From positions 186,001-250,000 of the forward strand of contig NZ_SSOC01000005.1 in assembly GCF_004801295.1 (NCBI RefSeq): a DNA stretch of 64,000 nt, in the 5' to 3' direction. This DNA is from Pseudothauera nasutitermitis. Its GTDB lineage: Bacteria; Pseudomonadota; Gammaproteobacteria; Burkholderiales; Rhodocyclaceae. The notes below the pieces were generated by a model. It made no database searches. It saw only the letters and a list, made by a program, of their open reading frames with translations, and was not told the DNA's origin. This document shows, piece by piece, positions 1 to 64,000 of this stretch. The translations under genes were made by a program, and so were the position numbers. Numbering within the stretch: position 1 is the stretch's first letter; the number at the start of each line of letters is the position of its first letter.

Positions 1-261
1 AGCCATCAGGTTTGGCGACAGCACAGCGCCGTTATTGCCGTGAATCTCGGCGACGTGTCGATTTGCAAACTGTTTCGTAACGCCCAAAATTGCCGCTTCG
101 TTGGCGGTATGCGGTCCCATGTGCGCCAGGCTCTGATTGCCAATGGCATCAGTGGTCACCATGAAGTGGTGCTTCCGCTTTTGGATCGTGGTCGTCGCAA
201 TCGGAGAGAACGCATTGGCGACGTGTTTGTTGCGCTTCGCTAGCTGTCGTAAAACCATCAT
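1..261 (-). CDS. Hypothetical protein, partial, continues past left edge
   Basis: An open frame of 87 codons starts at ATG 261 and is still open at base 1, so only the N-terminus is visible. The start overlaps the stop of the upstream acetyltransferase gene by four bases (ATGA), a typical translational-coupling arrangement and the main reason I believe it. The visible part is basic at first (about eight Lys/Arg in the first 30 residues), has no signal peptide or membrane segment, and contains His/Asn-rich stretches such as VAEIHGNNGAV. I do not recognise the family. It lies downstream of the T6SS operon in a lower-GC stretch, so an accessory or effector role is possible but inferred only from position. 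Confidence 0.6.
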   Translation of the reverse strand, partial: MMVLRQLAKRNKHVANAFSPIATTTIQKRKHHFMVTTDAIGNQSLAHMGPHTANEAAILGVTKQFANRHVAEIHGNNGAVLSPNLMA

Positions 262-1307
262 ATCGATATCTCCTCGCGTGGTTTCGCCGTGATGATTTCT
301 GCCACCTGGGATGTGCTGGCCATACGCTGAAACAGAAAACGAAGCTCTTCCGGAACATCAAACGTGGGCACACGGCCTGGGGAGACGCGTCGAAAATGCA
401 GCTCGTTGCCGCTCTCTGTGCGTACGTGAATGTTGAGCGGTTCGAATCCCAGCTTTGCCAAGCCCTTTCGCGAGGAGTGGTTGTCCGCGAAGCACTTCGC
501 GTAGCAGACGCGCAGGCCCCAGTGGGTTTCGGCCAGTTCGAACAGCAAGCGGGCGGCCTTCGGGCCGAGCCCCAGGCCCTGAAAATCCGCCGCGATCCAG
601 TAGTAGAAAAAGCCGATGTCCTCGGCCATGACCAGGCTCACCGAGCCGACGAACCCCCAGTCCCGGTGCCAGACGGCGAAAGTCATCTGGTCGCCGAAGG
701 CACGGCAGTCGTCCACCCAGGCGTGCCATTCGGCGGCATCGGCGAATCGGGGCAGGCAGCAGCGCGCAGCGATTTCGGGGTCGTGATAGGCCCAAGCGAA
801 ATCGTCGCAGTGCGCATGATCGAGCGGCACCAGGCACAGGCTGGCGTCGCCCCAGGCCGGGCCCGGCATCGGGAAGCTCCAGGGCTGGCGCAGGGTTGCC
901 AGGATCGCCGCATACAGGGCGGTACAGCGGGCTTCGTACGGATGGGTAAACAGCAGGCGGCGGCTGAGATCGAGAGCCGGTTCGAGTTCGCCGCTGCGCC
1001 AGCAGGCAATGACCAGGTCAAGTTCCTCGGCGAGGCTGGCCTCGCCGAGCGTGTGGCAGATTCCCCCGAGGTGGCGGACCAGCGGCAGGTCGTCGCAGGC
1101 TACGGCGACCGCGAGCAGGCGTGCACGGGTCTTGCTGTGCTCAGGGTGCCGGCCGAGGCTCGGATCGGCGTCCAGATAGTGGCGCAACGCCAGCAGCCAG
1201 GTGATGCGCGCCGCGGGTTGCGGGTGCCCCTCGGCCTCCCAGGCGTGAAGGGCCTGCGCGAGGGGCGGCAGCGGCGGATTCGTGAATGATTTCACTGATG
1301 CTTTCAC
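258..1307 (-). CDS. GNAT-family acetyltransferase with an N-terminal helical region
   Basis: The C-terminal half is a GNAT N-acetyltransferase domain. The acetyl-CoA pyrophosphate loop is visible as QGLGLGPKA (about residues 243-251), preceded by the beta-4 stretch GFFYYWIAADF and followed by a typical ADNHSSRKGLAKLGFEPL tail. The first 150 residues are Ala/Leu-rich and look helical, like a repeat scaffold. The substrate is unknown. The start is uncertain. The GTG at 1307 keeps the frame, but the best ribosome-binding site (AAGGAG) belongs to an ATG at 1323 in another frame, which reads MSSSDRESISE before running out, so an N-terminal frameshift is possible. A further in-frame ATG at 1451 has unlikely codon use. 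The gene follows the 344-residue cargo-like gene and overlaps the next gene. Confidence 0.75.
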   Translation of the reverse strand: MKASVKSFTNPPLPPLAQALHAWEAEGHPQPAARITWLLALRHYLDADPSLGRHPEHSKTRARLLAVAVACDDLPLVRHLGGICHTLGEASLAEELDLVIACWRSGELEPALDLSRRLLFTHPYEARCTALYAAILATLRQPWSFPMPGPAWGDASLCLVPLDHAHCDDFAWAYHDPEIAARCCLPRFADAAEWHAWVDDCRAFGDQMTFAVWHRDWGFVGSVSLVMAEDIGFFYYWIAADFQGLGLGPKAARLLFELAETHWGLRVCYAKCFADNHSSRKGLAKLGFEPLNIHVRTESGNELHFRRVSPGRVPTFDVPEELRFLFQRMASTSQVAEIITAKPREEISI

Positions 1308-1458
1308 GGTCGCTGGATGACATGTCGTTCTCCTTGGTGGTCGCCCTGCCTGCGCGCGCAGTCCCCCAGCCAGTGACCACGGACCCGGCGCCGCCAGCCT
1401 GTCGGCGGTGTGCATCTCTGTGTCGGAATCAATGTGGACCATCCCGTTCATATTCGTC

Positions 1459-2493
1459 TCATTTACGGCGCTGGACTCTGAACGGCTCAGTCACGTAGAG
1501 GGAGGTCGTCTGCGGATCAGCGTGCGGCGCCAAGCCGATCGAAGGCGCTCCGCTCGTACTCGAAAACGGGTCATATCCGCCGCCCTGAATGGGCGCGCCC
1601 ACTGTGCCCTGGCGTTGTCGCCTCGGTGAACTCGGACGGGAAACCTCCAGCTTCCGTCCGCCTCCTATCTCAGCCGCAAAACGCCCCATGTGATGCATTA
1701 CTCGCGCCTGCTCTGCGGGCGGCAACGATGCATGGGCAACAGCCAGACGCTCTTTGGCCTCATTGCGATCATCCTCCCAGGAAAACCTGGCCCGCTGATC
1801 CTTTAGCCTGGCGGCATTGCCAGCCTTGCTCGCGAGTTCACCAGGCGCCATCGAGAACAGTGTGGTGGCCGCTGCCAGAACACCGAATGCACGTGGCGTC
1901 ATGTGCGGATCGCCGAGTGCCCGCATCGCCTGATCCCTCAGAACATCGTGCGCTGCAGCCTGGCCTGTCGTATCGATACCCGACCCGGAATGACCCGCGA
2001 CCTTGCCTCCGGGGCCGCTCAGGATCGTGCGCGCCGTATCGGTGCGAGCCCCGTCGCCCGCGTGCAGCAGCGCACTCACATTGGCTTCCGGGAACGCTGT
2101 ACCAGAGTGTTTTTGCCAATATCCGGAAGAGATTTGCGGCATTGCCGATCGTCCTGATGAAACCTGCGACCGGCGTGAGATCACATCCGTCATGTCGGTC
2201 ACGACGAATGCCTCGTGATAACCGCTGCTGAAACCGTGCATTGTCGGATTTGACGGGAAGCGGAACGCCCCCTTGCCGATCTTGGCCCGCTTCACTATGC
2301 GATCCACGATGTCAGGACGAAATCCGCCTTTCGTCTGCATGACGGTCAGTGACAAGTCTTCCAGCAATTTGTACTTCAACATCTGTACAGCGGCTTGCCG
2401 TATCTGAGCCTGCCTGCGCCAAGGCTTAGTTATCTTCCCGGATATGGGTGGCAATGCTGGCTTCGCCTTCTTGGCGGATCTGGTTCGTGCCAT
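1459..2493 (-). CDS. Hypothetical protein, 344 aa, downstream of tssA
   Basis: A soluble, basic protein with no signal peptide. It begins MARTRSAKKAKPALPP, has a helical N-terminal part and a Gly/Ser-rich middle (about residues 95-160), then a charged region with an Ala-rich segment (GVLAAATTLFSMAPGELASKAG) and a low-complexity Pro/Ser/Gly tail. I do not recognise a family. Start 2493 is the first ATG and has GGGAAT upstream; a TTG 12 bases earlier is possible. Base composition is clearly lower in GC than the T6SS genes before it. It is the first gene after tssA on the same strand, which fits a T6SS cargo or accessory gene, but nothing in the sequence proves secretion or toxicity. Confidence 0.6.
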   Translation of the reverse strand: MARTRSAKKAKPALPPISGKITKPWRRQAQIRQAAVQMLKYKLLEDLSLTVMQTKGGFRPDIVDRIVKRAKIGKGAFRFPSNPTMHGFSSGYHEAFVVTDMTDVISRRSQVSSGRSAMPQISSGYWQKHSGTAFPEANVSALLHAGDGARTDTARTILSGPGGKVAGHSGSGIDTTGQAAAHDVLRDQAMRALGDPHMTPRAFGVLAAATTLFSMAPGELASKAGNAARLKDQRARFSWEDDRNEAKERLAVAHASLPPAEQARVMHHMGRFAAEIGGGRKLEVSRPSSPRRQRQGTVGAPIQGGGYDPFSSTSGAPSIGLAPHADPQTTSLYVTEPFRVQRRK

Positions 2494-2572
2494 TGGAATT
2501 CCCAATCAGTCAGTGAAAAAGCTTTGATTCCCCACCCAACAGATTCCACGCCCATGACAAGCCTTGCTACAG

Positions 2573-3682
2573 CTATTCCCCCCTGCCTGCCATCGATTCC
2601 TCCAACCCCAACAGCTCGAAAATGTTGATCTGCCCGCCGCAGCGGATGAACACTTCGTTGTAAAGCTGCGCGGTATCGAGCTGGCCCCAGGCCACGGCGC
2701 GCCGGATCAGGTAGGGCACCGGGCTGTGCGGCTCGATGCGCTCCAGCGTCTGCGCGATGCGCGACAACGCGGCATAGGCCGCGCGGCGCTCCGCCTGCCC
2801 CGGCGTCTCGCTGGCGGTATCGGCATGCGGCGGCGGGTTCGTATGCGCCACCGCACCGTCGTCTTCTGCCGGCACGGCCTGGACGCCGCGCCGCCGGCAT
2901 TCGGCCTGCAGGACGACTTCGATGCGCTCCAGCAGGCCGCGCAGGGCGCCGAAACCCGGCGCGTCGTCCGGCATCTGCTCCACGAGCGTGGCCTCCAGCG
3001 CATCCAGCGCCCGCAGGCCAGCCGTGAGGCATTCGACGTGGAAGACGATGCGCGCCTGCGGCGTGCAGGCGAGCGCCGCGCCCACATCGGCGAGCGTGGC
3101 GCCTTCGATTTCCGCGTCCGCCTTCCTGCCCAGCGAGGCGCGCAGTTGTTCGTTGCGCTGCGCCTGCTCCCAGTCGTTCCAGGCGAAATCGTGTTCGTCG
3201 CCGGTCGCCGTCAGTGGCACGCGGCGCAGCGGCGGCAGGATTTTCTGGTTGATCCACTGCAGCAGGTTGATGCGATGCTCGCCGTCCTGCGGGTGCAGTT
3301 GCGCGCCGAAACGCCGGAACAGGCCGTCGATGAGCAGCAGGCAGGGCGCCACGGCCCGCAGGCCCGTACGCCCGATGAGCGCTTCGAAGAGCCAGGCCGC
3401 CAGTTGCAGGTCCTTGCTGCGCGCGGCCAGCGCCTGCGCCGCCAGTTCGCTGGCCGCCACCCAGTTGGCGCGCTTCAGTTCGCGCTCCCAGGGGCCGAGC
3501 GGCAGGCTGGCGTCCTCCTCCTCGCGCTCGACGCGGATGCGCCGGTAGCTTTCGTCCTGGGCGGCCGGATGGCCGGTGGGGCCACCCTGCGCGACGGGCG
3601 CCAGCAAGGCCGTGCCGCGCACGCCGACCAGTTCTTCGAAAAATGCGTCGATTGCCGTGGGCAGTTCAGCGGGCTGATTCAT
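2573..3682 (-). CDS. tssA: Type VI secretion protein TssA (ImpA family)
   Basis: 369 residues. The ImpA-type N-terminal domain is visible in the first 130 residues (IDAFFEELVGVRG, then LLAPVAQGGPTGHPAAQDESY and the helical stretch REEEDASLPLGPWERELKRANW). A Pro/Thr-rich linker near 250-280 leads to a C-terminal domain ending SPVPYLIRRAVAWGQLDTAQ followed by NIFELLGLEE. TssA binds the baseplate and the growing sheath end and coordinates tail assembly in the cytoplasm. Start 3682 is preceded by a strong AGAGGTGAGG; an in-frame ATG at 3712 touching the tssM stop is the alternative. It is the last core gene of the T6SS operon. The family is clear; the TssA subtype is not settled here. Confidence 0.88.
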   Translation of the reverse strand: MNQPAELPTAIDAFFEELVGVRGTALLAPVAQGGPTGHPAAQDESYRRIRVEREEEDASLPLGPWERELKRANWVAASELAAQALAARSKDLQLAAWLFEALIGRTGLRAVAPCLLLIDGLFRRFGAQLHPQDGEHRINLLQWINQKILPPLRRVPLTATGDEHDFAWNDWEQAQRNEQLRASLGRKADAEIEGATLADVGAALACTPQARIVFHVECLTAGLRALDALEATLVEQMPDDAPGFGALRGLLERIEVVLQAECRRRGVQAVPAEDDGAVAHTNPPPHADTASETPGQAERRAAYAALSRIAQTLERIEPHSPVPYLIRRAVAWGQLDTAQLYNEVFIRCGGQINIFELLGLEESMAGRGE

Positions 3683-3711
3683 GTCCTCACCTCTTTCTTG
3701 CAGATCATCCA

Positions 3712-6700
3712 TCACCACTCCTCCGGTGCGCTGCGCGGGAATTCCGCCGGCAGCTTCAGCGCCGCCGCCGTCTTGCTCTGCGGATCGATGCTGCGCATGC
3801 CGATGCTGACGAACAGGCGGGCGCGCCCTTGCGCCGCCTTGCCGTCGGCACCCGGCGCGCCGGCGAGCGGCACCGGGAATTCGAGCAGGCGCTGCGCCGG
3901 GTTGGCCGGGTCGAACTCGGGCAGCCCTTGCGGACGGTGCAGCGCAAACAGCCGCAGCAGCGCCCACGGGGCGGCCAGGTCGAAGCGCGCGCGGCGCGCC
4001 TCGACCCGCAGGCCGGCCTGCCGGGGGTCGTTCTGCGGCAGCCAGGGCGAGCGGTCGGCCCAGGTCAGTTCCAGCGCCAGGGGCTGGCCCGCGTACCAGT
4101 CGAGGGTGGTCGCGCGGTTCGGGAAACCGGCGTGCGCCGGGCCCGTGCCCAGTTGCCAGCCCACCAGTTGGTCGGCGCCGGACGCTGCCGCGGGCATGAC
4201 GTTGAACGAAACCGTCAGATTCACGGGGCCGCCGTGCTCGCCGGCGAGCAGATTGCCGCTGAAGAACGCCGCCACGGCATCGAGCTGGGCGATGAAGCGG
4301 TGTTCCTCGCGCCACTCTTCCTTCGGCAGGGCGGCCATGGCGTCGCGCAGGGCGGCCCGCTGCGCGACGAAGTCGAGGAAGAAGGCGCGCACCGCCGCCG
4401 GGCTGGCGTCGCGCGCGTCCGGCTCGCCAAAGGGGTAGCGCCCGGCCAGGTCGCGGTTGAAGCGCACCGCCCAGCCCTGGTACACCTCGAAGGCCTGCGC
4501 CTGCACGCGGTCGACGCAGCGCAGCGACACCTGCTGTTCGAGCTGGCCGCGCCGCGCCGAGAACAGGTCGTTGCCGGGTTCGGGCGGGCTGTAGGCCGCC
4601 AGCCGCTCGTCGCAATTGGCATAGCTCAGACCGCTGAGCTGGCGGATGAAGTAGTCGTCGAGCGCGGCCACCTGCCCGTTCGGCTCCTTGGCCTGGGTGT
4701 AGCGGTTGAGTTCGGCGCTGGTGTTGGCCCAGTAGGTCTGCGTCTGCGCCGTGTCGCGCTGCGCCGCGTTGACCGCCGGCGCGGCCTCCATCACGGAGAC
4801 GAAGGGCGAGGCGTAGCCCACCAGCACCTGCGCGCGCGCCACCTGGCGGGCGAGGTAGTCCTTGAGCACCGGCAGGCTGCCGGTGTCGAACAGTTCGTCG
4901 CCGCTGTTCGCTGCCTGCGGCGCGTACAGACGGCTGGCCGCGGCCAGCGCGCTGACGCGGCCGAGCTGGTCCGCGGCGAAATCGGCGAGGCACTGGCGCA
5001 CCGTGCCGCCACCATCGGCAAAGCCGTACCCGGCATAGGCCTGCAGCACGGCCTGCAGGGCGGGCAGGGCCGGCGAGAGTTCGCTGGCGGTGCGCGCCAG
5101 ATCGGTGTCGGCACGGCTCACCGCGTCGAAGCTGACCTGTGCAAGCGGCGAGCCGCCCGGCGGGCGCTGTGCGCGCCGCAGCGCATCGTCGAGCGCGCGT
5201 TCCAGCGCGGCACGCGCGAGGCGGTCGTAGAGCGGGCGCTCGGCCGTGCCGAGGGGCGGCAGCTTGCGGGCCTCGGCGAACTTCTCGTACTCGGCGAGAT
5301 AACCGGCCGCCTCGGCCAGTTCGGCGGCATGCCAGCGCACGGTGCTGCCCGCGCAGCTGAAACCGAGCGGTGCATTCAGGTGCATGAAGCCCAGGGTCAC
5401 CAGTTCGGGCAGGCCGTCCAGCTCGGCCTGCATGGCCGGGGCGAGATCCCTGCCGGCCTTGCCTTCGACGAACACCGGCCCGTAGGGCGGCAGCGTCATG
5501 CCGTCGAGCACGTTCACCTCGGGGTCGAAGCACTGTTCGGGGTCGAAACGGGTCAGCGTGTCGCGCAGGCTCCCGGGATAGCCATAACGGGTCTGGAGCG
5601 TTTCCAGGCCGCCGCGCACGCTGCGCAGGATGCGCCCGCAAGGGTCCGCCCCGGGGGCGACGGCAAACCAGGAGGCACTTACCCAGGCCAGCCAGCCGGC
5701 CAGTTCACGGGTGTTCTCCAGCACCTGGCCTTCGTCGTGCGACAGGACCTTGAGCAGGCGCCCGCCCTGGGCCACTTCCCTGCTCAGGGCGGCGCGCGCC
5801 GCCTCGCCCTGTCGGTCGATCCGCTCCGCCATGCGGATGCGCATCCGCGCGGGCAGATCCACGTTTTGCCAGGCCGCGGGCGTGCTCGGATTGGCCCGTT
5901 TGCTGAGCTTGCCGATGGCATTGTCGAGGATGTTGCCGGGGCGCTGGATTCCGTCCGGCATGGACGTGCCGAATGCGTAGCGGCCCAGGTCGGCGAGCAT
6001 TTGCAGTTGCTCGCCCTCTTCCAGCGTATGGGCTTGCCAGGCCAGGGTGTGGAAGCGTGCGAGGTTTTCTTCGAGCGCCAGCGCTTCGGCCACGCGCTCG
6101 CGCAGCGCCGCTTCCTGGACGGCCAGCCCGCTGGCCGGCGCGGCGGCGGTGTCACTGGCGACGAGTTGGTGGGCCTTCACCTCGAGGTGGCAGGCCAGGG
6201 CCGGCATGAGCACGCGCGCCACCGTGGTGGCGCCGACGTGGTGCGCGCTGCGCCGGGCGATGCGCCCGTCCACCCAGGAAGCCGGCACGACCAGGTAAAC
6301 GGTATCGGTGTTCAGGCCGGCCACCTGCTGCAGCAGCGGATACACCACCTCGGCGGGCAGGCAGCCGTCATTCTGCGCGCTCACCGGCGTGGCGCGCCCC
6401 AGCGCATCGATGGCGCCGACCAGCCCGTCGACCTGCCTGGCGAAACGCACGCCGGTGAAGCCCAGCGCCACGAACAGGCACAGCAGCGCCGCCACCGAAC
6501 CGATCTGCAGCCTGCGGATCAGGCGGTTGCGCGACAGCAGGCCCTGGCGGGTCGGCCGCGCCAGCCCACGCTCGGCCAGCGCCTTGCCATGGACCAGCGT
6601 GTCGACGAAGGCGACGTCGCTGCACACGCCCTGCCGCAGGCTGCCATCGGCATCGACCGCGCCGGTGAAGTAGAAGCCGCGGAACCAGTGCCCGGTCTGC

Positions 6701-7659
6701 CAGGCCGTGGCACGGAACACCGTGTCCAGCCACAGCGCCAGCGGCTCGCGCAGGGCGATCAGATGGCGGGGGAAGAGGAAGAACTGGTCGACGTCGCCAA
6801 TCTGCCGGGTGTGCGCGGCCACCTCCACCTGCAGGCTGCGCAAACGCTCGCCGAGCACGTCGAAGCCCGTTTCCGCCCACTCCGGCGGCGTCCTGCTCTG
6901 ATCCTGCTGCGTGGCCGAGTAGCCGAACAGTTCCTGGCGCCGCGCGGCGGGCTGGCACTGCCAGAAGGCGCCGAAGCCGTCCAGCGCGTCGCACTGGGTC
7001 ACCACCACGTAGACCGGCAGGGCGAATTCCAGCGCCTCCTGCAGGGCGGCGAGCTGGCGATTCACGTTGGCGGCGAGGTGTTCGCGCGCACGGGCCTTGC
7101 CGTCGCGCAGCGTGCGCGCCGACACGCACAGCAGCACCCCGTCGAGCGGCCGTTCGGGGCGCAGCGCGCCGAGTCCGGCAAGGGTCTGCTTCCAGGCGGC
7201 GCCTTCGTCGCTGCCGGGCTCGGCGGCGGGCAGCCTGCCCTCCACGTCGATCAGCACGCCGGCCTGGAAGAAGGCCCAGTCCGTGCCTTCCGCCTGCAGT
7301 TCGGCGGCGCGTTTCGGCGGTGCATGGCGCAAGTTTTCGGACACCGAGCCGACCAGGCTGCTCTTGCCGGCGCCCTGCTCGCCCAGCACCAGCATCCAGG
7401 GCTGTCCATAGCGCCACTTGCGCCGCGTGGTGAGGTAGTCGAGCGCATCGAGCACGCCGCGCAGGCGGGCGCCGATGCGCGCGCACAGGCCGCGCGGCAC
7501 ACCGGCCTCGGCGCATCGGGCGACGACGATCCGCGGCCTGCGCCAGCGCGCCGCCACGAGTGCCGCGAGCAGCGCGACGAGCAGAACCCCGCCGCCCGCC
7601 AGGATGGCCTGCGCGGGTTCCCATTGCGGCAGCCACGAGCCCAGGGCGGCGAAATCCAT
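3712..7659 (-). CDS. tssM: Type VI secretion membrane-complex protein TssM (IcmF/VasK family)
   Basis: 1315 residues, normal for TssM. One N-terminal membrane segment (about 18-37) is followed by a cytoplasmic GTPase-like domain with Walker A GEQGAGKSS (93-101), DVEG (138-141) and TQCD (221-224). A second membrane segment lies near 386-405, and a long periplasmic region ends in a beta-rich C-terminus. TssM with TssL and TssJ forms the envelope-spanning trans-envelope complex that docks the contractile tail. Most homologues have two N-terminal membrane helices before the GTPase domain; I see only one, so the topology may differ. The start overlaps the tssL stop by one base (TGATG). Walker motifs are intact, so an ATP/GTP-dependent step is likely. 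Confidence 0.95.
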   Translation of the reverse strand: MDFAALGSWLPQWEPAQAILAGGGVLLVALLAALVAARWRRPRIVVARCAEAGVPRGLCARIGARLRGVLDALDYLTTRRKWRYGQPWMLVLGEQGAGKSSLVGSVSENLRHAPPKRAAELQAEGTDWAFFQAGVLIDVEGRLPAAEPGSDEGAAWKQTLAGLGALRPERPLDGVLLCVSARTLRDGKARAREHLAANVNRQLAALQEALEFALPVYVVVTQCDALDGFGAFWQCQPAARRQELFGYSATQQDQSRTPPEWAETGFDVLGERLRSLQVEVAAHTRQIGDVDQFFLFPRHLIALREPLALWLDTVFRATAWQTGHWFRGFYFTGAVDADGSLRQGVCSDVAFVDTLVHGKALAERGLARPTRQGLLSRNRLIRRLQIGSVAALLCLFVALGFTGVRFARQVDGLVGAIDALGRATPVSAQNDGCLPAEVVYPLLQQVAGLNTDTVYLVVPASWVDGRIARRSAHHVGATTVARVLMPALACHLEVKAHQLVASDTAAAPASGLAVQEAALRERVAEALALEENLARFHTLAWQAHTLEEGEQLQMLADLGRYAFGTSMPDGIQRPGNILDNAIGKLSKRANPSTPAAWQNVDLPARMRIRMAERIDRQGEAARAALSREVAQGGRLLKVLSHDEGQVLENTRELAGWLAWVSASWFAVAPGADPCGRILRSVRGGLETLQTRYGYPGSLRDTLTRFDPEQCFDPEVNVLDGMTLPPYGPVFVEGKAGRDLAPAMQAELDGLPELVTLGFMHLNAPLGFSCAGSTVRWHAAELAEAAGYLAEYEKFAEARKLPPLGTAERPLYDRLARAALERALDDALRRAQRPPGGSPLAQVSFDAVSRADTDLARTASELSPALPALQAVLQAYAGYGFADGGGTVRQCLADFAADQLGRVSALAAASRLYAPQAANSGDELFDTGSLPVLKDYLARQVARAQVLVGYASPFVSVMEAAPAVNAAQRDTAQTQTYWANTSAELNRYTQAKEPNGQVAALDDYFIRQLSGLSYANCDERLAAYSPPEPGNDLFSARRGQLEQQVSLRCVDRVQAQAFEVYQGWAVRFNRDLAGRYPFGEPDARDASPAAVRAFFLDFVAQRAALRDAMAALPKEEWREEHRFIAQLDAVAAFFSGNLLAGEHGGPVNLTVSFNVMPAAASGADQLVGWQLGTGPAHAGFPNRATTLDWYAGQPLALELTWADRSPWLPQNDPRQAGLRVEARRARFDLAAPWALLRLFALHRPQGLPEFDPANPAQRLLEFPVPLAGAPGADGKAAQGRARLFVSIGMRSIDPQSKTAAALKLPAEFPRSAPEEW

Positions 7660-8417
7660 CACCCGGCCCCCACGCTCTGGCGGAACGGCTCCATCAGCGC
7701 CAGCCACACCGCGCTCGACACCAGCAGGTAGCACAGCGCGGCGATGCCGGCCGCCGTGTACCAGGGCGCAAGCGGCGCCAGGCGCGCGCCCTCGCCGCCG
7801 TCGAGCAACGGTTGCAGCGCTTGCGGAAAGGCCGGGGTGCCCGGGTGCGCGGCCGGATTGCGCGATGCCACGCGGAACAGGCGCTCGCGCGTGTCGTCCA
7901 GCATGGCTTCGCCCTGCCCGCCGCGGAAGCGCCCCTTGAAGCCCAGTTGCAGGGCGAGCACCAGCACCGCCGCCAGATCCCGGTGCAGCGCGCCGGGATT
8001 GCGCGTCTTGAGCAGTTCGTCGGTGATCTCGAAGAAGCGCACGGCGGCGTTGCGCGAGCGGAACAGCTTGTGTTCGAGCAGCACGCCGAGCCAGGCCTCG
8101 CGCCCCGCCCAGTCGATTTCCAGGACGAACAGTTCGTCGGCCAGCGCGGCCATGGCGTAGAGCGCCAGGCGGTGCGCCTTCACCTCGCCGGCGCTGCCGT
8201 TGCGCACCACCTCCTTCCACTGCGCATGCAGCAGGCCGGCCAGCCGCCCGCTGAGGCGCGCGGCCAGGTCGCCGGGCTCGCCGGGCGGCGGCTCGTCGCC
8301 CACGGCGAGCAGCGCGGCGAGGCGGCCCTCGGCGATGGCCTGCTTGATGTCCGCGAGCACTTCGAAGAACTCGGCGAAACGCGATAGCAGGAAGAAGGAT
8401 TCGGCGCGTTCAGGCAT
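7659..8417 (-). CDS. tssL: Type VI secretion protein TssL (DotU/IcmH family)
   Basis: 252 residues. The cytoplasmic DotU domain is clear from the ALYAMAALADELFVLEIDW region, followed by LLEHKLFRSRNAAVRFFEI and GFKGRFRG. A single C-terminal membrane helix lies near residues 225-245 (IAALCYLLVSSAVWLAL), and the chain ends shortly after it. There is no peptidoglycan-binding OmpA-like extension, so this is a short TssL that would need another protein, or TssM/TssJ, for cell-wall contact. It anchors in the inner membrane, binds TssM and recruits TssK and the baseplate. It overlaps tssK by 8 bases and tssM by one, consistent with coupled translation. Confidence 0.95.
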   Translation of the reverse strand: MPERAESFFLLSRFAEFFEVLADIKQAIAEGRLAALLAVGDEPPPGEPGDLAARLSGRLAGLLHAQWKEVVRNGSAGEVKAHRLALYAMAALADELFVLEIDWAGREAWLGVLLEHKLFRSRNAAVRFFEITDELLKTRNPGALHRDLAAVLVLALQLGFKGRFRGGQGEAMLDDTRERLFRVASRNPAAHPGTPAFPQALQPLLDGGEGARLAPLAPWYTAAGIAALCYLLVSSAVWLALMEPFRQSVGAG

Positions 8418-9840
8418 GAAGCGGCACGGCCCCCCTGGCGGTCTGCTGCGCCGGCCGCGGCTGCTTGCGGTGGTGCAGGATCACCGCCGCGGGCGCCCCC
8501 GCGGCTTCCCCGTGCACCAGGATCGAGCGGCCGGCGCGGAAGCAGTCGGCGTCGCCGTGCTGCGCCAGCTCGACGCGCTGGTTGCGCAGTTCGCAGACGA
8601 TGGCGTCGCTGCGCAGCCCGAGCGCGCCGGCGTCGCGCGCGCTGAGCAGGCGGCGCCCGGCGCCGGGATGCCGGCGCTCGCGCAAGGTGGGCTGCAAGTC
8701 CTCGCCGGCGATGTGCGCCTGCTCGATCCAGCCCTGCAGATCGCGGATCGTCTGTCCGTCGCGCGGGCGCAGTTCGATGTAGACCACGTCCTGCGTGTCG
8801 TCCGGCAGGCGGCGGGCGAACACCCCGTCGCGCACGCGGGCGAAGCTCAGGCTCTCCCAGTCGGTATGGATCAGGGCGAGCTTGCGCTGGACGAAATCGA
8901 TGACCGCCTGGAACGGCTTGAAGCAATCGGCATGCGCATACGGCTCCATCACCGGCGGGCGGGGATTGCTGCCGATCGCGCTCATCTGGCCGGCGACCTG
9001 GGCCAGTGCCCGCCAGGCCTGGGGCGGCGTGCAGCGCGGGTCGACCAGCACGGCGTCGAGCAGCGGCAGGCAGGCCGACAGGCTGCGGGCCATCGCCAGG
9101 TGCGCGCGCGTTTCCGCGCCCATCACGGCAAATGCCTCGGGCGCATCGTCCTGCGCCGTGCCGACCAGTTCGCGCAGCTTGTCCCACATCGCCTCGCGCA
9201 AGGCCACGAAACGCCCCAGCAGCCCCTGTTCGCCGAGAAAGTCGGAAGCCCCCAGGCACAGCATGGGCGGATGGTAGGACGACAGCACGATCCCGCCCTG
9301 CGCGTCGCGCTCCACCTCCAGCAGCGGCACCGCCGGGTAGCCCGTGGGCAGCTGGTCGGCGGTGAACAGCCCGACGCGGGCACGGCCGCGCTCCACGGCC
9401 ACGTCGCCGAATCCGGTCACCTCATCGAGGGTTTCCATGCCGGGCAGGCCCTCGTAGCGGCGCATCGAGGTGCTCGGCACGGCCAGCGCGCCGGTACGCG
9501 GCGGCAGCGCCAGATGGACGCGCACGGGCTTGCCGGCCTGCGTGCATTGCGCATTCACGTCGATGGCCCCGGGCGCGCGCCCGTCCTGGTCCGACACCAC
9601 CAGCGGCAAACCATCCGGCATGATTCCCGCGAACTTCGTCACGCAGATCTCGCCGCGGGCCAAGCGGACCTTGTCGATCTCCAGGCAGCGCACCCCCCAG
9701 CAATGCGCGCTGACACCGAGCAGGCGCTGGTGCACCAGCGCCTGGGTGTGGATATCGTGCTGCTGGAAGTGCTGGGGCGAGAGCAACATGCCTTCCGACC
9801 ACAGCACTGCATCGGGCAGGAAATCGTCCATGTCCGTCAT
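8410..9840 (-). CDS. tssK: Type VI secretion baseplate protein TssK
   Basis: 476 residues, usual for TssK. The family N-terminus is plain: VLWSEGMLLSPQHFQQHD. The region MPDGLPLV and the conserved RYEGLPGMETLDEV stretch follow. TssK is the trimeric adaptor linking the baseplate wedges (TssF, TssG, TssE) to the cytoplasmic parts of TssL and TssM. Start 9840 is chosen because GAGGAG lies seven bases upstream; a TTG at 9855 would add five residues without support. The gene lies 11 bases after tssJ and overlaps tssL, inside the continuous T6SS operon. Confidence 0.95.
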   Translation of the reverse strand: MTDMDDFLPDAVLWSEGMLLSPQHFQQHDIHTQALVHQRLLGVSAHCWGVRCLEIDKVRLARGEICVTKFAGIMPDGLPLVVSDQDGRAPGAIDVNAQCTQAGKPVRVHLALPPRTGALAVPSTSMRRYEGLPGMETLDEVTGFGDVAVERGRARVGLFTADQLPTGYPAVPLLEVERDAQGGIVLSSYHPPMLCLGASDFLGEQGLLGRFVALREAMWDKLRELVGTAQDDAPEAFAVMGAETRAHLAMARSLSACLPLLDAVLVDPRCTPPQAWRALAQVAGQMSAIGSNPRPPVMEPYAHADCFKPFQAVIDFVQRKLALIHTDWESLSFARVRDGVFARRLPDDTQDVVYIELRPRDGQTIRDLQGWIEQAHIAGEDLQPTLRERRHPGAGRRLLSARDAGALGLRSDAIVCELRNQRVELAQHGDADCFRAGRSILVHGEAAGAPAAVILHHRKQPRPAQQTARGAVPLHA

Positions 9841-9851
9841 GCGCGTTCTCC

Positions 9852-10331
9852 TCAATGTCCACTCACGGCGATGCCGTCCGGCTGCAAGCGCAGCGCGGCG
9901 TGCTTGTAGGGCGTCAGGGTGATGGCCGGCCAGCCCGCCTCATTCACGTAGTTGGCGAAGGCGATCACCGCCACCGCCTTGCGGGTCCCGGCCGGCAGGT
10001 CGACCTCGAACGCGGGGTAGGCCGCCGGCACCTGCAGGGACGTCACCTCGATGCCGGTGGCCAGCGCTTTCTGCAGCGCGGCGCGCTGGCGGAACCACTC
10101 CGGCCCCGTGCCCGGCAGCTTCGCCAGCGCGGCGGCGTCGTGGATCGCCACCACGTCGAGCAGGGTGGCGCTGCCCTGGTTGGCGCCCGCATCGGCCGAC
10201 ACCCGCAGCGTGCGCAGCGCGGCGTGCGGCGGGCCGAAGCCGAGCAGGCCCTTCACCGCGTCGACGGTGCCGCAGCCGCCCAGCAGCGCCAGGCTGGCCC
10301 ACAGCAGGAATACGCGCACACGCCCGTTCAT
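9852..10331 (-). CDS. tssJ: Type VI secretion outer-membrane lipoprotein TssJ
   Basis: 159 residues with a lipoprotein signal: a hydrophobic stretch FLLWASLALLGGC and lipobox Cys at residue 20. The mature part has the transthyretin-like TssJ features, with alternating beta strands such as KAVAVIAFANYVNEAGWP near residues 110-130. TssJ is anchored in the outer membrane inner leaflet and caps the periplasmic part of TssM. The start overlaps the DUF4150 stop by four bases (ATGA). Its place between the PAAR-like gene and tssK fits an operon in which the spike genes and the membrane complex are made together. Confidence 0.93.
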   Translation of the reverse strand: MNGRVRVFLLWASLALLGGCGTVDAVKGLLGFGPPHAALRTLRVSADAGANQGSATLLDVVAIHDAAALAKLPGTGPEWFRQRAALQKALATGIEVTSLQVPAAYPAFEVDLPAGTRKAVAVIAFANYVNEAGWPAITLTPYKHAALRLQPDGIAVSGH

Positions 10332-10705
10332 GAGAGATAGATCACCTTGAACTGCCCCGGCGTGAGCGAGATGCCGACGCAGTTGGGCAGCAGGCCGTTC
10401 TGGCCGTTGATGGAGGTCAGGCGCGACCCGAACACGCAGCACAAGGCCACCTTGAAGCTGCCCAGCAGCGAGCGCTTGGGGCCCATGCACATGCCCGAGG
10501 CCACCCCCACGCCCACGTCGCCCCCGCTCAGCGCGCTGATGGTCAGCAGGTTCTCGGCCAGCCCGCCGCCCAGGATCACGTTGAACACCGTCGGGATGTT
10601 GGTCACCGAGAAATCCAGATTCACCTGCGGCACCGGCAGCGGGCCGACCACGCAGACGTCCGGGAAGCCGAGGTTGAGCACGCCGAGATTGTTGTTGACG
10701 AACAT
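10328..10705 (-). CDS. PAAR-like DUF4150 protein (T6SS spike tip)
   Basis: 125 residues. It begins MFVNNNLGVLNLGFPDVCVV and has the Pro- and Gly-rich pattern of DUF4150 proteins (VGPLPVPQVNLDFS), with regularly placed Cys residues (GMCMGPK, LCCVFG, LPNCVG). DUF4150 is regarded as a PAAR-like fold, a small sharp cone that sits on the VgrG trimer and punctures the target. No extra toxin domain is fused at either end, so any cargo must bind non-covalently or be carried elsewhere. Start 10705 is the ATG directly after the DUF3540 gene. Its neighbours (DUF3540, pentapeptide-repeat proteins, vgrG) form the spike and adaptor module of this T6SS. Confidence 0.85.
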   Translation of the reverse strand: MFVNNNLGVLNLGFPDVCVVGPLPVPQVNLDFSVTNIPTVFNVILGGGLAENLLTISALSGGDVGVGVASGMCMGPKRSLLGSFKVALCCVFGSRLTSINGQNGLLPNCVGISLTPGQFKVIYLS

Positions 10706-10709
10706 CGCC

Positions 10710-11261
10710 TCACCCCATGCTGATGCGTTCTGCATCGGCCTTGAGGTCGCGCTCCGCGGTGAGCAGCGCATCCTGGGCATGCAGCTTGAAGAGATGGCGC
10801 ACGTCGAGCAGGCAATGCCCGGCGCGGCTGAGCAGATGGCGCGTCTGCTGCACGAGGTTTTCCGCCACGGTGACGAACAGGTTGGGGGCCTGCAGCGTGA
10901 GGCTGCCGCCGAGCGTCATCAGGCGCGCCTCGCCGGCGCTCACCAGGGCGAGGCTGTCGACGGCATGCACGCTCACCTTGGCCTGGCGCAGCGCCAGGCT
11001 GCGGCAGCCCGGCACGCTCAGCGCCGCTTCCGCGCCGCCGCGCTCCAGCACGTGCAGCACATGGCAGGCCGCGCCTTCGCCCCGGCTGGCCAGCACCAGG
11101 TCGCCGGTCTGCAATTCGAGCAGGCAGCTCGCCGCGCGGCGCGCCTGGCGGCCGTTCGCCAGCAGGCAGGTGTCGGCGTCGAGCAGCATCGCCACGCGCG
11201 TCTCCTCCAGCCGCACGTCCTGCGCGCGTGCTTCCGCGGGCGCCGGGTTCACGGAATGCAT
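10710..11261 (-). CDS. DUF3540 family protein (T6SS spike-associated)
   Basis: 183 residues, soluble and beta-rich. The central part (about 35-130) has strand-like segments such as LLELQTGDLVLASRG and SLTLQAPNLFVTVAENL, resembling the OB-fold and beta-prism parts of spike proteins. The C-terminal 45 residues are helical (HLLSRAGHCLLDVRHLFKLHAQ). DUF3540 genes travel with DUF2169, pentapeptide-repeat and DUF4150 genes beside vgrG in T6SS loci, and that set is present here. The biochemical role is not established; a VgrG-to-PAAR or cargo adaptor is an inference from synteny. The start lies inside the end of the preceding gene (13-base overlap). Confidence 0.8.
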   Translation of the reverse strand: MHSVNPAPAEARAQDVRLEETRVAMLLDADTCLLANGRQARRAASCLLELQTGDLVLASRGEGAACHVLHVLERGGAEAALSVPGCRSLALRQAKVSVHAVDSLALVSAGEARLMTLGGSLTLQAPNLFVTVAENLVQQTRHLLSRAGHCLLDVRHLFKLHAQDALLTAERDLKADAERISMG

Positions 11262-12343
11262 GGCAGATCCTCCAGGGCAAGATTGGCTTGTTCGAGCGCC
11301 AGCAGGGCGGCGTCGGTGCCTTGCTGGCCGCGCCGCGCGGCGCCGCGCAGGCGCACCTTGTCCAGCGTGGCGCCGTGGAAGACGCTGCGTTCGAGCCGGG
11401 CGCCGGACAGATCGCTGTCGTTCAGGCGGGCATGCGCGAAGCGCACGTCGGAAAAATCCGCGCCCGCCGCCCGCAGGCCGGCCACTTCGCTTTTCTCCCA
11501 GCTGCCGCCGGCCAGGCGCGCGCCCTCGAAGCGGCAGTCGCGCAGGCGCGCGTTGTAGAACAGCGCGCCGGAAAAGTCGGCGCCGCGCGCGTCGCAGCCT
11601 TCCAGGCGCGCCGACAGCAGCAGGGCATTCGGCGCCTGCGCGGCGCGCAGGCAGGTGCCGGCGAAATGCGTCTGCATCAGGTTGCAGCCGGCGAGCACGG
11701 CGCCGGACAGATCGCTGCCCGCGAAGCGCCCTGCCTGCAACTGGCACAGCTCGAAGCGCAGGCTGCCCAGCGCCAGGCCGCGCCAGTCGTTGTTCATCAG
11801 CGCGCTGCGCTGCGCGCGCAGCCCTTCCACGGCGGTGGCGCGCAGGTCGGTATCGCTGAGCGCGGTCTGTGCCAGCGTGGCGCCGGCCAGCGAGGCCTGG
11901 CCCAGAGCGCAGCGCCACAGCACCGCGCTGTCGAGCCGGGCGCCGGGCAGCGCGGCGCCGTGCAGATCGCAGCCGGACAGCGCCACATGGCTCAACTGCG
12001 CGCCCTGCGCCCGTGCCGCCCGCAGGCTGCAATCGACCAGGGCCGCCTGCGACAGCGCCGCCGCCTCCATGCCCGCGCCATCGAGCATGCAGCGGATGAA
12101 CTGGGTGTGCGCCAGCGTGGCGCCGGCGAAGCGTGCGCCCGCCAGGCGGCAATCGATGAAGGTGGTGCGCGCCAGCGCGGTGCGCGACAGATCCATGCCG
12201 CCCAGTTCGCATTCGCGCAGCACGGCGCCGGCCAGCGACGCGCCGCGCAGGTCGATGGCGCGCAGGTCGGCCTTTTCCAACGGACGCTGGCGGCGGATGT
12301 GCCAGGCGATGGCGTCCAGGTCCACGAGTGCCGGGGCCTTCAT
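11249..12343 (-). CDS. Pentapeptide-repeat protein, T6SS-associated
   Basis: 364 residues, almost entirely tandem pentapeptide repeats of the A(D/N)LxG type from about residue 22 (LEKADLRAIDLRGASLAGA) to 335. This pattern folds as a right-handed quadrilateral beta-helix. The first 20 residues are charged, and the last 25 (ALLALEQANLALEDLP) look helical. Repeats are loose, with many Ala/Arg/Cys in place of the central Leu/Phe. The start overlaps the previous pentapeptide gene by four bases, so the two are translationally coupled. The likely place is near the VgrG/PAAR-like tip, as a scaffold for cargo; this is inferred from position and fold only. Confidence 0.88.
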   Translation of the reverse strand: MKAPALVDLDAIAWHIRRQRPLEKADLRAIDLRGASLAGAVLRECELGGMDLSRTALARTTFIDCRLAGARFAGATLAHTQFIRCMLDGAGMEAAALSQAALVDCSLRAARAQGAQLSHVALSGCDLHGAALPGARLDSAVLWRCALGQASLAGATLAQTALSDTDLRATAVEGLRAQRSALMNNDWRGLALGSLRFELCQLQAGRFAGSDLSGAVLAGCNLMQTHFAGTCLRAAQAPNALLLSARLEGCDARGADFSGALFYNARLRDCRFEGARLAGGSWEKSEVAGLRAAGADFSDVRFAHARLNDSDLSGARLERSVFHGATLDKVRLRGAARRGQQGTDAALLALEQANLALEDLPCIP

Positions 12344-15012
12344 GGCAGCCTCGCTTGCTGGTCGATGAAGGCGCCGGAACGCGCCGCGCCGCTGAAGTCG
12401 GCCTCGCTGGCGTCCATCTGCGCGAGTACGGCCTGGCTCAGCATGGCCTGCGAAAAATCGGCCTTGCGGCACATGGCCTGGAAGAAATCGGCGCGCGCGC
12501 CGCGCACGCGGCGCAGGCGGCTCTTGAGGAACAGCGAGCGGTACAGGCGCGCGCCTTCGAGGCAGGCGTCCGACAGGTCGGCCTCGCCGAAATCGCTTTG
12601 CGCGAACACCCCGCCGCCCAGGTCGGCGCCGCGCAGCGTGGCGCCGCGCAGGCCGCAGCGGCGCAGGCGCGCGCCGCGCAGATTGGCCCCCTGCCAGTCG
12701 GCCTGGCCGCCGTAGACGCCGGCCAGTTCCGCCCCGGGCCACTGCGACGCGGCCAGCGCCGCATCGAGCAGCACCGCGCGGGACAGGCGCGCGCCGCTGA
12801 AATCCGCCCCGCCGAGTTGCGCGCCCTGGGCCACCACCTGCTCCCAATGTACCTGCCGCCAGCGGCTGGCCGGCGCCCGCATGCCGGCGAACACCGCGCG
12901 CGCGGCGCGGCTGTCGTCGAGGCAGGCGGCGCTCAGGTCGATGCGCAGCGCGAGCAGGTCGTCGAGCAGCGCGCCGGCCAGCTTCGCCTCGCGCCACACG
13001 GCGTCGACAGCCTTGGCGCCGCGCAGGCTGGCGGCGCCGAAATCCGCGCCGGCCGCGCTGCTGCCGCTCAGATTGGCGCCGTCCAGGCAGGCCCCGGCCA
13101 GCCACGCGCCATCCAGGCGGGCGGCGGTGAGCACGGCCCCGGCGAGGTTGGCGCCGTCCAGGCGGGCGCCGCGCAGGTCGGCACGCTCCAGTTGCGTTTC
13201 GCGCAGGTCGGCGCCGCGCAGGTCCGCGTCGCGCAGATCGGCGCCGGCCAGATCGCGGCCGGCGAGCACGGTGCCCTCGCTCAGCCATTGCACCACCTGC
13301 CGCCCCAGCGCGCGCGCCGCTGCGGCGGGCAGTTCCGCCGGCAAGGTCGTGGGCGTCAACGCGGCGGCACGGGCGGCGCGCTTGAGGGATGGGGCCGTTG
13401 CGAGCGAGCGGGCGATCTGCGCGCGCTGTTCCGCGCCCACGCTGCCGGGCTGCGCCGCCTCGGCACGGTCGAGCGCCTCGGCCAGTTCGGCGGGCAGCTT
13501 CAGGTCTTGCGGGGCGACCAGATCGGTGGCTTCTTCGCGCGCCTGGTCCAGCACCCTGGCGGTCACCGCTTCCACCGTGGGCGCGGCCGGCGGCTGTGCA
13601 TCGGGGAACTGCTCGCGCAAGGTCTGCCGCAGGCGCTCCTGCTCCGCGGCCAGCCGCGCCTCGCCCTCGGCGCGCGCCTGCTCCGCCAGGGCCGTGGCCT
13701 GCGCATGCAGCTCGGCCAGATCGAATTCGCCTTCGGCCAGCGCATCGGGCGGAATGCCGGCGAGCGGGGGCGGCTCGACGCGCGGCGGGGTGTACCCGGC
13801 CGGCGGCATGAGCCCGCTGTGCGTCCAGAAATCGGCCATCTGCTCGTCGAGCAACTGCTGGCGTTCGGCCTGGCGCGCGGCGGCCTCGGCTTCGCGCTGC
13901 GCCATCCGGGCGGCGATCTCTCCGGCGCTGCGCGGCGGCGCCAGCTGCGCTTCGTTGAAGGCGTGCAGCGGCGCCGTCGCGGGGTCCAGGCGCAGGCCCA
14001 GCACGTCGCGGTAGTGGGCGAGCGGCCGCGCTTCGCCGATTTTTTCGTAGGCCACCATCAGCGCCTGCACGTCGAGCGCATCGCTGTCGTGCACCGGCGC
14101 TTCGCCGCGGAACACCAGCAGGCCGACGTCCTGGTCCGGGAAGAACCACACCGTGTCGCAGGCCAGGGCGATTTCCTCGGCGGCCTCGGCACCCTGCCCT
14201 TCGCGCAGCAGGAAGGCGCGCGCGCGCAGGCCCGGCAACTGGCCGCGCAGCAGCGCATGCCTGGGGTGCAGGCCTTCCAGGGTGTAGGGCTCGTCGCCGC
14301 GCAGCGCGCCGGCGAACTGCTGGTCGGCCGGCGCGCGGTTGAACAGGCCGCAGTCGAAGTCGCGCGGCAGGCCGGGAAAGTCCTCGGCCAGCCAGCGCTT
14401 GTCATAGGTGCCGCTGGCACGGCGCGCCTGTTCGGCATGCAGCAAGGCTTGCGGCGCGAAGCCGGCGGCGGGCAGCCGGCGGCGGCCCGGCATCACCGGC
14501 AGGCCGGGATACTCGATGTTGGGCATGGCGCCGGCGCGCGCGCGCAGCCAGGCGAGGCGTGGCAGGAAGGCACGGCCCTGCGGGTTGTCGTGCCCCGCGC
14601 CGCCGTAGGCGCGTTCCCAGGTAAGCGGCATTTCCTTGAAGGGCGCGGGCGCCTCCACGCACACGGCGGGCCAGAGGCGGCGCGTCCACGCGCGCTCGCC
14701 GATCACCTGCAGGCATTTGTCCACGGGGCCGCAGTGCAGGCGCACGCACAGCGCGGGCACCGCCTCGGCGGCATGGGCGCTGCCGCTGAGCAGCACCTCG
14801 CCGCGCGCCTTGGGCAGGATGTGCTCCAGCGCCAGGCCGGCGGGCAGCGCCGGCACCAGTTTGGCCCATTGCAGGTTGTCGGCGAGCAGCCGGTCGAGGG
14901 CGCCCGCGCCGAGCGGGAAGAAGCCCAGCGCCGCCACGGCGAGCCGGTGCGTGCCGCGGTACCGGTAGGGCCGGTCGAGCACGCCGAGGGTGAGCGGTTT
15001 GACGATCTTCAT
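12340..15012 (-). CDS. DUF2169 domain plus pentapeptide-repeat protein, T6SS-associated
   Basis: 890 residues in three parts. Residues 1-330 are a DUF2169 domain (start MKIVKPLTLGVLDRPYRYRG, then LTWERAYGGAGHDNPQGR and GTYDKRWLAEDFPGLP). Residues about 365-580 are a highly charged, Glu/Ala/Gln-rich helical linker with likely coiled coil. Residues about 585-880 are pentapeptide repeats (DLAGADLRDADLRGADLRET is the cleanest stretch). DUF2169 proteins are found next to vgrG and are thought to act as adaptors or chaperones for spike assembly. The gene starts 7 bases after vgrG and is coupled to the second pentapeptide gene. The size and the two folds in one chain suit a long scaffold on the spike. 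Confidence 0.88.
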   Translation of the reverse strand: MKIVKPLTLGVLDRPYRYRGTHRLAVAALGFFPLGAGALDRLLADNLQWAKLVPALPAGLALEHILPKARGEVLLSGSAHAAEAVPALCVRLHCGPVDKCLQVIGERAWTRRLWPAVCVEAPAPFKEMPLTWERAYGGAGHDNPQGRAFLPRLAWLRARAGAMPNIEYPGLPVMPGRRRLPAAGFAPQALLHAEQARRASGTYDKRWLAEDFPGLPRDFDCGLFNRAPADQQFAGALRGDEPYTLEGLHPRHALLRGQLPGLRARAFLLREGQGAEAAEEIALACDTVWFFPDQDVGLLVFRGEAPVHDSDALDVQALMVAYEKIGEARPLAHYRDVLGLRLDPATAPLHAFNEAQLAPPRSAGEIAARMAQREAEAAARQAERQQLLDEQMADFWTHSGLMPPAGYTPPRVEPPPLAGIPPDALAEGEFDLAELHAQATALAEQARAEGEARLAAEQERLRQTLREQFPDAQPPAAPTVEAVTARVLDQAREEATDLVAPQDLKLPAELAEALDRAEAAQPGSVGAEQRAQIARSLATAPSLKRAARAAALTPTTLPAELPAAAARALGRQVVQWLSEGTVLAGRDLAGADLRDADLRGADLRETQLERADLRGARLDGANLAGAVLTAARLDGAWLAGACLDGANLSGSSAAGADFGAASLRGAKAVDAVWREAKLAGALLDDLLALRIDLSAACLDDSRAARAVFAGMRAPASRWRQVHWEQVVAQGAQLGGADFSGARLSRAVLLDAALAASQWPGAELAGVYGGQADWQGANLRGARLRRCGLRGATLRGADLGGGVFAQSDFGEADLSDACLEGARLYRSLFLKSRLRRVRGARADFFQAMCRKADFSQAMLSQAVLAQMDASEADFSGAARSGAFIDQQARLP

Positions 15013-15019
15013 GGCCGCC

Positions 15020-17662
15020 TCACACCACCAGCATGACGACGGGAATCTGGATCGACGGCCCGCTGATGTCGATCCCCACGGTGCTCCCCCTGACCGACAG
15101 GGTGAGGCCCGAGCCCAGCACCTCGATGCGCGTCGACTCCCCGGTGACGTCCACCGAAGAGCTGTTGCCGGTGACGTTCACGTTGTTGCTGGAACCGGTG
15201 ACGTTCATCCCGTTGTGGCTGCCGGTGATGTTGGCCGAGACCGCCGCGCCGGTGAGCGAGACGTTGTTGACGCTGCCCGACAGACTCACGTCCGCGGCCA
15301 CGCCGAGCAGCGCGTTGGCGTTGCGCACGCCGGTGACGGAATTGCTGTTGCTCACCCCGATGGCATCGTTGCTGTTGCTCGCGCCGATGGCCGTGGAACT
15401 GCTCTGCGCGCCGATCGCCGTGAAGTTGTGGACGATCGCGTGCGTGCTGCGGTTGGTGGCCGTGCCGGTGACCGTGGAAGTGTTTTCCGAATCGGCATGG
15501 ATCGTCGACACGCTGGTGACCTTGCCGGAATGCGTGCTGGTGTTGTCCGACGTGCCGGTGACGGTGGTCGTCGAGGCCACGTCGCCGTGGTGCTCGCTGC
15601 GGCTGACGACCTCGCCGTGGAAGGTGCTGACGCTCTTGGTCCGCCCGTGCGCCACGCTGCTGCTGTAGGTGTCGCCATACACCACGCTCTTGCTGGCCTG
15701 CACGGCGGCCAGCGCGTCGGGGTCGCTCTGCTCGGTGCTGGCGAGCGCGGGATCGCACTTGCCGGTGACCGATTCGTGATAGCTGCGCCCGGTGGCCGAG
15801 AAGCTCTTGCTCTCCTTGCCCCAGGCGTAGCTGTAGTTGGAACCGTAGGCCCAGGATTCGCCGAGCATGCCCTGCTCTTTGTGCTCGGACTCGGCATAGC
15901 TGTAGTTGCCGCCGCGCGCATAGCCCGCGTCGCGGAACACCCCGCGTGCGTAGGCTTTCTCCACCAGGCCCACCGCCGCATCGACGGCGGCGCGCGACCA
16001 CGGCCGGCCGAAGCGCACGCTGCGGCTGTCGCCGTAGCTGGTGGAGTAGCTGTTGCCCACCTGGCTGTGCGCCGTCCAGCCCGAATCGGTGATGGTCCTG
16101 CTGCCGTCGGCCTGCACCATGTTCTGGATTTCCGGCAGTTCCGACTCGTCGTTCGCGCGCGTCACCCAGACGTTGCTGCCGACCTCCGGAATCGTCTGCA
16201 TGTGTGCGGCCAGCTTCACCCACACCGGCGGCGTATCCGGCGTATCGGTGGAAAAGCGCACGTACACGCCCTTGGCATGCAGCTGCGCCTGCACGCCCTG
16301 GGTGTCGGTCAGGGTCGAGCGGCCGCTGCTGAAGCCGTCGGGCACGTAGTAGGGCCAATCACGCACGGCATCGTCGCCGGCGGCGCTGGTCACCGTGGCC
16401 AGCACCACCCCCTGCTGGGTGTCCTGCAGGCCCGCGCTGGAGAGCAGGCCACCGGCCACGGTGGCGCCGAACTGGTTCTGGTATTCGCCGTCGAGCGTGG
16501 AACTGTGCTGCACCTGGGTGAGCACGAAGGCGCGGCCGTCCAGTTCGGGGCGCACGCCGGGCTGCGCCGCCACCATGCTGAAACGGTGGCCGGCGCGCAG
16601 GAAGGGGCAGCGGCTGGCGCCGTCGAGCCGCAGGCTGGCGCTGCGCAGGGCCTGGTCGGTGGCCTGCGCGTAGTGGCGCACTTCGCTGTCGCAATAGCCG
16701 TACTGCACGATCTTGTACTGGTGGAAGGGCAGTTCGCCGGTATCCGGCCCGCTGTCGGCGCGGAAGTTCGCGTGGCCGGCGAGCGGTTCGGCGGGCTGGC
16801 GCGCGTCCCAGGCTTCGCGCTGCAGGGTGAACACGCCGCGCACTCCGGTGCTCGCCATCGACTGCTGGTAGGCGTATTGCGTGACGACGTCCGCTTCGTG
16901 CAGGCCGAGTTCGTCCTCGCCGCTGAAGGTGTAGCGCAGCGGTGCGTCGCCGGGACGCGCGGCGGGATAGACGGCGCGGTTGGCGAACACCATGCGGTGG
17001 CCGCCGGCGCGATGCTCGAAGTAGAAGAAGATGTGCGCCCTGGCCATCAGGCGGTGGATGAAATCCAGGTCGGATTCGCCGGCCTGCATCCAGTCCTGGG
17101 TGCGCGTGGAAGCCAGGTTGTCCTCGCCCGCCAGGCCGTCGAAGTTCGCCTCCACGCGGTGCTCGCGGCACAGGGTGGCGAGCGCCTCGCGGATATTCAT
17201 CTGGCGCAGGATGCGGTAGCGGTTGGTGAGCGTCATGCGCCAGGCCATCGGCCGCATGGTGATGTGGTAGACGCCGGGCCGGTCGATGGCGAAGCTGGCG
17301 ACGATACCGTTGAACAGCGCGAAGGATTGCGCTTCGCCGCCGCCGTCCAGCGCCTTGAGGAAGGCCTGGTGGGCGAGCTTGCGGTCGTCGAACTGCACGC
17401 CGGCGACGCCCACCGTGATGGGCCGGCCGATGATCTGCGAGAAGTCGATGGCCTCGCCCGCCGGATCGCTGTCGCCGTGCAGTTCGAGCTGGTATTCGAA
17501 AAGGTCGGAGACGCTTTCCTGCCCCTGGAAGCTCACCAGGCGGAAGACGTTCTCGCCCATCACCGTGCCCCGGGGCATCTCGATGCGGCAATGCTGGAAC
17601 AGCAGCGGCTGGTCGAGCGGGGCGACGCGGGTGGTGGCGACGGCTTCGAGCGGGGCGTTCAT
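15020..17662 (-). CDS. vgrG: Type VI secretion spike protein VgrG/TssI with long beta-repeat C-terminal extension
   Basis: 880 residues. Residues 1-525 are the VgrG core with the gp27/gp5-like fold: FQGQESVSDLFEYQLELHG, GRPITVGVAG, the DWMQAGESDLDFIHRLMARA signature, and WVKLAAHMQT with WVTRANDESELPEIQNMV at the start of the needle. After this comes about 355 residues of extension. The first part is Tyr/Ser-rich with repeated SYAxSxxK-like motifs. The rest (about 650-870) is low-complexity Val/Thr/Ser/Asn repeat, for example NGMNVTGSSNNVNVTGNSSS. That pattern suggests an extended trimeric beta-helix needle; I see no known enzyme motif. The C-terminus is hydrophobic (IQIPVVMLVV) and may seat the PAAR-like tip. 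The start overlaps tssG by four bases. Confidence 0.93.
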   Translation of the reverse strand: MNAPLEAVATTRVAPLDQPLLFQHCRIEMPRGTVMGENVFRLVSFQGQESVSDLFEYQLELHGDSDPAGEAIDFSQIIGRPITVGVAGVQFDDRKLAHQAFLKALDGGGEAQSFALFNGIVASFAIDRPGVYHITMRPMAWRMTLTNRYRILRQMNIREALATLCREHRVEANFDGLAGEDNLASTRTQDWMQAGESDLDFIHRLMARAHIFFYFEHRAGGHRMVFANRAVYPAARPGDAPLRYTFSGEDELGLHEADVVTQYAYQQSMASTGVRGVFTLQREAWDARQPAEPLAGHANFRADSGPDTGELPFHQYKIVQYGYCDSEVRHYAQATDQALRSASLRLDGASRCPFLRAGHRFSMVAAQPGVRPELDGRAFVLTQVQHSSTLDGEYQNQFGATVAGGLLSSAGLQDTQQGVVLATVTSAAGDDAVRDWPYYVPDGFSSGRSTLTDTQGVQAQLHAKGVYVRFSTDTPDTPPVWVKLAAHMQTIPEVGSNVWVTRANDESELPEIQNMVQADGSRTITDSGWTAHSQVGNSYSTSYGDSRSVRFGRPWSRAAVDAAVGLVEKAYARGVFRDAGYARGGNYSYAESEHKEQGMLGESWAYGSNYSYAWGKESKSFSATGRSYHESVTGKCDPALASTEQSDPDALAAVQASKSVVYGDTYSSSVAHGRTKSVSTFHGEVVSRSEHHGDVASTTTVTGTSDNTSTHSGKVTSVSTIHADSENTSTVTGTATNRSTHAIVHNFTAIGAQSSSTAIGASNSNDAIGVSNSNSVTGVRNANALLGVAADVSLSGSVNNVSLTGAAVSANITGSHNGMNVTGSSNNVNVTGNSSSVDVTGESTRIEVLGSGLTLSVRGSTVGIDISGPSIQIPVVMLVV

Positions 17663-18735
17663 GCGGCCTCCATCCGCGGTTCATGGGCGCCGACACGGAA
17701 ACGCAGCGGCGCCGTGGCACGGCCGCTCAGCCGGGCGGTCTGGCCGAGGCGCAGCCCGGGGCCGTCGCCGGCGAGCCGGGCGGGCGGCACGCTGGCCGGG
17801 TCGACGTGCAGGTACACCTCGCAATCGAAGCGGCGATCGAGCAGCAGGCGGAGCATCGCCACGAGGCCGCGATGCGCGGGCCCCGGCAAGTCTTCGCCGG
17901 GGCGCGCCGGGCGCAGCGGCAGCAAGGCGCACACGGCGTCCCAGGGCAGTGCGTCGACCACCAGGCGCACCGCGGCGCGCGCATCCCAGGTACGCTGGCC
18001 AAGCAGGCTGACCTGGCCCAGCGCATGGTTGCGCCGGCCCAGCGCGAGGCGGTCGGCGTCCTCGATGGCGCGCCAGCTCCCCACCAGGGTTTCCAGCCGC
18101 GCGGCCACGCCCAGATGGGCGGACAGCACCTGGCCGACGACGGCGGCGCTCCTGCGCACGTTGGCGAGCTGGCCGGCGAGCCCCAGCCAGGCGCGCAGCG
18201 GCAGCGGCAGCTGGGCCTGCTGCGCCGGCAGCGCCAGGCCCATCAGCGCGGCGAGCTGGCCGGCATAGCGCGTCCTGTCCGGTTCGGCCGGATCGAGCGC
18301 GCGCAGCGCGCCGATCTTCAGTTCGTGGCGCAGCACATGCACGCGCTGGTTGAACACGTCGAAAAAGGCCGCCATGGCGCGCCCGCCCATGCGCTCCTGC
18401 TCGCGCACCCATTCGAGGAAGGGCCCTGGCAGCGGGCCCAGTTCGCTCGCCAGGCAGTAGTTGGGCGTGTGCACCTCGATGCGCACCGGCTTGCGCCCGT
18501 ACCCCCCTGCGTTGCGGAAGGCCGGCATCGGACGCACCCTGAGCACCCGCGTGACCTCGCGCCCGGGGAAGGCGGCGCGCAGGTCGGCGCGAAAGCGCAG
18601 GCGCTCGCCGACCGGCCAGGCACCGCCGCGCCGCTGGCGCAGCAGGCGCACCAGCTGGAACACGTTGAAGCGGGCGTACTGCTCGCCCACCACGCGCTTC
18701 AGAGCAGAACCTGGTTGCCCGCCAGCGGAGGCCAT
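17659..18735 (-). CDS. tssG: Type VI secretion baseplate protein TssG
   Basis: 358 residues. Typical features are the N-terminal FNVFQLVRLLRQ helix, RVRPMPAFRNAGG in the first beta region, and the NYCLASELGPLPGPFLEWV motif followed by FFDVFNQRVHVL. TssG pairs with two copies of TssF and with TssE to make each wedge of the cytoplasmic baseplate. The gene begins 37 bases inside the 3' end of tssF and ends overlapping vgrG, so synthesis of the wedge and the hub is likely coupled. Length and motif order match the family, with no sign of damage. Confidence 0.93.
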   Translation of the reverse strand: MASAGGQPGSALKRVVGEQYARFNVFQLVRLLRQRRGGAWPVGERLRFRADLRAAFPGREVTRVLRVRPMPAFRNAGGYGRKPVRIEVHTPNYCLASELGPLPGPFLEWVREQERMGGRAMAAFFDVFNQRVHVLRHELKIGALRALDPAEPDRTRYAGQLAALMGLALPAQQAQLPLPLRAWLGLAGQLANVRRSAAVVGQVLSAHLGVAARLETLVGSWRAIEDADRLALGRRNHALGQVSLLGQRTWDARAAVRLVVDALPWDAVCALLPLRPARPGEDLPGPAHRGLVAMLRLLLDRRFDCEVYLHVDPASVPPARLAGDGPGLRLGQTARLSGRATAPLRFRVGAHEPRMEAA

Positions 18736-20513
18736 TCCTTCACCACTCCTTTCACGTTCTTCATGTGCAGGCGCAGCTGCACCACGGTATTGACGCTGGC
18801 GTACAGCGCGAAGAAGTGCCGCAGCACGGCGGCGAACAACACGGCGCTGGTCTCCTCGAAACGGTCGGAATCCAGGGCCAGGTCAATCTCGCAGCCCTGC
18901 ACGTAGCCGCGCCGCCCCATGCGGCCGTGCCAGCGCAGCAGCGGCCGCGAGTCGAGCGCGTGGATGCCGTCGATGGCGCGGCGACCGAGCGTGCTGGCCG
19001 GCCCCACGTGCATGCGCAGGACCTCCTTCAGCGCGGCCAGCGCCTGCGGGCCGCTGGTGAGCGACAGGTGATTGAGGGCGAGCTGCGAGGCCAGCAGCCA
19101 GGGCCGCGCGCCGGTCATCGGCGGCGTCTGGTGCGCGCTGGGCTTGCCGAGCACGCGCAGGGCGGTCACCGGGGCCGCGCCTTCGATCTCCAGCAGGTCG
19201 CCGATGCGCAGGCGTTCGGGCATGCGGCGGTTGGTGCACAGCGCGCTGCCGCCGATCACGTCGTCGGCGGGGGCGCAGAGTTCGAAGTGCGCGTCGAGGA
19301 AGGACACATACAGCTCGGTGCCGCCGATGCGCGCGCGCGGGGTCGCCTCGCGGCGGGTGAAATAGAAATAATCCTGCAGCTCGATGTGCTGGAAGCCATC
19401 CATGGAGAAATACGGCACCAGCCGGCGCGGCGCGCTGCCGGCGCGCACGGCGTCCAGGCGCTCGATGCGGTAGATCTCGCAATTGGCATGCTGGGTGGCG
19501 TCGCCGGTGAGGCGGTATTCGTAGCGGCTGTGGTCCAGCGTGAGCGGATCGATGCGCTGGCTGTAGAGATTGATCAGCGGCACGCAGTTGGTGCGCAGCA
19601 GCGCCGGCGACAGGCGCAGGCCCGGATCGGGCGGCACGTCGAGCAGGAAGAGCAGGTCGACGGCCGGCGCATCGGCCTGGATCTCCAGGGCGACGTCGAA
19701 GAACAGGAATTTCTCGGGGAAGGCGAAGTATTCCTGCAGGATGCGGAAGGCCGGATGGGCCTGCGGATGGGCGGGCAGCGCGGCCTCGTCGTCCTCGAAG
19801 CCCAGCCAGTGCAGCGCTTCGTCGGCCAGGGCGCGGACCTTGTACGAACCGCCCTCGCCCGGCTCCGCCACCGCCAGTCCGCGCAGGTGGGCGCCGAGCA
19901 GGTGATGCAGGCGATGCGCCGGGCCGCCCTCCGGGTTGAGGTGGAAACGCAGCTTCTGCGGCCGTGTCTGGTCGAGCAGCCCGTGCCCCTGCTTGAGCAG
20001 GCGCACCTTGAGCACGCCGCGCACCTCGCCATCCTTCCCGGCCAGCCCGGGATAATCGTCCGGCGAGACGATCGCCAGTTCGCCGACCTGCAGCGGCCAC
20101 AGCGCGGTCTCGAAGCAGGTGCGCAAGCGGCAGGCGAACACGCCGCCCTGATCGCCCCGGACGTTGGCCCGCACGCTGCGGCCGCGCTCGATCACCGCCA
20201 TGCCGTCGGGCTGCACCTCGAATTCGGCCACCATCATGCAGGGCAGCGGCGCTTCGAGATGCGGGTAGAGGTCGGCCAGCAGCGCATTGGGCAGGTCCGC
20301 CTGATCGACTTCGAGCTGGTGGCGCAGGCGTCCGGTGAGATAGGCGAAGGACTGCATGAGCAGCTCGACCTGCGGGTCCTGGGACCTGCCCCGGTGGATG
20401 CCCAGCGCCTGCGCCTGATCGGGATAGTCCTGGGCGAATTCGCTGGCCTCGTCGCGCAGCGCGGCGAGTTCCTGCTGGTAGGCATCCTGGAGGCGGCCGG
20501 CGGCGCTGTGCAT
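18699..20513 (-). CDS. tssF: Type VI secretion baseplate protein TssF (VasA/ImpG family)
   Basis: 604 residues, as expected for TssF. The N-terminus has the family signature YQQELAALRDEASEFAQDYP, then SQDPQVELLMQSFAYLTGRL and LADLYPHLEAPLPCMMVAEF. The C-terminal part includes FALYASVNTVVQLRLH, another conserved TssF segment. The protein is a major part of the baseplate wedge and contacts the VgrG hub. Downstream it overlaps tssG by 37 bases; upstream, tssE ends 12 bases away. No membrane segments or signal peptide are present, consistent with a cytoplasmic assembly. Confidence 0.95.
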   Translation of the reverse strand: MHSAAGRLQDAYQQELAALRDEASEFAQDYPDQAQALGIHRGRSQDPQVELLMQSFAYLTGRLRHQLEVDQADLPNALLADLYPHLEAPLPCMMVAEFEVQPDGMAVIERGRSVRANVRGDQGGVFACRLRTCFETALWPLQVGELAIVSPDDYPGLAGKDGEVRGVLKVRLLKQGHGLLDQTRPQKLRFHLNPEGGPAHRLHHLLGAHLRGLAVAEPGEGGSYKVRALADEALHWLGFEDDEAALPAHPQAHPAFRILQEYFAFPEKFLFFDVALEIQADAPAVDLLFLLDVPPDPGLRLSPALLRTNCVPLINLYSQRIDPLTLDHSRYEYRLTGDATQHANCEIYRIERLDAVRAGSAPRRLVPYFSMDGFQHIELQDYFYFTRREATPRARIGGTELYVSFLDAHFELCAPADDVIGGSALCTNRRMPERLRIGDLLEIEGAAPVTALRVLGKPSAHQTPPMTGARPWLLASQLALNHLSLTSGPQALAALKEVLRMHVGPASTLGRRAIDGIHALDSRPLLRWHGRMGRRGYVQGCEIDLALDSDRFEETSAVLFAAVLRHFFALYASVNTVVQLRLHMKNVKGVVKEWPPLAGNQVLL

Positions 20514-20525
20514 CCTGGCTCCCCC

Positions 20526-20912
20526 TCAGCGCGGCGCCGCCAGGCGCACGCTGCGCGCCGGCCCGTCGCCGGGAAAGCAGGCGTTGACCACCAGGCAGAA
20601 CGGATTGTCCGGCGAAGCGCCGCGCTGCGCCTGCGCTTCGACCGTGACGCGCACCTGCCGCAGGCGCGGCTCGTGGCGCGCGATGGCCCCGGCGAGCTCC
20701 TGCGCCAGCGCTTCGAGCCGTACCGAGGCGGCCTGGCCGATGTCCACCGGGCTGCACACGCCCCAGGGCACCACGGCGGCGGTGTCGCCGGCATGGCGCG
20801 CGGTGGCGAGGATGCGCTGCACCTGGGCGAGGATGGCCGCCTCCTCGTCGAAGGGCTCCGGCCGGCCGTCGGGGCCGGGCGGACGCACGCTGAGTCGTTC
20901 GAACAGAAACAC
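20526..20912 (-). CDS. tssE: Type VI secretion baseplate protein TssE (gp25-like)
   Basis: 128 residues from a GTG start at 20912 (FLFERLSVRPPGP). The start is chosen because GGGAGAA lies seven bases upstream and because TssE proteins typically begin with a short LFERL segment. The gp25 fold is seen in ILAQVQRILATARHAGD, VVPWGVCSP and the basic C-terminal strands RLRQVRVTVEAQ. TssE is the lysozyme-like (but inactive) wedge component that starts sheath polymerisation. It lies between hcp and tssF. The conserved hinge Glu region is not as clear as in longer homologues. Confidence 0.85.
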   Translation of the reverse strand: MFLFERLSVRPPGPDGRPEPFDEEAAILAQVQRILATARHAGDTAAVVPWGVCSPVDIGQAASVRLEALAQELAGAIARHEPRLRQVRVTVEAQAQRGASPDNPFCLVVNACFPGDGPARSVRLAAPR

Positions 20913-20974
20913 GCGGGTTCTCCCGCTCCGCGCCGCGCGCCGCCCCGGCGGGCGGGCGCGCGGCCGCGGGGCGC

Positions 20975-21526
20975 TCAGGTGAAGTTGCCGATGGGACGGT
21001 TGTGCATGATGCTCCAGCCGCTGCGGATGCTGCCGGGACGCGAGACATCCACGTCCTGGGTAGTGAAGGTCCACAGAATCTCGGTGAAGTTGATCTTGAA
21101 CTGCTCGGTCGGCATGTCGTCCGGGTGCGACTGGAACTGGATCTCGCTGATGATCGCGTCGCGCAGCTCCATGGTGATGATGTTGGCGGTCTTGTCGCCG
21201 GAGTTGCGCGCAATGTAGATCTTCGTCGGGTTGTCCTTGCCGATGCCCAGCGGCGCGGCGCGCAGGCAGTAGTCGTAGAACTTCACCGAGGTCTGGTCCA
21301 CGTACTTCACGCAGGTGAACTCGGTGATGACCGGCCGGCCCGAGGTGCGCGCCCTGTTGCTCACGTCGGTGGTGATCTGCTGCTTCATGCCGTGGTGGAT
21401 GGAAACCAGTTCCAGGCACTTGCCGAACTGCAGATTGTCGTCGCGCCACTCGGCATCGATGTGGGTCGAGCTGGACTCGCCGATGATGTCGTCGGCGTTG
21501 CCGGGTTGCAGGAGTATCAGGTCCAT
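20975..21526 (-). CDS. hcp: Type VI secretion tube protein Hcp (TssD)
   Basis: 183 residues. Recognisable Hcp features: an N-terminal beta strand MDLILLQPGNADDIIGESS, HIDAEWRDDNLQFG, the FTCVKYVDQTSVKFYDYCLR region and a C-terminal FKINFTEILWTFTTQD. Hexameric rings of Hcp stack into the tube that the sheath propels, and the protein is exported with VgrG. This is the longer Hcp type (usual proteins are 160-175 residues) but without an added effector domain. The gene sits 30 bases after the fused sheath gene and precedes tssE by 62 bases. Being near the 5' end of the operon suits a protein needed in large amount. Confidence 0.95.
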   Translation of the reverse strand: MDLILLQPGNADDIIGESSSTHIDAEWRDDNLQFGKCLELVSIHHGMKQQITTDVSNRARTSGRPVITEFTCVKYVDQTSVKFYDYCLRAAPLGIGKDNPTKIYIARNSGDKTANIITMELRDAIISEIQFQSHPDDMPTEQFKINFTEILWTFTTQDVDVSRPGSIRSGWSIMHNRPIGNFT

Positions 21527-21556
21527 TGCTTGTCCTTCCTCAGGTCACATGCGGGT

Positions 21557-23494
21557 TCAGGCGGGCAGATCCGCCACCAGGCGGATGGAAGCGGTGAGTT
21601 CTTCGAGCTGGAAGTGCGGCTTGAGGAACACGGTGGCCTTGTAGGCGCCCGGTTCGCCCGGCACGTCGACCACCACGATGGACGCCGAGCGCAGCGGAAA
21701 GGCGGACTTGACGTCCTGCGAGGCGTTGTCGTCGAGCAGCACGTACTGCGAGATCCACGCATTGAGGAAGGTCTCGACGTTGGCGCGGGTCAGGAAGCCG
21801 CCCACCTTCTCGCGCACGATCACCTTGATGTAGTGGGCGAAGCGCGACGCGGCGAGGATGTAGGGCAGGCGCGAGGACAGCGCGGCGTTGGCGTTGGCGT
21901 CGGCGTTGATGTACTTCTTCGGCCTGTTGGTGGTCTGCCCGCCGAAGAAGGCTGCCTTGCCGCTGCCCTTGCAGTGGCACAGGGTGATGAAGCCGAGGTC
22001 GTTCAACTCCTTCTCGCGGCGGTCGGTGATCGCCACCTCGGTCGGGCAGAACAGTTCCTTGATGCCGTCGTCGCCGCCGCTGGCGAAGGTGTAGATGGGC
22101 AGGCCCTCGACCAGGCCGCCGCCTTCCACGCCGCGGATCGCCGCCGTCCAGCTGTACAGCGAGAAGGCGTTGGTGATGCGCTCGGCGAGGAAGTAGGCCG
22201 CGTTGCCCCAGAGGAAATGGTCGCTCTCGGGCACGTTGTCCGCGGCGAGCACCTGTTCCTCGAAACCGAAGCCCTCGGCCGGCAGGGTCTTCTCGCCGTA
22301 GGGCAGGCGCAGCAGCACGCGCGGCAGCGCCAGCGAAACGTAGCGCGAGTCCTCGGTGTCGCGGAATTCCACCCACTTCGCCAGATCGGCGCCTTCGAAG
22401 ATCTTGGCCAGGTCGCGCGGCTTGGCCAGATCCGCAAAGCCCTTCAGGCCGAACAGTGCCGGCGAGGCCGCCGACAGGAACGGCGCATGCGCGGAAGCGG
22501 CCACCCCGGAAATCTTCTCCAGGAAGCTCATGTCGGACGCGCCCGGGCCGAGTTCGTAGCCGCCGAGCAGCAGGCTGTAGGGCGAACCGCCGTAGGTGCC
22601 GTACTCGGCTTCGTAGATCAGCTTGAACAGCTTGCTCTGGTCGAATTCCACCGCCTTGTCCATGTCATCCTGAAGCTCCTTCAGGGTGGCGTTGAACACG
22701 CGCAGCTTCAGGCGGGTACCGGTCTCGCTGCGCGACACCAGGTGGAACAGGCCGCGCCAGGTGGCTTCCATCTCCTTGAACTTCGGCGCATGCATGACGG
22801 CCGAGAGCTGCGCGCTCAGCGCGCGGTCGATCTCTCCCACGGCGGCATCGATGTACAGCGCCGCCCCCCTGCCCTGGACGCCCGCCGCCTTGATCACGGG
22901 CGCGACACGCTCGTTGAAGGCGGCGGCAAGGTCTTTCCCGAAATCGTCTCCCTTTTCCGGAAACCCACTCTTGAGCTTGGTGGCGAGATCATCCGCGCTC
23001 AGCGACTTCGAGGAATCCTCCAGGCTGCGGACCACCTCATCCAGCACCTGCGCGGCGTCATTGCTGACCTCCGCGCGGGCCTGCGCCTCCCGCAGCACCT
23101 TGCGCCGCCCGAACTCGGTACTGAGCACATCGACCTTGCCGACCACGCGGATCGGCTCGAAGTCGCCCAGGCTCTCGAACACGATGGCGCCCGCGAGCTT
23201 GCCCGTGCCGCCCGGCAGGACGTTGTCGACGTCCTTCAGGGCGACGCGCGGCGCGCTCTGCTTGAGCACCTCGTTGAAGTTGTCGCGGTCGATGTCGACG
23301 ATCTTGCGTTCCTTGATGTCGGGAGGAACCGCCGGGCTGGCGTCCGCATCGCGGTCGCCGCTCAGGTCGGCGAAGATGCCGACGATGAAGGGCAGCTCGC
23401 GCTTCTCGATGGCGCCATTGGTATGCACGTCGTAGGTGATCCGCACACGCGGCGGACGCACCCGCAACAGCTTTTTCTGCACGCTTTCACTCAT
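21557..23494 (-). CDS. Fused type VI secretion sheath protein TssB-TssC
   Basis: 645 residues holding both sheath subunits in one frame. Residues 1-135 match TssB/VipA: SVQKKLLRVRPPRVRITYDV, the ELPFIVGI motif (33-40), KIVDIDRDNFNEVL and FESLGDFEP. Residues about 215-640 match TssC/VipB: EIDRALSAQLSAVMHAP, WRGL (246-249), AEYGTYGGSPYSLLLGGYEL and a C-terminal beta region. A 75-residue Asp/Glu/Lys-rich helical segment joins them (about 136-212). In most T6SSs these are two adjacent genes. No stop, overlap or reinitiation site is visible at the junction. TssB/TssC form the contractile sheath around the Hcp tube. Start 23494 lies after GAGGCGAGC and is the first gene after the sigma-54-like promoter. 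Confidence 0.93.
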   Translation of the reverse strand: MSESVQKKLLRVRPPRVRITYDVHTNGAIEKRELPFIVGIFADLSGDRDADASPAVPPDIKERKIVDIDRDNFNEVLKQSAPRVALKDVDNVLPGGTGKLAGAIVFESLGDFEPIRVVGKVDVLSTEFGRRKVLREAQARAEVSNDAAQVLDEVVRSLEDSSKSLSADDLATKLKSGFPEKGDDFGKDLAAAFNERVAPVIKAAGVQGRGAALYIDAAVGEIDRALSAQLSAVMHAPKFKEMEATWRGLFHLVSRSETGTRLKLRVFNATLKELQDDMDKAVEFDQSKLFKLIYEAEYGTYGGSPYSLLLGGYELGPGASDMSFLEKISGVAASAHAPFLSAASPALFGLKGFADLAKPRDLAKIFEGADLAKWVEFRDTEDSRYVSLALPRVLLRLPYGEKTLPAEGFGFEEQVLAADNVPESDHFLWGNAAYFLAERITNAFSLYSWTAAIRGVEGGGLVEGLPIYTFASGGDDGIKELFCPTEVAITDRREKELNDLGFITLCHCKGSGKAAFFGGQTTNRPKKYINADANANAALSSRLPYILAASRFAHYIKVIVREKVGGFLTRANVETFLNAWISQYVLLDDNASQDVKSAFPLRSASIVVVDVPGEPGAYKATVFLKPHFQLEELTASIRLVADLPA

Positions 23495-23631
23495 TTGCTC
23501 GCCTCACTCAAGGGTCCGGGGAGATCGCCCGGCGTCGAATCCGGACGGCTGCCATCCGCGGCAGCGTTCGAGAACTCCAGTGCGGCCGGCCTGATCGCCT
23601 GCGCTGCCCGGGATTGCCTCGGCATGCTGTT

Positions 23632-23648
23632 ATCAATTCCCGTGCCAG
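23632..23648 (-). promoter_or_regulatory. Sigma-54-like (-24/-12) promoter for the T6SS operon
   Basis: On the minus strand the sequence reads CTGGCACG, four bases, TTGAT. This matches the sigma-54 consensus TGGCACG-N4-TTGC(A/T) exactly at the -24 box and spacing, but the -12 box has GA instead of the nearly invariant GC. Transcription would start near 23621, giving a leader of about 125 bases before the sheath start. A sigma-54 activator gene about 0.8 kb upstream supports this assignment. The -12 mismatch lowers confidence. Confidence 0.5.
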
Positions 23649-23650
23649 CT

Positions 23651-23670
23651 TGGCATATTCATTCATGCCA
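23651..23670. repeat. Inverted repeat next to the T6SS promoter
   Basis: TGGCAT, eight bases, ATGCCA form a perfect 6-bp inverted repeat immediately upstream of the sigma-54-like element. It could be an operator or activator site. Sigma-54 activators usually bind further upstream, so a repressor or second regulator is equally possible. This is seen in the sequence; its function is a guess. Confidence 0.4.
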
Positions 23671-23990
23671 TTGAATTGAAACGATTTTTAACAAATCTGG
23701 GCAAACCGGTGTGCAGACCACCCAAAAACATGAAGAATGCCCGCGGACGATATCGGCATTCAGCGAAAATTCATTTCAAATCAATGCTATGCATCCATCC
23801 ACAGGGAAGGACCGGACAAACACACACCATCGCCGGAGGCGGGTCGAATTTCTCCCACGGGCGAGAAAAAAACCTCCTCGCCGGCGATGCCCGGACGCAT
23901 GCCGGCACGGCTCGCGGGCACGCGCGGCAGGAAGTCGCAAAGGGGAAAAATACGGGGGGAACGCGCACCGGGCGCGCCTGCCCGGCCGGC

Positions 23991-24239
23991 TCAGTCAGGC
24001 CGTGAAGCCTCGCGCGCGCGGCGCCACAGCACGGTGTTGCCGATCAGCAGGCGCTCCATCAGGCCTGCGGCCTCCAGGCGCTCCAGGGCGATGAGGGAGA
24101 TCACCGGCGACTCCGGCAGGCCAGGCCACAGGATCCACCAGCGGTGGATTCCTTCGAGCGTGTCCGCGCTGTCCGGGCGCTGCGCCAGGAACTCGCGGAT
24201 TGCTGCTTCGGCAAAGAGAACGACCTGTTCGTCGACCAT
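23991..24239 (-). CDS. Small hypothetical protein between sigma-54 activator and T6SS promoter
   Basis: 82 residues. It is acidic at the N-terminus, then contains Trp-rich and Leu-rich helices: TLEGIHRWWILWPGLPESP (about 27-45), ALERLEAAGLMERL and a basic end LLIGNTVLWRRAREA. The layout (helix, WW-containing turn, helix, short strand pair) resembles a small winged-helix-like or adaptor protein. I recall similar small proteins near sigma-54 regulators in other betaproteobacteria but cannot name the family. It has no signal peptide or membrane segment. It is on the same strand as the activator before it and the T6SS after it, so it may modulate the activator or the promoter. Function unknown. 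Confidence 0.65.
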   Translation of the reverse strand: MVDEQVVLFAEAAIREFLAQRPDSADTLEGIHRWWILWPGLPESPVISLIALERLEAAGLMERLLIGNTVLWRRAREASRPD

Positions 24240-24416
24240 GGCTCAAGGGGCTTCCGGACGGCATGCACGCAACGAACGTGCCCGCCGGACGAATCCCCGC
24301 AACGGGTTGATGCCATGGATTGGATACGCCTTGGCCGGTCCGCCCGCAAGGTGGAAATTCACCCGGCCATGGAAAAAACCACCCGGTGGCCATCCGCGGG
24401 CGCGGGCGGGACGGCC

Positions 24417-25424
24417 TCAGCCGGACCACACGGCCGTGCCGCCGTCCTCGCTGCCGACGCCGTACTTGCGCACCAGCTTGCCGAAGGCGCTGCGATCCTG
24501 GCGCGCCAGGCGCGCGGCGTGCGAGATGTTGCCCTGGGTACGCGAAAGCAGCGCGCACACGTAGTCGCGCTCGAACTCGGCCACGGCCCGCGCCTTGGCC
24601 TCGCGGAAGGCCGGCAGCTCCCCTTTGCTTTCATTGCGCGGCGCCTGGGCGGGCGCGGGCATCAGTTCGGCACGCGACTCACCCAGGCGCAGCTCGCTGT
24701 CCTCGCACATCAGGAATTCCCGGTGCATCACGTTTTCCAGCTCGCGCACGTTGCCGGGCCACGCGTAGCGCTCGATGAAGGCCAGCCCCTCCGCATGCAG
24801 CCGTTTGGGCGGCAGGCGGTACTGGTGGCTGAAGCGCTGCAGCATCGCACGCGCCAGCACTTCCGCATCCCCTTCGCGCTCGCGCAGCGGCGGCATGTGC
24901 AAGGTGATGACGTTCAGGCGATAGAGCAGATCCTTGCGGAACAGGCGCGCCTCCGCCAGGCCCTTCAGATCGGCGTTGCTCGCCACCGCCACGCGCACGT
25001 CCACCTGGCGCAGCGCGCCGCCGCCCACGCGGCGGTAGGTACGGTCCTGCAGGAAGCGCAGCAAGGCCGCCTGCGCCCTGGGGCTCAGCGCATCGACCTC
25101 GTCGAGGAACAGCGTACCGCCGGCCGCCTCGCCGATCAGCCCGGCGGACGCGTTCTTCGCATCGGTGAACGCGCCACGCTCGTGGCCGAACAGCTCGCTC
25201 TCCACCAGCGACTCCGACAGCGCCCCGCAATTGACCGGCACGAACGGGCGGTCGGAACGCGCGCTCAGATAATGGATCGCACGCACCGCGAGTTCCTTGC
25301 CGGTGCCGGTCTCGCCATTGACCAGCACGGTGGCGTCGAGGCGCGCCAGGCTGTGTATCCGCCCGACGACCTTCTGGAACTGGGGAGATGAACCGATCAG
25401 GTTGAAGCGCGACAGACTTTCCAT
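24417..25424 (-). CDS. Sigma-54-dependent transcriptional activator without sensor domain
   Basis: 335 residues, starting almost directly with the AAA+ domain. Walker A GETGTGKE is at 37-44, the sigma-54 contact loop GAFTDA at 84-89, Walker B TLFLDE at 104-109, and the RFRKDLLYRLNV-type sensor region near 180. A Fis-type DNA-binding helix-turn-helix ends the protein (ISHAARLARQDRSAFGKLV). There is no receiver, GAF or PAS domain, so activity is probably set by expression or a partner protein, as with PspF-like activators. The loop has Asp in place of the second Gly of the usual GAFTGA. Start 25424 follows AAGGGAAC. It is the obvious candidate to activate the T6SS promoter, as VasH does elsewhere. 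Confidence 0.9.
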   Translation of the reverse strand: MESLSRFNLIGSSPQFQKVVGRIHSLARLDATVLVNGETGTGKELAVRAIHYLSARSDRPFVPVNCGALSESLVESELFGHERGAFTDAKNASAGLIGEAAGGTLFLDEVDALSPRAQAALLRFLQDRTYRRVGGGALRQVDVRVAVASNADLKGLAEARLFRKDLLYRLNVITLHMPPLREREGDAEVLARAMLQRFSHQYRLPPKRLHAEGLAFIERYAWPGNVRELENVMHREFLMCEDSELRLGESRAELMPAPAQAPRNESKGELPAFREAKARAVAEFERDYVCALLSRTQGNISHAARLARQDRSAFGKLVRKYGVGSEDGGTAVWSG

Positions 25425-25874
25425 CAGAGTTCCCTTGCGGACCGGCGCCGGGGCAGCATGCAAGCGCCGCCCGGCCAACCCGTGGCCATCCACTCAGCCT
25501 ATTGAAACGCCGGAATCCGACTGCTGCACGGCACACCGGCATCGGAATTAAGCAGTAAAGAATAAGCCAGAGGCCACGTCAACCAACCAGATGGAATGAA
25601 TGCCGCCTAGGTAACCCGCGTGCAAGCCCGCGTGCGGGGGCGCCGCTTCTCCGGCAATGGGGGGTGCGGAGCGGGCCGCCGGCCGGCACCGGGCACGGCA
25701 TGCCCAAGTGATGCGCGCCGGCTGCGGCACGGCCCAGGCATGCGGGAAATCGTCTATAACCGCGGGGGCCGCGTGCCCCCGCCCTCCCCCTTCCCGCAGC
25801 GCAATATCGACAATCCGATGAATTGCCACCCATCACATCGACGCATCGATTGGCAACGATATCAGAATGCCGAT
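25425..25874. other. Divergent intergenic region between the activator and the XRE regulator
   Basis: About 450 bases with no convincing gene. Close to the regulator start there is TTGCCA (25823-25828) and TGGCAA (25851-25856), an inverted pair spanning a palindromic ATCGAT (25845-25850). ATCGAT is found again on the far side of the regulator gene. These are good candidate operators for the XRE protein. The left part near 25430-25620 shows nothing clear. Confidence 0.45.
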
Positions 25875-26519
25875 ATGAAAACCTTTGGTTCGCGGCTCAA
25901 GGCGGCACGCAAAGCGGCGGGATTGTCGCAGGTGCAGCTCGCCCGGATGGTCGGCATGTCGCAGGGCAACCTGTCGGACATCGAGAACGACCACGTGCCG
26001 ACCTCCACCTTCACGCCCAAGCTCGCCGCCACCCTCGGCATCGAGGCGCTCTGGCTGGCCGAAGGGCGCGGGGCGCGCCAGCCGCAGGCGGCCCGCGCCG
26101 ACCTCCATGCCGCAGAACCGCCCAGCCCGGGGTATTATCCCGAGCGGATTTCTCCCGTTCCCATGCATAATTTCCCGGTACTGTACGCCGAGGACATCAT
26201 GGCGGGACGCAGCCCGGACGCCGACGAATTCATCTGGATCGCCCAGGAAACCCTGGCCGGCCCGGGCGGGCTGTGCGTGACCAAAGGCTTTCACGTGTGG
26301 CTCGACCGCCTCGCGGAGCATCGTGCGGGCGACCTGGTGCTGGTGCGCATCGCCGGCGGTCCGCCGGTGCTGCGACGGATTCTCGTCGTACAGGGCATCG
26401 AGTACCTGGCCACCGACGCGCCCGACGGCGCCCACCCCTTCGGCGACGACTGCGAGCGCCTCGGCGTTGCGCTGACCTGCTACCCGCCTCCCCTCAAGCG
26501 TCCGCGCCTCAGGGGCTAG
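25875..26519 (+). CDS. XRE-family regulator with degenerate S24/LexA-like C-terminus
   Basis: 214 residues. An N-terminal helix-turn-helix (residues 1-60: FGSRLKAARKAAGLSQVQLA and MSQGNLSDIEN) is followed by a linker and a C-terminal domain. That domain resembles the phage-repressor/LexA fold, with the stretch GDLVLVRIAGGPPVLRRILV. The usual Ser of the SxE-type catalytic site is not visible, and the general-base Lys position reads Arg, so self-cleavage is unlikely. It probably represses itself and the next small gene. Start 25875 was chosen because the helix-turn-helix begins directly after it; earlier in-frame codons run through the palindromic region. Confidence 0.8.
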   Translation: MKTFGSRLKAARKAAGLSQVQLARMVGMSQGNLSDIENDHVPTSTFTPKLAATLGIEALWLAEGRGARQPQAARADLHAAEPPSPGYYPERISPVPMHNFPVLYAEDIMAGRSPDADEFIWIAQETLAGPGGLCVTKGFHVWLDRLAEHRAGDLVLVRIAGGPPVLRRILVVQGIEYLATDAPDGAHPFGDDCERLGVALTCYPPPLKRPRLRG

Positions 26520-26558
26520 GGCACACGCCTTTCACCTGCGGTAACCGGCATGGCATCC

Positions 26559-26600
26559 ATCGATGTACCGATTGACATAATCAATCGTTTTATCGATATT
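26559..26600 (+). promoter_or_regulatory. Sigma-70-like promoter with palindromic operator
   Basis: TTGACA (26572-26577) is followed 17 bases later by GATATT, a reasonable -35/-10 pair. It overlaps an inverted repeat GATTGA-N5-TCAATC (26570-26586). Two ATCGAT palindromes flank it (26559-26564 and 26592-26597), and the same hexamer lies before the XRE gene. This looks like a repressed promoter for the following small ORF. Confidence 0.5.
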
Positions 26601-26644
26601 TCGGTTTTCCGATTTCTGCCTGGCTCCTCCAGGCACTTCCGCCG

Positions 26645-26872
26645 ATGCGAACCCTGTTCCTGCCTCCACCGGTCGGCCGCAGGCTGCAGCTGAACTTCCT
26701 GGATACCATCCGGCCGGAGTTCAAGCCGCCCGGCTACGCTCCGCGCGAACTGGTCAGCGACGAGGCCATCGGCACGCTCGACGCGCCCGATGCCATGCCT
26801 GCCGGCGCGGTGTACCGGGCACAGTCCAACGGCATCATCATGCAGCGTGTGGCGCACCGCCGGCGCTGGTAG
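26645..26872 (+). CDS. Small hypothetical protein, 75 aa
   Basis: 75 residues with no recognised domain. It is basic at both ends and has Pro-rich segments (LFLPPPVGRRLQLNFLD, RPEFKPPGYAPRELVSDEA). It lies 45 bases after a plausible sigma-70 promoter with operator-like palindromes and in the same direction as the XRE regulator. The ribosome-binding site is weak, and an opposite-strand frame also exists, so this may not be a real gene. Confidence 0.4.
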   Translation: MRTLFLPPPVGRRLQLNFLDTIRPEFKPPGYAPRELVSDEAIGTLDAPDAMPAGAVYRAQSNGIIMQRVAHRRRW

Positions 26873-26933
26873 CACCCTGTCCGGCAAGGCATGCAACCCG
26901 CAAGCCCGGTCGCGCCGGGGCGCCCGCGGCCGA

Positions 26934-28409
26934 TCAGTCGATGCGGGTATCCAGCCCGCCTTCGGCGATTTCCGCCGCGCGCAGCACGGCGCGGGCCTTG
27001 TTGCGGGTTTCCTGCCATTCCGATTCGGGATCGGAATCGGCCACGATGCCGGCGCCGGCCTGCGTGTGGAGCTGGCCGTCCTTGATCACCCCGGTACGGA
27101 TGGCGATGGCCAGGTCCATGTCGCCGTGGAAGCCGATGTAGCCCACCGAACCGGCGTAGATGCCGCGCTTGACCGGCTCCAGTTCGTCGATGATCTCCAT
27201 GGCGCGCACCTTGGGCGCGCCGGACACGGTGCCGGCCGGGAAGCTGGCGCGCAGCACCGCCAGGGCGTTGAGGCCATCCTTGAGCCTGGCCTCGACGTTG
27301 GAGACGATGTGCATCACGTGGGAGTAGCGCTCGATGGTGAACTGCTCGGTGACGCGCACGCTGCCCACCTCCGCCACGCGCCCGGCATCGTTGCGGCCCA
27401 GGTCGAGCAGTTGCAGGTGTTCGGCGCGTTCCTTCTGGTCGGCCAGCAGGTCTTCTTCCAGGGCCAGGTCCTCGGCCGGCGTGGCGCCGCGCTTGCGCGT
27501 GCCGGCGATGGGCCGCACGGTGACGTTGCCATCCTCCAGGCGCACCAGGATCTCGGGCGAGGCGCCCACCACCTGGAAGTCCTCGAAGTTGAAGTAGAAC
27601 ATGTAGGGCGAGGGGTTCAGCGTGCGGATGGCGCGGTACAGCGCCAGCGGCTCGGCGCCGAAGGGTTTGCTCATGCGCTGGGAGAGCACCACCTGCATGA
27701 CGTCGCCTTCGACGATGTAGTCCTTGGCGCGGCGCACGGCGTCCTTGAAGGCTTCTTCGCCGAAGCTGGAGACCGCGGGGCGCGATTCGCAGCGCACTTC
27801 CGGCGGAATGACGGCCGGCTCGCGCAGGCGGGCGAGCAGTTCCTTCAGGCGCTTCCTGGCACGCTTGTAGGCGCCGGGCACCTCGGGCTCGGCATACACC
27901 ACCAAAGTGAGCTTGCCGGACAGGTTGTCGACGATGGCGATCTCTTCGGAGAGCAGCAGCACGATGTCCGGCGTGCCCAGCGTGTCTTCCTTCTCCGTCC
28001 TGGCCAGGCGCGGCTCGATGTAGCGCACCGTGTCGTAGCCGAAGCAGCCCACCAGGCCGCCGGCGAAGCGCGGCAGGTGCTCGCGCGGCGGCACCTTGAT
28101 GCGCGCCATGAACTCGGCGACGAAGTTCAGCGGGTCGCCGTAGTCGCGCCGTTCCACCAGGCGGTTGCCGGTGAGCAGCAGGGCGGAGCGCCCATACACT
28201 TCGATGCGCGTGGGCGAGGACAGGCCGATGAAGGAGTAGCGCCCGAAACGCTCGCCGCCCTGCACGGATTCGAGCAGGTAGGTCCACGGCTCGTTGGCGA
28301 GCTTCAGGTAGATGGACAGCGGCGTGTCGAGATCGGCGAAGGTCTCGAGGGTGACCGGAATGCGGTTGTAGCCCTGCGCGGCGAGGGCGTTGAATTCTTG
28401 TTCGAGCAT
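26934..28409 (-). CDS. trpE: Anthranilate synthase component I
   Basis: 491 residues. It converts chorismate to anthranilate with TrpG supplying ammonia, the first step of tryptophan synthesis. The tryptophan-feedback motif LLES (45-48) followed by Ser ten residues on is intact, as are the catalytic stretches [46 protein letters not shown] and the C-terminal [13 protein letters not shown]. Start 28409 follows GGAGTCACC. Upstream on the same strand are gph and rpe, the usual betaproteobacterial order. TrpG, normally next, is not found downstream; instead the T6SS-associated regulator region begins. I looked for a Trp-codon leader peptide in the 234 bases before the gene and saw none. Confidence 0.97.
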
Positions 28410-28643
28410 GGTGACTCCACGGAAGGCGGTTCGATTCGGACTTTCTGGGGCGGATGCGCGGCCGGCGTGGCGGCACCCGCGGGCGGGGGCGGTGGTCAGT
28501 GGCCCGCAGGCCAACGGCGCCAGCCGCGCGCGGGCGCGGCATGGGGGAACCCCTGTTGCGTGCAGTCCGAAACCCGGTTGGAGAGAGTCACGATTCGATC
28601 TGGCGAGAGCGCGGAGATGCGGGGTGGGAGAAGCCCGGAGACC

Positions 28644-29318
28644 TCAGCGGGGCTGCAGGTGGTCGAGCGTTTCAAGCGCGTTCGATAGTAGCCCATCGCA
28701 ATCGATGGCGTCTACGGGCACACCCCCTTCGCTATAGCCATAGCGCACCAGCAGCACGGGCACGCCGGCGGCGCGCGCGGCCAGGGAATCGTTGATCGAA
28801 TCGCCGATCATCAGGGCGCGGGCCGGTTCCACGTCGAGCAGCGCGCAGGCATGCACGACCATCTCGGGATCGGGCTTGCGGGTGGGCAGGGTGTCGCCGG
28901 ACACCACGGCCTCGAAGAACCCGCTCAGGCCCATGTGCGCGAGCAGCGGATCGGTGAAGGCGGTGGACTTGTTGGTCACCACGGCCAGCCGGCGGCCCTG
29001 CGCACGCAGCGTGTCGAGGGTTTCGCGCACGCCGGGGTAGATCGTGGTGTTGCGCCCATTGACGCGGGCGTAGTGGCGGCGGAACACCGGCAGCGCGGCA
29101 TCGATTTCCGCCTCGCTGGCGTGGGCGTTTTCGGTGAGGCTGCGGCGCACCAGGTTGGCGATGCCCTTGCCGACGAAGCTGTGGATTTCTTCGAGCGGGC
29201 GGACCGGCCTGCCCAGTTCGGCGAGCATGCCATTCACCCCGTCGGCCAGGTCGGCAATGGTGTCGAGCAGGGTGCCGTCCAGGTCGAACAGCACCGCGTC
29301 GGCGGCGTAGTGCGGCAT
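28644..29318 (-). CDS. gph: Phosphoglycolate phosphatase (HAD superfamily)
   Basis: 224 residues. HAD motif I FDLDGTLLDT lies at the N-terminus, motif II (VVTNK) near 115, motif III with the Lys of RKPDPEM, and motif IV MIGDSINDS. The length and the position directly after rpe (two-base gap) match the rpe-gph-trpE cluster of betaproteobacteria. The enzyme removes phosphate from 2-phosphoglycolate, a toxic by-product made in DNA repair and carbon metabolism. The start is ATG 29318. A related sugar-phosphate phosphatase role cannot be excluded, but the neighbourhood favours Gph. Confidence 0.93.
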   Translation of the reverse strand: MPHYAADAVLFDLDGTLLDTIADLADGVNGMLAELGRPVRPLEEIHSFVGKGIANLVRRSLTENAHASEAEIDAALPVFRRHYARVNGRNTTIYPGVRETLDTLRAQGRRLAVVTNKSTAFTDPLLAHMGLSGFFEAVVSGDTLPTRKPDPEMVVHACALLDVEPARALMIGDSINDSLAARAAGVPVLLVRYGYSEGGVPVDAIDCDGLLSNALETLDHLQPR

Positions 29319-29320
29319 GG

Positions 29321-30019
29321 TCAGCGTGCCTCCACGCCGGCCAGTTCGGCGCGCAGCGCGGCGATCACCGAATCGTAGCGGTTGGGGTCCTCGCTGCGCG
29401 CGGCGCCGAACACCGCCGAGCCGGCCACGAAGGTGTCCGCCCCGGCGGCGGCGATCTCGGCGATGTTGTCCACCTTCACCCCGCCGTCGATCTCCAGCAG
29501 GATGCGCCGGCCGCTGGCGGCCTCGTAGGCATCCAGCCTGGCACGCGTGGCGCGCAGCTTGTTGAGCGTCTCGGGGATGAACTTCTGCCCGCCGAAGCCG
29601 GGGTTGACGCTCATCAGCAGCACCACGTCGAGCTTGTCGAGCACGTGGTCCATCCAGTGCAGCGGGGTGGCCGGGTTGAACACCAGGCCGGCCTGACAGC
29701 CGGCTTCGCGGATCAGCCCGAGGGTGCGATCGACGTGCTCGGAGGCTTCCGGGTGGAAGGTGATGATGTTGGCCCCGGCGCGGGCGAAGTCGCCGACGAT
29801 GCGGTCGACCGGCTTGACCATCAGGTGCACGTCGATGGGCGCGGTGACGTGGGGGCGGATCGCCTCGCAGACCAGCGGGCCGACGGTGAGGTTGGGCACG
29901 TAGTGGTTGTCCATCACGTCGAAGTGGATCCAGTCGGCACCGGCGGCGGTGACGTTGCGCACTTCCTCGCCCAGGCGGGCGAAATCGGCGGACAGGATGC
30001 TGGGGGCGATGCGAAACAT
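29321..30019 (-). CDS. rpe: Ribulose-phosphate 3-epimerase
   Basis: 232 residues forming a TIM barrel. Catalytic and metal-binding segments are clear: [56 protein letters not shown] and the C-terminal [10 protein letters not shown]. It interconverts ribulose 5-phosphate and xylulose 5-phosphate in the pentose phosphate pathway. Start 30019 lies after GGAGC; an ATG 24 bases earlier would only add a basic tail. It is followed immediately by gph, consistent with one transcript. Confidence 0.97.
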
Positions 30020-30085
30020 GCGGAAGCTCCGGACGGACGGCAAGGCGGAATTCTAGCGCGAAGCGCGCCCGTCCTCCCTGCCGCA

Positions 30086-30853
30086 TCAGAACTCCAGCGT
30101 CTGCCCCTGTTCGAGTGCGCTCGCACGCAGACGCCCCGGGTAGGCGGCCACCTGGGCCATGATGCGCTCGCCGACGCCGGGCTTGAGGTGGCTGATGTGC
30201 ACCTGCGGGCTGACGGTGAGTTCGTCGAGCATCATGCCCAGCAGGTTGGGGCACAGGTGGCGGGAGACCAGCGCCAGGCCGTGCTGCTCGTCCGGGAAGG
30301 CGGTTTCGACGACCAGGTGGCGCAGCCGGGTGCAGGTGTTGATGGCCTCGATGAGCGCCTTGCTGTAGGTGGTGTCGCCGGTATAGACCAGTTGGCCGGC
30401 ACCGCTGTCCAGACAGTAGCCGACCGCCGGCACGGTGTGATGCACCGGCAGCGCGGTCAGCGCGCGTTCGCCCAGGCGCACCGTTTCGCCGACCTTGATG
30501 GTCTGGAAGCGCAGGAAGGGGCGGTGGCGGTTGGGAATGGCGGTGAAATCCGGCCACACCAGCCAGTTGAAGATGTGCGAGCGCAGGATGCGGATGGTTT
30601 CCGGCGTGCCGTACACGGTGAGCGGGAAGCGCCGCGCCTCGCCCACCGAATCGACCATCAGCGGGATGGAGGCGATGTGATCCATGTGCGCATGGGTGAG
30701 GAACACATGGTCGATGGCGCGCAGGGCGTCCAGCGCCAGATCCCCGGCGCCGGTGCCGCAGTCGACCAGGATGTCGTCGTCCACGAGGAAGCTCGTGGTC
30801 CTGGACGCAGGCCCACCGATGCCGCCACTGCAGCCGAGTACCTTAAGCTTCAT
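30086..30853 (-). CDS. Metallo-beta-lactamase-fold hydrolase (class II cyclic-nucleotide phosphodiesterase-like)
   Basis: 255 residues. The metal-binding motif THAHMDHIASIP is clear, with CSGGIGGPASRTTSFLVDDD at the start and further His/Asp ligands in HHTVPAVGY, YTGDTTYS and HISHLKPG. The overall layout fits class II 3',5'-cyclic-nucleotide phosphodiesterases, which hydrolyse cAMP or cGMP; a ribonuclease Z-like role is possible but the flexible arm is absent. No signal peptide. The start is ATG 30853. It sits between rpe and the FHA protein on the same strand. The second messenger is not known from sequence. Confidence 0.85.
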   Translation of the reverse strand: MKLKVLGCSGGIGGPASRTTSFLVDDDILVDCGTGAGDLALDALRAIDHVFLTHAHMDHIASIPLMVDSVGEARRFPLTVYGTPETIRILRSHIFNWLVWPDFTAIPNRHRPFLRFQTIKVGETVRLGERALTALPVHHTVPAVGYCLDSGAGQLVYTGDTTYSKALIEAINTCTRLRHLVVETAFPDEQHGLALVSRHLCPNLLGMMLDELTVSPQVHISHLKPGVGERIMAQVAAYPGRLRASALEQGQTLEF

Positions 30854-30983
30854 GCGGGAAGTCCACTTGCCGGCAGCCGGTCGTTCGAAAGGCGCTGCGC
30901 CATACCGGGGCAAAGCCTAACATCGCCGTCACGCGTCCCGGATTGCACAAAATCACACCCACCGGCATCTGCCACGCGCCCGT

Positions 30984-31697
30984 TCAGCCGCGCAGGAAGA
31001 ACTCCATCTTGATGCCGGCGATCTCGATGATGTCGTGGTCCTCCAGGCGATGCGCCTGGGCATCGAGGGTGTGTCCGTTGACCACCGGGAAGTTCGTGCC
31101 TTCCACGTGGGTGATGTAGTAGCCGTGCGGGCGGCGGGTGATCACCGCCACCTGCGTGCCCGGCTTGCCGAGCGTGGTCAGCGACTTGGTGAGCGCCAGT
31201 TCGCGCCCGGCATTGGCACCGCTGAGCACCTGGACCACCCCGGCGGGCAGCTCCCCGGGCAGGCCGTTCTGGTCGAGCGCGTCGGGCGGAAACACCTGGG
31301 TGCTGGCGTGCGCGCGCTCGGACGGCACGAGGGCGTCCACCTCGGGCCGGCCGATGGCGCTGACCGCACCGGTTTCGATCAGATCGAAGGAGCCGGTGCC
31401 GGAAGGCACCGCGTCGACGAGGAACTTCAGGCGGTACTTGCCCAGCTCGATCACGTCGTGATTCTTCAGCACGTGCTTCTTGACCTGCTGGCCATTCACG
31501 TAGGTGCCGTTGGTGCTGTTGAGGTCTTCCAGGAAGGCATCGTTGAGGATGCACACGATGACCGCGTGGTGCCCGCTGATGGCGAGATTGTCGATCTGGA
31601 TGTCATTGTCGGTCTTGCGCCCGATGGTCGTGCGTTCCTTCTTCAGGACGACTTCCTTGAGCACCAGGCCATCCATGCTGAGGATCAACTTCGGCAT
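30984..31697 (-). CDS. Protein with two FHA domains
   Basis: 237 residues. The first FHA domain (about 5-95) has the phosphothreonine-binding loop set TTIGRKTDNDIQ, ISGHHAVI and NSTNGTYVNGQ. The second (about 150-235) is more diverged, with TTLGKPGTQVAVITRRPHGY and EGTNFPVVNG, and lacks some loop residues. FHA domains bind phosphothreonine peptides. The gene follows a PP2C phosphatase by 22 bases. FHA plus PP2C pairs often regulate T6SS assembly, and a T6SS lies about 7 kb away, but no Ser/Thr kinase is in this window. Regulation of another process is equally possible. Confidence 0.9.
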   Translation of the reverse strand: MPKLILSMDGLVLKEVVLKKERTTIGRKTDNDIQIDNLAISGHHAVIVCILNDAFLEDLNSTNGTYVNGQQVKKHVLKNHDVIELGKYRLKFLVDAVPSGTGSFDLIETGAVSAIGRPEVDALVPSERAHASTQVFPPDALDQNGLPGELPAGVVQVLSGANAGRELALTKSLTTLGKPGTQVAVITRRPHGYYITHVEGTNFPVVNGHTLDAQAHRLEDHDIIEIAGIKMEFFLRG

Positions 31698-31719
31698 CGC
31701 CGTTCACCCATTCCTTCGT

Positions 31720-32460
31720 TCAGTCCGCGCGCGCAAGCACCACGGTGATATTGTCGCGTCCGCCGGCCCGGTTGGCACCCTGGACCAGCGCCGCCGCCTG
31801 TTCTTCGAGCGTGTCGCCCTCCGCCAGCAGGCCGGCGATGGTATCGTCATCCAGCATGTCGGTGAGCCCATCCGAGCATAGCAACAGCAGGTCGCCGGTG
31901 CACAGGTCAACTTCGCCGGCATCGGCTTCCACGCCCGGCATCACGCCCAGCGCCCGCGTCAGCATGCCACGAAACGGAGCCAGGCGGGCCTGCTCGGCGG
32001 TAATCATGCCGCCGTCGACCAAGTCCTGCAACATCGTGTGATCGCGCGTGAGTTGCGCCAGGCCGCCTGAACGAAAGCGGTAGAGCCGGGAATCGCCCAC
32101 GCTGGCGTAGATGAGCCGCCCGGGGCGCAGCACGGCGAGCAGCAGCGTGGCCCCCATGCCGATCAGTCCGCGTTCCCGCTCGGCCGCCGCGAGCACGGCC
32201 AGATTGGCCTGCTCGGCCGCCTCGCACAAGCGCTGCGCCAGCATGGCGGCGGGGTCGGCCAGGCGGGGTTGCAGCCACGCACAGGCCTGTTCGACCGCGA
32301 TGCGCGCGGCCACGTCGCCGCCCCGGTGCCCCCCCATGCCGTCGGCCAGCACGGCACAGGCCTGCTCCTCGAGCACGTGGAACACGTCCTCGTTGCGCGG
32401 GCGCTGGCGGCCGACGTGGCTCAGGCCGGCCCAGCGGATGGTTGGCGAAAAAGACTGCAT
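31720..32460 (-). CDS. PP2C-type protein phosphatase (PppA/Stp-like)
   Basis: 246 residues. All PP2C motifs are present: RNEDVF near the N-terminus, ADGMGGHRGG (metal-binding Asp), SVGDSRLYRF, LLCSDGLTDML and GGRDNITVVL. It would dephosphorylate phosphoserine/threonine proteins in the cytoplasm with Mn or Mg. Start 32460 is supported by GGGAG; an in-frame ATG 18 bases earlier lacks a ribosome-binding site. It is first in a two-gene unit with the FHA protein, an arrangement seen in T6SS post-translational control (kinase, phosphatase, FHA). Confidence 0.92.
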   Translation of the reverse strand: MQSFSPTIRWAGLSHVGRQRPRNEDVFHVLEEQACAVLADGMGGHRGGDVAARIAVEQACAWLQPRLADPAAMLAQRLCEAAEQANLAVLAAAERERGLIGMGATLLLAVLRPGRLIYASVGDSRLYRFRSGGLAQLTRDHTMLQDLVDGGMITAEQARLAPFRGMLTRALGVMPGVEADAGEVDLCTGDLLLLCSDGLTDMLDDDTIAGLLAEGDTLEEQAAALVQGANRAGGRDNITVVLARAD

Positions 32461-32593
32461 GAGGGACTCCCGGGCCATGCCGACGCCGGTCGCAAGCCGG
32501 CCGCGCGGCCGCAGCATGCCAGCATTCTAACGCGCCGGCCCGATGATCGCCGGGCGGGTGCGCGAAGCCTGCGCGCACCTCTACACGCCCACG

Positions 32594-32636
32594 CAAAGAA
32601 AACGGGCGGCACACCGGCCTTGCCGGCATGCCGCCC
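32594..32636 (-). terminator. Rho-independent terminator after sucD
   Basis: A 15-bp stem (GGGCGGCATGCCGGC with its near-perfect complement) and a three-base loop, followed on the minus strand by GTTTTCTTT. It lies 26 bases after the sucD stop and separates sucCD from the phosphatase gene. Confidence 0.85.
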
Positions 32637-32661
32637 GTTCGGGCGCGCCCTCAGGCGCGGA

Positions 32662-33555
32662 TCAGAGCAGGCTCTTGAGCAGCTTGCCCATCTCGGACGG
32701 GTTGCGGGTCACCGTGAAGCCGCACTCTTCCATGATGGCGAGCTTGGCGTCGGCGGTGTCCTCGCCGCCGGAGATCAGCGCACCGGCGTGGCCCATGCGC
32801 TTGCCGGCCGGCGCGGTGACGCCGGCGATGAAGCCGACCACCGGCTTCTTCATGTGGTCCTTCACCCAGCGCGCGGCTTCGGCTTCGTCCGGACCGCCGA
32901 TCTCGCCGATCATGATCACCGCGTCGGTGTCCGGATCGTCGTTGAAGGCCTGCATCACGTCGATGTGCTTGAGACCGTTGATCGGATCGCCACCGATGCC
33001 GACCGCCGAGGACTGGCCCAAGCCCAGCTCGGTGAGCTGCGCCACGGCTTCGTAGGTCAGCGTGCCGGAACGCGACACCACGCCGATGCGGCCCTTCTTG
33101 TGGATGTGGCCGGGCATGATGCCGATCTTCACTTCATCGGGGGTGATCAGGCCGGGGCAGTTGGGGCCGAGCAGCAGGGTCTTCTTGCCGCCGGCCGCTT
33201 CCTTGGCCTTCATCTTGTTGCGCACCACCAGCATGTCGCGCACCGGAATGCCCTCGGTGATGCAGATGGCCAGATCCAGGTCGGCCTCGACCGCTTCCCA
33301 GATCGCGTCGGCCGCGCCGGCGGGCGGCACGTAGATCACCGACACGGTGGCGCCGGTTTGGGCCGCGGCTTCCTTCACGGAGGCGTAGATGGGCACGTCG
33401 AAGATCTTCTCGCCGGCCTTCTTGGGGTTCACCCCGGCCACGAAGCAGTTCTTGCCGTTGGCGTACTCGATGCACTTCTCGGTGTGGAACTGCCCGGTCT
33501 TGCCGGTGATGCCCTGGGTGATGATCTTGGTGTCTTTGTTGATGTAGATGGACAT
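32662..33555 (-). CDS. sucD: Succinyl-CoA synthetase alpha subunit
   Basis: 297 residues. It has the CoA-binding N-terminal Rossmann domain (IITQGITGKTGQFHT), the VSRSGTLTYEAVAQL segment, and the phosphohistidine loop GHAGALISGGEDTADAK near residue 245. With SucC it converts succinyl-CoA and ADP or GDP with phosphate to succinate and ATP or GTP in the TCA cycle. It begins 11 bases after sucC and is closed by a strong terminator. Size and motifs are fully standard. Confidence 0.98.
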   Translation of the reverse strand: MSIYINKDTKIITQGITGKTGQFHTEKCIEYANGKNCFVAGVNPKKAGEKIFDVPIYASVKEAAAQTGATVSVIYVPPAGAADAIWEAVEADLDLAICITEGIPVRDMLVVRNKMKAKEAAGGKKTLLLGPNCPGLITPDEVKIGIMPGHIHKKGRIGVVSRSGTLTYEAVAQLTELGLGQSSAVGIGGDPINGLKHIDVMQAFNDDPDTDAVIMIGEIGGPDEAEAARWVKDHMKKPVVGFIAGVTAPAGKRMGHAGALISGGEDTADAKLAIMEECGFTVTRNPSEMGKLLKSLL

Positions 33556-33566
33556 GGAAGCTCTCC

Positions 33567-34727
<1,161 letters not shown>

Positions 34728-34985
34728 GGTTGCCCTTCGATCAAAGCCGCGGCGCGAAACCGCCCGCGAACAGGTTGATGGGTCGTTCGGGGCACAGCCC
34801 CACGGCACGCGCCAGCCTCCCTCGCCCGACACGTACACCGTTTGCGGAACGGCCGCCGGGGCCGCTCCCTCCTTTGGTCCCACGGCAACCGACGCACTCG
34901 ACGCAAGTGCAGCAGGACCGCGGGATTATAACCGGATTTGCCCGCCGTCACGGGGCGCGATGCCAGCGCCCCGGCGGGATTGGCG

Positions 34986-35537
34986 TCAGTCGCCGGCGTT
35001 TTTGCGGTGCCACTTCGGATAGTAGCGGCGCACCGTCTCGGAGCCCGTGTCGAGCGCGTGGCAGCGGTCGAGCTGGAACGGCTTCTCGCCATGGTCCGCG
35101 TTGTCGCGCTGAAAGGTGGCGTAGGTCTGGATCGCCGCGGTGGACAGGCTGTACAGCAGTTCGGTGATATGCGTACAGCCGCGCACGTCGGCGAACATCT
35201 CTCCCACGGTGCGGCGGAAGCCGCGCACCAGGTTGAGCCCGACCAGGCGGCCGTACGCCGGCCCGATGGTGTCGCACCCGCCCGGATACGGCACCCAGTC
35301 CGAACAGGCCTCGGCCTCGACGATGTTGAAAGCGGCATCGATCGCCACGCGCACCCGCATGGCGTGCACCGGATCGCCGGCGCGGCGCATGCCGGAGGCG
35401 ATCTGGTAATCGACATCCTTCACATCGGTCAGGCTGGCTTCCAGTTCGAGCAGGCCGTCTTCGCGGCGGTAGCCCTCGACTTCGATACGCCGGACATGGA
35501 CACGCTGGCGCGGGCGCTTGGGGGAGGAAAGCGGCAT
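34986..35537 (-). CDS. DUF2889 family protein
   Basis: 183 residues, soluble. Visible features are the basic N-terminus RQRVHVRRIEVEGYRRED, a DVKDVDYQIASGMRRAGDPV stretch, and a Cys/His-containing core: CSDWVPYPGGCDTIG, MFADVRGCTHITELLYSL and DRCHAL. These fit DUF2889, a family of unknown function. The Cys and His spacing suggests metal binding, but this is not shown. Start 35537 is the ATG that begins the conserved part. It is divergent from the FimV-like gene across a 211-base gap and separated from sucC. Confidence 0.85.
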   Translation of the reverse strand: MPLSSPKRPRQRVHVRRIEVEGYRREDGLLELEASLTDVKDVDYQIASGMRRAGDPVHAMRVRVAIDAAFNIVEAEACSDWVPYPGGCDTIGPAYGRLVGLNLVRGFRRTVGEMFADVRGCTHITELLYSLSTAAIQTYATFQRDNADHGEKPFQLDRCHALDTGSETVRRYYPKWHRKNAGD

Positions 35538-35748
35538 TCTTCTGAGGACGTACGGTAACGTATGGTCGGCGATCTTACCGCGATTCGACAACGACGCGCG
35601 CCCGGCCAGGCAAGCCCCCTTGTGCGGCGCAGCGTGAATTTATGCACATTGCAGATGCATGTCGGCGCACAAGCCCGTAGAATGGCGCCCTGCCAATACT
35701 TGTGAACATGACGGACTCCAGGCGCCCCCGGCCCTTGTCACCCGGATC

Positions 35749-37713
35749 ATGAGAAGACCTCTTCCCGCACTGCCCCTTGTGGCCCTCGCCCTGTTCCTGT
35801 GCCTCCCCGCGACGGCAGGCGCGGTCCAGCTCGGAGAAGTGGTCGCCCAGTCGGCGATCGGCGAACCCCTGCGGGTAGAAATCCGCCTCGCCGGCGGCGA
35901 TCCCGCGCAGGCCGCCGACTGTCTGCGCGTGCGCGCCGGCGCGGCCGCCGAAGGTCCGTGGATCCCCCGCGCGCGCATCTCCACCACAGGCAGCGGCAGC
36001 AATGCCCGGGTCGTGCTCAGCGACGCAAGCCGCGTCAACGAACCAGTCGTGCGCATCGGCGTGGAAAACCGCTGCGGTGCGCAACTGCGTCGTGAATACG
36101 TCCTGCTGCTGCCCTTCCCCGGCGAAGTCAGCCTGCCCGCCACCGCCACCGCCGCGCCGGCACTGGCCGCCACGCCCGCCCGCGCGCCTTCCCCCGCGCC
36201 TGCCGCGCAGCGGCGCAGCGCGCAATCCGCTGGCGCGCCGCCCATTCAGACCTGGTACACCGTGGAGGGAGAATCCCTCGACAGCCTCGCCAGCGCCATG
36301 TACCCGCGTGATCCCGCGCAGCAGCGCCGCTTCATCGCTGCCGTGGCGATCGCCAACCCCGCGCTGTTTCCGGACGCGGCCGCACGCGCACGGCCGCTGC
36401 CAGCCGGCACCGAACTGCGCGTGCCCGAACCCTCGCGCATCCCCGCCAGCACCCCGGCGCCCGCACCCGCGGCGCGTGCCGCAGTGCCCCAGCCGCCCCC
36501 CGCGCCGCCGCGCGGCGACTCGCCGGCCGCCGCGCCCAGGTCGGCCGCGCCCACCGCCGCCGGCGCAGTACGGCACGACCGGCTGGTCGTGGAGATGGCC
36601 GACGAAGCGCCCCCGCAAGGCACGCCCGAAAGCCCGCTGCATGCCCGCGAACGCGAACTGGTGGCCTCTGTGGACCGCAGCATCCAGGCGCAGCTGGAAC
36701 TCTTCGAACGCATCCGCGAGCTCGAACGCATCCAGGCCGCGCTGATCGAACGCGCCAATCAGCTGGGCGTCGGCCTGCCCGGGCAGATCGCCGAGGCGCA
36801 GGCCACCCGCGCCGTCGCCGTACCGGTGGCACCGCCGCCCCCCGCCGTCGAACAGGCTACCGAACCGGTGGCGGCGGCGGCGGCGGCGGCGGCGGCCGAA
36901 CGCCCCAACGACTGGCCGCTGTTCCTCGCCCTGTTCGTCGCCGTGGTCGCCACCTTGCTCGGCATCCAGCGCTTCCAGCGCCGGGCGCCGGCTCCGCGCG
37001 CCCTGCCGGTTGCCGCCGCACTCCCGCCGGAAACCGCGCCGGGCGTCTGGCCCGAGGAAGCGCGCACGACATCGGGCAGCGAACCGCTGCGCGGCGCCGA
37101 CATCACCCGCCCGCCGAAAACGCTGGTGGAAGAGGAAGAGCCGCCGCAGCCGAACTACGACTGGGCCGCCCCCTCGCTGCCGCCCGAACTGCCCGCGCCC
37201 ATCGTCGTGCATGACGAAGTGGTCGAGGAGCACGAATCGGCGGTGGAGCTGGCGGACATCATGATGAGCTTCGGCCGCATGCAGGGCGCGGCGGAAACCC
37301 TCGCCGAGTTCATCCGCAGCAATCCGCGCCAGGCCCTCCAGCCCTGGCTGAAGCTGCTCGACGTCTATCGCGCCGCCGGCATGCGCCCCGAGTTCGACGG
37401 CCTGTCGCGCCAGCTCAACAAGACCTTCAACGTCAGGACGGTCACCTGGGACAGCTACGACGAGGCCCGCGCCGCCGTCGAACGTGTCGAGGACATGCCC
37501 CATCTGGTCGAGCAGCTGTGCCGCGACTGGGGGACGGTGGAATGCCAGGCCTACCTGGAACACCTGATCCGCGACAACCGCGAAGGCACGCGCCAGGGCT
37601 TCCCCCTCAGCGTCATCGACGAACTGCTGACCCTGGCCACCGTGCTGGAAGCCGAACTGGGCCGCTACCGCCCGCCCGTGACCACGCACTCCCCGACCAG
37701 CACGCTGCACTGA
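35749..37713 (+). CDS. FimV-like membrane protein with LysM motif
   Basis: 654 residues. There is an N-terminal signal peptide (residues 1-24), then the FimV N-terminal domain (VQLGEVVAQSAIGEPLRVEI), a Pro/Ala linker, and a LysM-like motif near 165-225 (TWYTVEGESLDSLASAMY and PAGTELRVP). A further Pro/Ala linker is followed by a short coiled coil near 300-345. One membrane helix lies near 388-405 (WPLFLALFVAVVATLLG), and the cytoplasmic end (about 495-640) is TPR-like. FimV proteins bind peptidoglycan and act in type IV pilus assembly and polar signalling. The usual C-terminal FimV domain is not obvious and the protein is shorter than Pseudomonas FimV. Start 35749 gives the signal peptide. 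Confidence 0.85.
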   Translation: MRRPLPALPLVALALFLCLPATAGAVQLGEVVAQSAIGEPLRVEIRLAGGDPAQAADCLRVRAGAAAEGPWIPRARISTTGSGSNARVVLSDASRVNEPVVRIGVENRCGAQLRREYVLLLPFPGEVSLPATATAAPALAATPARAPSPAPAAQRRSAQSAGAPPIQTWYTVEGESLDSLASAMYPRDPAQQRRFIAAVAIANPALFPDAAARARPLPAGTELRVPEPSRIPASTPAPAPAARAAVPQPPPAPPRGDSPAAAPRSAAPTAAGAVRHDRLVVEMADEAPPQGTPESPLHARERELVASVDRSIQAQLELFERIRELERIQAALIERANQLGVGLPGQIAEAQATRAVAVPVAPPPPAVEQATEPVAAAAAAAAAERPNDWPLFLALFVAVVATLLGIQRFQRRAPAPRALPVAAALPPETAPGVWPEEARTTSGSEPLRGADITRPPKTLVEEEEPPQPNYDWAAPSLPPELPAPIVVHDEVVEEHESAVELADIMMSFGRMQGAAETLAEFIRSNPRQALQPWLKLLDVYRAAGMRPEFDGLSRQLNKTFNVRTVTWDSYDEARAAVERVEDMPHLVEQLCRDWGTVECQAYLEHLIRDNREGTRQGFPLSVIDELLTLATVLEAELGRYRPPVTTHSPTSTLH

Positions 37714-37734
37714 GCCGGCCCCCGGCCGGGGCCC

Positions 37735-38481
37735 TCAAACCGGGTTGTCGAGATCCACGAACTCGGCATCCAGCCCCAGCGTCTCGCGCAGATAGCGCGC
37801 CAGCGCCTTGGCGCCGTAGCGCTCGGTGGCATGATGACCGGCGGCCAGGTAGGGCACGCCGGATTCGCGCGCCAGATGCACGGTCTGCTCGGAGATTTCA
37901 CCGGATACGTACAGGTCGGCGCCGGCCAGGATGGCCTGTTCGAAGTAGCCCTGCGCCCCGCCGGTACACCACGCCACGCGCCGCACCGGCCGGTCCGCGT
38001 CGCCCACCAGCAGCGGATCGCGCCCCAGCCGGGCGGCCACGCCGCGCGCCAGCTGGCCAGCGCTTTCCAGCTGTTCCGGCGCGCCCAGCCAGCCCAGTTC
38101 CTGGTCCGCGAAACGCCCCAGCGCCCGCCAGCCCATCAGGCGGCCGAGCTGGGCGTTGTTGCCCAGCTCCGCATGCACGTCCAGCGGCAGGTGGTAGGCC
38201 AGCAGGCTGATGTCGTGGCGCAGCAGCGCGCCCAGCCTGCGCTTGCGGATGCCGGTGATGCGCCCGTCCTCGCCTTTCCAGAAATAGCCGTGATGGACCA
38301 GCAGCGCATCGAAGCCATCGGCCACCGCGCGGTCCACCAGCTCCTGGCTGGCGGTCACGCCGCACAGCACGCGGCGCACTTCGGGGCGTCCTTCCACTTG
38401 CAACCCGTTTGGGCAATAATCGCGCAGGCGCGAGACTTCAAGCAGTTCGTCAAGGTGTGTGTGCAGCGCGTTGAGTTGCAT
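37735..38481 (-). CDS. NIF3-family dinuclear metal-centre protein
   Basis: 248 residues, the short NIF3 form. Metal-ligand motifs are clear: ALLVHHGYFWKGE, AYHLPLDVHAELGNN and the C-terminal AAGHHATERYGAKAL. Homologues include GTP cyclohydrolase I type 2-like proteins and E. coli YbgI, whose exact role is unsettled. No signal peptide. It is divergent from the DegS-like protease with a 68-base gap and converges with the FimV-like gene. Start 38481 is favoured over an ATG 42 bases earlier, which lies in the shared promoter region. Confidence 0.92.
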   Translation of the reverse strand: MQLNALHTHLDELLEVSRLRDYCPNGLQVEGRPEVRRVLCGVTASQELVDRAVADGFDALLVHHGYFWKGEDGRITGIRKRRLGALLRHDISLLAYHLPLDVHAELGNNAQLGRLMGWRALGRFADQELGWLGAPEQLESAGQLARGVAARLGRDPLLVGDADRPVRRVAWCTGGAQGYFEQAILAGADLYVSGEISEQTVHLARESGVPYLAAGHHATERYGAKALARYLRETLGLDAEFVDLDNPV

Positions 38482-38549
38482 GCCGTCTCCGTCCTTCTTC
38501 CCGATCCTCTCCGGCGGGGGCACACCGCCGCCGGTCTTAGAACAATATT

Positions 38550-39728
38550 ATGCGCCGCCTCTGGCTCGTCTTTACCCAGGCCGTGACGATCAGCGTCGCG
38601 GTCCTGTTCGTCGTCAGCACGCTCAAGCCGGAATGGCTGCGCAGTGCTGCGCCCGCTTCGGTCGTGGCCATCTTCGAGGCCCCCGGCAACGGCCAGGCCG
38701 CCGAAGCACCGCACGCCCCGGGCTCCTACGCGCCGGCCGCGCAGCGCTCGATGCCGGCGGTGGTGCACATCTTCACCAGCAAGGAGGTCGGCGCGCAGCG
38801 CCATCCGCTGTTCGACGATCCCATCTTCCGCCACTTCTTCGGCGACCGTCAGGACAACGCGCCGCGCCAGCGCTCGGCCGGCCTCGGCTCGGGCGTCATC
38901 GTCAGCCCGGACGGCTTCGTGCTGACCAACAACCACGTCATCGAGGCGGCCGACGAGATCGAGGTCGCCCTCAACGACGGACGCAAGTTCCCCGCCCGCC
39001 TGGTGGGCCGCGATCCGGAAACCGATCTGGCCGTGCTCAAGCTGGAAACCGACGCGCAGTTCCCGGTGATCACCTTCGCCCAGCCGGACAACCTGCAGGT
39101 CGGCGACGTGGTGCTGGCCATCGGCAACCCGTTCGGGGTCGGCCAGACGGTGACCATGGGCATCATCTCCGCGCTGGGGCGCACCCAGTTGGGCATCAAC
39201 ACCTTCGAGAACTACATCCAGACCGACGCGGCGATCAACCCGGGCAACTCCGGCGGTGCGCTGGTGGACGCGCAAGGCAATCTGGTGGGCATCAACACGG
39301 CGATCTACTCGCGCTCGGGCGGCTCGCTGGGCATCGGCTTCGCCATTCCGGTTTCGCTGGCGCGCAGCGTGCTGGAGCAGATCGTCACCAACGGCGAGGT
39401 GACGCGCGGCTGGGTGGGCGTGGAAATCCAGGAGATCACCCCGGAACTGGCCGATTCCTTCGGCCTCGGCGAAACCAGCGGCGCGCTGATCGCCGGTGTG
39501 CTGCGCGGCAGCCCGGCCGAGCGCGCGGGCATCCGCCCGGGCGACATCCTGGTCGGCGTGGATGGGCGCGGCGTGCGCGACACCAAGAGCATGCTGGAGA
39601 TGGTGGCCGCGCTGCCGCCGGGCAACGTCGCCACCTTCAGTATCCGTCGCGCCGAGACCGAACTGGAGTTGCGCGTGGAAGTGGGCCGCCGCCCTACCCC
39701 GCAGAACGTCCTGCAGCGCCCGCGCTGA
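38550..39728 (+). CDS. Periplasmic trypsin-like serine protease, DegS/HtrA family
   Basis: 392 residues. A single N-terminal membrane helix (about 8-24) anchors it. The protease domain has the full triad His129 (NNHVIE), Asp159 (TDLAVLK) and Ser234 (NPGNSGGAL). One PDZ domain follows (about 275-370). One PDZ plus a membrane anchor is the DegS/AlgW layout, which senses unfolded outer-membrane proteins and starts cleavage of an anti-sigma factor. The long PDZ linker and the SPAERAGIRPGDIL carboxylate loop are normal. It ends just before a bidirectional terminator shared with tatC. It lies next to tatABC, as in related betaproteobacteria. Confidence 0.93.
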   Translation: MRRLWLVFTQAVTISVAVLFVVSTLKPEWLRSAAPASVVAIFEAPGNGQAAEAPHAPGSYAPAAQRSMPAVVHIFTSKEVGAQRHPLFDDPIFRHFFGDRQDNAPRQRSAGLGSGVIVSPDGFVLTNNHVIEAADEIEVALNDGRKFPARLVGRDPETDLAVLKLETDAQFPVITFAQPDNLQVGDVVLAIGNPFGVGQTVTMGIISALGRTQLGINTFENYIQTDAAINPGNSGGALVDAQGNLVGINTAIYSRSGGSLGIGFAIPVSLARSVLEQIVTNGEVTRGWVGVEIQEITPELADSFGLGETSGALIAGVLRGSPAERAGIRPGDILVGVDGRGVRDTKSMLEMVAALPPGNVATFSIRRAETELELRVEVGRRPTPQNVLQRPR

Positions 39729-39738
39729 ACGGGTTTGC

Positions 39739-39778
39739 AAAAGCAGAAGGGGCGCGGATTCGCGCCCCTTCTGCTTTT
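39739..39778. terminator. Bidirectional terminator between the DegS-like gene and tatC
   Basis: An 18-bp perfect stem with a GATT loop. Its A/T-rich ends give a run of T in both directions (CTTTTTC on the plus strand, TTTTGC on the minus). It lies 10 bases after the protease stop and 17 bases after the tatC stop, so it can end both convergent transcripts. Confidence 0.9.
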
Positions 39779-39794
39779 TCACCGGCAAGCATGC

Positions 39795-40580
39795 TCAGCG
39801 CACGTCGCGCTCTTCGGCCTCCGCCCCCTCCAGGCGCTCGGCCGCCAATTGCCGGGCGGGGTCCGGTTTGGTGATGAGGCGCGCCAGCACGATGCCCAGT
39901 TCGTAGAGCAGACACATCGGCACGGCCAACATGAACTGCGAGATCACGTCGGGCGGCGTGACGATGGCAGCGATGATGAAGGCGCCGACGATCACATAGG
40001 GGCGCGCTTCCTTCAGCTTGTCCAGACCGACGACGCCGGTCTTGACCAGCACGATGACCACCACCGGCACCTCGAAGGTCAGGCCGAAGGCGAGGAACAG
40101 GGTCATCACGAAGGACAGGTATTGCTCGATGTCCGGCGCCGGCACGATGCTCTTCGGCGCGAATTCGGCGATGAACTTGAACACCGTGCCGAACACGAAG
40201 AAATAGCAGAACGCCATGCCGGCGAGGAACAGCAGCGTGGTGCCGAGCACCATCGGAATGGCCAGGCGGCGCTCATGGGCGTACAGCCCCGGCGCGATGA
40301 AGGCCCAGGCCTGGTAGAGCACGACCGGCAGGGCGAGCACGAAGGCCACCATCAGGGTGACCTTGACCGGCACGAAAAACGGCGTGACCACGCCGGTGGC
40401 GATCATGTGCGTGCCTTCCGGCAGCGTGTTCATCATCGGCAGCGCGAGCAGGTCGTAGATGTTGCCGGCCCATGGCATCAGGCAGACGAACACCAGGATG
40501 ACCGCCACGATGGCGCGCAGCAGACGGTCGCGCAGTTCGATCAGATGGGAGATGAAGGTTTCCTGCACGGGCGAGTTCAT
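39795..40580 (-). CDS. tatC: Twin-arginine translocase subunit TatC
   Basis: 261 residues with six membrane helices. The TatC family N-terminus SHLIELRDRLLRA is present, as is the conserved periplasmic and transmembrane segment FALPVVLYQAWAFIAPGLY. TatC with TatB recognises twin-arginine signal peptides of folded proteins at the inner membrane. It overlaps tatB by four bases (ATGA) and is followed by the shared terminator. Length and topology are standard. Confidence 0.97.
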   Translation of the reverse strand: MNSPVQETFISHLIELRDRLLRAIVAVILVFVCLMPWAGNIYDLLALPMMNTLPEGTHMIATGVVTPFFVPVKVTLMVAFVLALPVVLYQAWAFIAPGLYAHERRLAIPMVLGTTLLFLAGMAFCYFFVFGTVFKFIAEFAPKSIVPAPDIEQYLSFVMTLFLAFGLTFEVPVVVIVLVKTGVVGLDKLKEARPYVIVGAFIIAAIVTPPDVISQFMLAVPMCLLYELGIVLARLITKPDPARQLAAERLEGAEAEERDVR

Positions 40581-41092
40581 GCCTTCTCCACCGGCGCCCT
40601 GGCGGGGGTGTCGACCGGGCCCAGGCCCAGTTCGAGTTGTTGGTCGGCGGCCTCGACGGCACGTCCGTCTTCCTCGGACGCAGGCGTGGTGCGCTCTTCG
40701 GCGGCAGCGACCGGGGCCGGCGCGGGGCTCCCGTCGGCCGCCGGCGTGCTGGCCGGGGCGGCCTCGTCGGAGAGCGCCGTGCGTTCCACCGACGAAACCG
40801 CTTCGCTCACCTCGGCAGCGGCCTTGTTCAGGTCGGTTTCCAGGCTGCCGACCTGGTCGCGCACGTTGCTTTCGAGGTCGCGCGCCTGCTGCTCGACCTG
40901 CTGCTGGAGCTTCTTCAGCTCCTCGAGCTGCATCTCACGCTGGATGTCGGATTTCACGTCGCTGACGTAGCGCTGCAAGCGGCCGAGCAGGTGGCCGGCG
41001 GTGCGCGCGACCTTGGGCAGGCGCTCGGGCCCGAGCACCACCAGCGCGACGACCGCGATCACCATCAGCTCGGAAAAACTCAAATCGAACAT
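40577..41092 (-). CDS. tatB: Twin-arginine translocase subunit TatB
   Basis: 171 residues. One N-terminal membrane helix with the TatB pattern (FDLSFSELMVIAVVALVVLG, then GPERLPKVARTAG) is followed by an amphipathic helix, a coiled coil (about 45-85) and an acidic Ala/Pro/Glu-rich tail of low complexity. TatB forms the receptor with TatC. Between tatA and this gene is a hairpin that may lower its expression relative to TatA. The tail length varies between homologues, so the end is not a concern. Confidence 0.95.
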   Translation of the reverse strand: MFDLSFSELMVIAVVALVVLGPERLPKVARTAGHLLGRLQRYVSDVKSDIQREMQLEELKKLQQQVEQQARDLESNVRDQVGSLETDLNKAAAEVSEAVSSVERTALSDEAAPASTPAADGSPAPAPVAAAEERTTPASEEDGRAVEAADQQLELGLGPVDTPARAPVEKA

Positions 41093-41118
41093 GTTCTATC
41101 GCCCGAACCACGAAAACG

Positions 41119-41145
41119 AAGGGGCGCACTGGCACGGCGCCCCTT
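41119..41145 (-). terminator. Intercistronic hairpin between tatA and tatB
   Basis: A perfect 9-bp stem (AAGGGGCGC with its complement, nine-base loop) lies in the 79 bases between tatA and tatB. On the minus strand it is followed by TTCGTTTTCG, so it may act as a partial terminator, which would fit the need for more TatA than TatB and TatC. The T run is interrupted, so full termination is unlikely. Confidence 0.45.
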
Positions 41146-41171
41146 TATCGGTCAACACATTGCGGCGTGCT

Positions 41172-41408
41172 TCAGGAACCGGCCTTCTCGACCTTTTCCT
41201 TGGCCTCGCCTTCGATGATCTGGCCTTCGGCGATCTTCTGCTGCGGCTTGTCGGCATCGGCGGCGGCGTCCGCTTCCTTCATGCCGTCCTTGAAGCCCTT
41301 CACCGCGCCGCCCAGATCCTGGCCGATGTTGCGCAGTTTCTTGGTGCCGAACACCAGCAGCACGATGACCAGCACGATCAGCCAGTGCCAGATACTGAAA
41401 GAACCCAT
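41172..41408 (-). CDS. tatA: Twin-arginine translocase subunit TatA
   Basis: 78 residues. One membrane helix ([20 protein letters not shown]) with the family FG hinge leads into an amphipathic helix ([17 protein letters not shown]) and a charged tail. TatA oligomers form the pore-like part of the Tat pathway. It begins 10 bases after the HIT gene, at the end of the histidine operon, an order typical of betaproteobacteria. Confidence 0.97.
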
Positions 41409-41418
41409 TCCTGTCTCC

Positions 41419-41769
41419 TTAACGCTTCAACATCGCCGGAAGGATTTCCGGCCCACCGAGGACGTGGATGTGCAGATGATACACCTCCTGCCGACCCACC
41501 CTGCCGGTGTTGACGATAGTTCTGAACCCATCCGTGGCGCCTTGTTCCCGCGCAATTTTGCCGGCCACCACCATCGCGCGGCCCAGCGCGGCCTCGTGCT
41601 CGTCTTCCAGTTCGGCCATCGAGGCGACGTGCACCTTGGGGATCACCAGGAAATGCACCGGGGCGATCGGGTTGATGTCGTGGAAGGCGAACACCAGATC
41701 GTCTTCGTAGATCTTGCGGGAGGGAATCTCGCCGCGCGCGATGCGGCAGAAGATGCAGTCGTCGCTCAT
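41419..41769 (-). CDS. HIT-family nucleotide-binding protein
   Basis: 116 residues. N-terminal [12 protein letters not shown] and the catalytic histidine triad HLHIHVLGG are intact. Members hydrolyse AMP-lysine or other nucleoside phosphoramidates (HinT-like). It lies 11 bases after hisE and 10 before tatA, an arrangement common in this bacterial group. Start 41769 gives the standard MSDDCIFC N-terminus; a longer frame upstream overlaps hisE and is not real. Confidence 0.94.
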
Positions 41770-41780
41770 CGGGGGATGCC

Positions 41781-42107
41781 TCAGGTCGTGCCGCGCGACT
41801 TCTTCTCGTCGATGCCCGAGATGCCCTCGCGGCGGCGGAATTCGGCGAGCACGTCCTCCACCGACAGGCCGTGGTGGGCGAGCAGCACCAGGGAGTGGAA
41901 CCACAGGTCGGTGACTTCCCAGACGATGTGCTTGAGATCCTTGTCCTTGGCCGCCATGATGGTTTCGGCGGCCTCCTCGGCGACCTTCTTGCAGATCGCG
42001 TCGGTGCCCTTCACGTACAGGCTGGAAACGTAGGAAGAGTCCGGGTCGGCCTTCTTGCGCTCGGCCAACGTGTCCGAGACGCGGCGCAGCACTTCGATGT
42101 CGATCAT
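41781..42107 (-). CDS. hisE: Phosphoribosyl-ATP pyrophosphatase
   Basis: 108 residues. Typical His[34 protein letters not shown] (metal-binding Glu residues) and a C-terminal [17 protein letters not shown]. It hydrolyses PR-ATP to PR-AMP, the second step of histidine synthesis. It overlaps hisI by four bases. HisI and HisE are separate proteins here, not fused. Confidence 0.96.
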
Positions 42108-42502
42108 TTGTAGATATCCTTCGGGTCCTTCAAGACGGGATCGACGGCCTCCCAGCGGCCGTCGGCGAGATACTTCTGGAAGAAGCAGCTGTGCCGCCCG
42201 GTGTGGCAGGCGATGCCGCCCACCTGTTCGATCTTCAGCAGCACCACGTCATTGTCGCAATCGATGCGGATTTCCACCACCTTCTGCACGTGGCCGGACT
42301 CTTCGCCCTTGTGCCACAGCTTGCGGCGCGAACGCGACCAGTACACCGCCTCACCGCGCTCGGCGGTGCGCTGCAGGGCCTCGCGGTTCATCCAGGCGAA
42401 CATCAGCACGTCACCCGACGAGGCTTCCTGGGCGATCACCGGCACCAGGCCGTGCTCGTCCCACTGGATTTCATTGAGCCAGCGCGCCGCGGAGGCATTC
42501 AT
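42104..42502 (-). CDS. hisI: Phosphoribosyl-AMP cyclohydrolase
   Basis: 132 residues. Family motifs: [31 protein letters not shown], the metal-binding DCDND and the zinc-binding Cys/His segment [13 protein letters not shown]. It opens the purine ring of PR-AMP, step three of the pathway. The start overlaps the hisF stop by four bases. Confidence 0.97.
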
Positions 42503-43257
42503 AGACGGACCTCGATTCCCCGCGCGCGCATCAGCTCCTTGGCTTCGCGCACGGTGTGCTGACCGAAATGGAAGATGCTGGCCGCCAGCACCGCGTCGGC
42601 GCGCCCCGCGCTGACCCCTTCGGCCAGATGTTCCAGCGTGCCCACCCCACCGCTGGCGATCACCGGGATGCGCACCGCGTCGGAGACTGCGCGGGTCAGG
42701 CCGAGGTCGAAGCCGGCCTTGGTGCCGTCGCGGTCCATGCTGGTCAGCAGGATTTCCCCCGCGCCCAGCGCCTCGACCTGCTGCGCCCATTCGACGGCGT
42801 CCAGGCCGGTGTTGTTGCGCCCGCCGTGGGTGAACACCGCCCACTTGCCGGGGGCGGTCTGCTTGGCGTCGATGGCCACCACGATGCACTGGCTGCCCAC
42901 CTTGCCGCTGGCCTCGGCGACCACCTGCGGGTTGTTCACCGCCGCCGTGTTGATGCTGACCTTGTCCGCCCCGGCGTTGAGCAGCCGGCGCACGTCGTCC
43001 ACGCTGCGCACGCCGCCGCCCACGGTGAGGGGAATGAACACCTGTTCGGCGACCTGTTCGACCACGTGCAGGATGATGTCGCGCGCGTCGGAACTGGCGG
43101 TGATGTCGAGAAAGGTGATCTCGTCGGCGCCCTGTTCGTCGTAGCGCCGGGCGATTTCCACCGGATCGCCGGCGTCGCGCAGTTCGACGAAATTGACGCC
43201 CTTGACCACGCGCCCGGCGTTGACGTCGAGACAGGGGATGATGCGCTTGGCGAGCAT
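42499..43257 (-). CDS. hisF: Imidazole glycerol phosphate synthase, cyclase subunit
   Basis: 252 residues, TIM barrel. The first catalytic Asp lies in [18 protein letters not shown] and the second in [12 protein letters not shown]; the phosphate-binding repeats include [10 protein letters not shown] and [10 protein letters not shown]. It works with HisH: ammonia from HisH reaches the barrel and forms imidazole glycerol phosphate and AICAR. It shares one pathway segment with hisA and starts on the last base of hisA (TGATG). Confidence 0.98.
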
Positions 43258-44006
43258 CAGGCGGGGCCGCCGTTGAGCTCGTCGGCGCGCGCCTGGGCGG
43301 CGGCAAAGTCGAGGGTGCCCTCGTAGATCGCCCGCCCGGTGATTGCGCCGCTCACCCCTTCCGCTTCGACTGCGCACAGCGCGTCGATGTCCTTCAGGTC
43401 GGCAATGCCGCCGCTGGCGATCACCGGAATGCGCAGCGCGCGCGCCAGGCGCACGGTGGCTTCGACATTGACGCCGGAGAGCATGCCGTCGCGGCCGATG
43501 TCGGTGTAGATCACCGCCTCGACGCCGTAGTCCTCGTACTTCTTGGCCAGGTCCACCACGTCGTGGCCGGTCAGCTTGGACCAGCCATCCACCGCCACCT
43601 TGCCGTCCTTGGCGTCCAGGCCGACGATGATGTGGCCGGGAAAGGCGCCGCAGGCATCGTGCAGGAAGCCGGGGTTCTTCACCGCGGCGGTGCCGATGAT
43701 GACGTAGGAGATGCCGTTGTCCAGATAGCGCTCGATGGTGTCGAGATCGCGGATGCCGCCGCCGAGCTGCACGGGGATGTCGTCGCCGACCTCGTCGCAG
43801 ATCGCGCGGATGGCCGCTTCGTTCTTCGGCTTGCCGGCGAAGGCGCCGTTGAGGTCGACCAGATGCAGGCGGCGCGCGCCCTGGTCGAGCCAGTGCCGGG
43901 CCATTGCGGCCGGCTCTTCGGAGAACACCGTGGCATCGTCCATTTCGCCCTGCTTGAGGCGCACGCAATGGCCGTCCTTGAGGTCGATGGCGGGAATCAG
44001 CAACAT
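43257..44006 (-). CDS. hisA: ProFAR isomerase
   Basis: 249 residues, the sister TIM barrel of HisF. Catalytic Asp is in [16 protein letters not shown], with [16 protein letters not shown]-like strands and [12 protein letters not shown]. It isomerises ProFAR to PRFAR, step four. The gene follows hisH by 39 bases. No sign of damage. Confidence 0.97.
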
Positions 44007-44045
44007 GGCGGGAAGTGTGGGATCGCGTTATGGAACGGACGCCGC

Positions 44046-44684
44046 TCAGGGCGCCCAGCGGATGAAATTCGATAGCAGCCGCAGCCCCGCCGCCGCACTC
44101 TTTTCCGGGTGGAACTGGGCCGCAAAGATATTAGCCCGAGCCACTGCACTGGTAAAGCGCACGCCATAGTCGGTATGGGCGGCCGTCAGGCCGGCTTCCT
44201 GCGGGGCCACGTAATAGCTGTGCACGAAGTAGAAACGCGCGCCGTCCTCGATGCCTTCCCACAGCGGGTGCGGCCCGGCCTGCCAGACTTCGTTCCAGCC
44301 CATGTGCGGCACCTTCAGGCGGCTGCCGTCGGCGGCGACCATGCGCGCGTCGTCGAAGCGCACCACCTCGCCGGGCAGGATGCCCAGACCGGGCACATCG
44401 CCCTCCGCGCTGTGCGCGAACAGCATCTGCTGGCCGATGCAGATACCCAGGAAGGGTTTTTCGTGCGCAGCGTCGAGCACCGCCCGGCGCAGGCCGCGCG
44501 CGTCGAGTTCGCGCATGCAGTCGGGCATCGCCCCCTGGCCGGGGAACACCACCCGCCCGGCGGCGCGCACCACGGCCGGGTCGGCGGTCACGGTGACGGC
44601 TCGGCCCTCGGCGACGTGCTCGATGGCCTTGGCCACCGAGCGCAGATTGCCCATGCCGTAGTCGATGATGGCCACGTCGGTCAT
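44046..44684 (-). CDS. hisH: Imidazole glycerol phosphate synthase, glutaminase subunit
   Basis: 212 residues. Class I glutaminase triad: nucleophile Cys in [12 protein letters not shown], and His-Glu in QFHPEKS. The start region [13 protein letters not shown] is typical. Start ATG 44684 is preferred to the GTG three bases before. It supplies ammonia to HisF. It follows hisB by 52 bases on the same strand. Confidence 0.97.
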
Positions 44685-44736
44685 CACGAAACTCTCGCTG
44701 AAGGATTGGAATCGAGCCCCGTCCGACGCCCGCGCG

Positions 44737-45324
44737 TCAGAGGGCGCCCTTGGTGGAAGGAATGGTGCCCGCCGCGCGTTCGTCGCGCTCGGCGGCCATG
44801 CGCAATGCGCGCCCGAAGGCCTTGAAGATGGTCTCGCACTGGTGGTGGGCGTTGTCGCCGCGCAGATTGTCGATGTGCAGCGTCACCCCGGCGTGATTCA
44901 CGAAGCCCTGGAAGAATTCACGCGCCAGATCCACATCGAAGTTGCCGATGCGCGCCCGCGAGTAATCGACGGAGTAGTGCAGCCCCGGCCGGCCGGAGAA
45001 ATCCACCACCACGCGCGACAGCGCCTCGTCGAGCGGCACGTAGGCATGGCCGTAGCGGCGGATGCCCTTCTTGTCGCCCAGTGCCCTGGCGAAGGCCTGG
45101 CCCAGGGTAATGCCGACGTCCTCGACGGTGTGATGGTCGTCGATGTGGGTGTCGCCTTCCGCCTTGACGATCAGGTCGATGGCGCCGTGGCGCGCGATCT
45201 GGTCGAGCATGTGGTCGAAGAACGGCACGCCGGTGGCCAGTTCGGCCTTGCCGGTGCCGTCCAGATCGATGCGGACGGAGATACGGGTCTCGAGGGTATC
45301 GCGAGTGAGGTCGGCTTGCCGCAT
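44737..45324 (-). CDS. hisB: Imidazoleglycerol-phosphate dehydratase
   Basis: 195 residues, the monofunctional bacterial form. Both metal-binding repeats are present: [16 protein letters not shown] with [10 protein letters not shown], and [12 protein letters not shown] with [13 protein letters not shown]. Start 45324 gives the usual [15 protein letters not shown]; a second ATG at 45360 would add 12 residues and crowd the hisC promoter. It is the first gene of the hisBHAFIE transcript. hisC, its usual upstream neighbour, lies here on the opposite strand, so the 103-base gap must carry both promoters. Confidence 0.96.
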
Positions 45325-45427
45325 GGCGCTGCTGGACAGGGGGAAATGAACGGCGGTCATGATACCATCGACACACGATCCCGCCGCAAAAAGCGGCCGG
45401 ACATCCCCCAACGACCCATCGCGAGAA

Positions 45428-46498
45428 ATGAGCCGCTACTGGAGCGCCGTGGTCCACGGCCTGACCCCCTACGTGCCGGGCGAGCAGCCCAAGATCGACA
45501 ATCTGGTCAAGCTCAACACCAACGAGCACCCCTACGGCCCCTCGCCCAAGGCGCTGCAGGCCATCCGCATGGAGGTCACCGACAGCCTACGGCTGTACCC
45601 CGACCCCAATGCCGACCGCCTGAAGGACGCGCTGGCCGAGCGCTTCTCGCTCGATGCGCGCCAGGTGTTCGTCGGCAACGGCTCCGACGAAGTGCTCGCG
45701 CACGCCTTCCACGCCCTGCTGCGCCACGAGCGCCCGGTCTGGTTCGCCGACATCACCTACAGCTTCTACCCGGTGTACTGTGGCCTCTACGGCATTGAGC
45801 ACCGCCTGATCCCGCTGGACGAGAACTACGCAATCCGCCCCGAGGACTATCTACCGAACGGCGAGGAACGCGCCGGGGGCATCCTCATTGCCAACCCCAA
45901 CGCGCCCACCGGCCGCCCGCTGCCGCTCGCCGACATCGAGCGCATCGTCGCCGGCAATCCGGAGGCGGTGGTGGTGGTCGACGAGGCCTACGTGGATTTC
46001 GGCGGCGAGAGCGCCATCGCGCTGATCAACCGCCACCCCAACCTGCTGGTGGTGCAGACCTTCTCCAAGAGCCGCTCGCTGGCCGGGCTGCGCGTGGGCT
46101 ACGCGCTGGGCCACGAAGAACTGATCGCCGGCCTGGAGCGCGTCAAGAACAGCTTCAACTCCTACCCGCTGGACCGCATGGCGATCGCCGGCGCGGTGGC
46201 CTCGGTGGATGACGAGCCGCACTTCCGCGAAAGCTGCCGGCGGGTCATCGCCACCCGCGAACAGCTCGCCAGCGACCTGGCCGCGCTGGGCTTCCAGGTG
46301 CTGCCCTCGGCAGCCAACTTCGTGTTCGCCCGCCATCCGCGGCACGATGCCGGCGAACTGGCACTGGCGCTGCGCAACCGCGCCATCCTGGTGCGCCACT
46401 TCAAGGCGCCGCGCATCGACCAGTTCCTGCGCATCACGGTGGGCACCGACGCCCAGTGCGGACAACTCGTCCGCGTACTGGCCGAACTGCTGGGCTAG
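45428..46498 (+). CDS. hisC: Histidinol-phosphate aminotransferase
   Basis: 356 residues, PLP-dependent fold type I. Typical segments: [46 protein letters not shown], and the PLP-Lys in [18 protein letters not shown]. It transaminates imidazole acetol phosphate. The gene is on the plus strand while all other his genes here are on the minus strand, and it is divergent from hisB. In most related genomes it lies co-directionally between hisD and hisB. Start 45428 gives the family N-terminus ([20 protein letters not shown]). Confidence 0.97.
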
Positions 46499-46501
46499 GA
46501 A

Positions 46502-46540
46502 CCCATCCACGATCCTTTCCATGCAAAGATTGTGGATGGG
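46502..46540 (+). repeat. Inverted repeat after hisC
   Basis: A 13-bp stem with one G-T pair (arms start CCCATCCACG and end GTGGATGGG) and a 13-base loop, 4 bases after the hisC stop. There is no T run, so it is not a classical terminator; it may stabilise the mRNA end or aid factor-dependent termination. Confidence 0.5.
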
Positions 46541-46978
46541 CGATCTCAACCGCTTCATGCGTGTGGGGGGAGTGATCGTTCCGGCACGGTGGCGCAAGGC
46601 GAGCGCAAGGGCCGCAAGCCCGATCACGGCGTGGGATTCAAGGGTATCGGCGGGCAGGAAAACCGATTGGAACAATTTGCGCAGGAACGGGCGTAGAGCG
46701 ATCGATTCCGCGCAGTCATGGCACAAAGCAGCAGAACGAGCATCCTCGCCGCTGGATCATTGGCGGCCGGGTTGTCATGGTGCTGAATCTGGCCGGCGGC
46801 GGCATGGATGGTGGCGAGGCAGCGCAGTGCGATGGCGCCGTTACCGCGTTGCGGCTCGTCGTCATCGGGTTGCCGGCAGGCCCAGCGCCGGAGCCAGTCC
46901 ATTTGTTGTTCGTCGTTGCCCTCCATGCAGGAGGAGTATGCCGCCGACCCATGGTGTCGTGGCGGCGTCAAACGGCCC
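46541..46978. other. Gene-poor stretch between hisC and the phage-type repressor
   Basis: About 440 bases of lower GC. It carries one possible minus-strand ORF (46624-46926), listed separately, and otherwise nothing I can support. It marks the left part of the decayed phage region. Confidence 0.4.
46624..46926 (-). CDS. Possible small phage-related ORF, 100 aa
   Basis: It reads MEGNDEQQMDWLRRWACRQP onward, with a helical Ala-rich middle (GAIALRCLATIHAAAGQIQH) and a Cys-containing end. It lies 52 bases after the repressor stop on the same strand, where Mu-like phages sometimes carry a small gene. The ribosome-binding site is poor and no family is recognised. It could be chance. Confidence 0.3.
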   Translation of the reverse strand: MEGNDEQQMDWLRRWACRQPDDDEPQRGNGAIALRCLATIHAAAGQIQHHDNPAANDPAARMLVLLLCAMTARNRSLYARSCANCSNRFSCPPIPLNPTP

Positions 46979-47443
46979 TCAAGCGGCCTTATTCTTTCCT
47001 TCTCCCACGCCTGTTGCGGTGATCAGGCGGTCGTCGAGCGCCCTGCGATAGAGCTGCACCGCACGGGCGGCGATGCGGTCGGCCTCTGCGCCGCTGTAGC
47101 GGGGGTCTTCGAGTACGCCAATGATGATGGCGCGCATGGCTGTTTCGTTAAGGGGTATGGCCTGGGCCGCCGCATCGAGATCGGCCTGCAGTTGCCCGGC
47201 CCGGGCGCGCCAGACGGCTGCTTCCTCCAATTCAGAGCGCAGCATCGGGCCTTCGCCGGTGAGCAGCCAGTTGGCGTTGACGCCCGCACGGACAAGCCCC
47301 TCGATGGCCTCACCTCCCGGCACGCTCCGGCCGTCTTCGTATCCCTGGTAGCCGCGCGGAGACACGCCTGATTGTGCTGCAAATTCTTTCTGTGTCAGTC
47401 CAAGGGCCGCACGCACGGCCTTCAGGCGCTCTGGAAGACTCAT
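46979..47443 (-). CDS. XRE-type phage repressor-like protein
   Basis: 154 residues. An N-terminal helix-turn-helix (residues 3-60: LKAVRAALGLTQKEFAAQSG, then VSPRGYQGYEDGRSVPGGEAI) is followed by ANWLLTGEGPM, a segment seen in many phage-type repressors, and a helical C-terminal half (SELEEAAVWRARAGQLQADL). There is no peptidase domain. It is divergent from a broken ner gene, the arrangement of the early control region in Mu-like transposable phages. The gene looks intact and may still repress the promoter opposite it. Confidence 0.75.
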   Translation of the reverse strand: MSLPERLKAVRAALGLTQKEFAAQSGVSPRGYQGYEDGRSVPGGEAIEGLVRAGVNANWLLTGEGPMLRSELEEAAVWRARAGQLQADLDAAAQAIPLNETAMRAIIIGVLEDPRYSGAEADRIAARAVQLYRRALDDRLITATGVGEGKNKAA

Positions 47444-47460
47444 TCCGCTCTTTCCCTATG

Positions 47461-47506
47461 AAAGTGCGGAATTGGAAGTGCGAAACGCTGACCGTTTCCA
47501 CACTTT
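47461..47506. promoter_or_regulatory. Repeated 11-bp sites upstream of the repressor
   Basis: Three related copies: AAAGTGCGGAA (47461-47471), GAAGTGCGAAA (47475-47485) and, on the opposite strand, GAAAGTGTGGAAA (47494-47506). They lie directly upstream of the repressor start and could be its operators. Confidence 0.5.
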
Positions 47507-47586
47507 CGTAATGCACTGAAAACAAAGAAACAAGCATAAAATCGCGTCACTTCCTGCGCCTCCATTAAGCGCAAAACGCAAAAATT

Positions 47587-47629
47587 TGCTGTCATCTCAG
47601 TTGACAGCAGCACAATTGCGCCGTGTAAT
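47587..47629 (+). promoter_or_regulatory. Sigma-70-like promoter overlapping an operator palindrome, for the ner pseudogene
   Basis: TTGACA (47601-47606), exactly 17 bases, TGTAAT (47624-47629). This is close to the sigma-70 consensus and 36 bases before the ner start. The -35 box lies inside an 8-bp inverted repeat TGCTGTCA-N7-TGACAGCA (47587-47609), a likely repressor site. It is well preserved even though the gene it drives is broken. Confidence 0.65.
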
Positions 47630-47664
47630 GCCGCCTATCGCCAACTAACCACGGCATACACGCG

Positions 47665-47910
47665 ATGGCACGCAATACCCCTAAAAAAGCCAGTCCAGAG
47701 GACTGACACCCGGCCGACATCGTGGCGGCCCTGCACAAGCGCGGCATCACCCTGCGGACGTTGACCAAGGAACACGGGCTGAAGGACAGCAGCACGCTCT
47801 CCAAAGCGACGCCGCAGTCGTATCCGGCCGGGGAACGGCGCCGGCGGATGCCGCAGGTGTGCCCGTGCAGGAGAGGTTCCCGACCCGGTATTACGCCACG
47901 GCACGCCTAA
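47665..47910 (+). pseudogene. Ner-like phage DNA-binding protein, broken by a stop and a frameshift
   Basis: The frame begins MARNTPKKASPED and then has TGA at 47704-47706, where Ner/Nlp proteins have Trp (DW then HPADI in this frame). After the stop the family sequence continues: ADIVAALHKRGITLRTLTKE, KDSSTLSKA and SYPAGE. The end of the family (ADAAGVPVQERFPTRYYA) is found in a neighbouring frame, so a single-base indel lies near 47830. Mu Ner shuts down early phage transcription. Two independent lesions mean the gene is dead. Together with the divergent repressor it identifies a Mu-like prophage remnant. Confidence 0.75.
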
Positions 47911-48419
47911 ACCACGGGGCGTACATGGTGCGCGCGCGTACAAGTCTACCCGCACGGTCTGCCAACGCAATGGCAGTGAATGGGAAGCGGCGTAGACATG
48001 AGCACGACCACAACGCCCACCACCCTTGATGCGGTGAAGGCACGCCGGATGCAGACGGGGCACACCAGGTGCAATACGCACCCCTGGCCCTGTCTCAAAG
48101 AGACTGCGTGCCCGCTCTTCCTCCGCCCGCCCCCACTGGTTGGTTCATGCGCAGGCACCGGCCAATACCCGGTTCTGCCGACAAGCATCCGCACCGCCAC
48201 TTGCCGCCGATGGAATCGACATATCGATATCCATCCGCAATACCCGTTCACCCCTGCCTCCCCGCACCGGAATTCATCGCGCCCGTTTCAAGGACAAACC
48301 GCGCAGAGCGTAGAAATCTGCAAACAACCTCCGGAAATGACACTCGACGCGCCACCCAATGTCTTTTTGGTGGACCATCCAGCGTCGAAAAAAGAAGAAC
48401 CCTTGCTTTGGAGAACGAC
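47911..48419. other. Phage-remnant and leader region before the chemoreceptor gene
   Basis: About 510 bases. A short plus-strand ORF begins at 47998 ([18 protein letters not shown]), where a Mu-like phage would have its next early gene. It soon degenerates into Pro/Cys-rich sequence, so I regard it as decayed. No transposase or phage end is seen. The last 150 bases form the leader of the chemoreceptor gene. Confidence 0.4.
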
Positions 48420-50051
48420 ATGAACCTCTTTGACAACTTCAGCATGCGAACCAAGCTGTTCCTGCTCTCCGGCATGACCGCCGTTCTCTTCCTGATCGCC
48501 ATTGCCTTCACGTTCTTCCAGGTCTCGATCCTGCGCCACGACATCGACACCATCGCCGAAGGCACCCTCCCCGGCATCGAGATGGCCGGCAAGATGAGTG
48601 AACTGAGGCTGCGCTATCGCGTGCGCAGCCTCGAACTCCTGCTCGAGGAATCGGAACAGGGCCGATCGAGGATGGAAGCCTCCCTGCGGGATCTGAGCCG
48701 CGAACTCCAGGAGCTGCGGCAGCAATACCGCAGCAGCGGCCGGCACTCCGCCGAGGAATACACCCTGCTCGACCGTGTCGACGCCAGCGTGGCCGCCTAC
48801 GAAAACGCGGTCGCCCAGGCCGTCGGCCTGCTCCGGGCGGGCGACGTACAGGGCGCCCAGGTGCTGCGGCAGACCACCTGGGTGGAGCATGCCAATGCCG
48901 TCCGGGACGCCATCGGCGCACTGGTCGATGCCAACCACAAGAACGGGATGGACGCCGTGCAGGAAGCCAGGGAGGCCGCGCGCTCCATCATCACGGGGGA
49001 TTCCGTGATCGTCCTGATCAGCGCCATCCTCGCCGTTGCGGGCACGCTATGGATTTCCTCGCGCATCGGCGCCCGGCTGGCCGACACCGTCGGCGTCGTC
49101 CAGCAGATCGCTGCGGGGGATCTGACCGTCCAGCCGCCTCCCGCCTCGAAGGACGAACTCGGCACGCTGATCCAATCCATGAGCGGCATGCAGGCCTTCC
49201 TGCGGCAAAGCATGGTTTCCATCCATGAAGGCGCCAATCAGGTCGCCAGCTCCGCCCGCCAGCTCAAGGAAAGCGCCGCGCAGATCGGCGACAGCAGCAC
49301 GGCGCAGAGCAGCGCCGCGGCCAGCATCGCGGCAAGCATCGAGGAGTTGTCCGTCTCGATCTCGCACGTTTCCAGCAGAACGGACGATGCCAGCCATCTG
49401 GCCGGCGAGTCCGATCACAACGCGCGCCACGGCAAGAAGACGGTGGACGAACTGGTGGGCGGCATCCAGGACGTGCGCGACGTGGTGACCCAGGCCGCCA
49501 CACAGATTTCCAGCATGCAGGCCCAGTCCGAAGGGATCACGCGCATCGTCGCGGTCATCCGGGACATTGCCGAGCAGACCAACCTGCTGGCGCTCAATGC
49601 CGCCATCGAAGCCGCGCGTGCCGGCGACACCGGACGGGGCTTCGCCGTGGTGGCCGACGAGGTGCGCAAGCTGTCGGAGCGCACCGCCCAATCCACCGCG
49701 GAAATCGCCACGATGGTGAACGAGGTGCAGTCCTCCACCCAGGAAGCCGTCGCCGGCATCGAGCACGGCGTGCATGCGGTACAGGAAAACTCCGCCAAGG
49801 CCGGAGAAACCGGGGAAACCATTGCCCGGCTGCAGGACGCCTCCCGACAGGTGGCGGACATCGTCGCCGAACTGAACGACGCGCTGCGCGAGCAGTCCAT
49901 GGCTTCCACCGAGGTTGCCCGGCGCGTCGAGGAAATCGCCGCGCAGACCGAAGAGACCAGCAGCGCCTCGGTGCAGACCGCCGCTGCGGCCGAATCGCTG
50001 GATACCGTGGCCGACGACTTGCTGCAGGTCGTGCAGCGCTTCAAGGTATAG
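48420..50051 (+). CDS. Methyl-accepting chemotaxis protein
   Basis: 543 residues. Membrane helices lie near 11-33 and 196-215 and enclose a periplasmic four-helix-bundle-like sensor of about 160 residues. A HAMP domain follows ([20 protein letters not shown]), then the signalling hairpin with the conserved tip ([38 protein letters not shown]). The ligand is unknown. It transmits to CheA/CheW, which are not in this window. The start is supported by TTTGGAGAACGAC. It stands alone between the phage remnant and hisD on the opposite strand. Confidence 0.95.
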
Positions 50052-50103
50052 CGGGCGCACCGGCGCGCCCGGGCGGTTCCGGGCGCGCGCCGCACGGCGG
50101 CCT

Positions 50104-51408
50104 TCAGTCCTTCAGGCGCATCTCCGCCGAGCGCGCGTGCGCCTGCAGGCCCTCGCCGTGGGCGAGGATGGAGGCCACCTTGCCCAGCGTCTGCGCGCCC
50201 GCCGCCGAGATATGCACGATGCTGGAGCGCTTCTGGAAGTCGTACACCCCCAGCGGCGAGGAGAAGCGCGCGCTGCGCATGGTGGGCAGCACGTGGTTGG
50301 GGCCGGCGCAGTAGTCGCCCAGCGCCTCCACCGAGTGGTGGCCGACGAAGATGGCCCCGGCGTGGCGGATCTTCGCCACCCAGGGTTCGGGCGTTTCCAG
50401 CGACAGTTCCAGGTGTTCCGGCGCGATGCGGTTGGCGATGGCGCAGGCCTGTTCCAGGTCGTCCACCTGGATCAGCGCGCCGCGGCCGGCGAGCGATTTG
50501 GCGATGATCTCGCGGCGCGGCATGGTGGGCAGCAGGCGCTCGATGGCGGCGGCCACCGCGTCGAGGAAGCCGGCGTCGGTGCACAGCAGGATGGATTGCG
50601 CCAGTTCGTCGTGCTCGGCCTGGGCGAACAGGTCCATCGCCACCCAGTCCGGGTCGCCGCTGCCGTCGGAAATGACCAGCACCTCGGAGGGGCCGGCCAC
50701 CATGTCGATGCCCACGGTGCCGAACACGCGGCGCTTGGCCTCGGCCACGTAGGCGTTGCCCGGGCCGACGATCTTGTCCACCTGCGGGATGGTCTGCGTG
50801 CCGTAGGCCAGCGCGGCCACGGCCTGCGCGCCGCCGATGGTGAACACGCGGTCCACCCCGGCGATGGCGGCGGCGGCGAGCACCAGCGGGCTCTTCTCGC
50901 CGCGCGGCGTGGGCACCACCATGATCAGTTCATGCACGCCGGCCACCTTGGCGGGGATGGCGTTCATCAGCACGGAGCTGGGATAGGAGGCGCGCCCGCC
51001 CGGCACGTACAGGCCCACGCGGTCCAGCGCGGTGACCTGCTGGCCGAGCACGCTGCCGTCGGCTTCCATGTACGACCAGGAATCGATCTTCTGGCGCTCG
51101 TGGTACTGGCGCACGCGGTCGGCGGCCACGCGCAGGGCCTCGCGCCGCTCCACCGTCAGGCCGTCCAGCGCGGCCTTGAGTTCGGCATGCGGCAGTTCCA
51201 GCCCGGCCATCGACGATACGTCCAGATGGTCGAAGCGGCGGGTGTATTCGATCACCGCCGCGTCGCCGGTGGCGCGCACCGCGCGCAGGATTTCGCTCAC
51301 CGCGGCGTCGATGCGCTCGTCGGCCGCGGACTCGAAGGCCAGCAGGGCGTCGAGCGTGGACAGGAACTCGGGATCGCGGGCGTTCAGCCGGCGGATGGCG
51401 TTGCTCAT
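50104..51408 (-). CDS. hisD: Histidinol dehydrogenase
   Basis: 434 residues. Catalytic and zinc-binding segments are intact: [69 protein letters not shown] and [20 protein letters not shown]. It performs the last two oxidations to histidine. It overlaps hisG by four bases. In related genomes hisC follows; here the next minus-strand gene is 2.7 kb away (the phage-type repressor). Confidence 0.98.
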
Positions 51409-52046
51409 TGGATCGCTCCGGCAAAGGCATCCAGCACCGGCTGGATGAGTTCGCGCTTGAGTTTCAGCGAGGCCTGGTTGCACACCAGGCGCGAACTGAT
51501 CTGCATGATTTCCTCGACCTCTTCCAGGTTGTTGGCGCGCAGCGTGCCGCCCGTGGACACCAGATCGACAATGGCGTCGGCCAGGCCGACCAACGGGGCC
51601 AGCTCCATGGAGCCGTACAGCTTGATCAGATCCACGTGCATGCCCTTGGCGGCGAAATGCGCCTTGGCGCTGTGGATGTACTTGGTGGCCACGCGGATGC
51701 GCCCGCCCGGCTGGCTGGCGGCCGCGTAGTCGAAGCCCTTGGGCACCGCCACGCACAGTCGGCAGCGCGCGATGTCCAGATCCAGCGGCTGGTACAGCCC
51801 CGCCCCGCCATGTTCGAGAAGCACGTCGCGCCCGGCGATGCCCAGGTCCGCCGCGCCGTACTGCACGTAGGTGGGCACGTCGGTGGCGCGCACGATGACC
51901 AGGCGCACATCCGGGCGGTTGGTGCCGATGATCAGCTTGCGCGAGGATTCCGGGTTGTCCGCCGGCACGATGCCTGCAGCCGCCAGCAACGGCAGGGTTT
52001 CCTCGAAGATGCGGCCCTTGGACAGGGCAAGGGTGATACTCGACAC
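51405..52046 (-). CDS. hisG: ATP phosphoribosyltransferase, short form
   Basis: 213 residues, the short HisG form that lacks the C-terminal regulatory domain. Segments: [47 protein letters not shown], and the PRPP loop [15 protein letters not shown]. It joins ATP and PRPP in the first and feedback-regulated step. The short form normally needs HisZ as its regulatory partner; hisZ is not in this window. It starts with GTG at 52046. hisGD form a separate two-gene unit here. Confidence 0.95.
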
Positions 52047-52121
52047 GAATACGCCTCGGCACGGGGGAATGCGGAAGCCGTGGATTGTAACCCGGCGCGG
52101 CTTCTGTTAGCCTTGGCACCT

Positions 52122-52162
52122 CGGCTGAACCGCCCGACGGTTCGGCCGTTTTTTCTTTTTTT
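52122..52162 (+). terminator. Strong plus-strand terminator upstream of rnk
   Basis: An 11-bp stem (CGGCTGAACCG with its complement, five-base loop CCCGA) followed by GTTTTTTCTTTTTTT. It is correctly placed for plus-strand transcription only, although no plus-strand gene ends nearby (the chemoreceptor ends 2 kb before). It may be an attenuator in the rnk leader or the end of a small RNA. Confidence 0.8.
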
Positions 52163-52203
52163 CAAACGTTTGCACGAGCAATGGATTCCTAGCGAGACTT
52201 GCA

Positions 52204-52599
52204 ATGAAACCCGACATCATCGTTTCCTCGAACGACCTCGAACGCCTCGAAGGCCTGCTGCATGGCGCCAGCGCGCGCAGCCGCGCCGACCTCGACGCCC
52301 TGCGCGACGAACTGGCCCGCGCCGACGTGCGCGATGCGGAGGATCTGCCCGACAATGTCATCACCATGGGCAGCCGGGTGCGCTTCCGCGAGGAACTGAG
52401 CGGCAAGGAATACGTGCTGACGCTGGTGTATCCGCACGAGGCCGGTCAGGATGCGGGCAACAAGGTTTCCGTGTTCTCGCCGGCCGGCAGCGCGCTGCTC
52501 GGCCTGTCCACCGGCCAGGCCATCGACTGGCGCACGCCGGACGGCAACGCCATCCGCATCCAGGTCATCGAAGTCGAGCAGCCCGCGGACGCCGCCTGA
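52204..52599 (+). CDS. rnk: Rnk-type regulator (GreA/GreB C-terminal family)
   Basis: 131 residues. It has a short Rnk N-terminal helical part (IIVSSNDLERLEGLL) and a C-terminal GreA/GreB-like FKBP-fold domain (VITMGSRVRFREELSGKEYV, VSVFSPAGSALLGLSTGQ). Rnk binds RNA polymerase near the secondary channel and influences nucleoside diphosphate kinase levels; it lacks the long coiled coil of GreA. It is preceded by a strong terminator, so transcription starts within about 40 bases or reads through. It is divergent from hisG. Confidence 0.9.
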   Translation: MKPDIIVSSNDLERLEGLLHGASARSRADLDALRDELARADVRDAEDLPDNVITMGSRVRFREELSGKEYVLTLVYPHEAGQDAGNKVSVFSPAGSALLGLSTGQAIDWRTPDGNAIRIQVIEVEQPADAA

Positions 52600-52638
52600 A
52601 GCGCGGGCGCGGAGCGGGCCCCGCCCGCTCCCGCCGCA

Positions 52639-53286
52639 TCATCTCGGTTCCAGCACGTCCAGCAGCAACTGCTTGTGCGCCTCGCGCACCTGCTCCAGCG
52701 GCATCGGCACGTCGTCATCCTGGCGCAGCATGCGCTGGACGATCCACATCACCAGGGGTGAGGCCGCCAGCATGAAGTGGCCGGTCAAGGCACTGCTGCG
52801 CATGGTTCCGCGCCGCACGTACTCATCCACCACCGCCTGCTCCCGGAGGCGGCGCGGCTCCAGCATCTTGTCGTACCAGCGCCGGATCAGCGCCGGCTCG
52901 CGCCGGCTTTCGGCGATGAGCAGCTGGAAGGTCGCCATGACGATCGGCTCGCCGAGACGGTCGTACATCTGGTCCACGTAGGACGATACGATCTCCGCCA
53001 GCGGCGCGCCCGCCTCCGGCGGCAGGATGCCGTCGGCCTTCACGGAAGGGCTCAGCGCCGTTTCCAGCAGGTCCTCGAACACTTCGTCCTTGCTCTTGTA
53101 GTGGGCATAGATCCCCGCCTTGGACAAACCGGCGCGCGCGGCGATGCGCTCCATCGTCGCGGCAGCATAGCCATGGTTGGAGAACTCGATGAGCGCGGCA
53201 TCGAGAATTTCCCGTTTGCGCTCCACCGACGGCAGATAGCGACGACGCCCTCGGGCTGCTTTTTTCTCGCACGGGCCGGTGGTCAA
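52639..53286 (-). CDS. TetR-family transcriptional regulator
   Basis: 215 residues. The N-terminal helix-turn-helix is typical (REILDAALIEFSNHGYAAAT, RAGLSKAGIYAHYKSKDEVF), and the C-terminal domain is all-helical. The start is assigned to TTG 53286, which has AGGAGAGGA upstream; the next ATG lies too far inside the DNA-binding domain. It is divergent from phaC across 265 bases, so it probably controls the PHB genes. The ligand is unknown. Confidence 0.88.
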   Translation of the reverse strand: MTTGPCEKKAARGRRRYLPSVERKREILDAALIEFSNHGYAAATMERIAARAGLSKAGIYAHYKSKDEVFEDLLETALSPSVKADGILPPEAGAPLAEIVSSYVDQMYDRLGEPIVMATFQLLIAESRREPALIRRWYDKMLEPRRLREQAVVDEYVRRGTMRSSALTGHFMLAASPLVMWIVQRMLRQDDDVPMPLEQVREAHKQLLLDVLEPR

Positions 53287-53551
53287 GACAGATCCTCTCC
53301 TGGGCTGCGCTGCAGCTTCTCGCCAAAAGGGTTGATTGTACCCGCTCGCCACATGGCGGGTTCAGGCACCATCTCGCCCCTGGTCCGCGGCCGGTCGGGC
53401 GGTGGGCGACCGCCGGGGATCGTGCCGGCATGCGCTGACGCCGCTCCGCAAAAGCGAACAAGCGGTTGGTTTGATGTGCTAGCATCGACAAACCGACCGG
53501 ATGGTTGTTTTTTACTTCCGACCCAATCCACGTAACGAAAGGGGAGAAGTC

Positions 53552-55300
53552 ATGTCCGCAGAAAAGCCGGATGCTGCGCTGCCGTGGAAGGCGCTGGACA
53601 ATAGCGTCCATGCCGCGTTGTCCCATGCCTGCCTGTCGCTCTCGCCGCACTCCATCCTGCTCGCCTGGATGGACTGGGCCACCCACCTGGCGGCCAGCCC
53701 GGGCAAGAACCTGGAACTGGCACGGCTGGCGTTCGAACAGGCGGGACAGTTGCAGTCCTATCTGTGCGAATGCCTGGCGGGCCTGCACGAAGGCGAGGAA
53801 TCGACGGCCACGCCGCCGGTGGACGACCGGCGCTTCCGGGACCCCGCCTGGGACCACTGGCCGTTCAATCTGCTGCACCAGTCCTTCCTGATGCACCAGC
53901 GCTGGTGGGAAGCAGCCACCCGGGACGTGTGGGGCGTGGACCCGCACCACGAGCATGCCGTGGCCTTCGCTGCTCGGCAGTGGCTGGACATGTTCTCGCC
54001 GGGCAACCTGCTGCTCACCAACCCCGTCGTGCTGCGGCGGAGCTTCGCGGAGGGCGGCGCCAACCTGGGGCGCGGTCTGGCCTACTTCCTGGACGACGTC
54101 ACCCGTCACCGGCACCGCCTGCCGCCGCCGGGTGCGGAGCAGTTCGTGGTCGGGCGCGACGTGGCCGTCACGCCGGGCAAGGTGGTGCTGAAGAACCGGC
54201 TGATCGAACTGATCCAGTACGCACCGGCCACGGAGAAGGTCCATCCCGAACCGATCCTGATCGTGCCGGCGTGGATCATGAAGTACTACATCCTCGACCT
54301 GTCGCCGCACAATTCGCTGATCCGCTACCTGGTGGAACAGGGCCACACGGTGTTCTGCATCTCGTGGAAGAACCCGGACGCGGACGACGCCGACCTGGGC
54401 ATGGACGAGTACCTGGACCTGGGCTTCCGCGCCGCGCTGGACGCGGTGACCGCCATCCTGCCCGGGCGCAAGGTGCACGCCACCGGCTACTGCCTGGGCG
54501 GCACCCTGCTCGCCATCGCCGCGGCGGCCATGGCCCGCGACGGCGACGAACGCCTGGCCTCGCTGAACCTGTTCACCGCGCAGACCGATTTCAGCGAACC
54601 CGGCGAACTGGCCCTGTTCATCGACGAAAGCGAGGTCGCGCTGCTGGAGGCGCAGATGGCCGACACCGGCTATCTGCTCGCCGAGCAGATGGGCGGCGCG
54701 TTCATGATGCTGCGCCCCTACGATCTGCTGTGGTCGCGCCTGGTGGGCGAGTACCTGCTCGGCGAGCGCCGGCCGATGAACGACCTGATGGCCTGGAACG
54801 CCGACGCCACCCGCATGCCGGCGAAGATGCACGCCCAGTACCTGCGGCGGCTGTTCCTCAACGACGACCTGAGCGAAGGCCGCCACCCCGCGGACGGACG
54901 GCCGGTGTCGCTGGGCGACATCCGGCTGCCGGTGTTCAGCGTCGGCACCACCGCCGACCACGTGGCACCCTGGCGCTCGGTGTACAAGCTGCACTACCTG
55001 TCGCCGACGGAGATCACCTTCGTGCTCACCAACGGCGGCCACAACGCCGGCATCGTCAGCGAACCGGGCCGGCCGCGGCGCCAGTACCAGCTGCACACCC
55101 GCCCGGCAGGCGGCGGCTACATCGCGCCGGACGAGTGGCAGGCCACGGCGCCGGTGCAGCAGGGCTCCTGGTGGCCGGCCTGGACCGCATGGCTGCACGA
55201 GCGCTCGGGCGAACCCGTCGATCCGCCGCGCATGGGCACCCCTCGAGGCAGTTACCGCGTGCTCGGCGATGCGCCGGGCGAGTATGTGAAGGCGCAGTGA
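53552..55300 (+). CDS. phaC: Poly(3-hydroxyalkanoate) synthase (PhaC-type)
   Basis: 582 residues. The alpha/beta-hydrolase core has the synthase lipase-like box GYCLGG with catalytic Cys314, then Asp in VGTTADHVAPW and His in NGGHNAGIV. The N-terminal PhaC domain (about 80-250) ends with VPAWIMKYYILDLSPHNSLI. It polymerises hydroxyacyl-CoA to PHB/PHA granules. Length fits class I synthases. A strong ribosome-binding site (AAAGGGGAGAAG) precedes the start. It is followed by phasin and thiolase genes; no phaB reductase is present in the window. Confidence 0.95.
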   Translation: MSAEKPDAALPWKALDNSVHAALSHACLSLSPHSILLAWMDWATHLAASPGKNLELARLAFEQAGQLQSYLCECLAGLHEGEESTATPPVDDRRFRDPAWDHWPFNLLHQSFLMHQRWWEAATRDVWGVDPHHEHAVAFAARQWLDMFSPGNLLLTNPVVLRRSFAEGGANLGRGLAYFLDDVTRHRHRLPPPGAEQFVVGRDVAVTPGKVVLKNRLIELIQYAPATEKVHPEPILIVPAWIMKYYILDLSPHNSLIRYLVEQGHTVFCISWKNPDADDADLGMDEYLDLGFRAALDAVTAILPGRKVHATGYCLGGTLLAIAAAAMARDGDERLASLNLFTAQTDFSEPGELALFIDESEVALLEAQMADTGYLLAEQMGGAFMMLRPYDLLWSRLVGEYLLGERRPMNDLMAWNADATRMPAKMHAQYLRRLFLNDDLSEGRHPADGRPVSLGDIRLPVFSVGTTADHVAPWRSVYKLHYLSPTEITFVLTNGGHNAGIVSEPGRPRRQYQLHTRPAGGGYIAPDEWQATAPVQQGSWWPAWTAWLHERSGEPVDPPRMGTPRGSYRVLGDAPGEYVKAQ

Positions 55301-55330
55301 GCGGCAACCCGACTTTTCAAGGAGAGCACG

Positions 55331-55780
55331 ATGAGCACCAATACCCCCCTGGACCTGTTCAAGGCCAATCTCGAACTCCAGCTGCGCGTCACCCGCCTGC
55401 TGCGGGAAAGCGGGCAGCGCTGGCTGGAAGCCGCGTCGCGCACCGGCACCGAAGACCTGGCCGAGGCCGAGGCGGAAATCGAAGACCTGCTGAAGACCGA
55501 CAACTGGCAAACCCTGGCGACCCTGCCCACCCAGGTTTTCTGGCGCCAGTTCCAGCAGCGCGCGGAAGACTCGCAGAGCGCTTCCCGGTTCGCCGCCGAC
55601 AACCAGCAGGCCTTTGCCGAAGGGCTTCAGCACGCCGTGGAGGACTGGCAAAAATCCGTCACCGCCGTCTTCGGCGGCGGCGCGCAGCCGTTCCAGGATC
55701 TGTTCAAACAATGGGGCGCCGCCTGGGCGGCGCCGCAGCAGGGCAAGACCGGCACGGCCAAGGGCAGTGCCCGTTCCTGA
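55331..55780 (+). CDS. Phasin-family granule-associated protein
   Basis: 149 residues, all-helical and amphipathic, beginning [20 protein letters not shown]. Further helices include [20 protein letters not shown] and [20 protein letters not shown], and a short Lys/Gly/Ser tail ends it. Phasins coat PHA granules and limit their size. It begins 30 bases after phaC, after AAGGAGAGCACG. The phasin identity rests on composition and position. Confidence 0.82.
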
Positions 55781-55883
55781 GGCCCCGACCGCCGGCCGCG
55801 CGGCACGCCGGGCGGGATGGCGCACGCAGCCCCCCTCGATGCCGCAAGGCTCGGCTCCCCGAACACTCACAAGACCCCATCGT

Positions 55884-57065
55884 ATGAGCGACATCGCCAT
55901 TCTGGCCGCCACCCGCAGCGCGATCGGCGCTTTCCAGGGCAGCCTGTCCGGGCTGCCCGCCCCCGCCCTCGGTGCCGCGCTGATCCGCAGCGTGCTCAAA
56001 CGCACCGGCATCGCGCCGGAACGCATCGACGAAGTCATCCTCGGCCAGGTCATCACCGCCGGCGGCGGCCAGAATCCGGCCCGCCAGGCAGCGATCCTGG
56101 CCGGGCTGCCGTACACGGTGCCGGCGCTGACCCTCAACAAGGTCTGCGGCTCCGGCCTCAAGGCTGTACACCTGGCCGCCCAGGCCATCCGCAGCGGCGA
56201 CGCCGAACTGGTCCTGGCTGGCGGCCAGGAAAGCATGAGCCAGGCGCCCTACGTGCTGCCCGGCGCGCGCACCGGTCTGCGCCTGGGCCATGCGCAACTG
56301 GAGGACAGCCTGATCCGCGACGGCCTGTGGGATGCCTTCAACAACTACCACATGGGCATCACCGCGGAGAACCTGGCCGAACGTTACGGACTGAGCCGCG
56401 AGCAACAGGACGCCTTTGCCGCCGCCTCGCAGGAGAAGGCCGCGGCAGCCATCGCTGCGGGCCGCTTCAAGGACGAGATCACCCCGATCGCCCTTCCGCA
56501 GCGCAGAGGGAGCCCGCAGATGTTCGACACCGACGAGCAGCCGCGCCCCGGCACCACCACGGAGGCGCTGGGCCGGCTCAAGCCGGCTTTCAAGCAGGAC
56601 GGCACGGTGACGGCGGGCAACGCCTCCACGCTCAACGACGGTGCCGCGCTGCTGCTGTTGGCCGGCGCCGAGACTGCCTGGGGGCTGGGCCTGCCGGTGC
56701 TGGGCTGGATCAAGGCCTACGCCAGCGCCGGCGTCGATCCAGCGGTGATGGGCATCGGCCCGGTGCCGGCCGTCCGCCGCGTGCTGGACAAGGCCGGCTG
56801 GACGCTGGACGAGGTGGACCTCATCGAGGCCAACGAAGCCTTTGCCGCGCAGTCGCTGGCCGTGGCCCACGAACTGGGCTGGCACCCGGCCAGGGTCAAC
56901 GTCAATGGCGGCGCCATCGCGCTGGGCCACCCGATCGGCGCCTCCGGCGCGCGCATCCTGGTTTCCCTGGTGCATGAACTGCGCCGCCGCGGCGCCCGCA
57001 AGGGCCTTGCCACGCTGTGCATCGGCGGCGGCCAGGGCGTGGCGCTGGCCGTGGAAGCCGCCTGA
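55884..57065 (+). CDS. phaA: Acetyl-CoA C-acetyltransferase (thiolase)
   Basis: 393 residues. Catalytic Cys88 lies in [12 protein letters not shown], and the C-terminal His and Cys lie in [18 protein letters not shown] and [11 protein letters not shown]. It condenses two acetyl-CoA to acetoacetyl-CoA, the first step of PHB synthesis. It follows the phasin gene by 103 bases on the same strand. A beta-oxidation thiolase is the alternative; the phaC neighbourhood favours PhaA. Confidence 0.93.
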
Positions 57066-57093
57066 ATCCGTCCTGCGTCCAACACACACTTCC

Positions 57094-57678
57094 ATGCTTT
57101 CCAGAAAAACCAGTGCCTTTCTCGCTGCGCTGCTCTGCGCCGCCGTCATTGCCCTGCCCTCGCCCACCGCCACTGCGCAGACGCCGCCGGACAGCGGCCG
57201 GCGCTTCTATGCGGACCTGGGTTCCACCCTGGAGGGCGATGCCGCCCACACGGCGGCGGTGGGCGTGCTGCTTCCCTCGTCGCTGTTCACCGGGGTGCCG
57301 CGCGACGCCGGCCCGCTGTCCCTGCATTGGGATCTCTCCCTGACCCACTGGCGGGCACCGGGGGCACAGGGCGGCCACCGCAGCTTCACCCAGCTGGCCG
57401 CCATGGGCGTCTGGCGCCACCCGCTCGGCGGGCCGGGTGCGCCGCTGTTCGTCGATCTGGGGCTCGGCGTCAGCATCTTCGACCGGCTCTACGCTTCCGG
57501 CACGGACCGCTTCAGCACCGCGTTCCAGTTCACCCAGGCCATCGGGCTGGGCTACCGCTTTGGCGAAAAGCACGCCCACGAAATCTCCGTACGCTTCCAG
57601 CACGTCTCCAACGGAGGCATCAAACGGCCCAATCCGGGTGAAAACTTTGTACGCTTGCGCTTTGCCAGCAGATTCTGA
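57094..57678 (+). CDS. pagL: Lipid A 3-O-deacylase (PagL family)
   Basis: 194 residues. A signal peptide (about 1-29) is followed by an eight-stranded outer-membrane barrel pattern. The PagL catalytic site FQHVSNGGIKRPNPGEN is complete with His170 and Ser172, and the chain ends in an aromatic Phe (ASRF), typical of outer-membrane barrels. It removes the 3-O acyl chain of lipid A. It lies 28 bases after phaA and 40 bases before the Mla-type transporter genes, suggesting a join to outer-membrane maintenance. Confidence 0.9.
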   Translation: MLSRKTSAFLAALLCAAVIALPSPTATAQTPPDSGRRFYADLGSTLEGDAAHTAAVGVLLPSSLFTGVPRDAGPLSLHWDLSLTHWRAPGAQGGHRSFTQLAAMGVWRHPLGGPGAPLFVDLGLGVSIFDRLYASGTDRFSTAFQFTQAIGLGYRFGEKHAHEISVRFQHVSNGGIKRPNPGENFVRLRFASRF

Positions 57679-57718
57679 CCGCGGCGCCAAGGCCGCGGAC
57701 TGATCGGAGTTCCACCCC

Positions 57719-58861
57719 ATGCATGACAACCCGTCCGGCGGCCGCGCGGACTTCGCCGCCGCCAGCGGCGGCTCCGTGCTCCGCCTCAGCGGCGACTGGA
57801 CGCTCGCCCACTACCGCCCGCTCGCCGGCCGGCTGGCCGCGCTGCGCGCGCAGCTGCGCGACGACACCCGGCTGGACGCCGCCGCCCTCGGCACGGTGGA
57901 TACCGCCGGCGCCAGCCTGCTGTTCGAACTGCTCGGGCCGGCGCGCCTGCGCGCGCTGCTCGCCGACGCCACCCTGGCGCCGGAACGCCGCGCGCTGCTG
58001 CAGGCGGTGGCCGACGCCCTGGCCGCCCCCGCCGCCGAGGCGCCGCGCCGGAGCGGCTCGGCCATCGGCGACGTGCTGGAACACATCGGCATCACCACCG
58101 GGGTGTTCTGGCGCAACCTCACCGGACTGCTCGGCTTCATCGGCCTCACCCTGGAAGCCGGCCTGCGCACGCTGCTGATGCCCCGACGCTGGCGCGTCAC
58201 CTCGCTCGCCGCCAATCTGGAGAAGACCGCCCTCGACGCGGTGCCCATCGTCGCCCTGCTCACCTTCCTGGTCGGCGCGGTGGTGGCCTTCCTCGGCGCC
58301 ACCGTGCTCGCCGAGTTCGGCGCCAGCATCTTCACCGTGGATCTGGTCGCTTTCTCCTTCCTGCGCGAATTCGGCGTGCTGCTCGCCGCCATCCTGGTGG
58401 CCGGCCGCACCGCCAGCGCGTTCACTGCGCAGATCGGCTCGATGAAGGCCAACGAAGAGATCGACGCCATCCGCGTGCTCGGCCTGGACCCGGTGGAGCT
58501 GCTGGTGCTGCCGCGCGTGTTCGCCCTGCTGCTGGCGCTGCCCATGCTCACCTTCGTGGCAATGCTGTCCGGCATCGTCGGCGGCATGCTGGTGTGCGCG
58601 CTCACCCTCGACATCTCGCCGACCATGTTCCTGTCCATCTTCGAGAACGACGTGGGCCTGCGCCACTTCCTCATCGGGCTGGGCAAGGCGCCCATCTTCG
58701 CCTTCCTGATCGCGGTGATCGGCTGCCGGGAAGGCTTCAAGGTGGCCGGCAGCGCGCAGTCGGTGGGCGAGCACACCACCTCGGCGGTGGTGCAGTCCAT
58801 CTTCGTGGTCATCCTGGTGGACGCGGTGGCCGCGCTGTTCTGCATGGAGATGGGCTGGTGA
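57719..58861 (+). CDS. MlaE-type ABC transporter permease with STAS-like N-terminus
   Basis: 380 residues. The first 110 residues form a soluble STAS/MlaB-like domain (SVLRLSGDWTLAHYRPLAG, DTAGASLLFELLG). The permease part follows with about five membrane helices, including TSLAANLEKTALDAVPIVALL, ILVAGRTASAFTAQIGSMKA, EEIDAIRVLGLDPVE and EGFKVAGSAQSVGEHTTSAV, all diagnostic for MlaE/YrbE. Here the MlaB-like domain is fused to the permease instead of being a separate protein. The complex moves phospholipids or other lipids between membranes. Confidence 0.93.
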   Translation: MHDNPSGGRADFAAASGGSVLRLSGDWTLAHYRPLAGRLAALRAQLRDDTRLDAAALGTVDTAGASLLFELLGPARLRALLADATLAPERRALLQAVADALAAPAAEAPRRSGSAIGDVLEHIGITTGVFWRNLTGLLGFIGLTLEAGLRTLLMPRRWRVTSLAANLEKTALDAVPIVALLTFLVGAVVAFLGATVLAEFGASIFTVDLVAFSFLREFGVLLAAILVAGRTASAFTAQIGSMKANEEIDAIRVLGLDPVELLVLPRVFALLLALPMLTFVAMLSGIVGGMLVCALTLDISPTMFLSIFENDVGLRHFLIGLGKAPIFAFLIAVIGCREGFKVAGSAQSVGEHTTSAVVQSIFVVILVDAVAALFCMEMGW

Positions 58862-59655
58862 GCGCGGGGCAGGCAAGCAGCAACGTCATCGAGGTGCGCG
58901 GCCTGCGCAACCAGTTCGGCGCCCAGGTGGTGCACGAGGCGCTCGACCTGGACGTGCGGCGCGGAGAGATCCTCAGCATCGTCGGCGGCTCGGGCACCGG
59001 CAAGTCGGTGCTGCTGCGTTCCATCGTCGGCCTCAACCGGCCCGCCGCCGGCACCGTGCACGTGTTCGGCGAGAACCTGCTGGCCCTGCCGCCGGCGGCG
59101 CGCTCGCGGCTGGAGCGGCGCTTCGGCGTGCTGTTCCAGAAGGGCGCGCTGTTCTCCTCGCTCACCGTGGCCGAGAACGTCGCCCTGCCGCTGATCGAGC
59201 ACGCCGGCCTGCGCGCTGCGGACGCGGCGCGCCTGGCCGCGCTCAAGATCGCACTCGCCGGCCTGCCCGCCAATGCCGGCGACAAGTACCCCGCCGATCT
59301 GTCCGGCGGCATGGTCAAGCGCGCCGCACTGGCCCGCGCGCTGGCGCTCGATCCGGACATCCTGTTCCTCGACGAACCCACCGCCGGGCTGGACCCCATC
59401 GGCGCCGCCGCCTTCGACCAGCTCATCCTCACTCTGCGCGACGCGCTGGGGCTCACGGTGTTCATCGTCACCCACGACCTGGACACCATCCACACCATCA
59501 CCGACCGCGTCGCCGTGCTGGCGCAAAAACGCGTGCTGGTGAACGACACGCTGGAGGCCGTGGCCGCCACCGACGACGCCTGGATACGCGATTACTTCCA
59601 CGGCCCACGCGGCCGCGCCGCACAAGCTGCAGCACACGCACCGGAGAACCCCTGA
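58858..59655 (+). CDS. MlaF-type ABC transporter ATPase
   Basis: 265 residues from a GTG start that overlaps the permease stop (GTGA). Walker A GGSGTGKS is at 43-50, Q-loop in GVLFQKGALFSSLT, signature LSGGMVKRAALARAL, Walker B ILFLDEPTAGLDP and H-loop FIVTHDLD are all present. It powers lipid movement with the MlaE-type permease. It ends three bases before the MCE gene. Confidence 0.94.
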   Translation: MSAGQASSNVIEVRGLRNQFGAQVVHEALDLDVRRGEILSIVGGSGTGKSVLLRSIVGLNRPAAGTVHVFGENLLALPPAARSRLERRFGVLFQKGALFSSLTVAENVALPLIEHAGLRAADAARLAALKIALAGLPANAGDKYPADLSGGMVKRAALARALALDPDILFLDEPTAGLDPIGAAAFDQLILTLRDALGLTVFIVTHDLDTIHTITDRVAVLAQKRVLVNDTLEAVAATDDAWIRDYFHGPRGRAAQAAAHAPENP

Positions 59656-59658
59656 CCT

Positions 59659-60600
59659 ATGGAAACCCGCGCCCATCACATCCTGATCGGCCTGTTCACC
59701 CTCATCGTGGTCGGCGCCGCGCTGGCGTTCGCACTATGGCTGGGCAAGGCGGGCCACGACAAACAGTTCAACCACTACGACGTGGTCTTCGAGGAGGCCG
59801 TGGCCGGCCTGTCCAAGGGCAGCACGGTGGAATTCAACGGCATCAAGATCGGCGAGGTGAACGACCTGCGGCTCGACCCCCGGGACCCGCGCCGCGTGCT
59901 GGCACGCATCCGCGTCGACAGCAAAGCACCGATCCGCACCGACACCCGCGCCCGCCTCACGCCGGCCGGCATCACCGGCCTGTACACCATCCGGCTTTCC
60001 AGCGGCGACGACCCCGCCAGCCAGCCGCTGCGCCCGGCCGGCGGGGAGGTGCCGGTGATCGTCGCCGAGCCCTCGCCGCTTTCCAAGCTGCTGGCCGACG
60101 GCGGCGACGTCATGCTCAACGTCAATGAACTGCTGATTCAGGCCCGAACGCTCTTTTCCAGCGAGAACGCCGCCGCGATCGGCCGCACCCTGCAGCATCT
60201 CGAACAGACCACCGGCACGCTGGCCGCCCAGCGCGAGGACATGGGCCACACCCTGCGCCAGCTCGCGCTCGCCAGCGAGCAGGCCAATCTCGCCCTCGCC
60301 GAGGCTGCGAAGATGATGCAGGCCACCAACCGCCTGATCGACGGCGAAGGCCGGCAGACGCTGGAGAGCGCGCAACGCGCCATGGCCGCCTTCGAGCAGG
60401 CCGCGCAGTCCGTGGACAAACTGCTCGTGGACAACCGCGACCCGCTCGACAGCGGCCTGCGCGGCCTCGCCGACCTGGGCCCGGCGATCACCGAACTGCG
60501 CCAGACGCTGGCCTCGCTGCGCACCATCACCCGCCAACTGGAAAGCAGGCCGGCCGACTACCTGCTCGGCCTCGAACCGACCAAGGAATTTCAGCCATGA
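59659..60600 (+). CDS. MCE-domain protein (MlaD-type)
   Basis: 313 residues. One N-terminal membrane helix (about 6-28) leads to a single MCE domain (about 38-125: YDVVFEEAVAGLSKGSTVEF, NGIKIGEVNDLRLDP, ITGLYTIRLSSGD). A long alpha-helical C-terminus (about 140-300) with coiled-coil character may span part of the periplasm. It is longer than E. coli MlaD. It hands lipids to the ABC transporter. It overlaps the lipoprotein gene by four bases. Confidence 0.93.
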   Translation: METRAHHILIGLFTLIVVGAALAFALWLGKAGHDKQFNHYDVVFEEAVAGLSKGSTVEFNGIKIGEVNDLRLDPRDPRRVLARIRVDSKAPIRTDTRARLTPAGITGLYTIRLSSGDDPASQPLRPAGGEVPVIVAEPSPLSKLLADGGDVMLNVNELLIQARTLFSSENAAAIGRTLQHLEQTTGTLAAQREDMGHTLRQLALASEQANLALAEAAKMMQATNRLIDGEGRQTLESAQRAMAAFEQAAQSVDKLLVDNRDPLDSGLRGLADLGPAITELRQTLASLRTITRQLESRPADYLLGLEPTKEFQP

Positions 60601-61232
60601 GCCCGACCTCCGACCGCCAGCGCCGACCGGCCGCCCCCATCGCCCTCCTCGCCAGCGCGCTGCTGACGGCCTGCTCCGTCCTGCCCAGGGCCGAGCCGAT
60701 CGACCTCTACCTGCTGCCGGCCAGCGCGACGGCCGCCGCCGAGGCCGATCCCGTGGATTTCGCGCTGCGCATCAACCGCCCCGAAAGCAGCCGGCATTTG
60801 GCTGGCCAGCGCATCGTCGTGCAGCCCGAAGGCGATCGCGTCAGCATCTACAAGGGCGCGAGCTGGAGCGACCCGGCCCCCGTGCTGGTGCGCAACCGCC
60901 TGCTCGACGCCTTCCGTGCCGACGGACGCATTGCCGCGCTGTCCAGCGATGAGCGCGCCCTGTATGCCGATCTGGAACTCGACAGCGACCTGCGCGCCTT
61001 CCAGAGCGAATACCGCGACGGCACACCGGAAGCCGTGATCCGCCTCGACGTCCGGCTGGTGGCGCCCGCCACCCGACGCATCCTCGCCAGCCGCAGCTTC
61101 GAGGTACGCCAGCCCGCGGCCGGCACCGGCGTACCCGAGGTGGTGCGCGCGTTCGGCGAGGCCGGCGACGCGCTGTCGGCCCGACTGGTGTCCTGGACGC
61201 TGGAACAGGCCGCCGCGCAGCGCGGACGCTGA
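60597..61232 (+). CDS. ABC-type transport auxiliary lipoprotein (PqiC/DUF330-like)
   Basis: 211 residues with a lipoprotein signal and lipobox Cys at residue 26 (SALLTAC). The mature part resembles PqiC-type accessory lipoproteins: IDLYLLPASA, FALRINRPESSRHLAGQRIV and LVRNRLLDAFRADGRIAAL. It probably docks the MCE assembly at the outer membrane. Four-gene order permease, ATPase, MCE protein, lipoprotein is common in Gram-negative bacteria. Confidence 0.88.
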   Translation: MSPTSDRQRRPAAPIALLASALLTACSVLPRAEPIDLYLLPASATAAAEADPVDFALRINRPESSRHLAGQRIVVQPEGDRVSIYKGASWSDPAPVLVRNRLLDAFRADGRIAALSSDERALYADLELDSDLRAFQSEYRDGTPEAVIRLDVRLVAPATRRILASRSFEVRQPAAGTGVPEVVRAFGEAGDALSARLVSWTLEQAAAQRGR

Positions 61233-61413
61233 ACGGACATCTTCCAGCGTCCACCGGGGCGGGCTTCGACGCCTTCCCCGAAAATGCGCCCCAATGAGTG
61301 AAACGTCATCGATCGGCCGGGCGTAACGCACCGCGCCGAGGACTGGCCCGCGCCGCGCCTCAGCGGCGATCGGACGCTCGCCCGCCACCGCGAACGGCGG
61401 CCGGCGTGCTCCC

Positions 61414-62754
61414 CTATTCCACTCCGCCGAGCAGGTTCTTGTGGATGCGTCCGTTCTTGACGATCAGCACGAGGGTGCGCTCGGGCTCGTCGAGCAGCGA
61501 CAGATCGGCCGTCGGATCGCCATCGACCAGCAGCAGGTCGGCCAGCGCCCCTTCCTTCACGACGCCCAGCGGCGCCGGGTACGGGTAGCGCTCGCCGGCG
61601 AGGGCGATCAACCGGGCGTTGTCGCCCGTCGCCATCTTGAGCACTTCGCCCGGCGTATACCAGCGCGTCAGCGTGGTCAGGCGCCCGCTCTGGGCGCCGC
61701 CCAGAGAGCCGGAGAACAGGATGTCGGTGCCGAATGCGACCTGCACGCCGTGCTTCTTCGCCAGTTCGTAAGCCCGGTCGGTTCCCGCCGCCACCATCAA
61801 CTGCTTGACACGCGACGCTCCGCTCCGCGGGTTTGCCGACTCGTCGTCGAGGAAGGGCTGCAGGCTCCACCAGATCCCTTTGCTCGCCATCAGTTTGACG
61901 GTCTCCTCATCCACGAGCTGACCGTGCTCGATGGACTTCACCCCCGCCTCGATCGCCGCCTTGATCGCCCGCGGCGTGTAGGCATGCACGGTGGCGTAGG
62001 TGCCCCAGTTCTCGGCCGCGGAGACGGCCGCGCGGAGTTCCTCGACCGTGTATTGCGTCACGTCGAGGGGGTCGTAAACCGATGAAACGCCGCCGCCCGC
62101 CATCAGCTTCAGTTGCGTCGCGCCGAGCATCAACTGTTCGCGCGCGCGGCGCAGCACCTCGTCCGCGCCATCGGCGATCGCGGCGGCACCGACGCGCTCG
62201 CTGTGGCTGAGGGGCGCGTTGTTGGCGCGGGGGATTTCATAGGGCAGGCGGAAATCCCCGTGGCCGCCGGTCTGCGAGATCATCGCGCCGGACGGGAAGA
62301 TGCGCGGCCCCGCAATCACGCCGCTCTCGATCGCACGCCGCAGGCCGAAGGTCGGCCCGCCCATGTCGCGCACCGTGGTGAAGCCGCGCATCAGCGTCGC
62401 GTCCGCCACCTTGCCGGCCAGCAGGGCGATGTAGTGGGTGTCCGCGGTCAGCGCATCCACCTGGCTCGGCGCCACCAGCGCCGAATGCCAGTGCGCGTCG
62501 ATCAGGCCCGGCATCAGCGTGCGGCCTTGCCCGTCGATCACCGTGGCACCGGCCGGCACTTCGATCGGCGTTGCGGCGATCTGCCGGATCGTGCCGTCGG
62601 CGACCAGCACGTCCAGCGTGCTGCGGGAGCGCGCAGTGCCGGTCCCGTCGAACACGTGGACGTTTCTGATGAGGATTTCCTCCGCCGCGTGGGCGGCGGT
62701 GAACAGGATGCCGGAAGCAATGGCTGCGAGCAGTCTGGCGGCATGTTTCTTCAT
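61414..62754 (-). CDS. Exported amidohydrolase-family metal-dependent hydrolase
   Basis: 446 residues with a signal peptide (about 1-24, ending AAHA). The metal-binding features of the amidohydrolase superfamily are present: LMPGLIDAHWHSALVA, TTVRDMGG, LKLMAGGGVSSVYDP (likely modified Lys), TVHAYTPRAI, SIEHGQ and AFGTDI. Substrate is not predictable; the closest subgroup includes imidazolonepropionase-like and prolidase-like periplasmic enzymes. Start 62754 follows GGAGCCTCC. It is convergent with the Mla-type lipoprotein gene and cotranscription with the FAD gene is possible. Confidence 0.9.
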   Translation of the reverse strand: MKKHAARLLAAIASGILFTAAHAAEEILIRNVHVFDGTGTARSRSTLDVLVADGTIRQIAATPIEVPAGATVIDGQGRTLMPGLIDAHWHSALVAPSQVDALTADTHYIALLAGKVADATLMRGFTTVRDMGGPTFGLRRAIESGVIAGPRIFPSGAMISQTGGHGDFRLPYEIPRANNAPLSHSERVGAAAIADGADEVLRRAREQLMLGATQLKLMAGGGVSSVYDPLDVTQYTVEELRAAVSAAENWGTYATVHAYTPRAIKAAIEAGVKSIEHGQLVDEETVKLMASKGIWWSLQPFLDDESANPRSGASRVKQLMVAAGTDRAYELAKKHGVQVAFGTDILFSGSLGGAQSGRLTTLTRWYTPGEVLKMATGDNARLIALAGERYPYPAPLGVVKEGALADLLLVDGDPTADLSLLDEPERTLVLIVKNGRIHKNLLGGVE

Positions 62755-62887
62755 GGAGGCTCCATGGTTTCGCGCCATCGCACGCAGGCATGGCGCCTGC
62801 CGTCACGGACCAGCGCAGTTTTTCTGCATATTGTCTTGCATATTCCAGAAGCACACAAGGCGAGCCACGGCCGGCCCGGCATGCCGC

Positions 62888-64000
62888 TCAGCGTGCGGAC
62901 AGCCAGTCCAGCGCCCCCTGCCCGGCCGCCCGGCCGGAGGCGAAGCAGGCGGTGAGAAGATAACCGCCGGTGGGCGCTTCCCAGTCGAGCATCTCGCCGG
63001 CACAGAAAGTGCCCGGCAGGGCCTGCAGCATCAGGCGTTTGTCTAGCGCCTCGAAAGCCACGCCGCCGGCGGTGCTGATGGCCTCGTCGAGCGGCCGCGT
63101 GGCCGACAGCACGAGCGGCAGCGCCTTGATCGCCGCGGCCAGCGCAACCGGTTCGGCGGGCAGCCGGCGGCCCAGCACCTCGTACAGCAGTGCGGCCTTC
63201 AGGCCGGCCAGGCCGAGTTGACCCTGCAGATGGCTGGCGAGCGAACGGCTGCCGCGCGGACGGGCAAGCCGGGCCTGCACCCAGGCTGCATCGCGTACCG
63301 GCAGCAGATCGAGGCGGATCTCCACCTGCCCGGCTGCTTCCAGCGCATCGCGCAAGGGCGCCGACAGTGCGTAGACCAGGCCGCCTTCCAGCCCCGTGCG
63401 GGTCAGCAGGCATTCACCGGCACGGCTCCGCGCCTGCCCTTGCGCGTCGATAAAGGACAGCGCGATGTTTTTCAGCGGCTGGCCGGCGTGGCGGGCGAGC
63501 AGGTGGTCCGACCAGCCGCCGGTCACATCGAAGCCGCAGTTGGCCGGCCTGAGCGGCGCCACCGGCACACCGCGTGCGGCGAAGGGCGCGATCCAGCGCG
63601 CGTCCGCGCCAAAGCGCGCCCAACTGCCGCCACCCAGGGCGAACACCACCGCGTCCGACCGCTCGGTATGCTGCCCGGCCGGGCCGGCGAACAGCAGCGC
63701 GCCGGTTTCATCCCAGCCCTGCCAGCGTTCGCGCACGCGGATGCGCACGCCGGCCGCGTGCAGACGGGCGAGCCAGGCACGCAGCAAGGGCGCGGCCTTC
63801 ATGCCCAGCGGAAATACCCGGCCGCTGGAGCCGACAAAGGTCTCGATGCCCAGCCCGTGCACCCAGTCGCGCAGGTCTTGCGGACCGAAGGCAGCCAGCA
63901 GCGGCCCGATCTCGGCGCGGCGCTCGCCGTAGCGGGCAAGGAAGTCCGCCGGCGCCTCGGCATGGGTGAGGTTGAGCCCGCCGCGCCCGGCGAGCAGAAA
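62888..64000 (-). CDS. FAD-dependent oxidoreductase (HI0933-like), partial at right edge
   Basis: 371 codons are open from base 64000 to the stop at 62888; the N-terminal FAD-binding fold start is beyond the window. The edge reads LLAGRGGLNLTHAEAPADF, a segment typical of HI0933-type flavoproteins, then WVHGLGIETFVGSSGRVFPL, FALGGGSWARFGAD, SFIDAQGQARSRAGECLLT and the C-terminal GGVAFEALDKRLM, LFCAGEMLDWEAPTGGYLL-like FAD-binding end. The substrate is unknown. No other genes overlap it. Confidence 0.9.
   Translation of the reverse strand, partial: FLLAGRGGLNLTHAEAPADFLARYGERRAEIGPLLAAFGPQDLRDWVHGLGIETFVGSSGRVFPLGMKAAPLLRAWLARLHAAGVRIRVRERWQGWDETGALLFAGPAGQHTERSDAVVFALGGGSWARFGADARWIAPFAARGVPVAPLRPANCGFDVTGGWSDHLLARHAGQPLKNIALSFIDAQGQARSRAGECLLTRTGLEGGLVYALSAPLRDALEAAGQVEIRLDLLPVRDAAWVQARLARPRGSRSLASHLQGQLGLAGLKAALLYEVLGRRLPAEPVALAAAIKALPLVLSATRPLDEAISTAGGVAFEALDKRLMLQALPGTFCAGEMLDWEAPTGGYLLTACFASGRAAGQGALDWLSAR

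What the first reader, a model, noticed from the sequence alone, without database searches (positions are those of the whole stretch)
15020..16090. VgrG carries a 355-residue Val/Thr/Ser/Asn repeat extension
Seen: after the VgrG core the protein has a Tyr/Ser-rich part and then a long low-complexity repeat with recurring SNN, VTG and GSxNxV units, ending in a hydrophobic tip. No enzyme motif is visible. Inference: the trimer would make an extra-long beta-helical needle with a sticky Asn/Ser/Thr surface. It could set the reach of the weapon or present cargo.
Basis: partly seen in the sequence, partly recalled or inferred. Interest (0 to 1): 0.5.

Follow-up and report, generated by a model that had tools for sequence, protein, structure and literature searches.

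The report
Needle of a bacterial injection machine
The long repetitive tail of this protein is most likely the three-sided needle of a bacterial type VI injection machine; long needles of this type are known, but this family appears to build each layer from ten and then nine amino acids instead of the usual eight.

Summary
The tail exists where reported (VgrG residues 525-880), but it is not a uniform 355-residue repeat. A conserved Tyr/Ser-rich neck (525-650) is followed by about 8 ten-residue repeats (651-730), 16 nine-residue repeats (731-874) and a hydrophobic tip. No catalytic domain was detected. The VgrG sits in a complete Class III Tvp module (TvpAB, TvpB, DUF3540 TvpC, DUF4150 tip) of a main T6SS cluster. 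Long beta-prisms in such VgrGs were published in 2026 (PMC13373197), so the needle reading is mostly known. What seems new is the layer size: all 41 VgrGs examined in this clade show period 9 distally, and ten-residue layers, where present, lie mostly nearer the base. In 19 comparison VgrGs no period 9 or 10 was seen; 8 was commonest. TvpC proteins of the same operons favour 8. Relatives often differ by whole repeats. The needle is not exceptional in number of layers. Trimers could not be modelled; two single-chain predictions were weak, though one placed a strand every 10, then every 9 residues. Best reading: a trimeric prism with 10- then 9-residue layers, assembled by the Tvp module. Cargo and reach are untested. 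New variant of a known kind.

The parts
15020..17662 (-). VgrG/TssI, 880 aa; the only PF05954 match in the genome
   Evidence: ORF; Pfam Phage_GPD E 1.8e-42; one PF05954 hit in the own genome
16502..17521 (-). gp27-like hub domain (residues 48-387)
   Evidence: Pfam PF05954, above its cut-off
16091..16465 (-). presumed OB-fold region (residues 400-524), conserved in relatives
   Evidence: conserved in alignments A1 and A2; no Pfam hit there, so the fold is inferred
15713..16090 (-). Tyr/Ser-rich neck (residues 525-650); begins with two octad-like units and contains a helical insert
   Evidence: alignment; composition; short runs of period 8 near the root in some relatives
15947..15994 (-). predicted helix in the neck (residues 557-572)
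   Evidence: AlphaFold2 single chain, pLDDT about 68-69 in this stretch of an otherwise low-confidence model
15473..15712 (-). proximal shaft: about 8 ten-residue repeats (residues 651-730; the first lacks the glycine)
   Evidence: period 10 in sliding windows; layer HMM; Gly every 10 residues
15041..15472 (-). distal shaft: 16 nine-residue repeats, consensus [VIL]TGxSxxxx (residues 731-874)
   Evidence: period 9; layer HMM; 27-bp tandem repeat at 15166-15232
15023..15040 (-). hydrophobic tip VVMLVV (residues 875-880)
   Evidence: sequence; tips of the 41 proteins listed
12340..15012 (-). TvpAB: DUF2169 plus pentapeptide repeats
   Evidence: Pfam
11249..12343 (-). TvpB: stand-alone pentapeptide-repeat protein
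   Evidence: Pfam; start inferred
10710..11261 (-). TvpC: DUF3540 protein, 183 aa
   Evidence: Pfam DUF3540 E 3.1e-21; start inferred
10328..10705 (-). DUF4150 / Tox-PAAR-like (PIPY-type) tip protein, no fused toxin; start inferred
   Evidence: Pfam PF13665; the only match in the genome
17659..18735 (-). TssG
   Evidence: Pfam
18699..20513 (-). TssF
   Evidence: Pfam

Best explanation
The tail is the needle of the T6SS spike. Three VgrG chains would wind into a gp5C-like triangular beta-prism in which each repeat is one layer. The layers change size along the shaft: about two octad-like units at the root of the neck, then about 8 ten-residue layers, then 16 nine-residue layers, then a hydrophobic tip. 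The tip would be capped by the stand-alone DUF4150 protein. [quoted passage not shown] The tail has no detectable catalytic domain; on firing it is pushed out with the Hcp tube. Shown here: the repeat structure and its order, its conservation, frequent whole-repeat length changes, and the gene context. Inferred: trimerisation, one repeat per layer, a shaft wider than in octad VgrGs, and the handover mechanism.
For: Period 10 (windows from about 601 to 750), then 9 (721-880), in the window protein; best z at most 2.9 in windows within residues 1-600. Period 9 distally in 41 of 41 clade members, 39 of 39 without the two that contain unknown residues. Layer HMM on 39 of 41: 796 nonads and 165 decads; decads are 132 of 312 early layers (ranks 2-9) and 3 of 312 of the last 8; mean decad position proximal in 31 of the 32 proteins with decads. 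Comparison VgrGs: period 9 or 10 in 0 of 19 (L108 is cut short, L111 doubtful), a run of period 8 in 9 of 14 genome VgrGs. TvpC, n=36: lag 8 z 6.1, lag 9 z 0.8. Of 90 tail gaps of 5 or more residues in 52 pairs, 45 are multiples of 9 (27 of 9, 11 of 18); window versus L062 differ by one 20-residue gap in the decad region. Gene order complete in 33 of 40 named loci. AlphaFold2 of 641-880: strands start every 10, then mostly every 9 residues. Published Tvp assembly and long prism; gp5C has 8 residues per turn and gp12 about 6.
Against: No trimer model could be made. AlphaFold2 on residues 396-880 with 35 sequences gave mean pLDDT 48 and pTM 0.26. The 641-880 model reached only 59 and 0.49: 74-82 over model residues 151-220, but 44-60 in most of the ten-residue part. 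Fold searches with it gave no match at E <= 0.001 in PDB or BFVD, and a profile of the tail matched no PDB chain. The HMM allowed only layers of 8, 9 or 10 and was started from the expected motif. Pooled z-values are inflated by relatedness. An aligner tends to place repeats in register, so gap lengths are biased towards whole repeats, and still 45 of 90 gaps of 5 or more are not multiples of 9 (6 of these are multiples of 10). Among the 17 pairs at or above 74% core identity, three of nine non-zero net length differences fit neither unit (17 once, 125 twice). Three proteins (L074, L076, L095) have a decad among the last 8 layers; in L095 it is the only one.
Confidence: 0.72

Rival explanations
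1. An ordinary long Class III Tvp VgrG needle, already described; the 9/10 period only reflects small bulges on the standard eight-residue prism and has no consequence for width.
For: Class III VgrGs are already known to have long beta-prisms (PMC13373197). Neighbouring genes match Class III. The root of the neck is octad-like.
Against: The period holds over about 24 repeats, lag 8 is depleted (z -7.8) in the clade's distal shafts, and four VgrGs next to DUF2169 genes on plasmids (L118-L121) show no 9 or 10 period.
Confidence: 0.17
2. The repeat region is a single-chain beta-solenoid (for example 18 residues per coil, as in an RTX roll) or a flexible low-complexity linker, not an intertwined prism.
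For: The AlphaFold2 single chain forms one strand per repeat. DUF3060 shows a weak match (E 0.0048-0.0085). Lags 18 and 27 are also enriched in most of the proteins tested.
Against: Single nine-residue gaps are the most common long gaps (27, against 11 of 18 residues), which a two-strand or three-strand coil should tolerate poorly (inference). The calcium motif GGxGxD is absent from the sequence. The tail occupies the needle position of a VgrG and ends in a hydrophobic tip near a DUF4150 gene.
Confidence: 0.07
3. The tail is itself a toxin, for example a cryptic hydrophobic C-terminal peptide as proposed for S. marcescens VgrG1.
For: A hydrophobic C-terminus and the published hypothesis for a Class III VgrG.
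Against: No immunity-type gene lies between vgrG and tvpAB in the window: only 7 bases separate them; a gene elsewhere is not excluded. No effector domain was found. The hydrophobic end is also what cap binding needs, as in gp5 and EAEC VgrG.
Confidence: 0.04

Closest known systems
Class III Tvp-associated VgrG (S. marcescens VgrG1; PMC13373197)
   Same: Same gene set (TvpAB, TvpB, DUF3540 TvpC, DUF4150 cap), long C-terminal shaft without effector domain, hydrophobic end
   Different: Here the VgrG lies in the main cluster between tssG and tvpAB, is the only VgrG found in the genome, has no gene between itself and tvpAB (S. marcescens has vai1 directly downstream), and has 10- and 9-residue repeats. 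The layer size of the S. marcescens protein was not measured here.
T4 gp5C triple-stranded beta-helix (VxGxxxxx)
   Same: Val-x-Gly repeat at the needle position, hydrophobic tip that binds a cap, similar number of layers (T4: 23 strands)
   Different: Eight residues per repeat in gp5C; ten then nine here. T4 narrows through smaller external side chains and two methionines that break the octapeptide near the tip.
Octad VgrGs of related genomes (L104, L105, L107, L110, L112, L114)
   Same: Long repetitive shafts, 204-276 residues
   Different: Period 8; hubs lie on the other side of a fully supported but long branch
RTX nine-residue repeats
   Same: Repeat length of nine
   Different: No GGxGxD calcium motif; different protein context

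Membership tests
VgrG / TssI | gp27-like hub (Phage_GPD) | tested here: met
   Pfam E 1.8e-42, 146 bits against cut-off 30.1
VgrG / TssI | NCBIfam TIGR03361 / TIGR01646 curated cut-offs | tested here: not met
   117.2 against 186.35 and 92.7 against 121.8 bits; matches end near residue 389. A divergent VgrG, not a typical member of these two models.
VgrG / TssI | OB-fold after the hub | tested here: inconclusive
   Region conserved but no Pfam hit
VgrG / TssI | encoded in a T6SS cluster with a tip (PAAR or PIPY) gene | tested here: met
   TssG and Tox-PAAR-like; TssF, gp25-like TssE, Hcp, TssB-TssC, TssK, TssL and TssM domains
Class III Tvp system | DUF2169 protein with C-terminal pentapeptide repeats | tested here: met
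Class III Tvp system | separate pentapeptide-repeat TvpB | tested here: met
Class III Tvp system | DUF3540 TvpC | tested here: met
Class III Tvp system | DUF4150 cap with P(I/V)P(Y/F) motif | tested here: inconclusive
   Domain found; the sequence reads PVPQ at the likely motif site, so the last position deviates from the published motif
Class III Tvp system | long VgrG beta-prism | tested here: inconclusive
   24 periodic layers by HMM; length inferred, no trimer model
gp5C octapeptide needle (VxGxxxxx) | eight-residue repeat | tested here: not met
   Period 10 then 9; octad-like only at the root of the neck
gp5C octapeptide needle (VxGxxxxx) | trimeric interdigitated strands | not testable with these tools
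   No multimer prediction available
Specialised (effector-bearing) VgrG | C-terminal enzymatic or toxin domain | tested here: not met
   No Pfam, NCBIfam or PHROGs domain above cut-off in the tail. The PADLOC library was not searched.
DUF3060 | Pfam gathering score 23.1 | tested here: not met
   16.2-17 bits
RTX | GGxGxD nonapeptides (motif recalled) | tested here: not met
   Not present in the sequence as read

The most novel reading that the evidence does not exclude
Needle thickness in contractile injection systems can be set by the number of residues per layer. This VgrG clade builds a stepped trimeric prism with 10-residue layers near the base and 9-residue layers to the tip, wider than the common octad needle, and lengthens or shortens it by whole layers. 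The octad-type TvpC mimic of the same operon must therefore pass the cap to a prism of different cross-section.
Probability: 0.5. Interest if true: 0.6.

Novelty: new variant of a known kind. Interest (0 to 1): 0.42.

Why it matters
If correct, it gives a simple sequence code for needle width and length in a T6SS spike, which bench work could test by counting layers. It also shows a Class III Tvp VgrG that can be the only VgrG of the cell (here and in 3 of 13 relatives by PF05954, one of them an 82% complete genome), unlike the published cases. It raises a concrete question: how can a cap be handed from an octad-type prism (TvpC) to a nonad prism (VgrG)? It could be of use for protein design, where gp5C is already used as a trimerisation rod.

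Tried and rejected
Close phage relatives: two scans of viral contigs gave no confirmed relative, and the phage records gave one weak hub match. An effector domain in the tail: none. A solved homologue of the tail: none. AlphaFold2 on 396-880 was too poor to use; fold searches with the 641-880 model were not significant. A search of 300 genomes of the order with the tail alone found 15 with matches, the own genome included; two of them (G182, G236) were weak and not pursued. Whether spike length follows any other gene was not tested.

Literature: no paper on nine- or ten-residue VgrG layers was seen. These searches are limited: 311 papers held two of the six terms and only the best 15 were listed, none of which mentions VgrG. 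The main text of PMC13373197 has no 'octapeptide', 'periodic', 'tandem repeat' or 'residues per'. Only open-licence papers are held, and supplements could not be read.

Errors of mine: the DUF3540 query was out of frame, so that column is void; it was corrected. Coordinates were wrong (stop codons); one search repeated it with corrected ones. An earlier count said that the TssB-TssC fusion lies beside the VgrG in 14 of 14 genomes; it is on the same contig in 11 of 14.

Rows dropped: L091 and L092 (unknown residues); L071 and L085 (no boundary motif found) from the pair comparison; L083 (short N-terminus), L108 and L111 from the tree. Six octad VgrGs pooled were chosen from 19 comparison proteins because they show sustained repeats; the unselected map of all 19 (from about residue 400 on) is.

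Full report
Observation. The window's VgrG is an 880-aa ORF at 15020-17662 on the minus strand. The reported stretch is its last 356 codons plus stop. Only the hub is recognised by Pfam (Phage_GPD, residues 48-387); nothing in the tail passes a cut-off in Pfam, NCBIfam or PHROGs, and DUF3060 is a sub-threshold hit. A phmmer search of PDB sequences finds VgrG hubs (7q5p, E 4e-14) but nothing credible for the tail (best E 2.1).

Anatomy. Sliding-window autocorrelation of the whole protein gives a best z of at most 2.9 in windows within residues 1-600, period 10 in windows between about 601 and 750 (z 5.0-7.7) and period 9 from about 721 to the end (z 6.8-9.0). Glycines follow this: positions 663, 673, 683, 693, 703, 713, then 733, then 751, 760, 769 and so on to 814, every 9. 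In residues 656-874, 17 of 23 Gly-Gly spacings are 9, 10, 18 or 20, against a mean of 2.6 and a maximum of 9 in 5000 shuffles. A small layer HMM, which allows layers of 8, 9 or 10 only, parses 651-730 as 8 ten-residue units and 731-874 as 16 nine-residue units with consensus [VIL]TGxSxxxx; the first ten-residue unit (LAAVQASKSV) lacks the glycine and may not be a true layer. Upstream, 525-650 is a Tyr/Ser-rich neck that starts with two octad-like units and carries a predicted helix.

Relatives. A search of 300 genomes of the order with the tail gave matches in 15, the own genome included. A scan of the named genome collection with a profile of residues 396-640 gave 40 loci, from Rhodocyclales, Lysobacterales, Rhodanobacteraceae, Chitinibacteraceae, Burkholderiaceae, Oxalobacteraceae and others. 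With the window this makes 41 proteins; several are near-duplicates (L096/L097, L068/L069, L089/L090). All 41 show period 9 in the distal shaft, 39 of 39 if the two with unknown residues are left out. In the 39 proteins parsed by the HMM there are 796 nonads and 165 decads; 32 of 39 have at least one decad. Decads make up 132 of 312 early layers (ranks 2-9) but 3 of 312 of the last 8, and their mean position is proximal in 31 of 32. Exceptions: L074, L076 and L095 have a decad among the last 8 layers, in L095 its only one. The hubs of 40 clade members and 17 comparison VgrGs separate on one fully supported branch; the program warns that long branches meet there.

Controls. In 14 VgrGs from related genomes and 5 from plasmids, 4 of these beside DUF2169 genes, no period 9 or 10 is seen (0 of 19, residues from about 400 on). 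L108 is cut off by a contig end and L111 contains unknown residues and looks out of frame late, so 17 are informative. Nine of the 14 genome VgrGs show a run of period 8, as do four of the five plasmid ones; L118 shows periods 7 and 12. Pooled over six octad VgrGs picked for visible repeats, lag 8 gives z 29 and lag 9 z -1.4; for 39 clade shafts lag 9 gives z 57 and lag 8 z -7.8. The 36 TvpC proteins (35 named loci plus the window), over a stretch that I chose, give z 6.1 at lag 8 and 0.8 at lag 9. These z-values ignore relatedness and serve only to rank the lags.

Length changes. Among 52 pairs with at least 60% core identity, 90 gaps of five or more residues lie in the tail, and 45 of them are multiples of nine (27 of 9, 11 of 18, 4 of 27, one each of 36, 45 and 54); 45 are not, 6 of these being multiples of ten. 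Gaps in the core are at most 11 long. The closest relative, L062, lacks exactly 20 residues, within the decad region. Aligning periodic sequences favours such gaps. Net length differences need no alignment: among the 17 pairs at or above 74% core identity eight differ by 0, four by 9, one by 18, one by 20, one by 17 and two by 125. Single-repeat changes argue for one repeat per layer and against a solenoid with two or three strands per coil (inference).

Structure. AlphaFold2 could only be run on single chains. Residues 396-880 with 35 sequences gave pLDDT 48. Residues 641-880 with five close relatives gave pLDDT 59, with 74-82 over model residues 151-220 but only 44-60 in most of the ten-residue part; strands start every 10 and then mostly every 9 residues. 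This agrees with one strand per repeat but says nothing about trimers; fold searches were not significant. From T4 gp5C (110 A, 5 plus 18 strands, 8 residues per turn; passages of PMC3004832) one layer rises about 4.8 A. The 24 periodic layers would then be about 115 A, and with the neck about 158 A (my estimate).

Context. The order tssF-tssG-vgrG-DUF2169/pentapeptide-pentapeptide-DUF3540-DUF4150 is complete in 33 of 40 named loci; the seven incomplete patterns fit the seven loci that are short because the contig ends (lengths). This is the Class III Tvp module of Monlezun et al. (PMC13373197; abstract, sections 8-12, the first of two parts of section 13, and passages read). There, TvpC, TvpAB, TvpB and the DUF4150 cap form a pre-complex, VgrG1 replaces TvpC, and the VgrG1 beta-prism is predicted to be 186 A long against 81 A for VgrG2. 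Sachar et al. (PMC11883445; abstract, start of the introduction and section 4 read) propose that DUF2169 proteins chaperone VgrG-PIPY (DUF4150) spikes. So a long needle beside these genes is known. In contrast to the published cases, which had at least two VgrGs, the window's genome has one VgrG and one DUF4150 match, plus one canonical PAAR match on another contig. Three of 13 relatives (G159, G215 and the 82% complete G320) also have a single PF05954 hit; the others have 2-12, some of them fragments or weak hits that may be phage hubs.

Judgement. The needle reading is well supported and mostly already published for this class. The layer size and its ordered change (10 then 9) were not seen described in the literature that could be searched, which excludes most subscription papers and all supplements and, all but the first 15 of 311 listed papers. 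Whether it makes a wider, stepped prism is an inference that one trimer prediction or structure could settle. No evidence was found for cargo binding, special reach or toxicity.

Noticed in passing
21557-23494 (-): A single 645-aa ORF carries both TssB (VipA) and TssC (VipB) domains, a natural sheath-protein fusion. A TssB-TssC frame of 634-845 aa is found in 14 of 14 genomes with this VgrG type, on the same contig as the VgrG in 11 of 14; some other T6SS copies in these genomes have separate genes and others are also fused. Two paper searches listed no title or abstract about a natural fusion (2 of 2 papers, 12 of 13 papers).
   Followed up: partly
15365-15445 (-), residues 740-766: The junction between ten- and nine-residue repeats holds a conserved motif ([IV]VHNFT, AIGAQSSST, AIGASNSND) recognisable even in distant relatives such as L079.
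   Followed up: no
15473-15712 (-): The ten-residue repeats are rich in histidine (6.7% of residues 641-730), mostly just before the conserved glycine; metal or anion binding is possible but untested.
   Followed up: no
L084 and L101 (Dyella), shaft: The largest layer counts, 40 and 39; the units of L101 are near-identical (TQGTVTNTT type), those of L084 were not printed.
   Followed up: no
L061 (G253): The vgrG of this relative is broken into two frames and its DUF4150 match is also split between two frames.
   Followed up: no
15166-15232: 27-bp tandem repeat (2.5 copies, 76% match, 19% indels) equal to nine codons, which suggests growth of the shaft by duplication of whole units.
   Followed up: no
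10328-10705 (-): The DUF4150 cap reads PVPQ where the published motif is P(I/V)P(Y/F) (sequence, motif).
   Followed up: no
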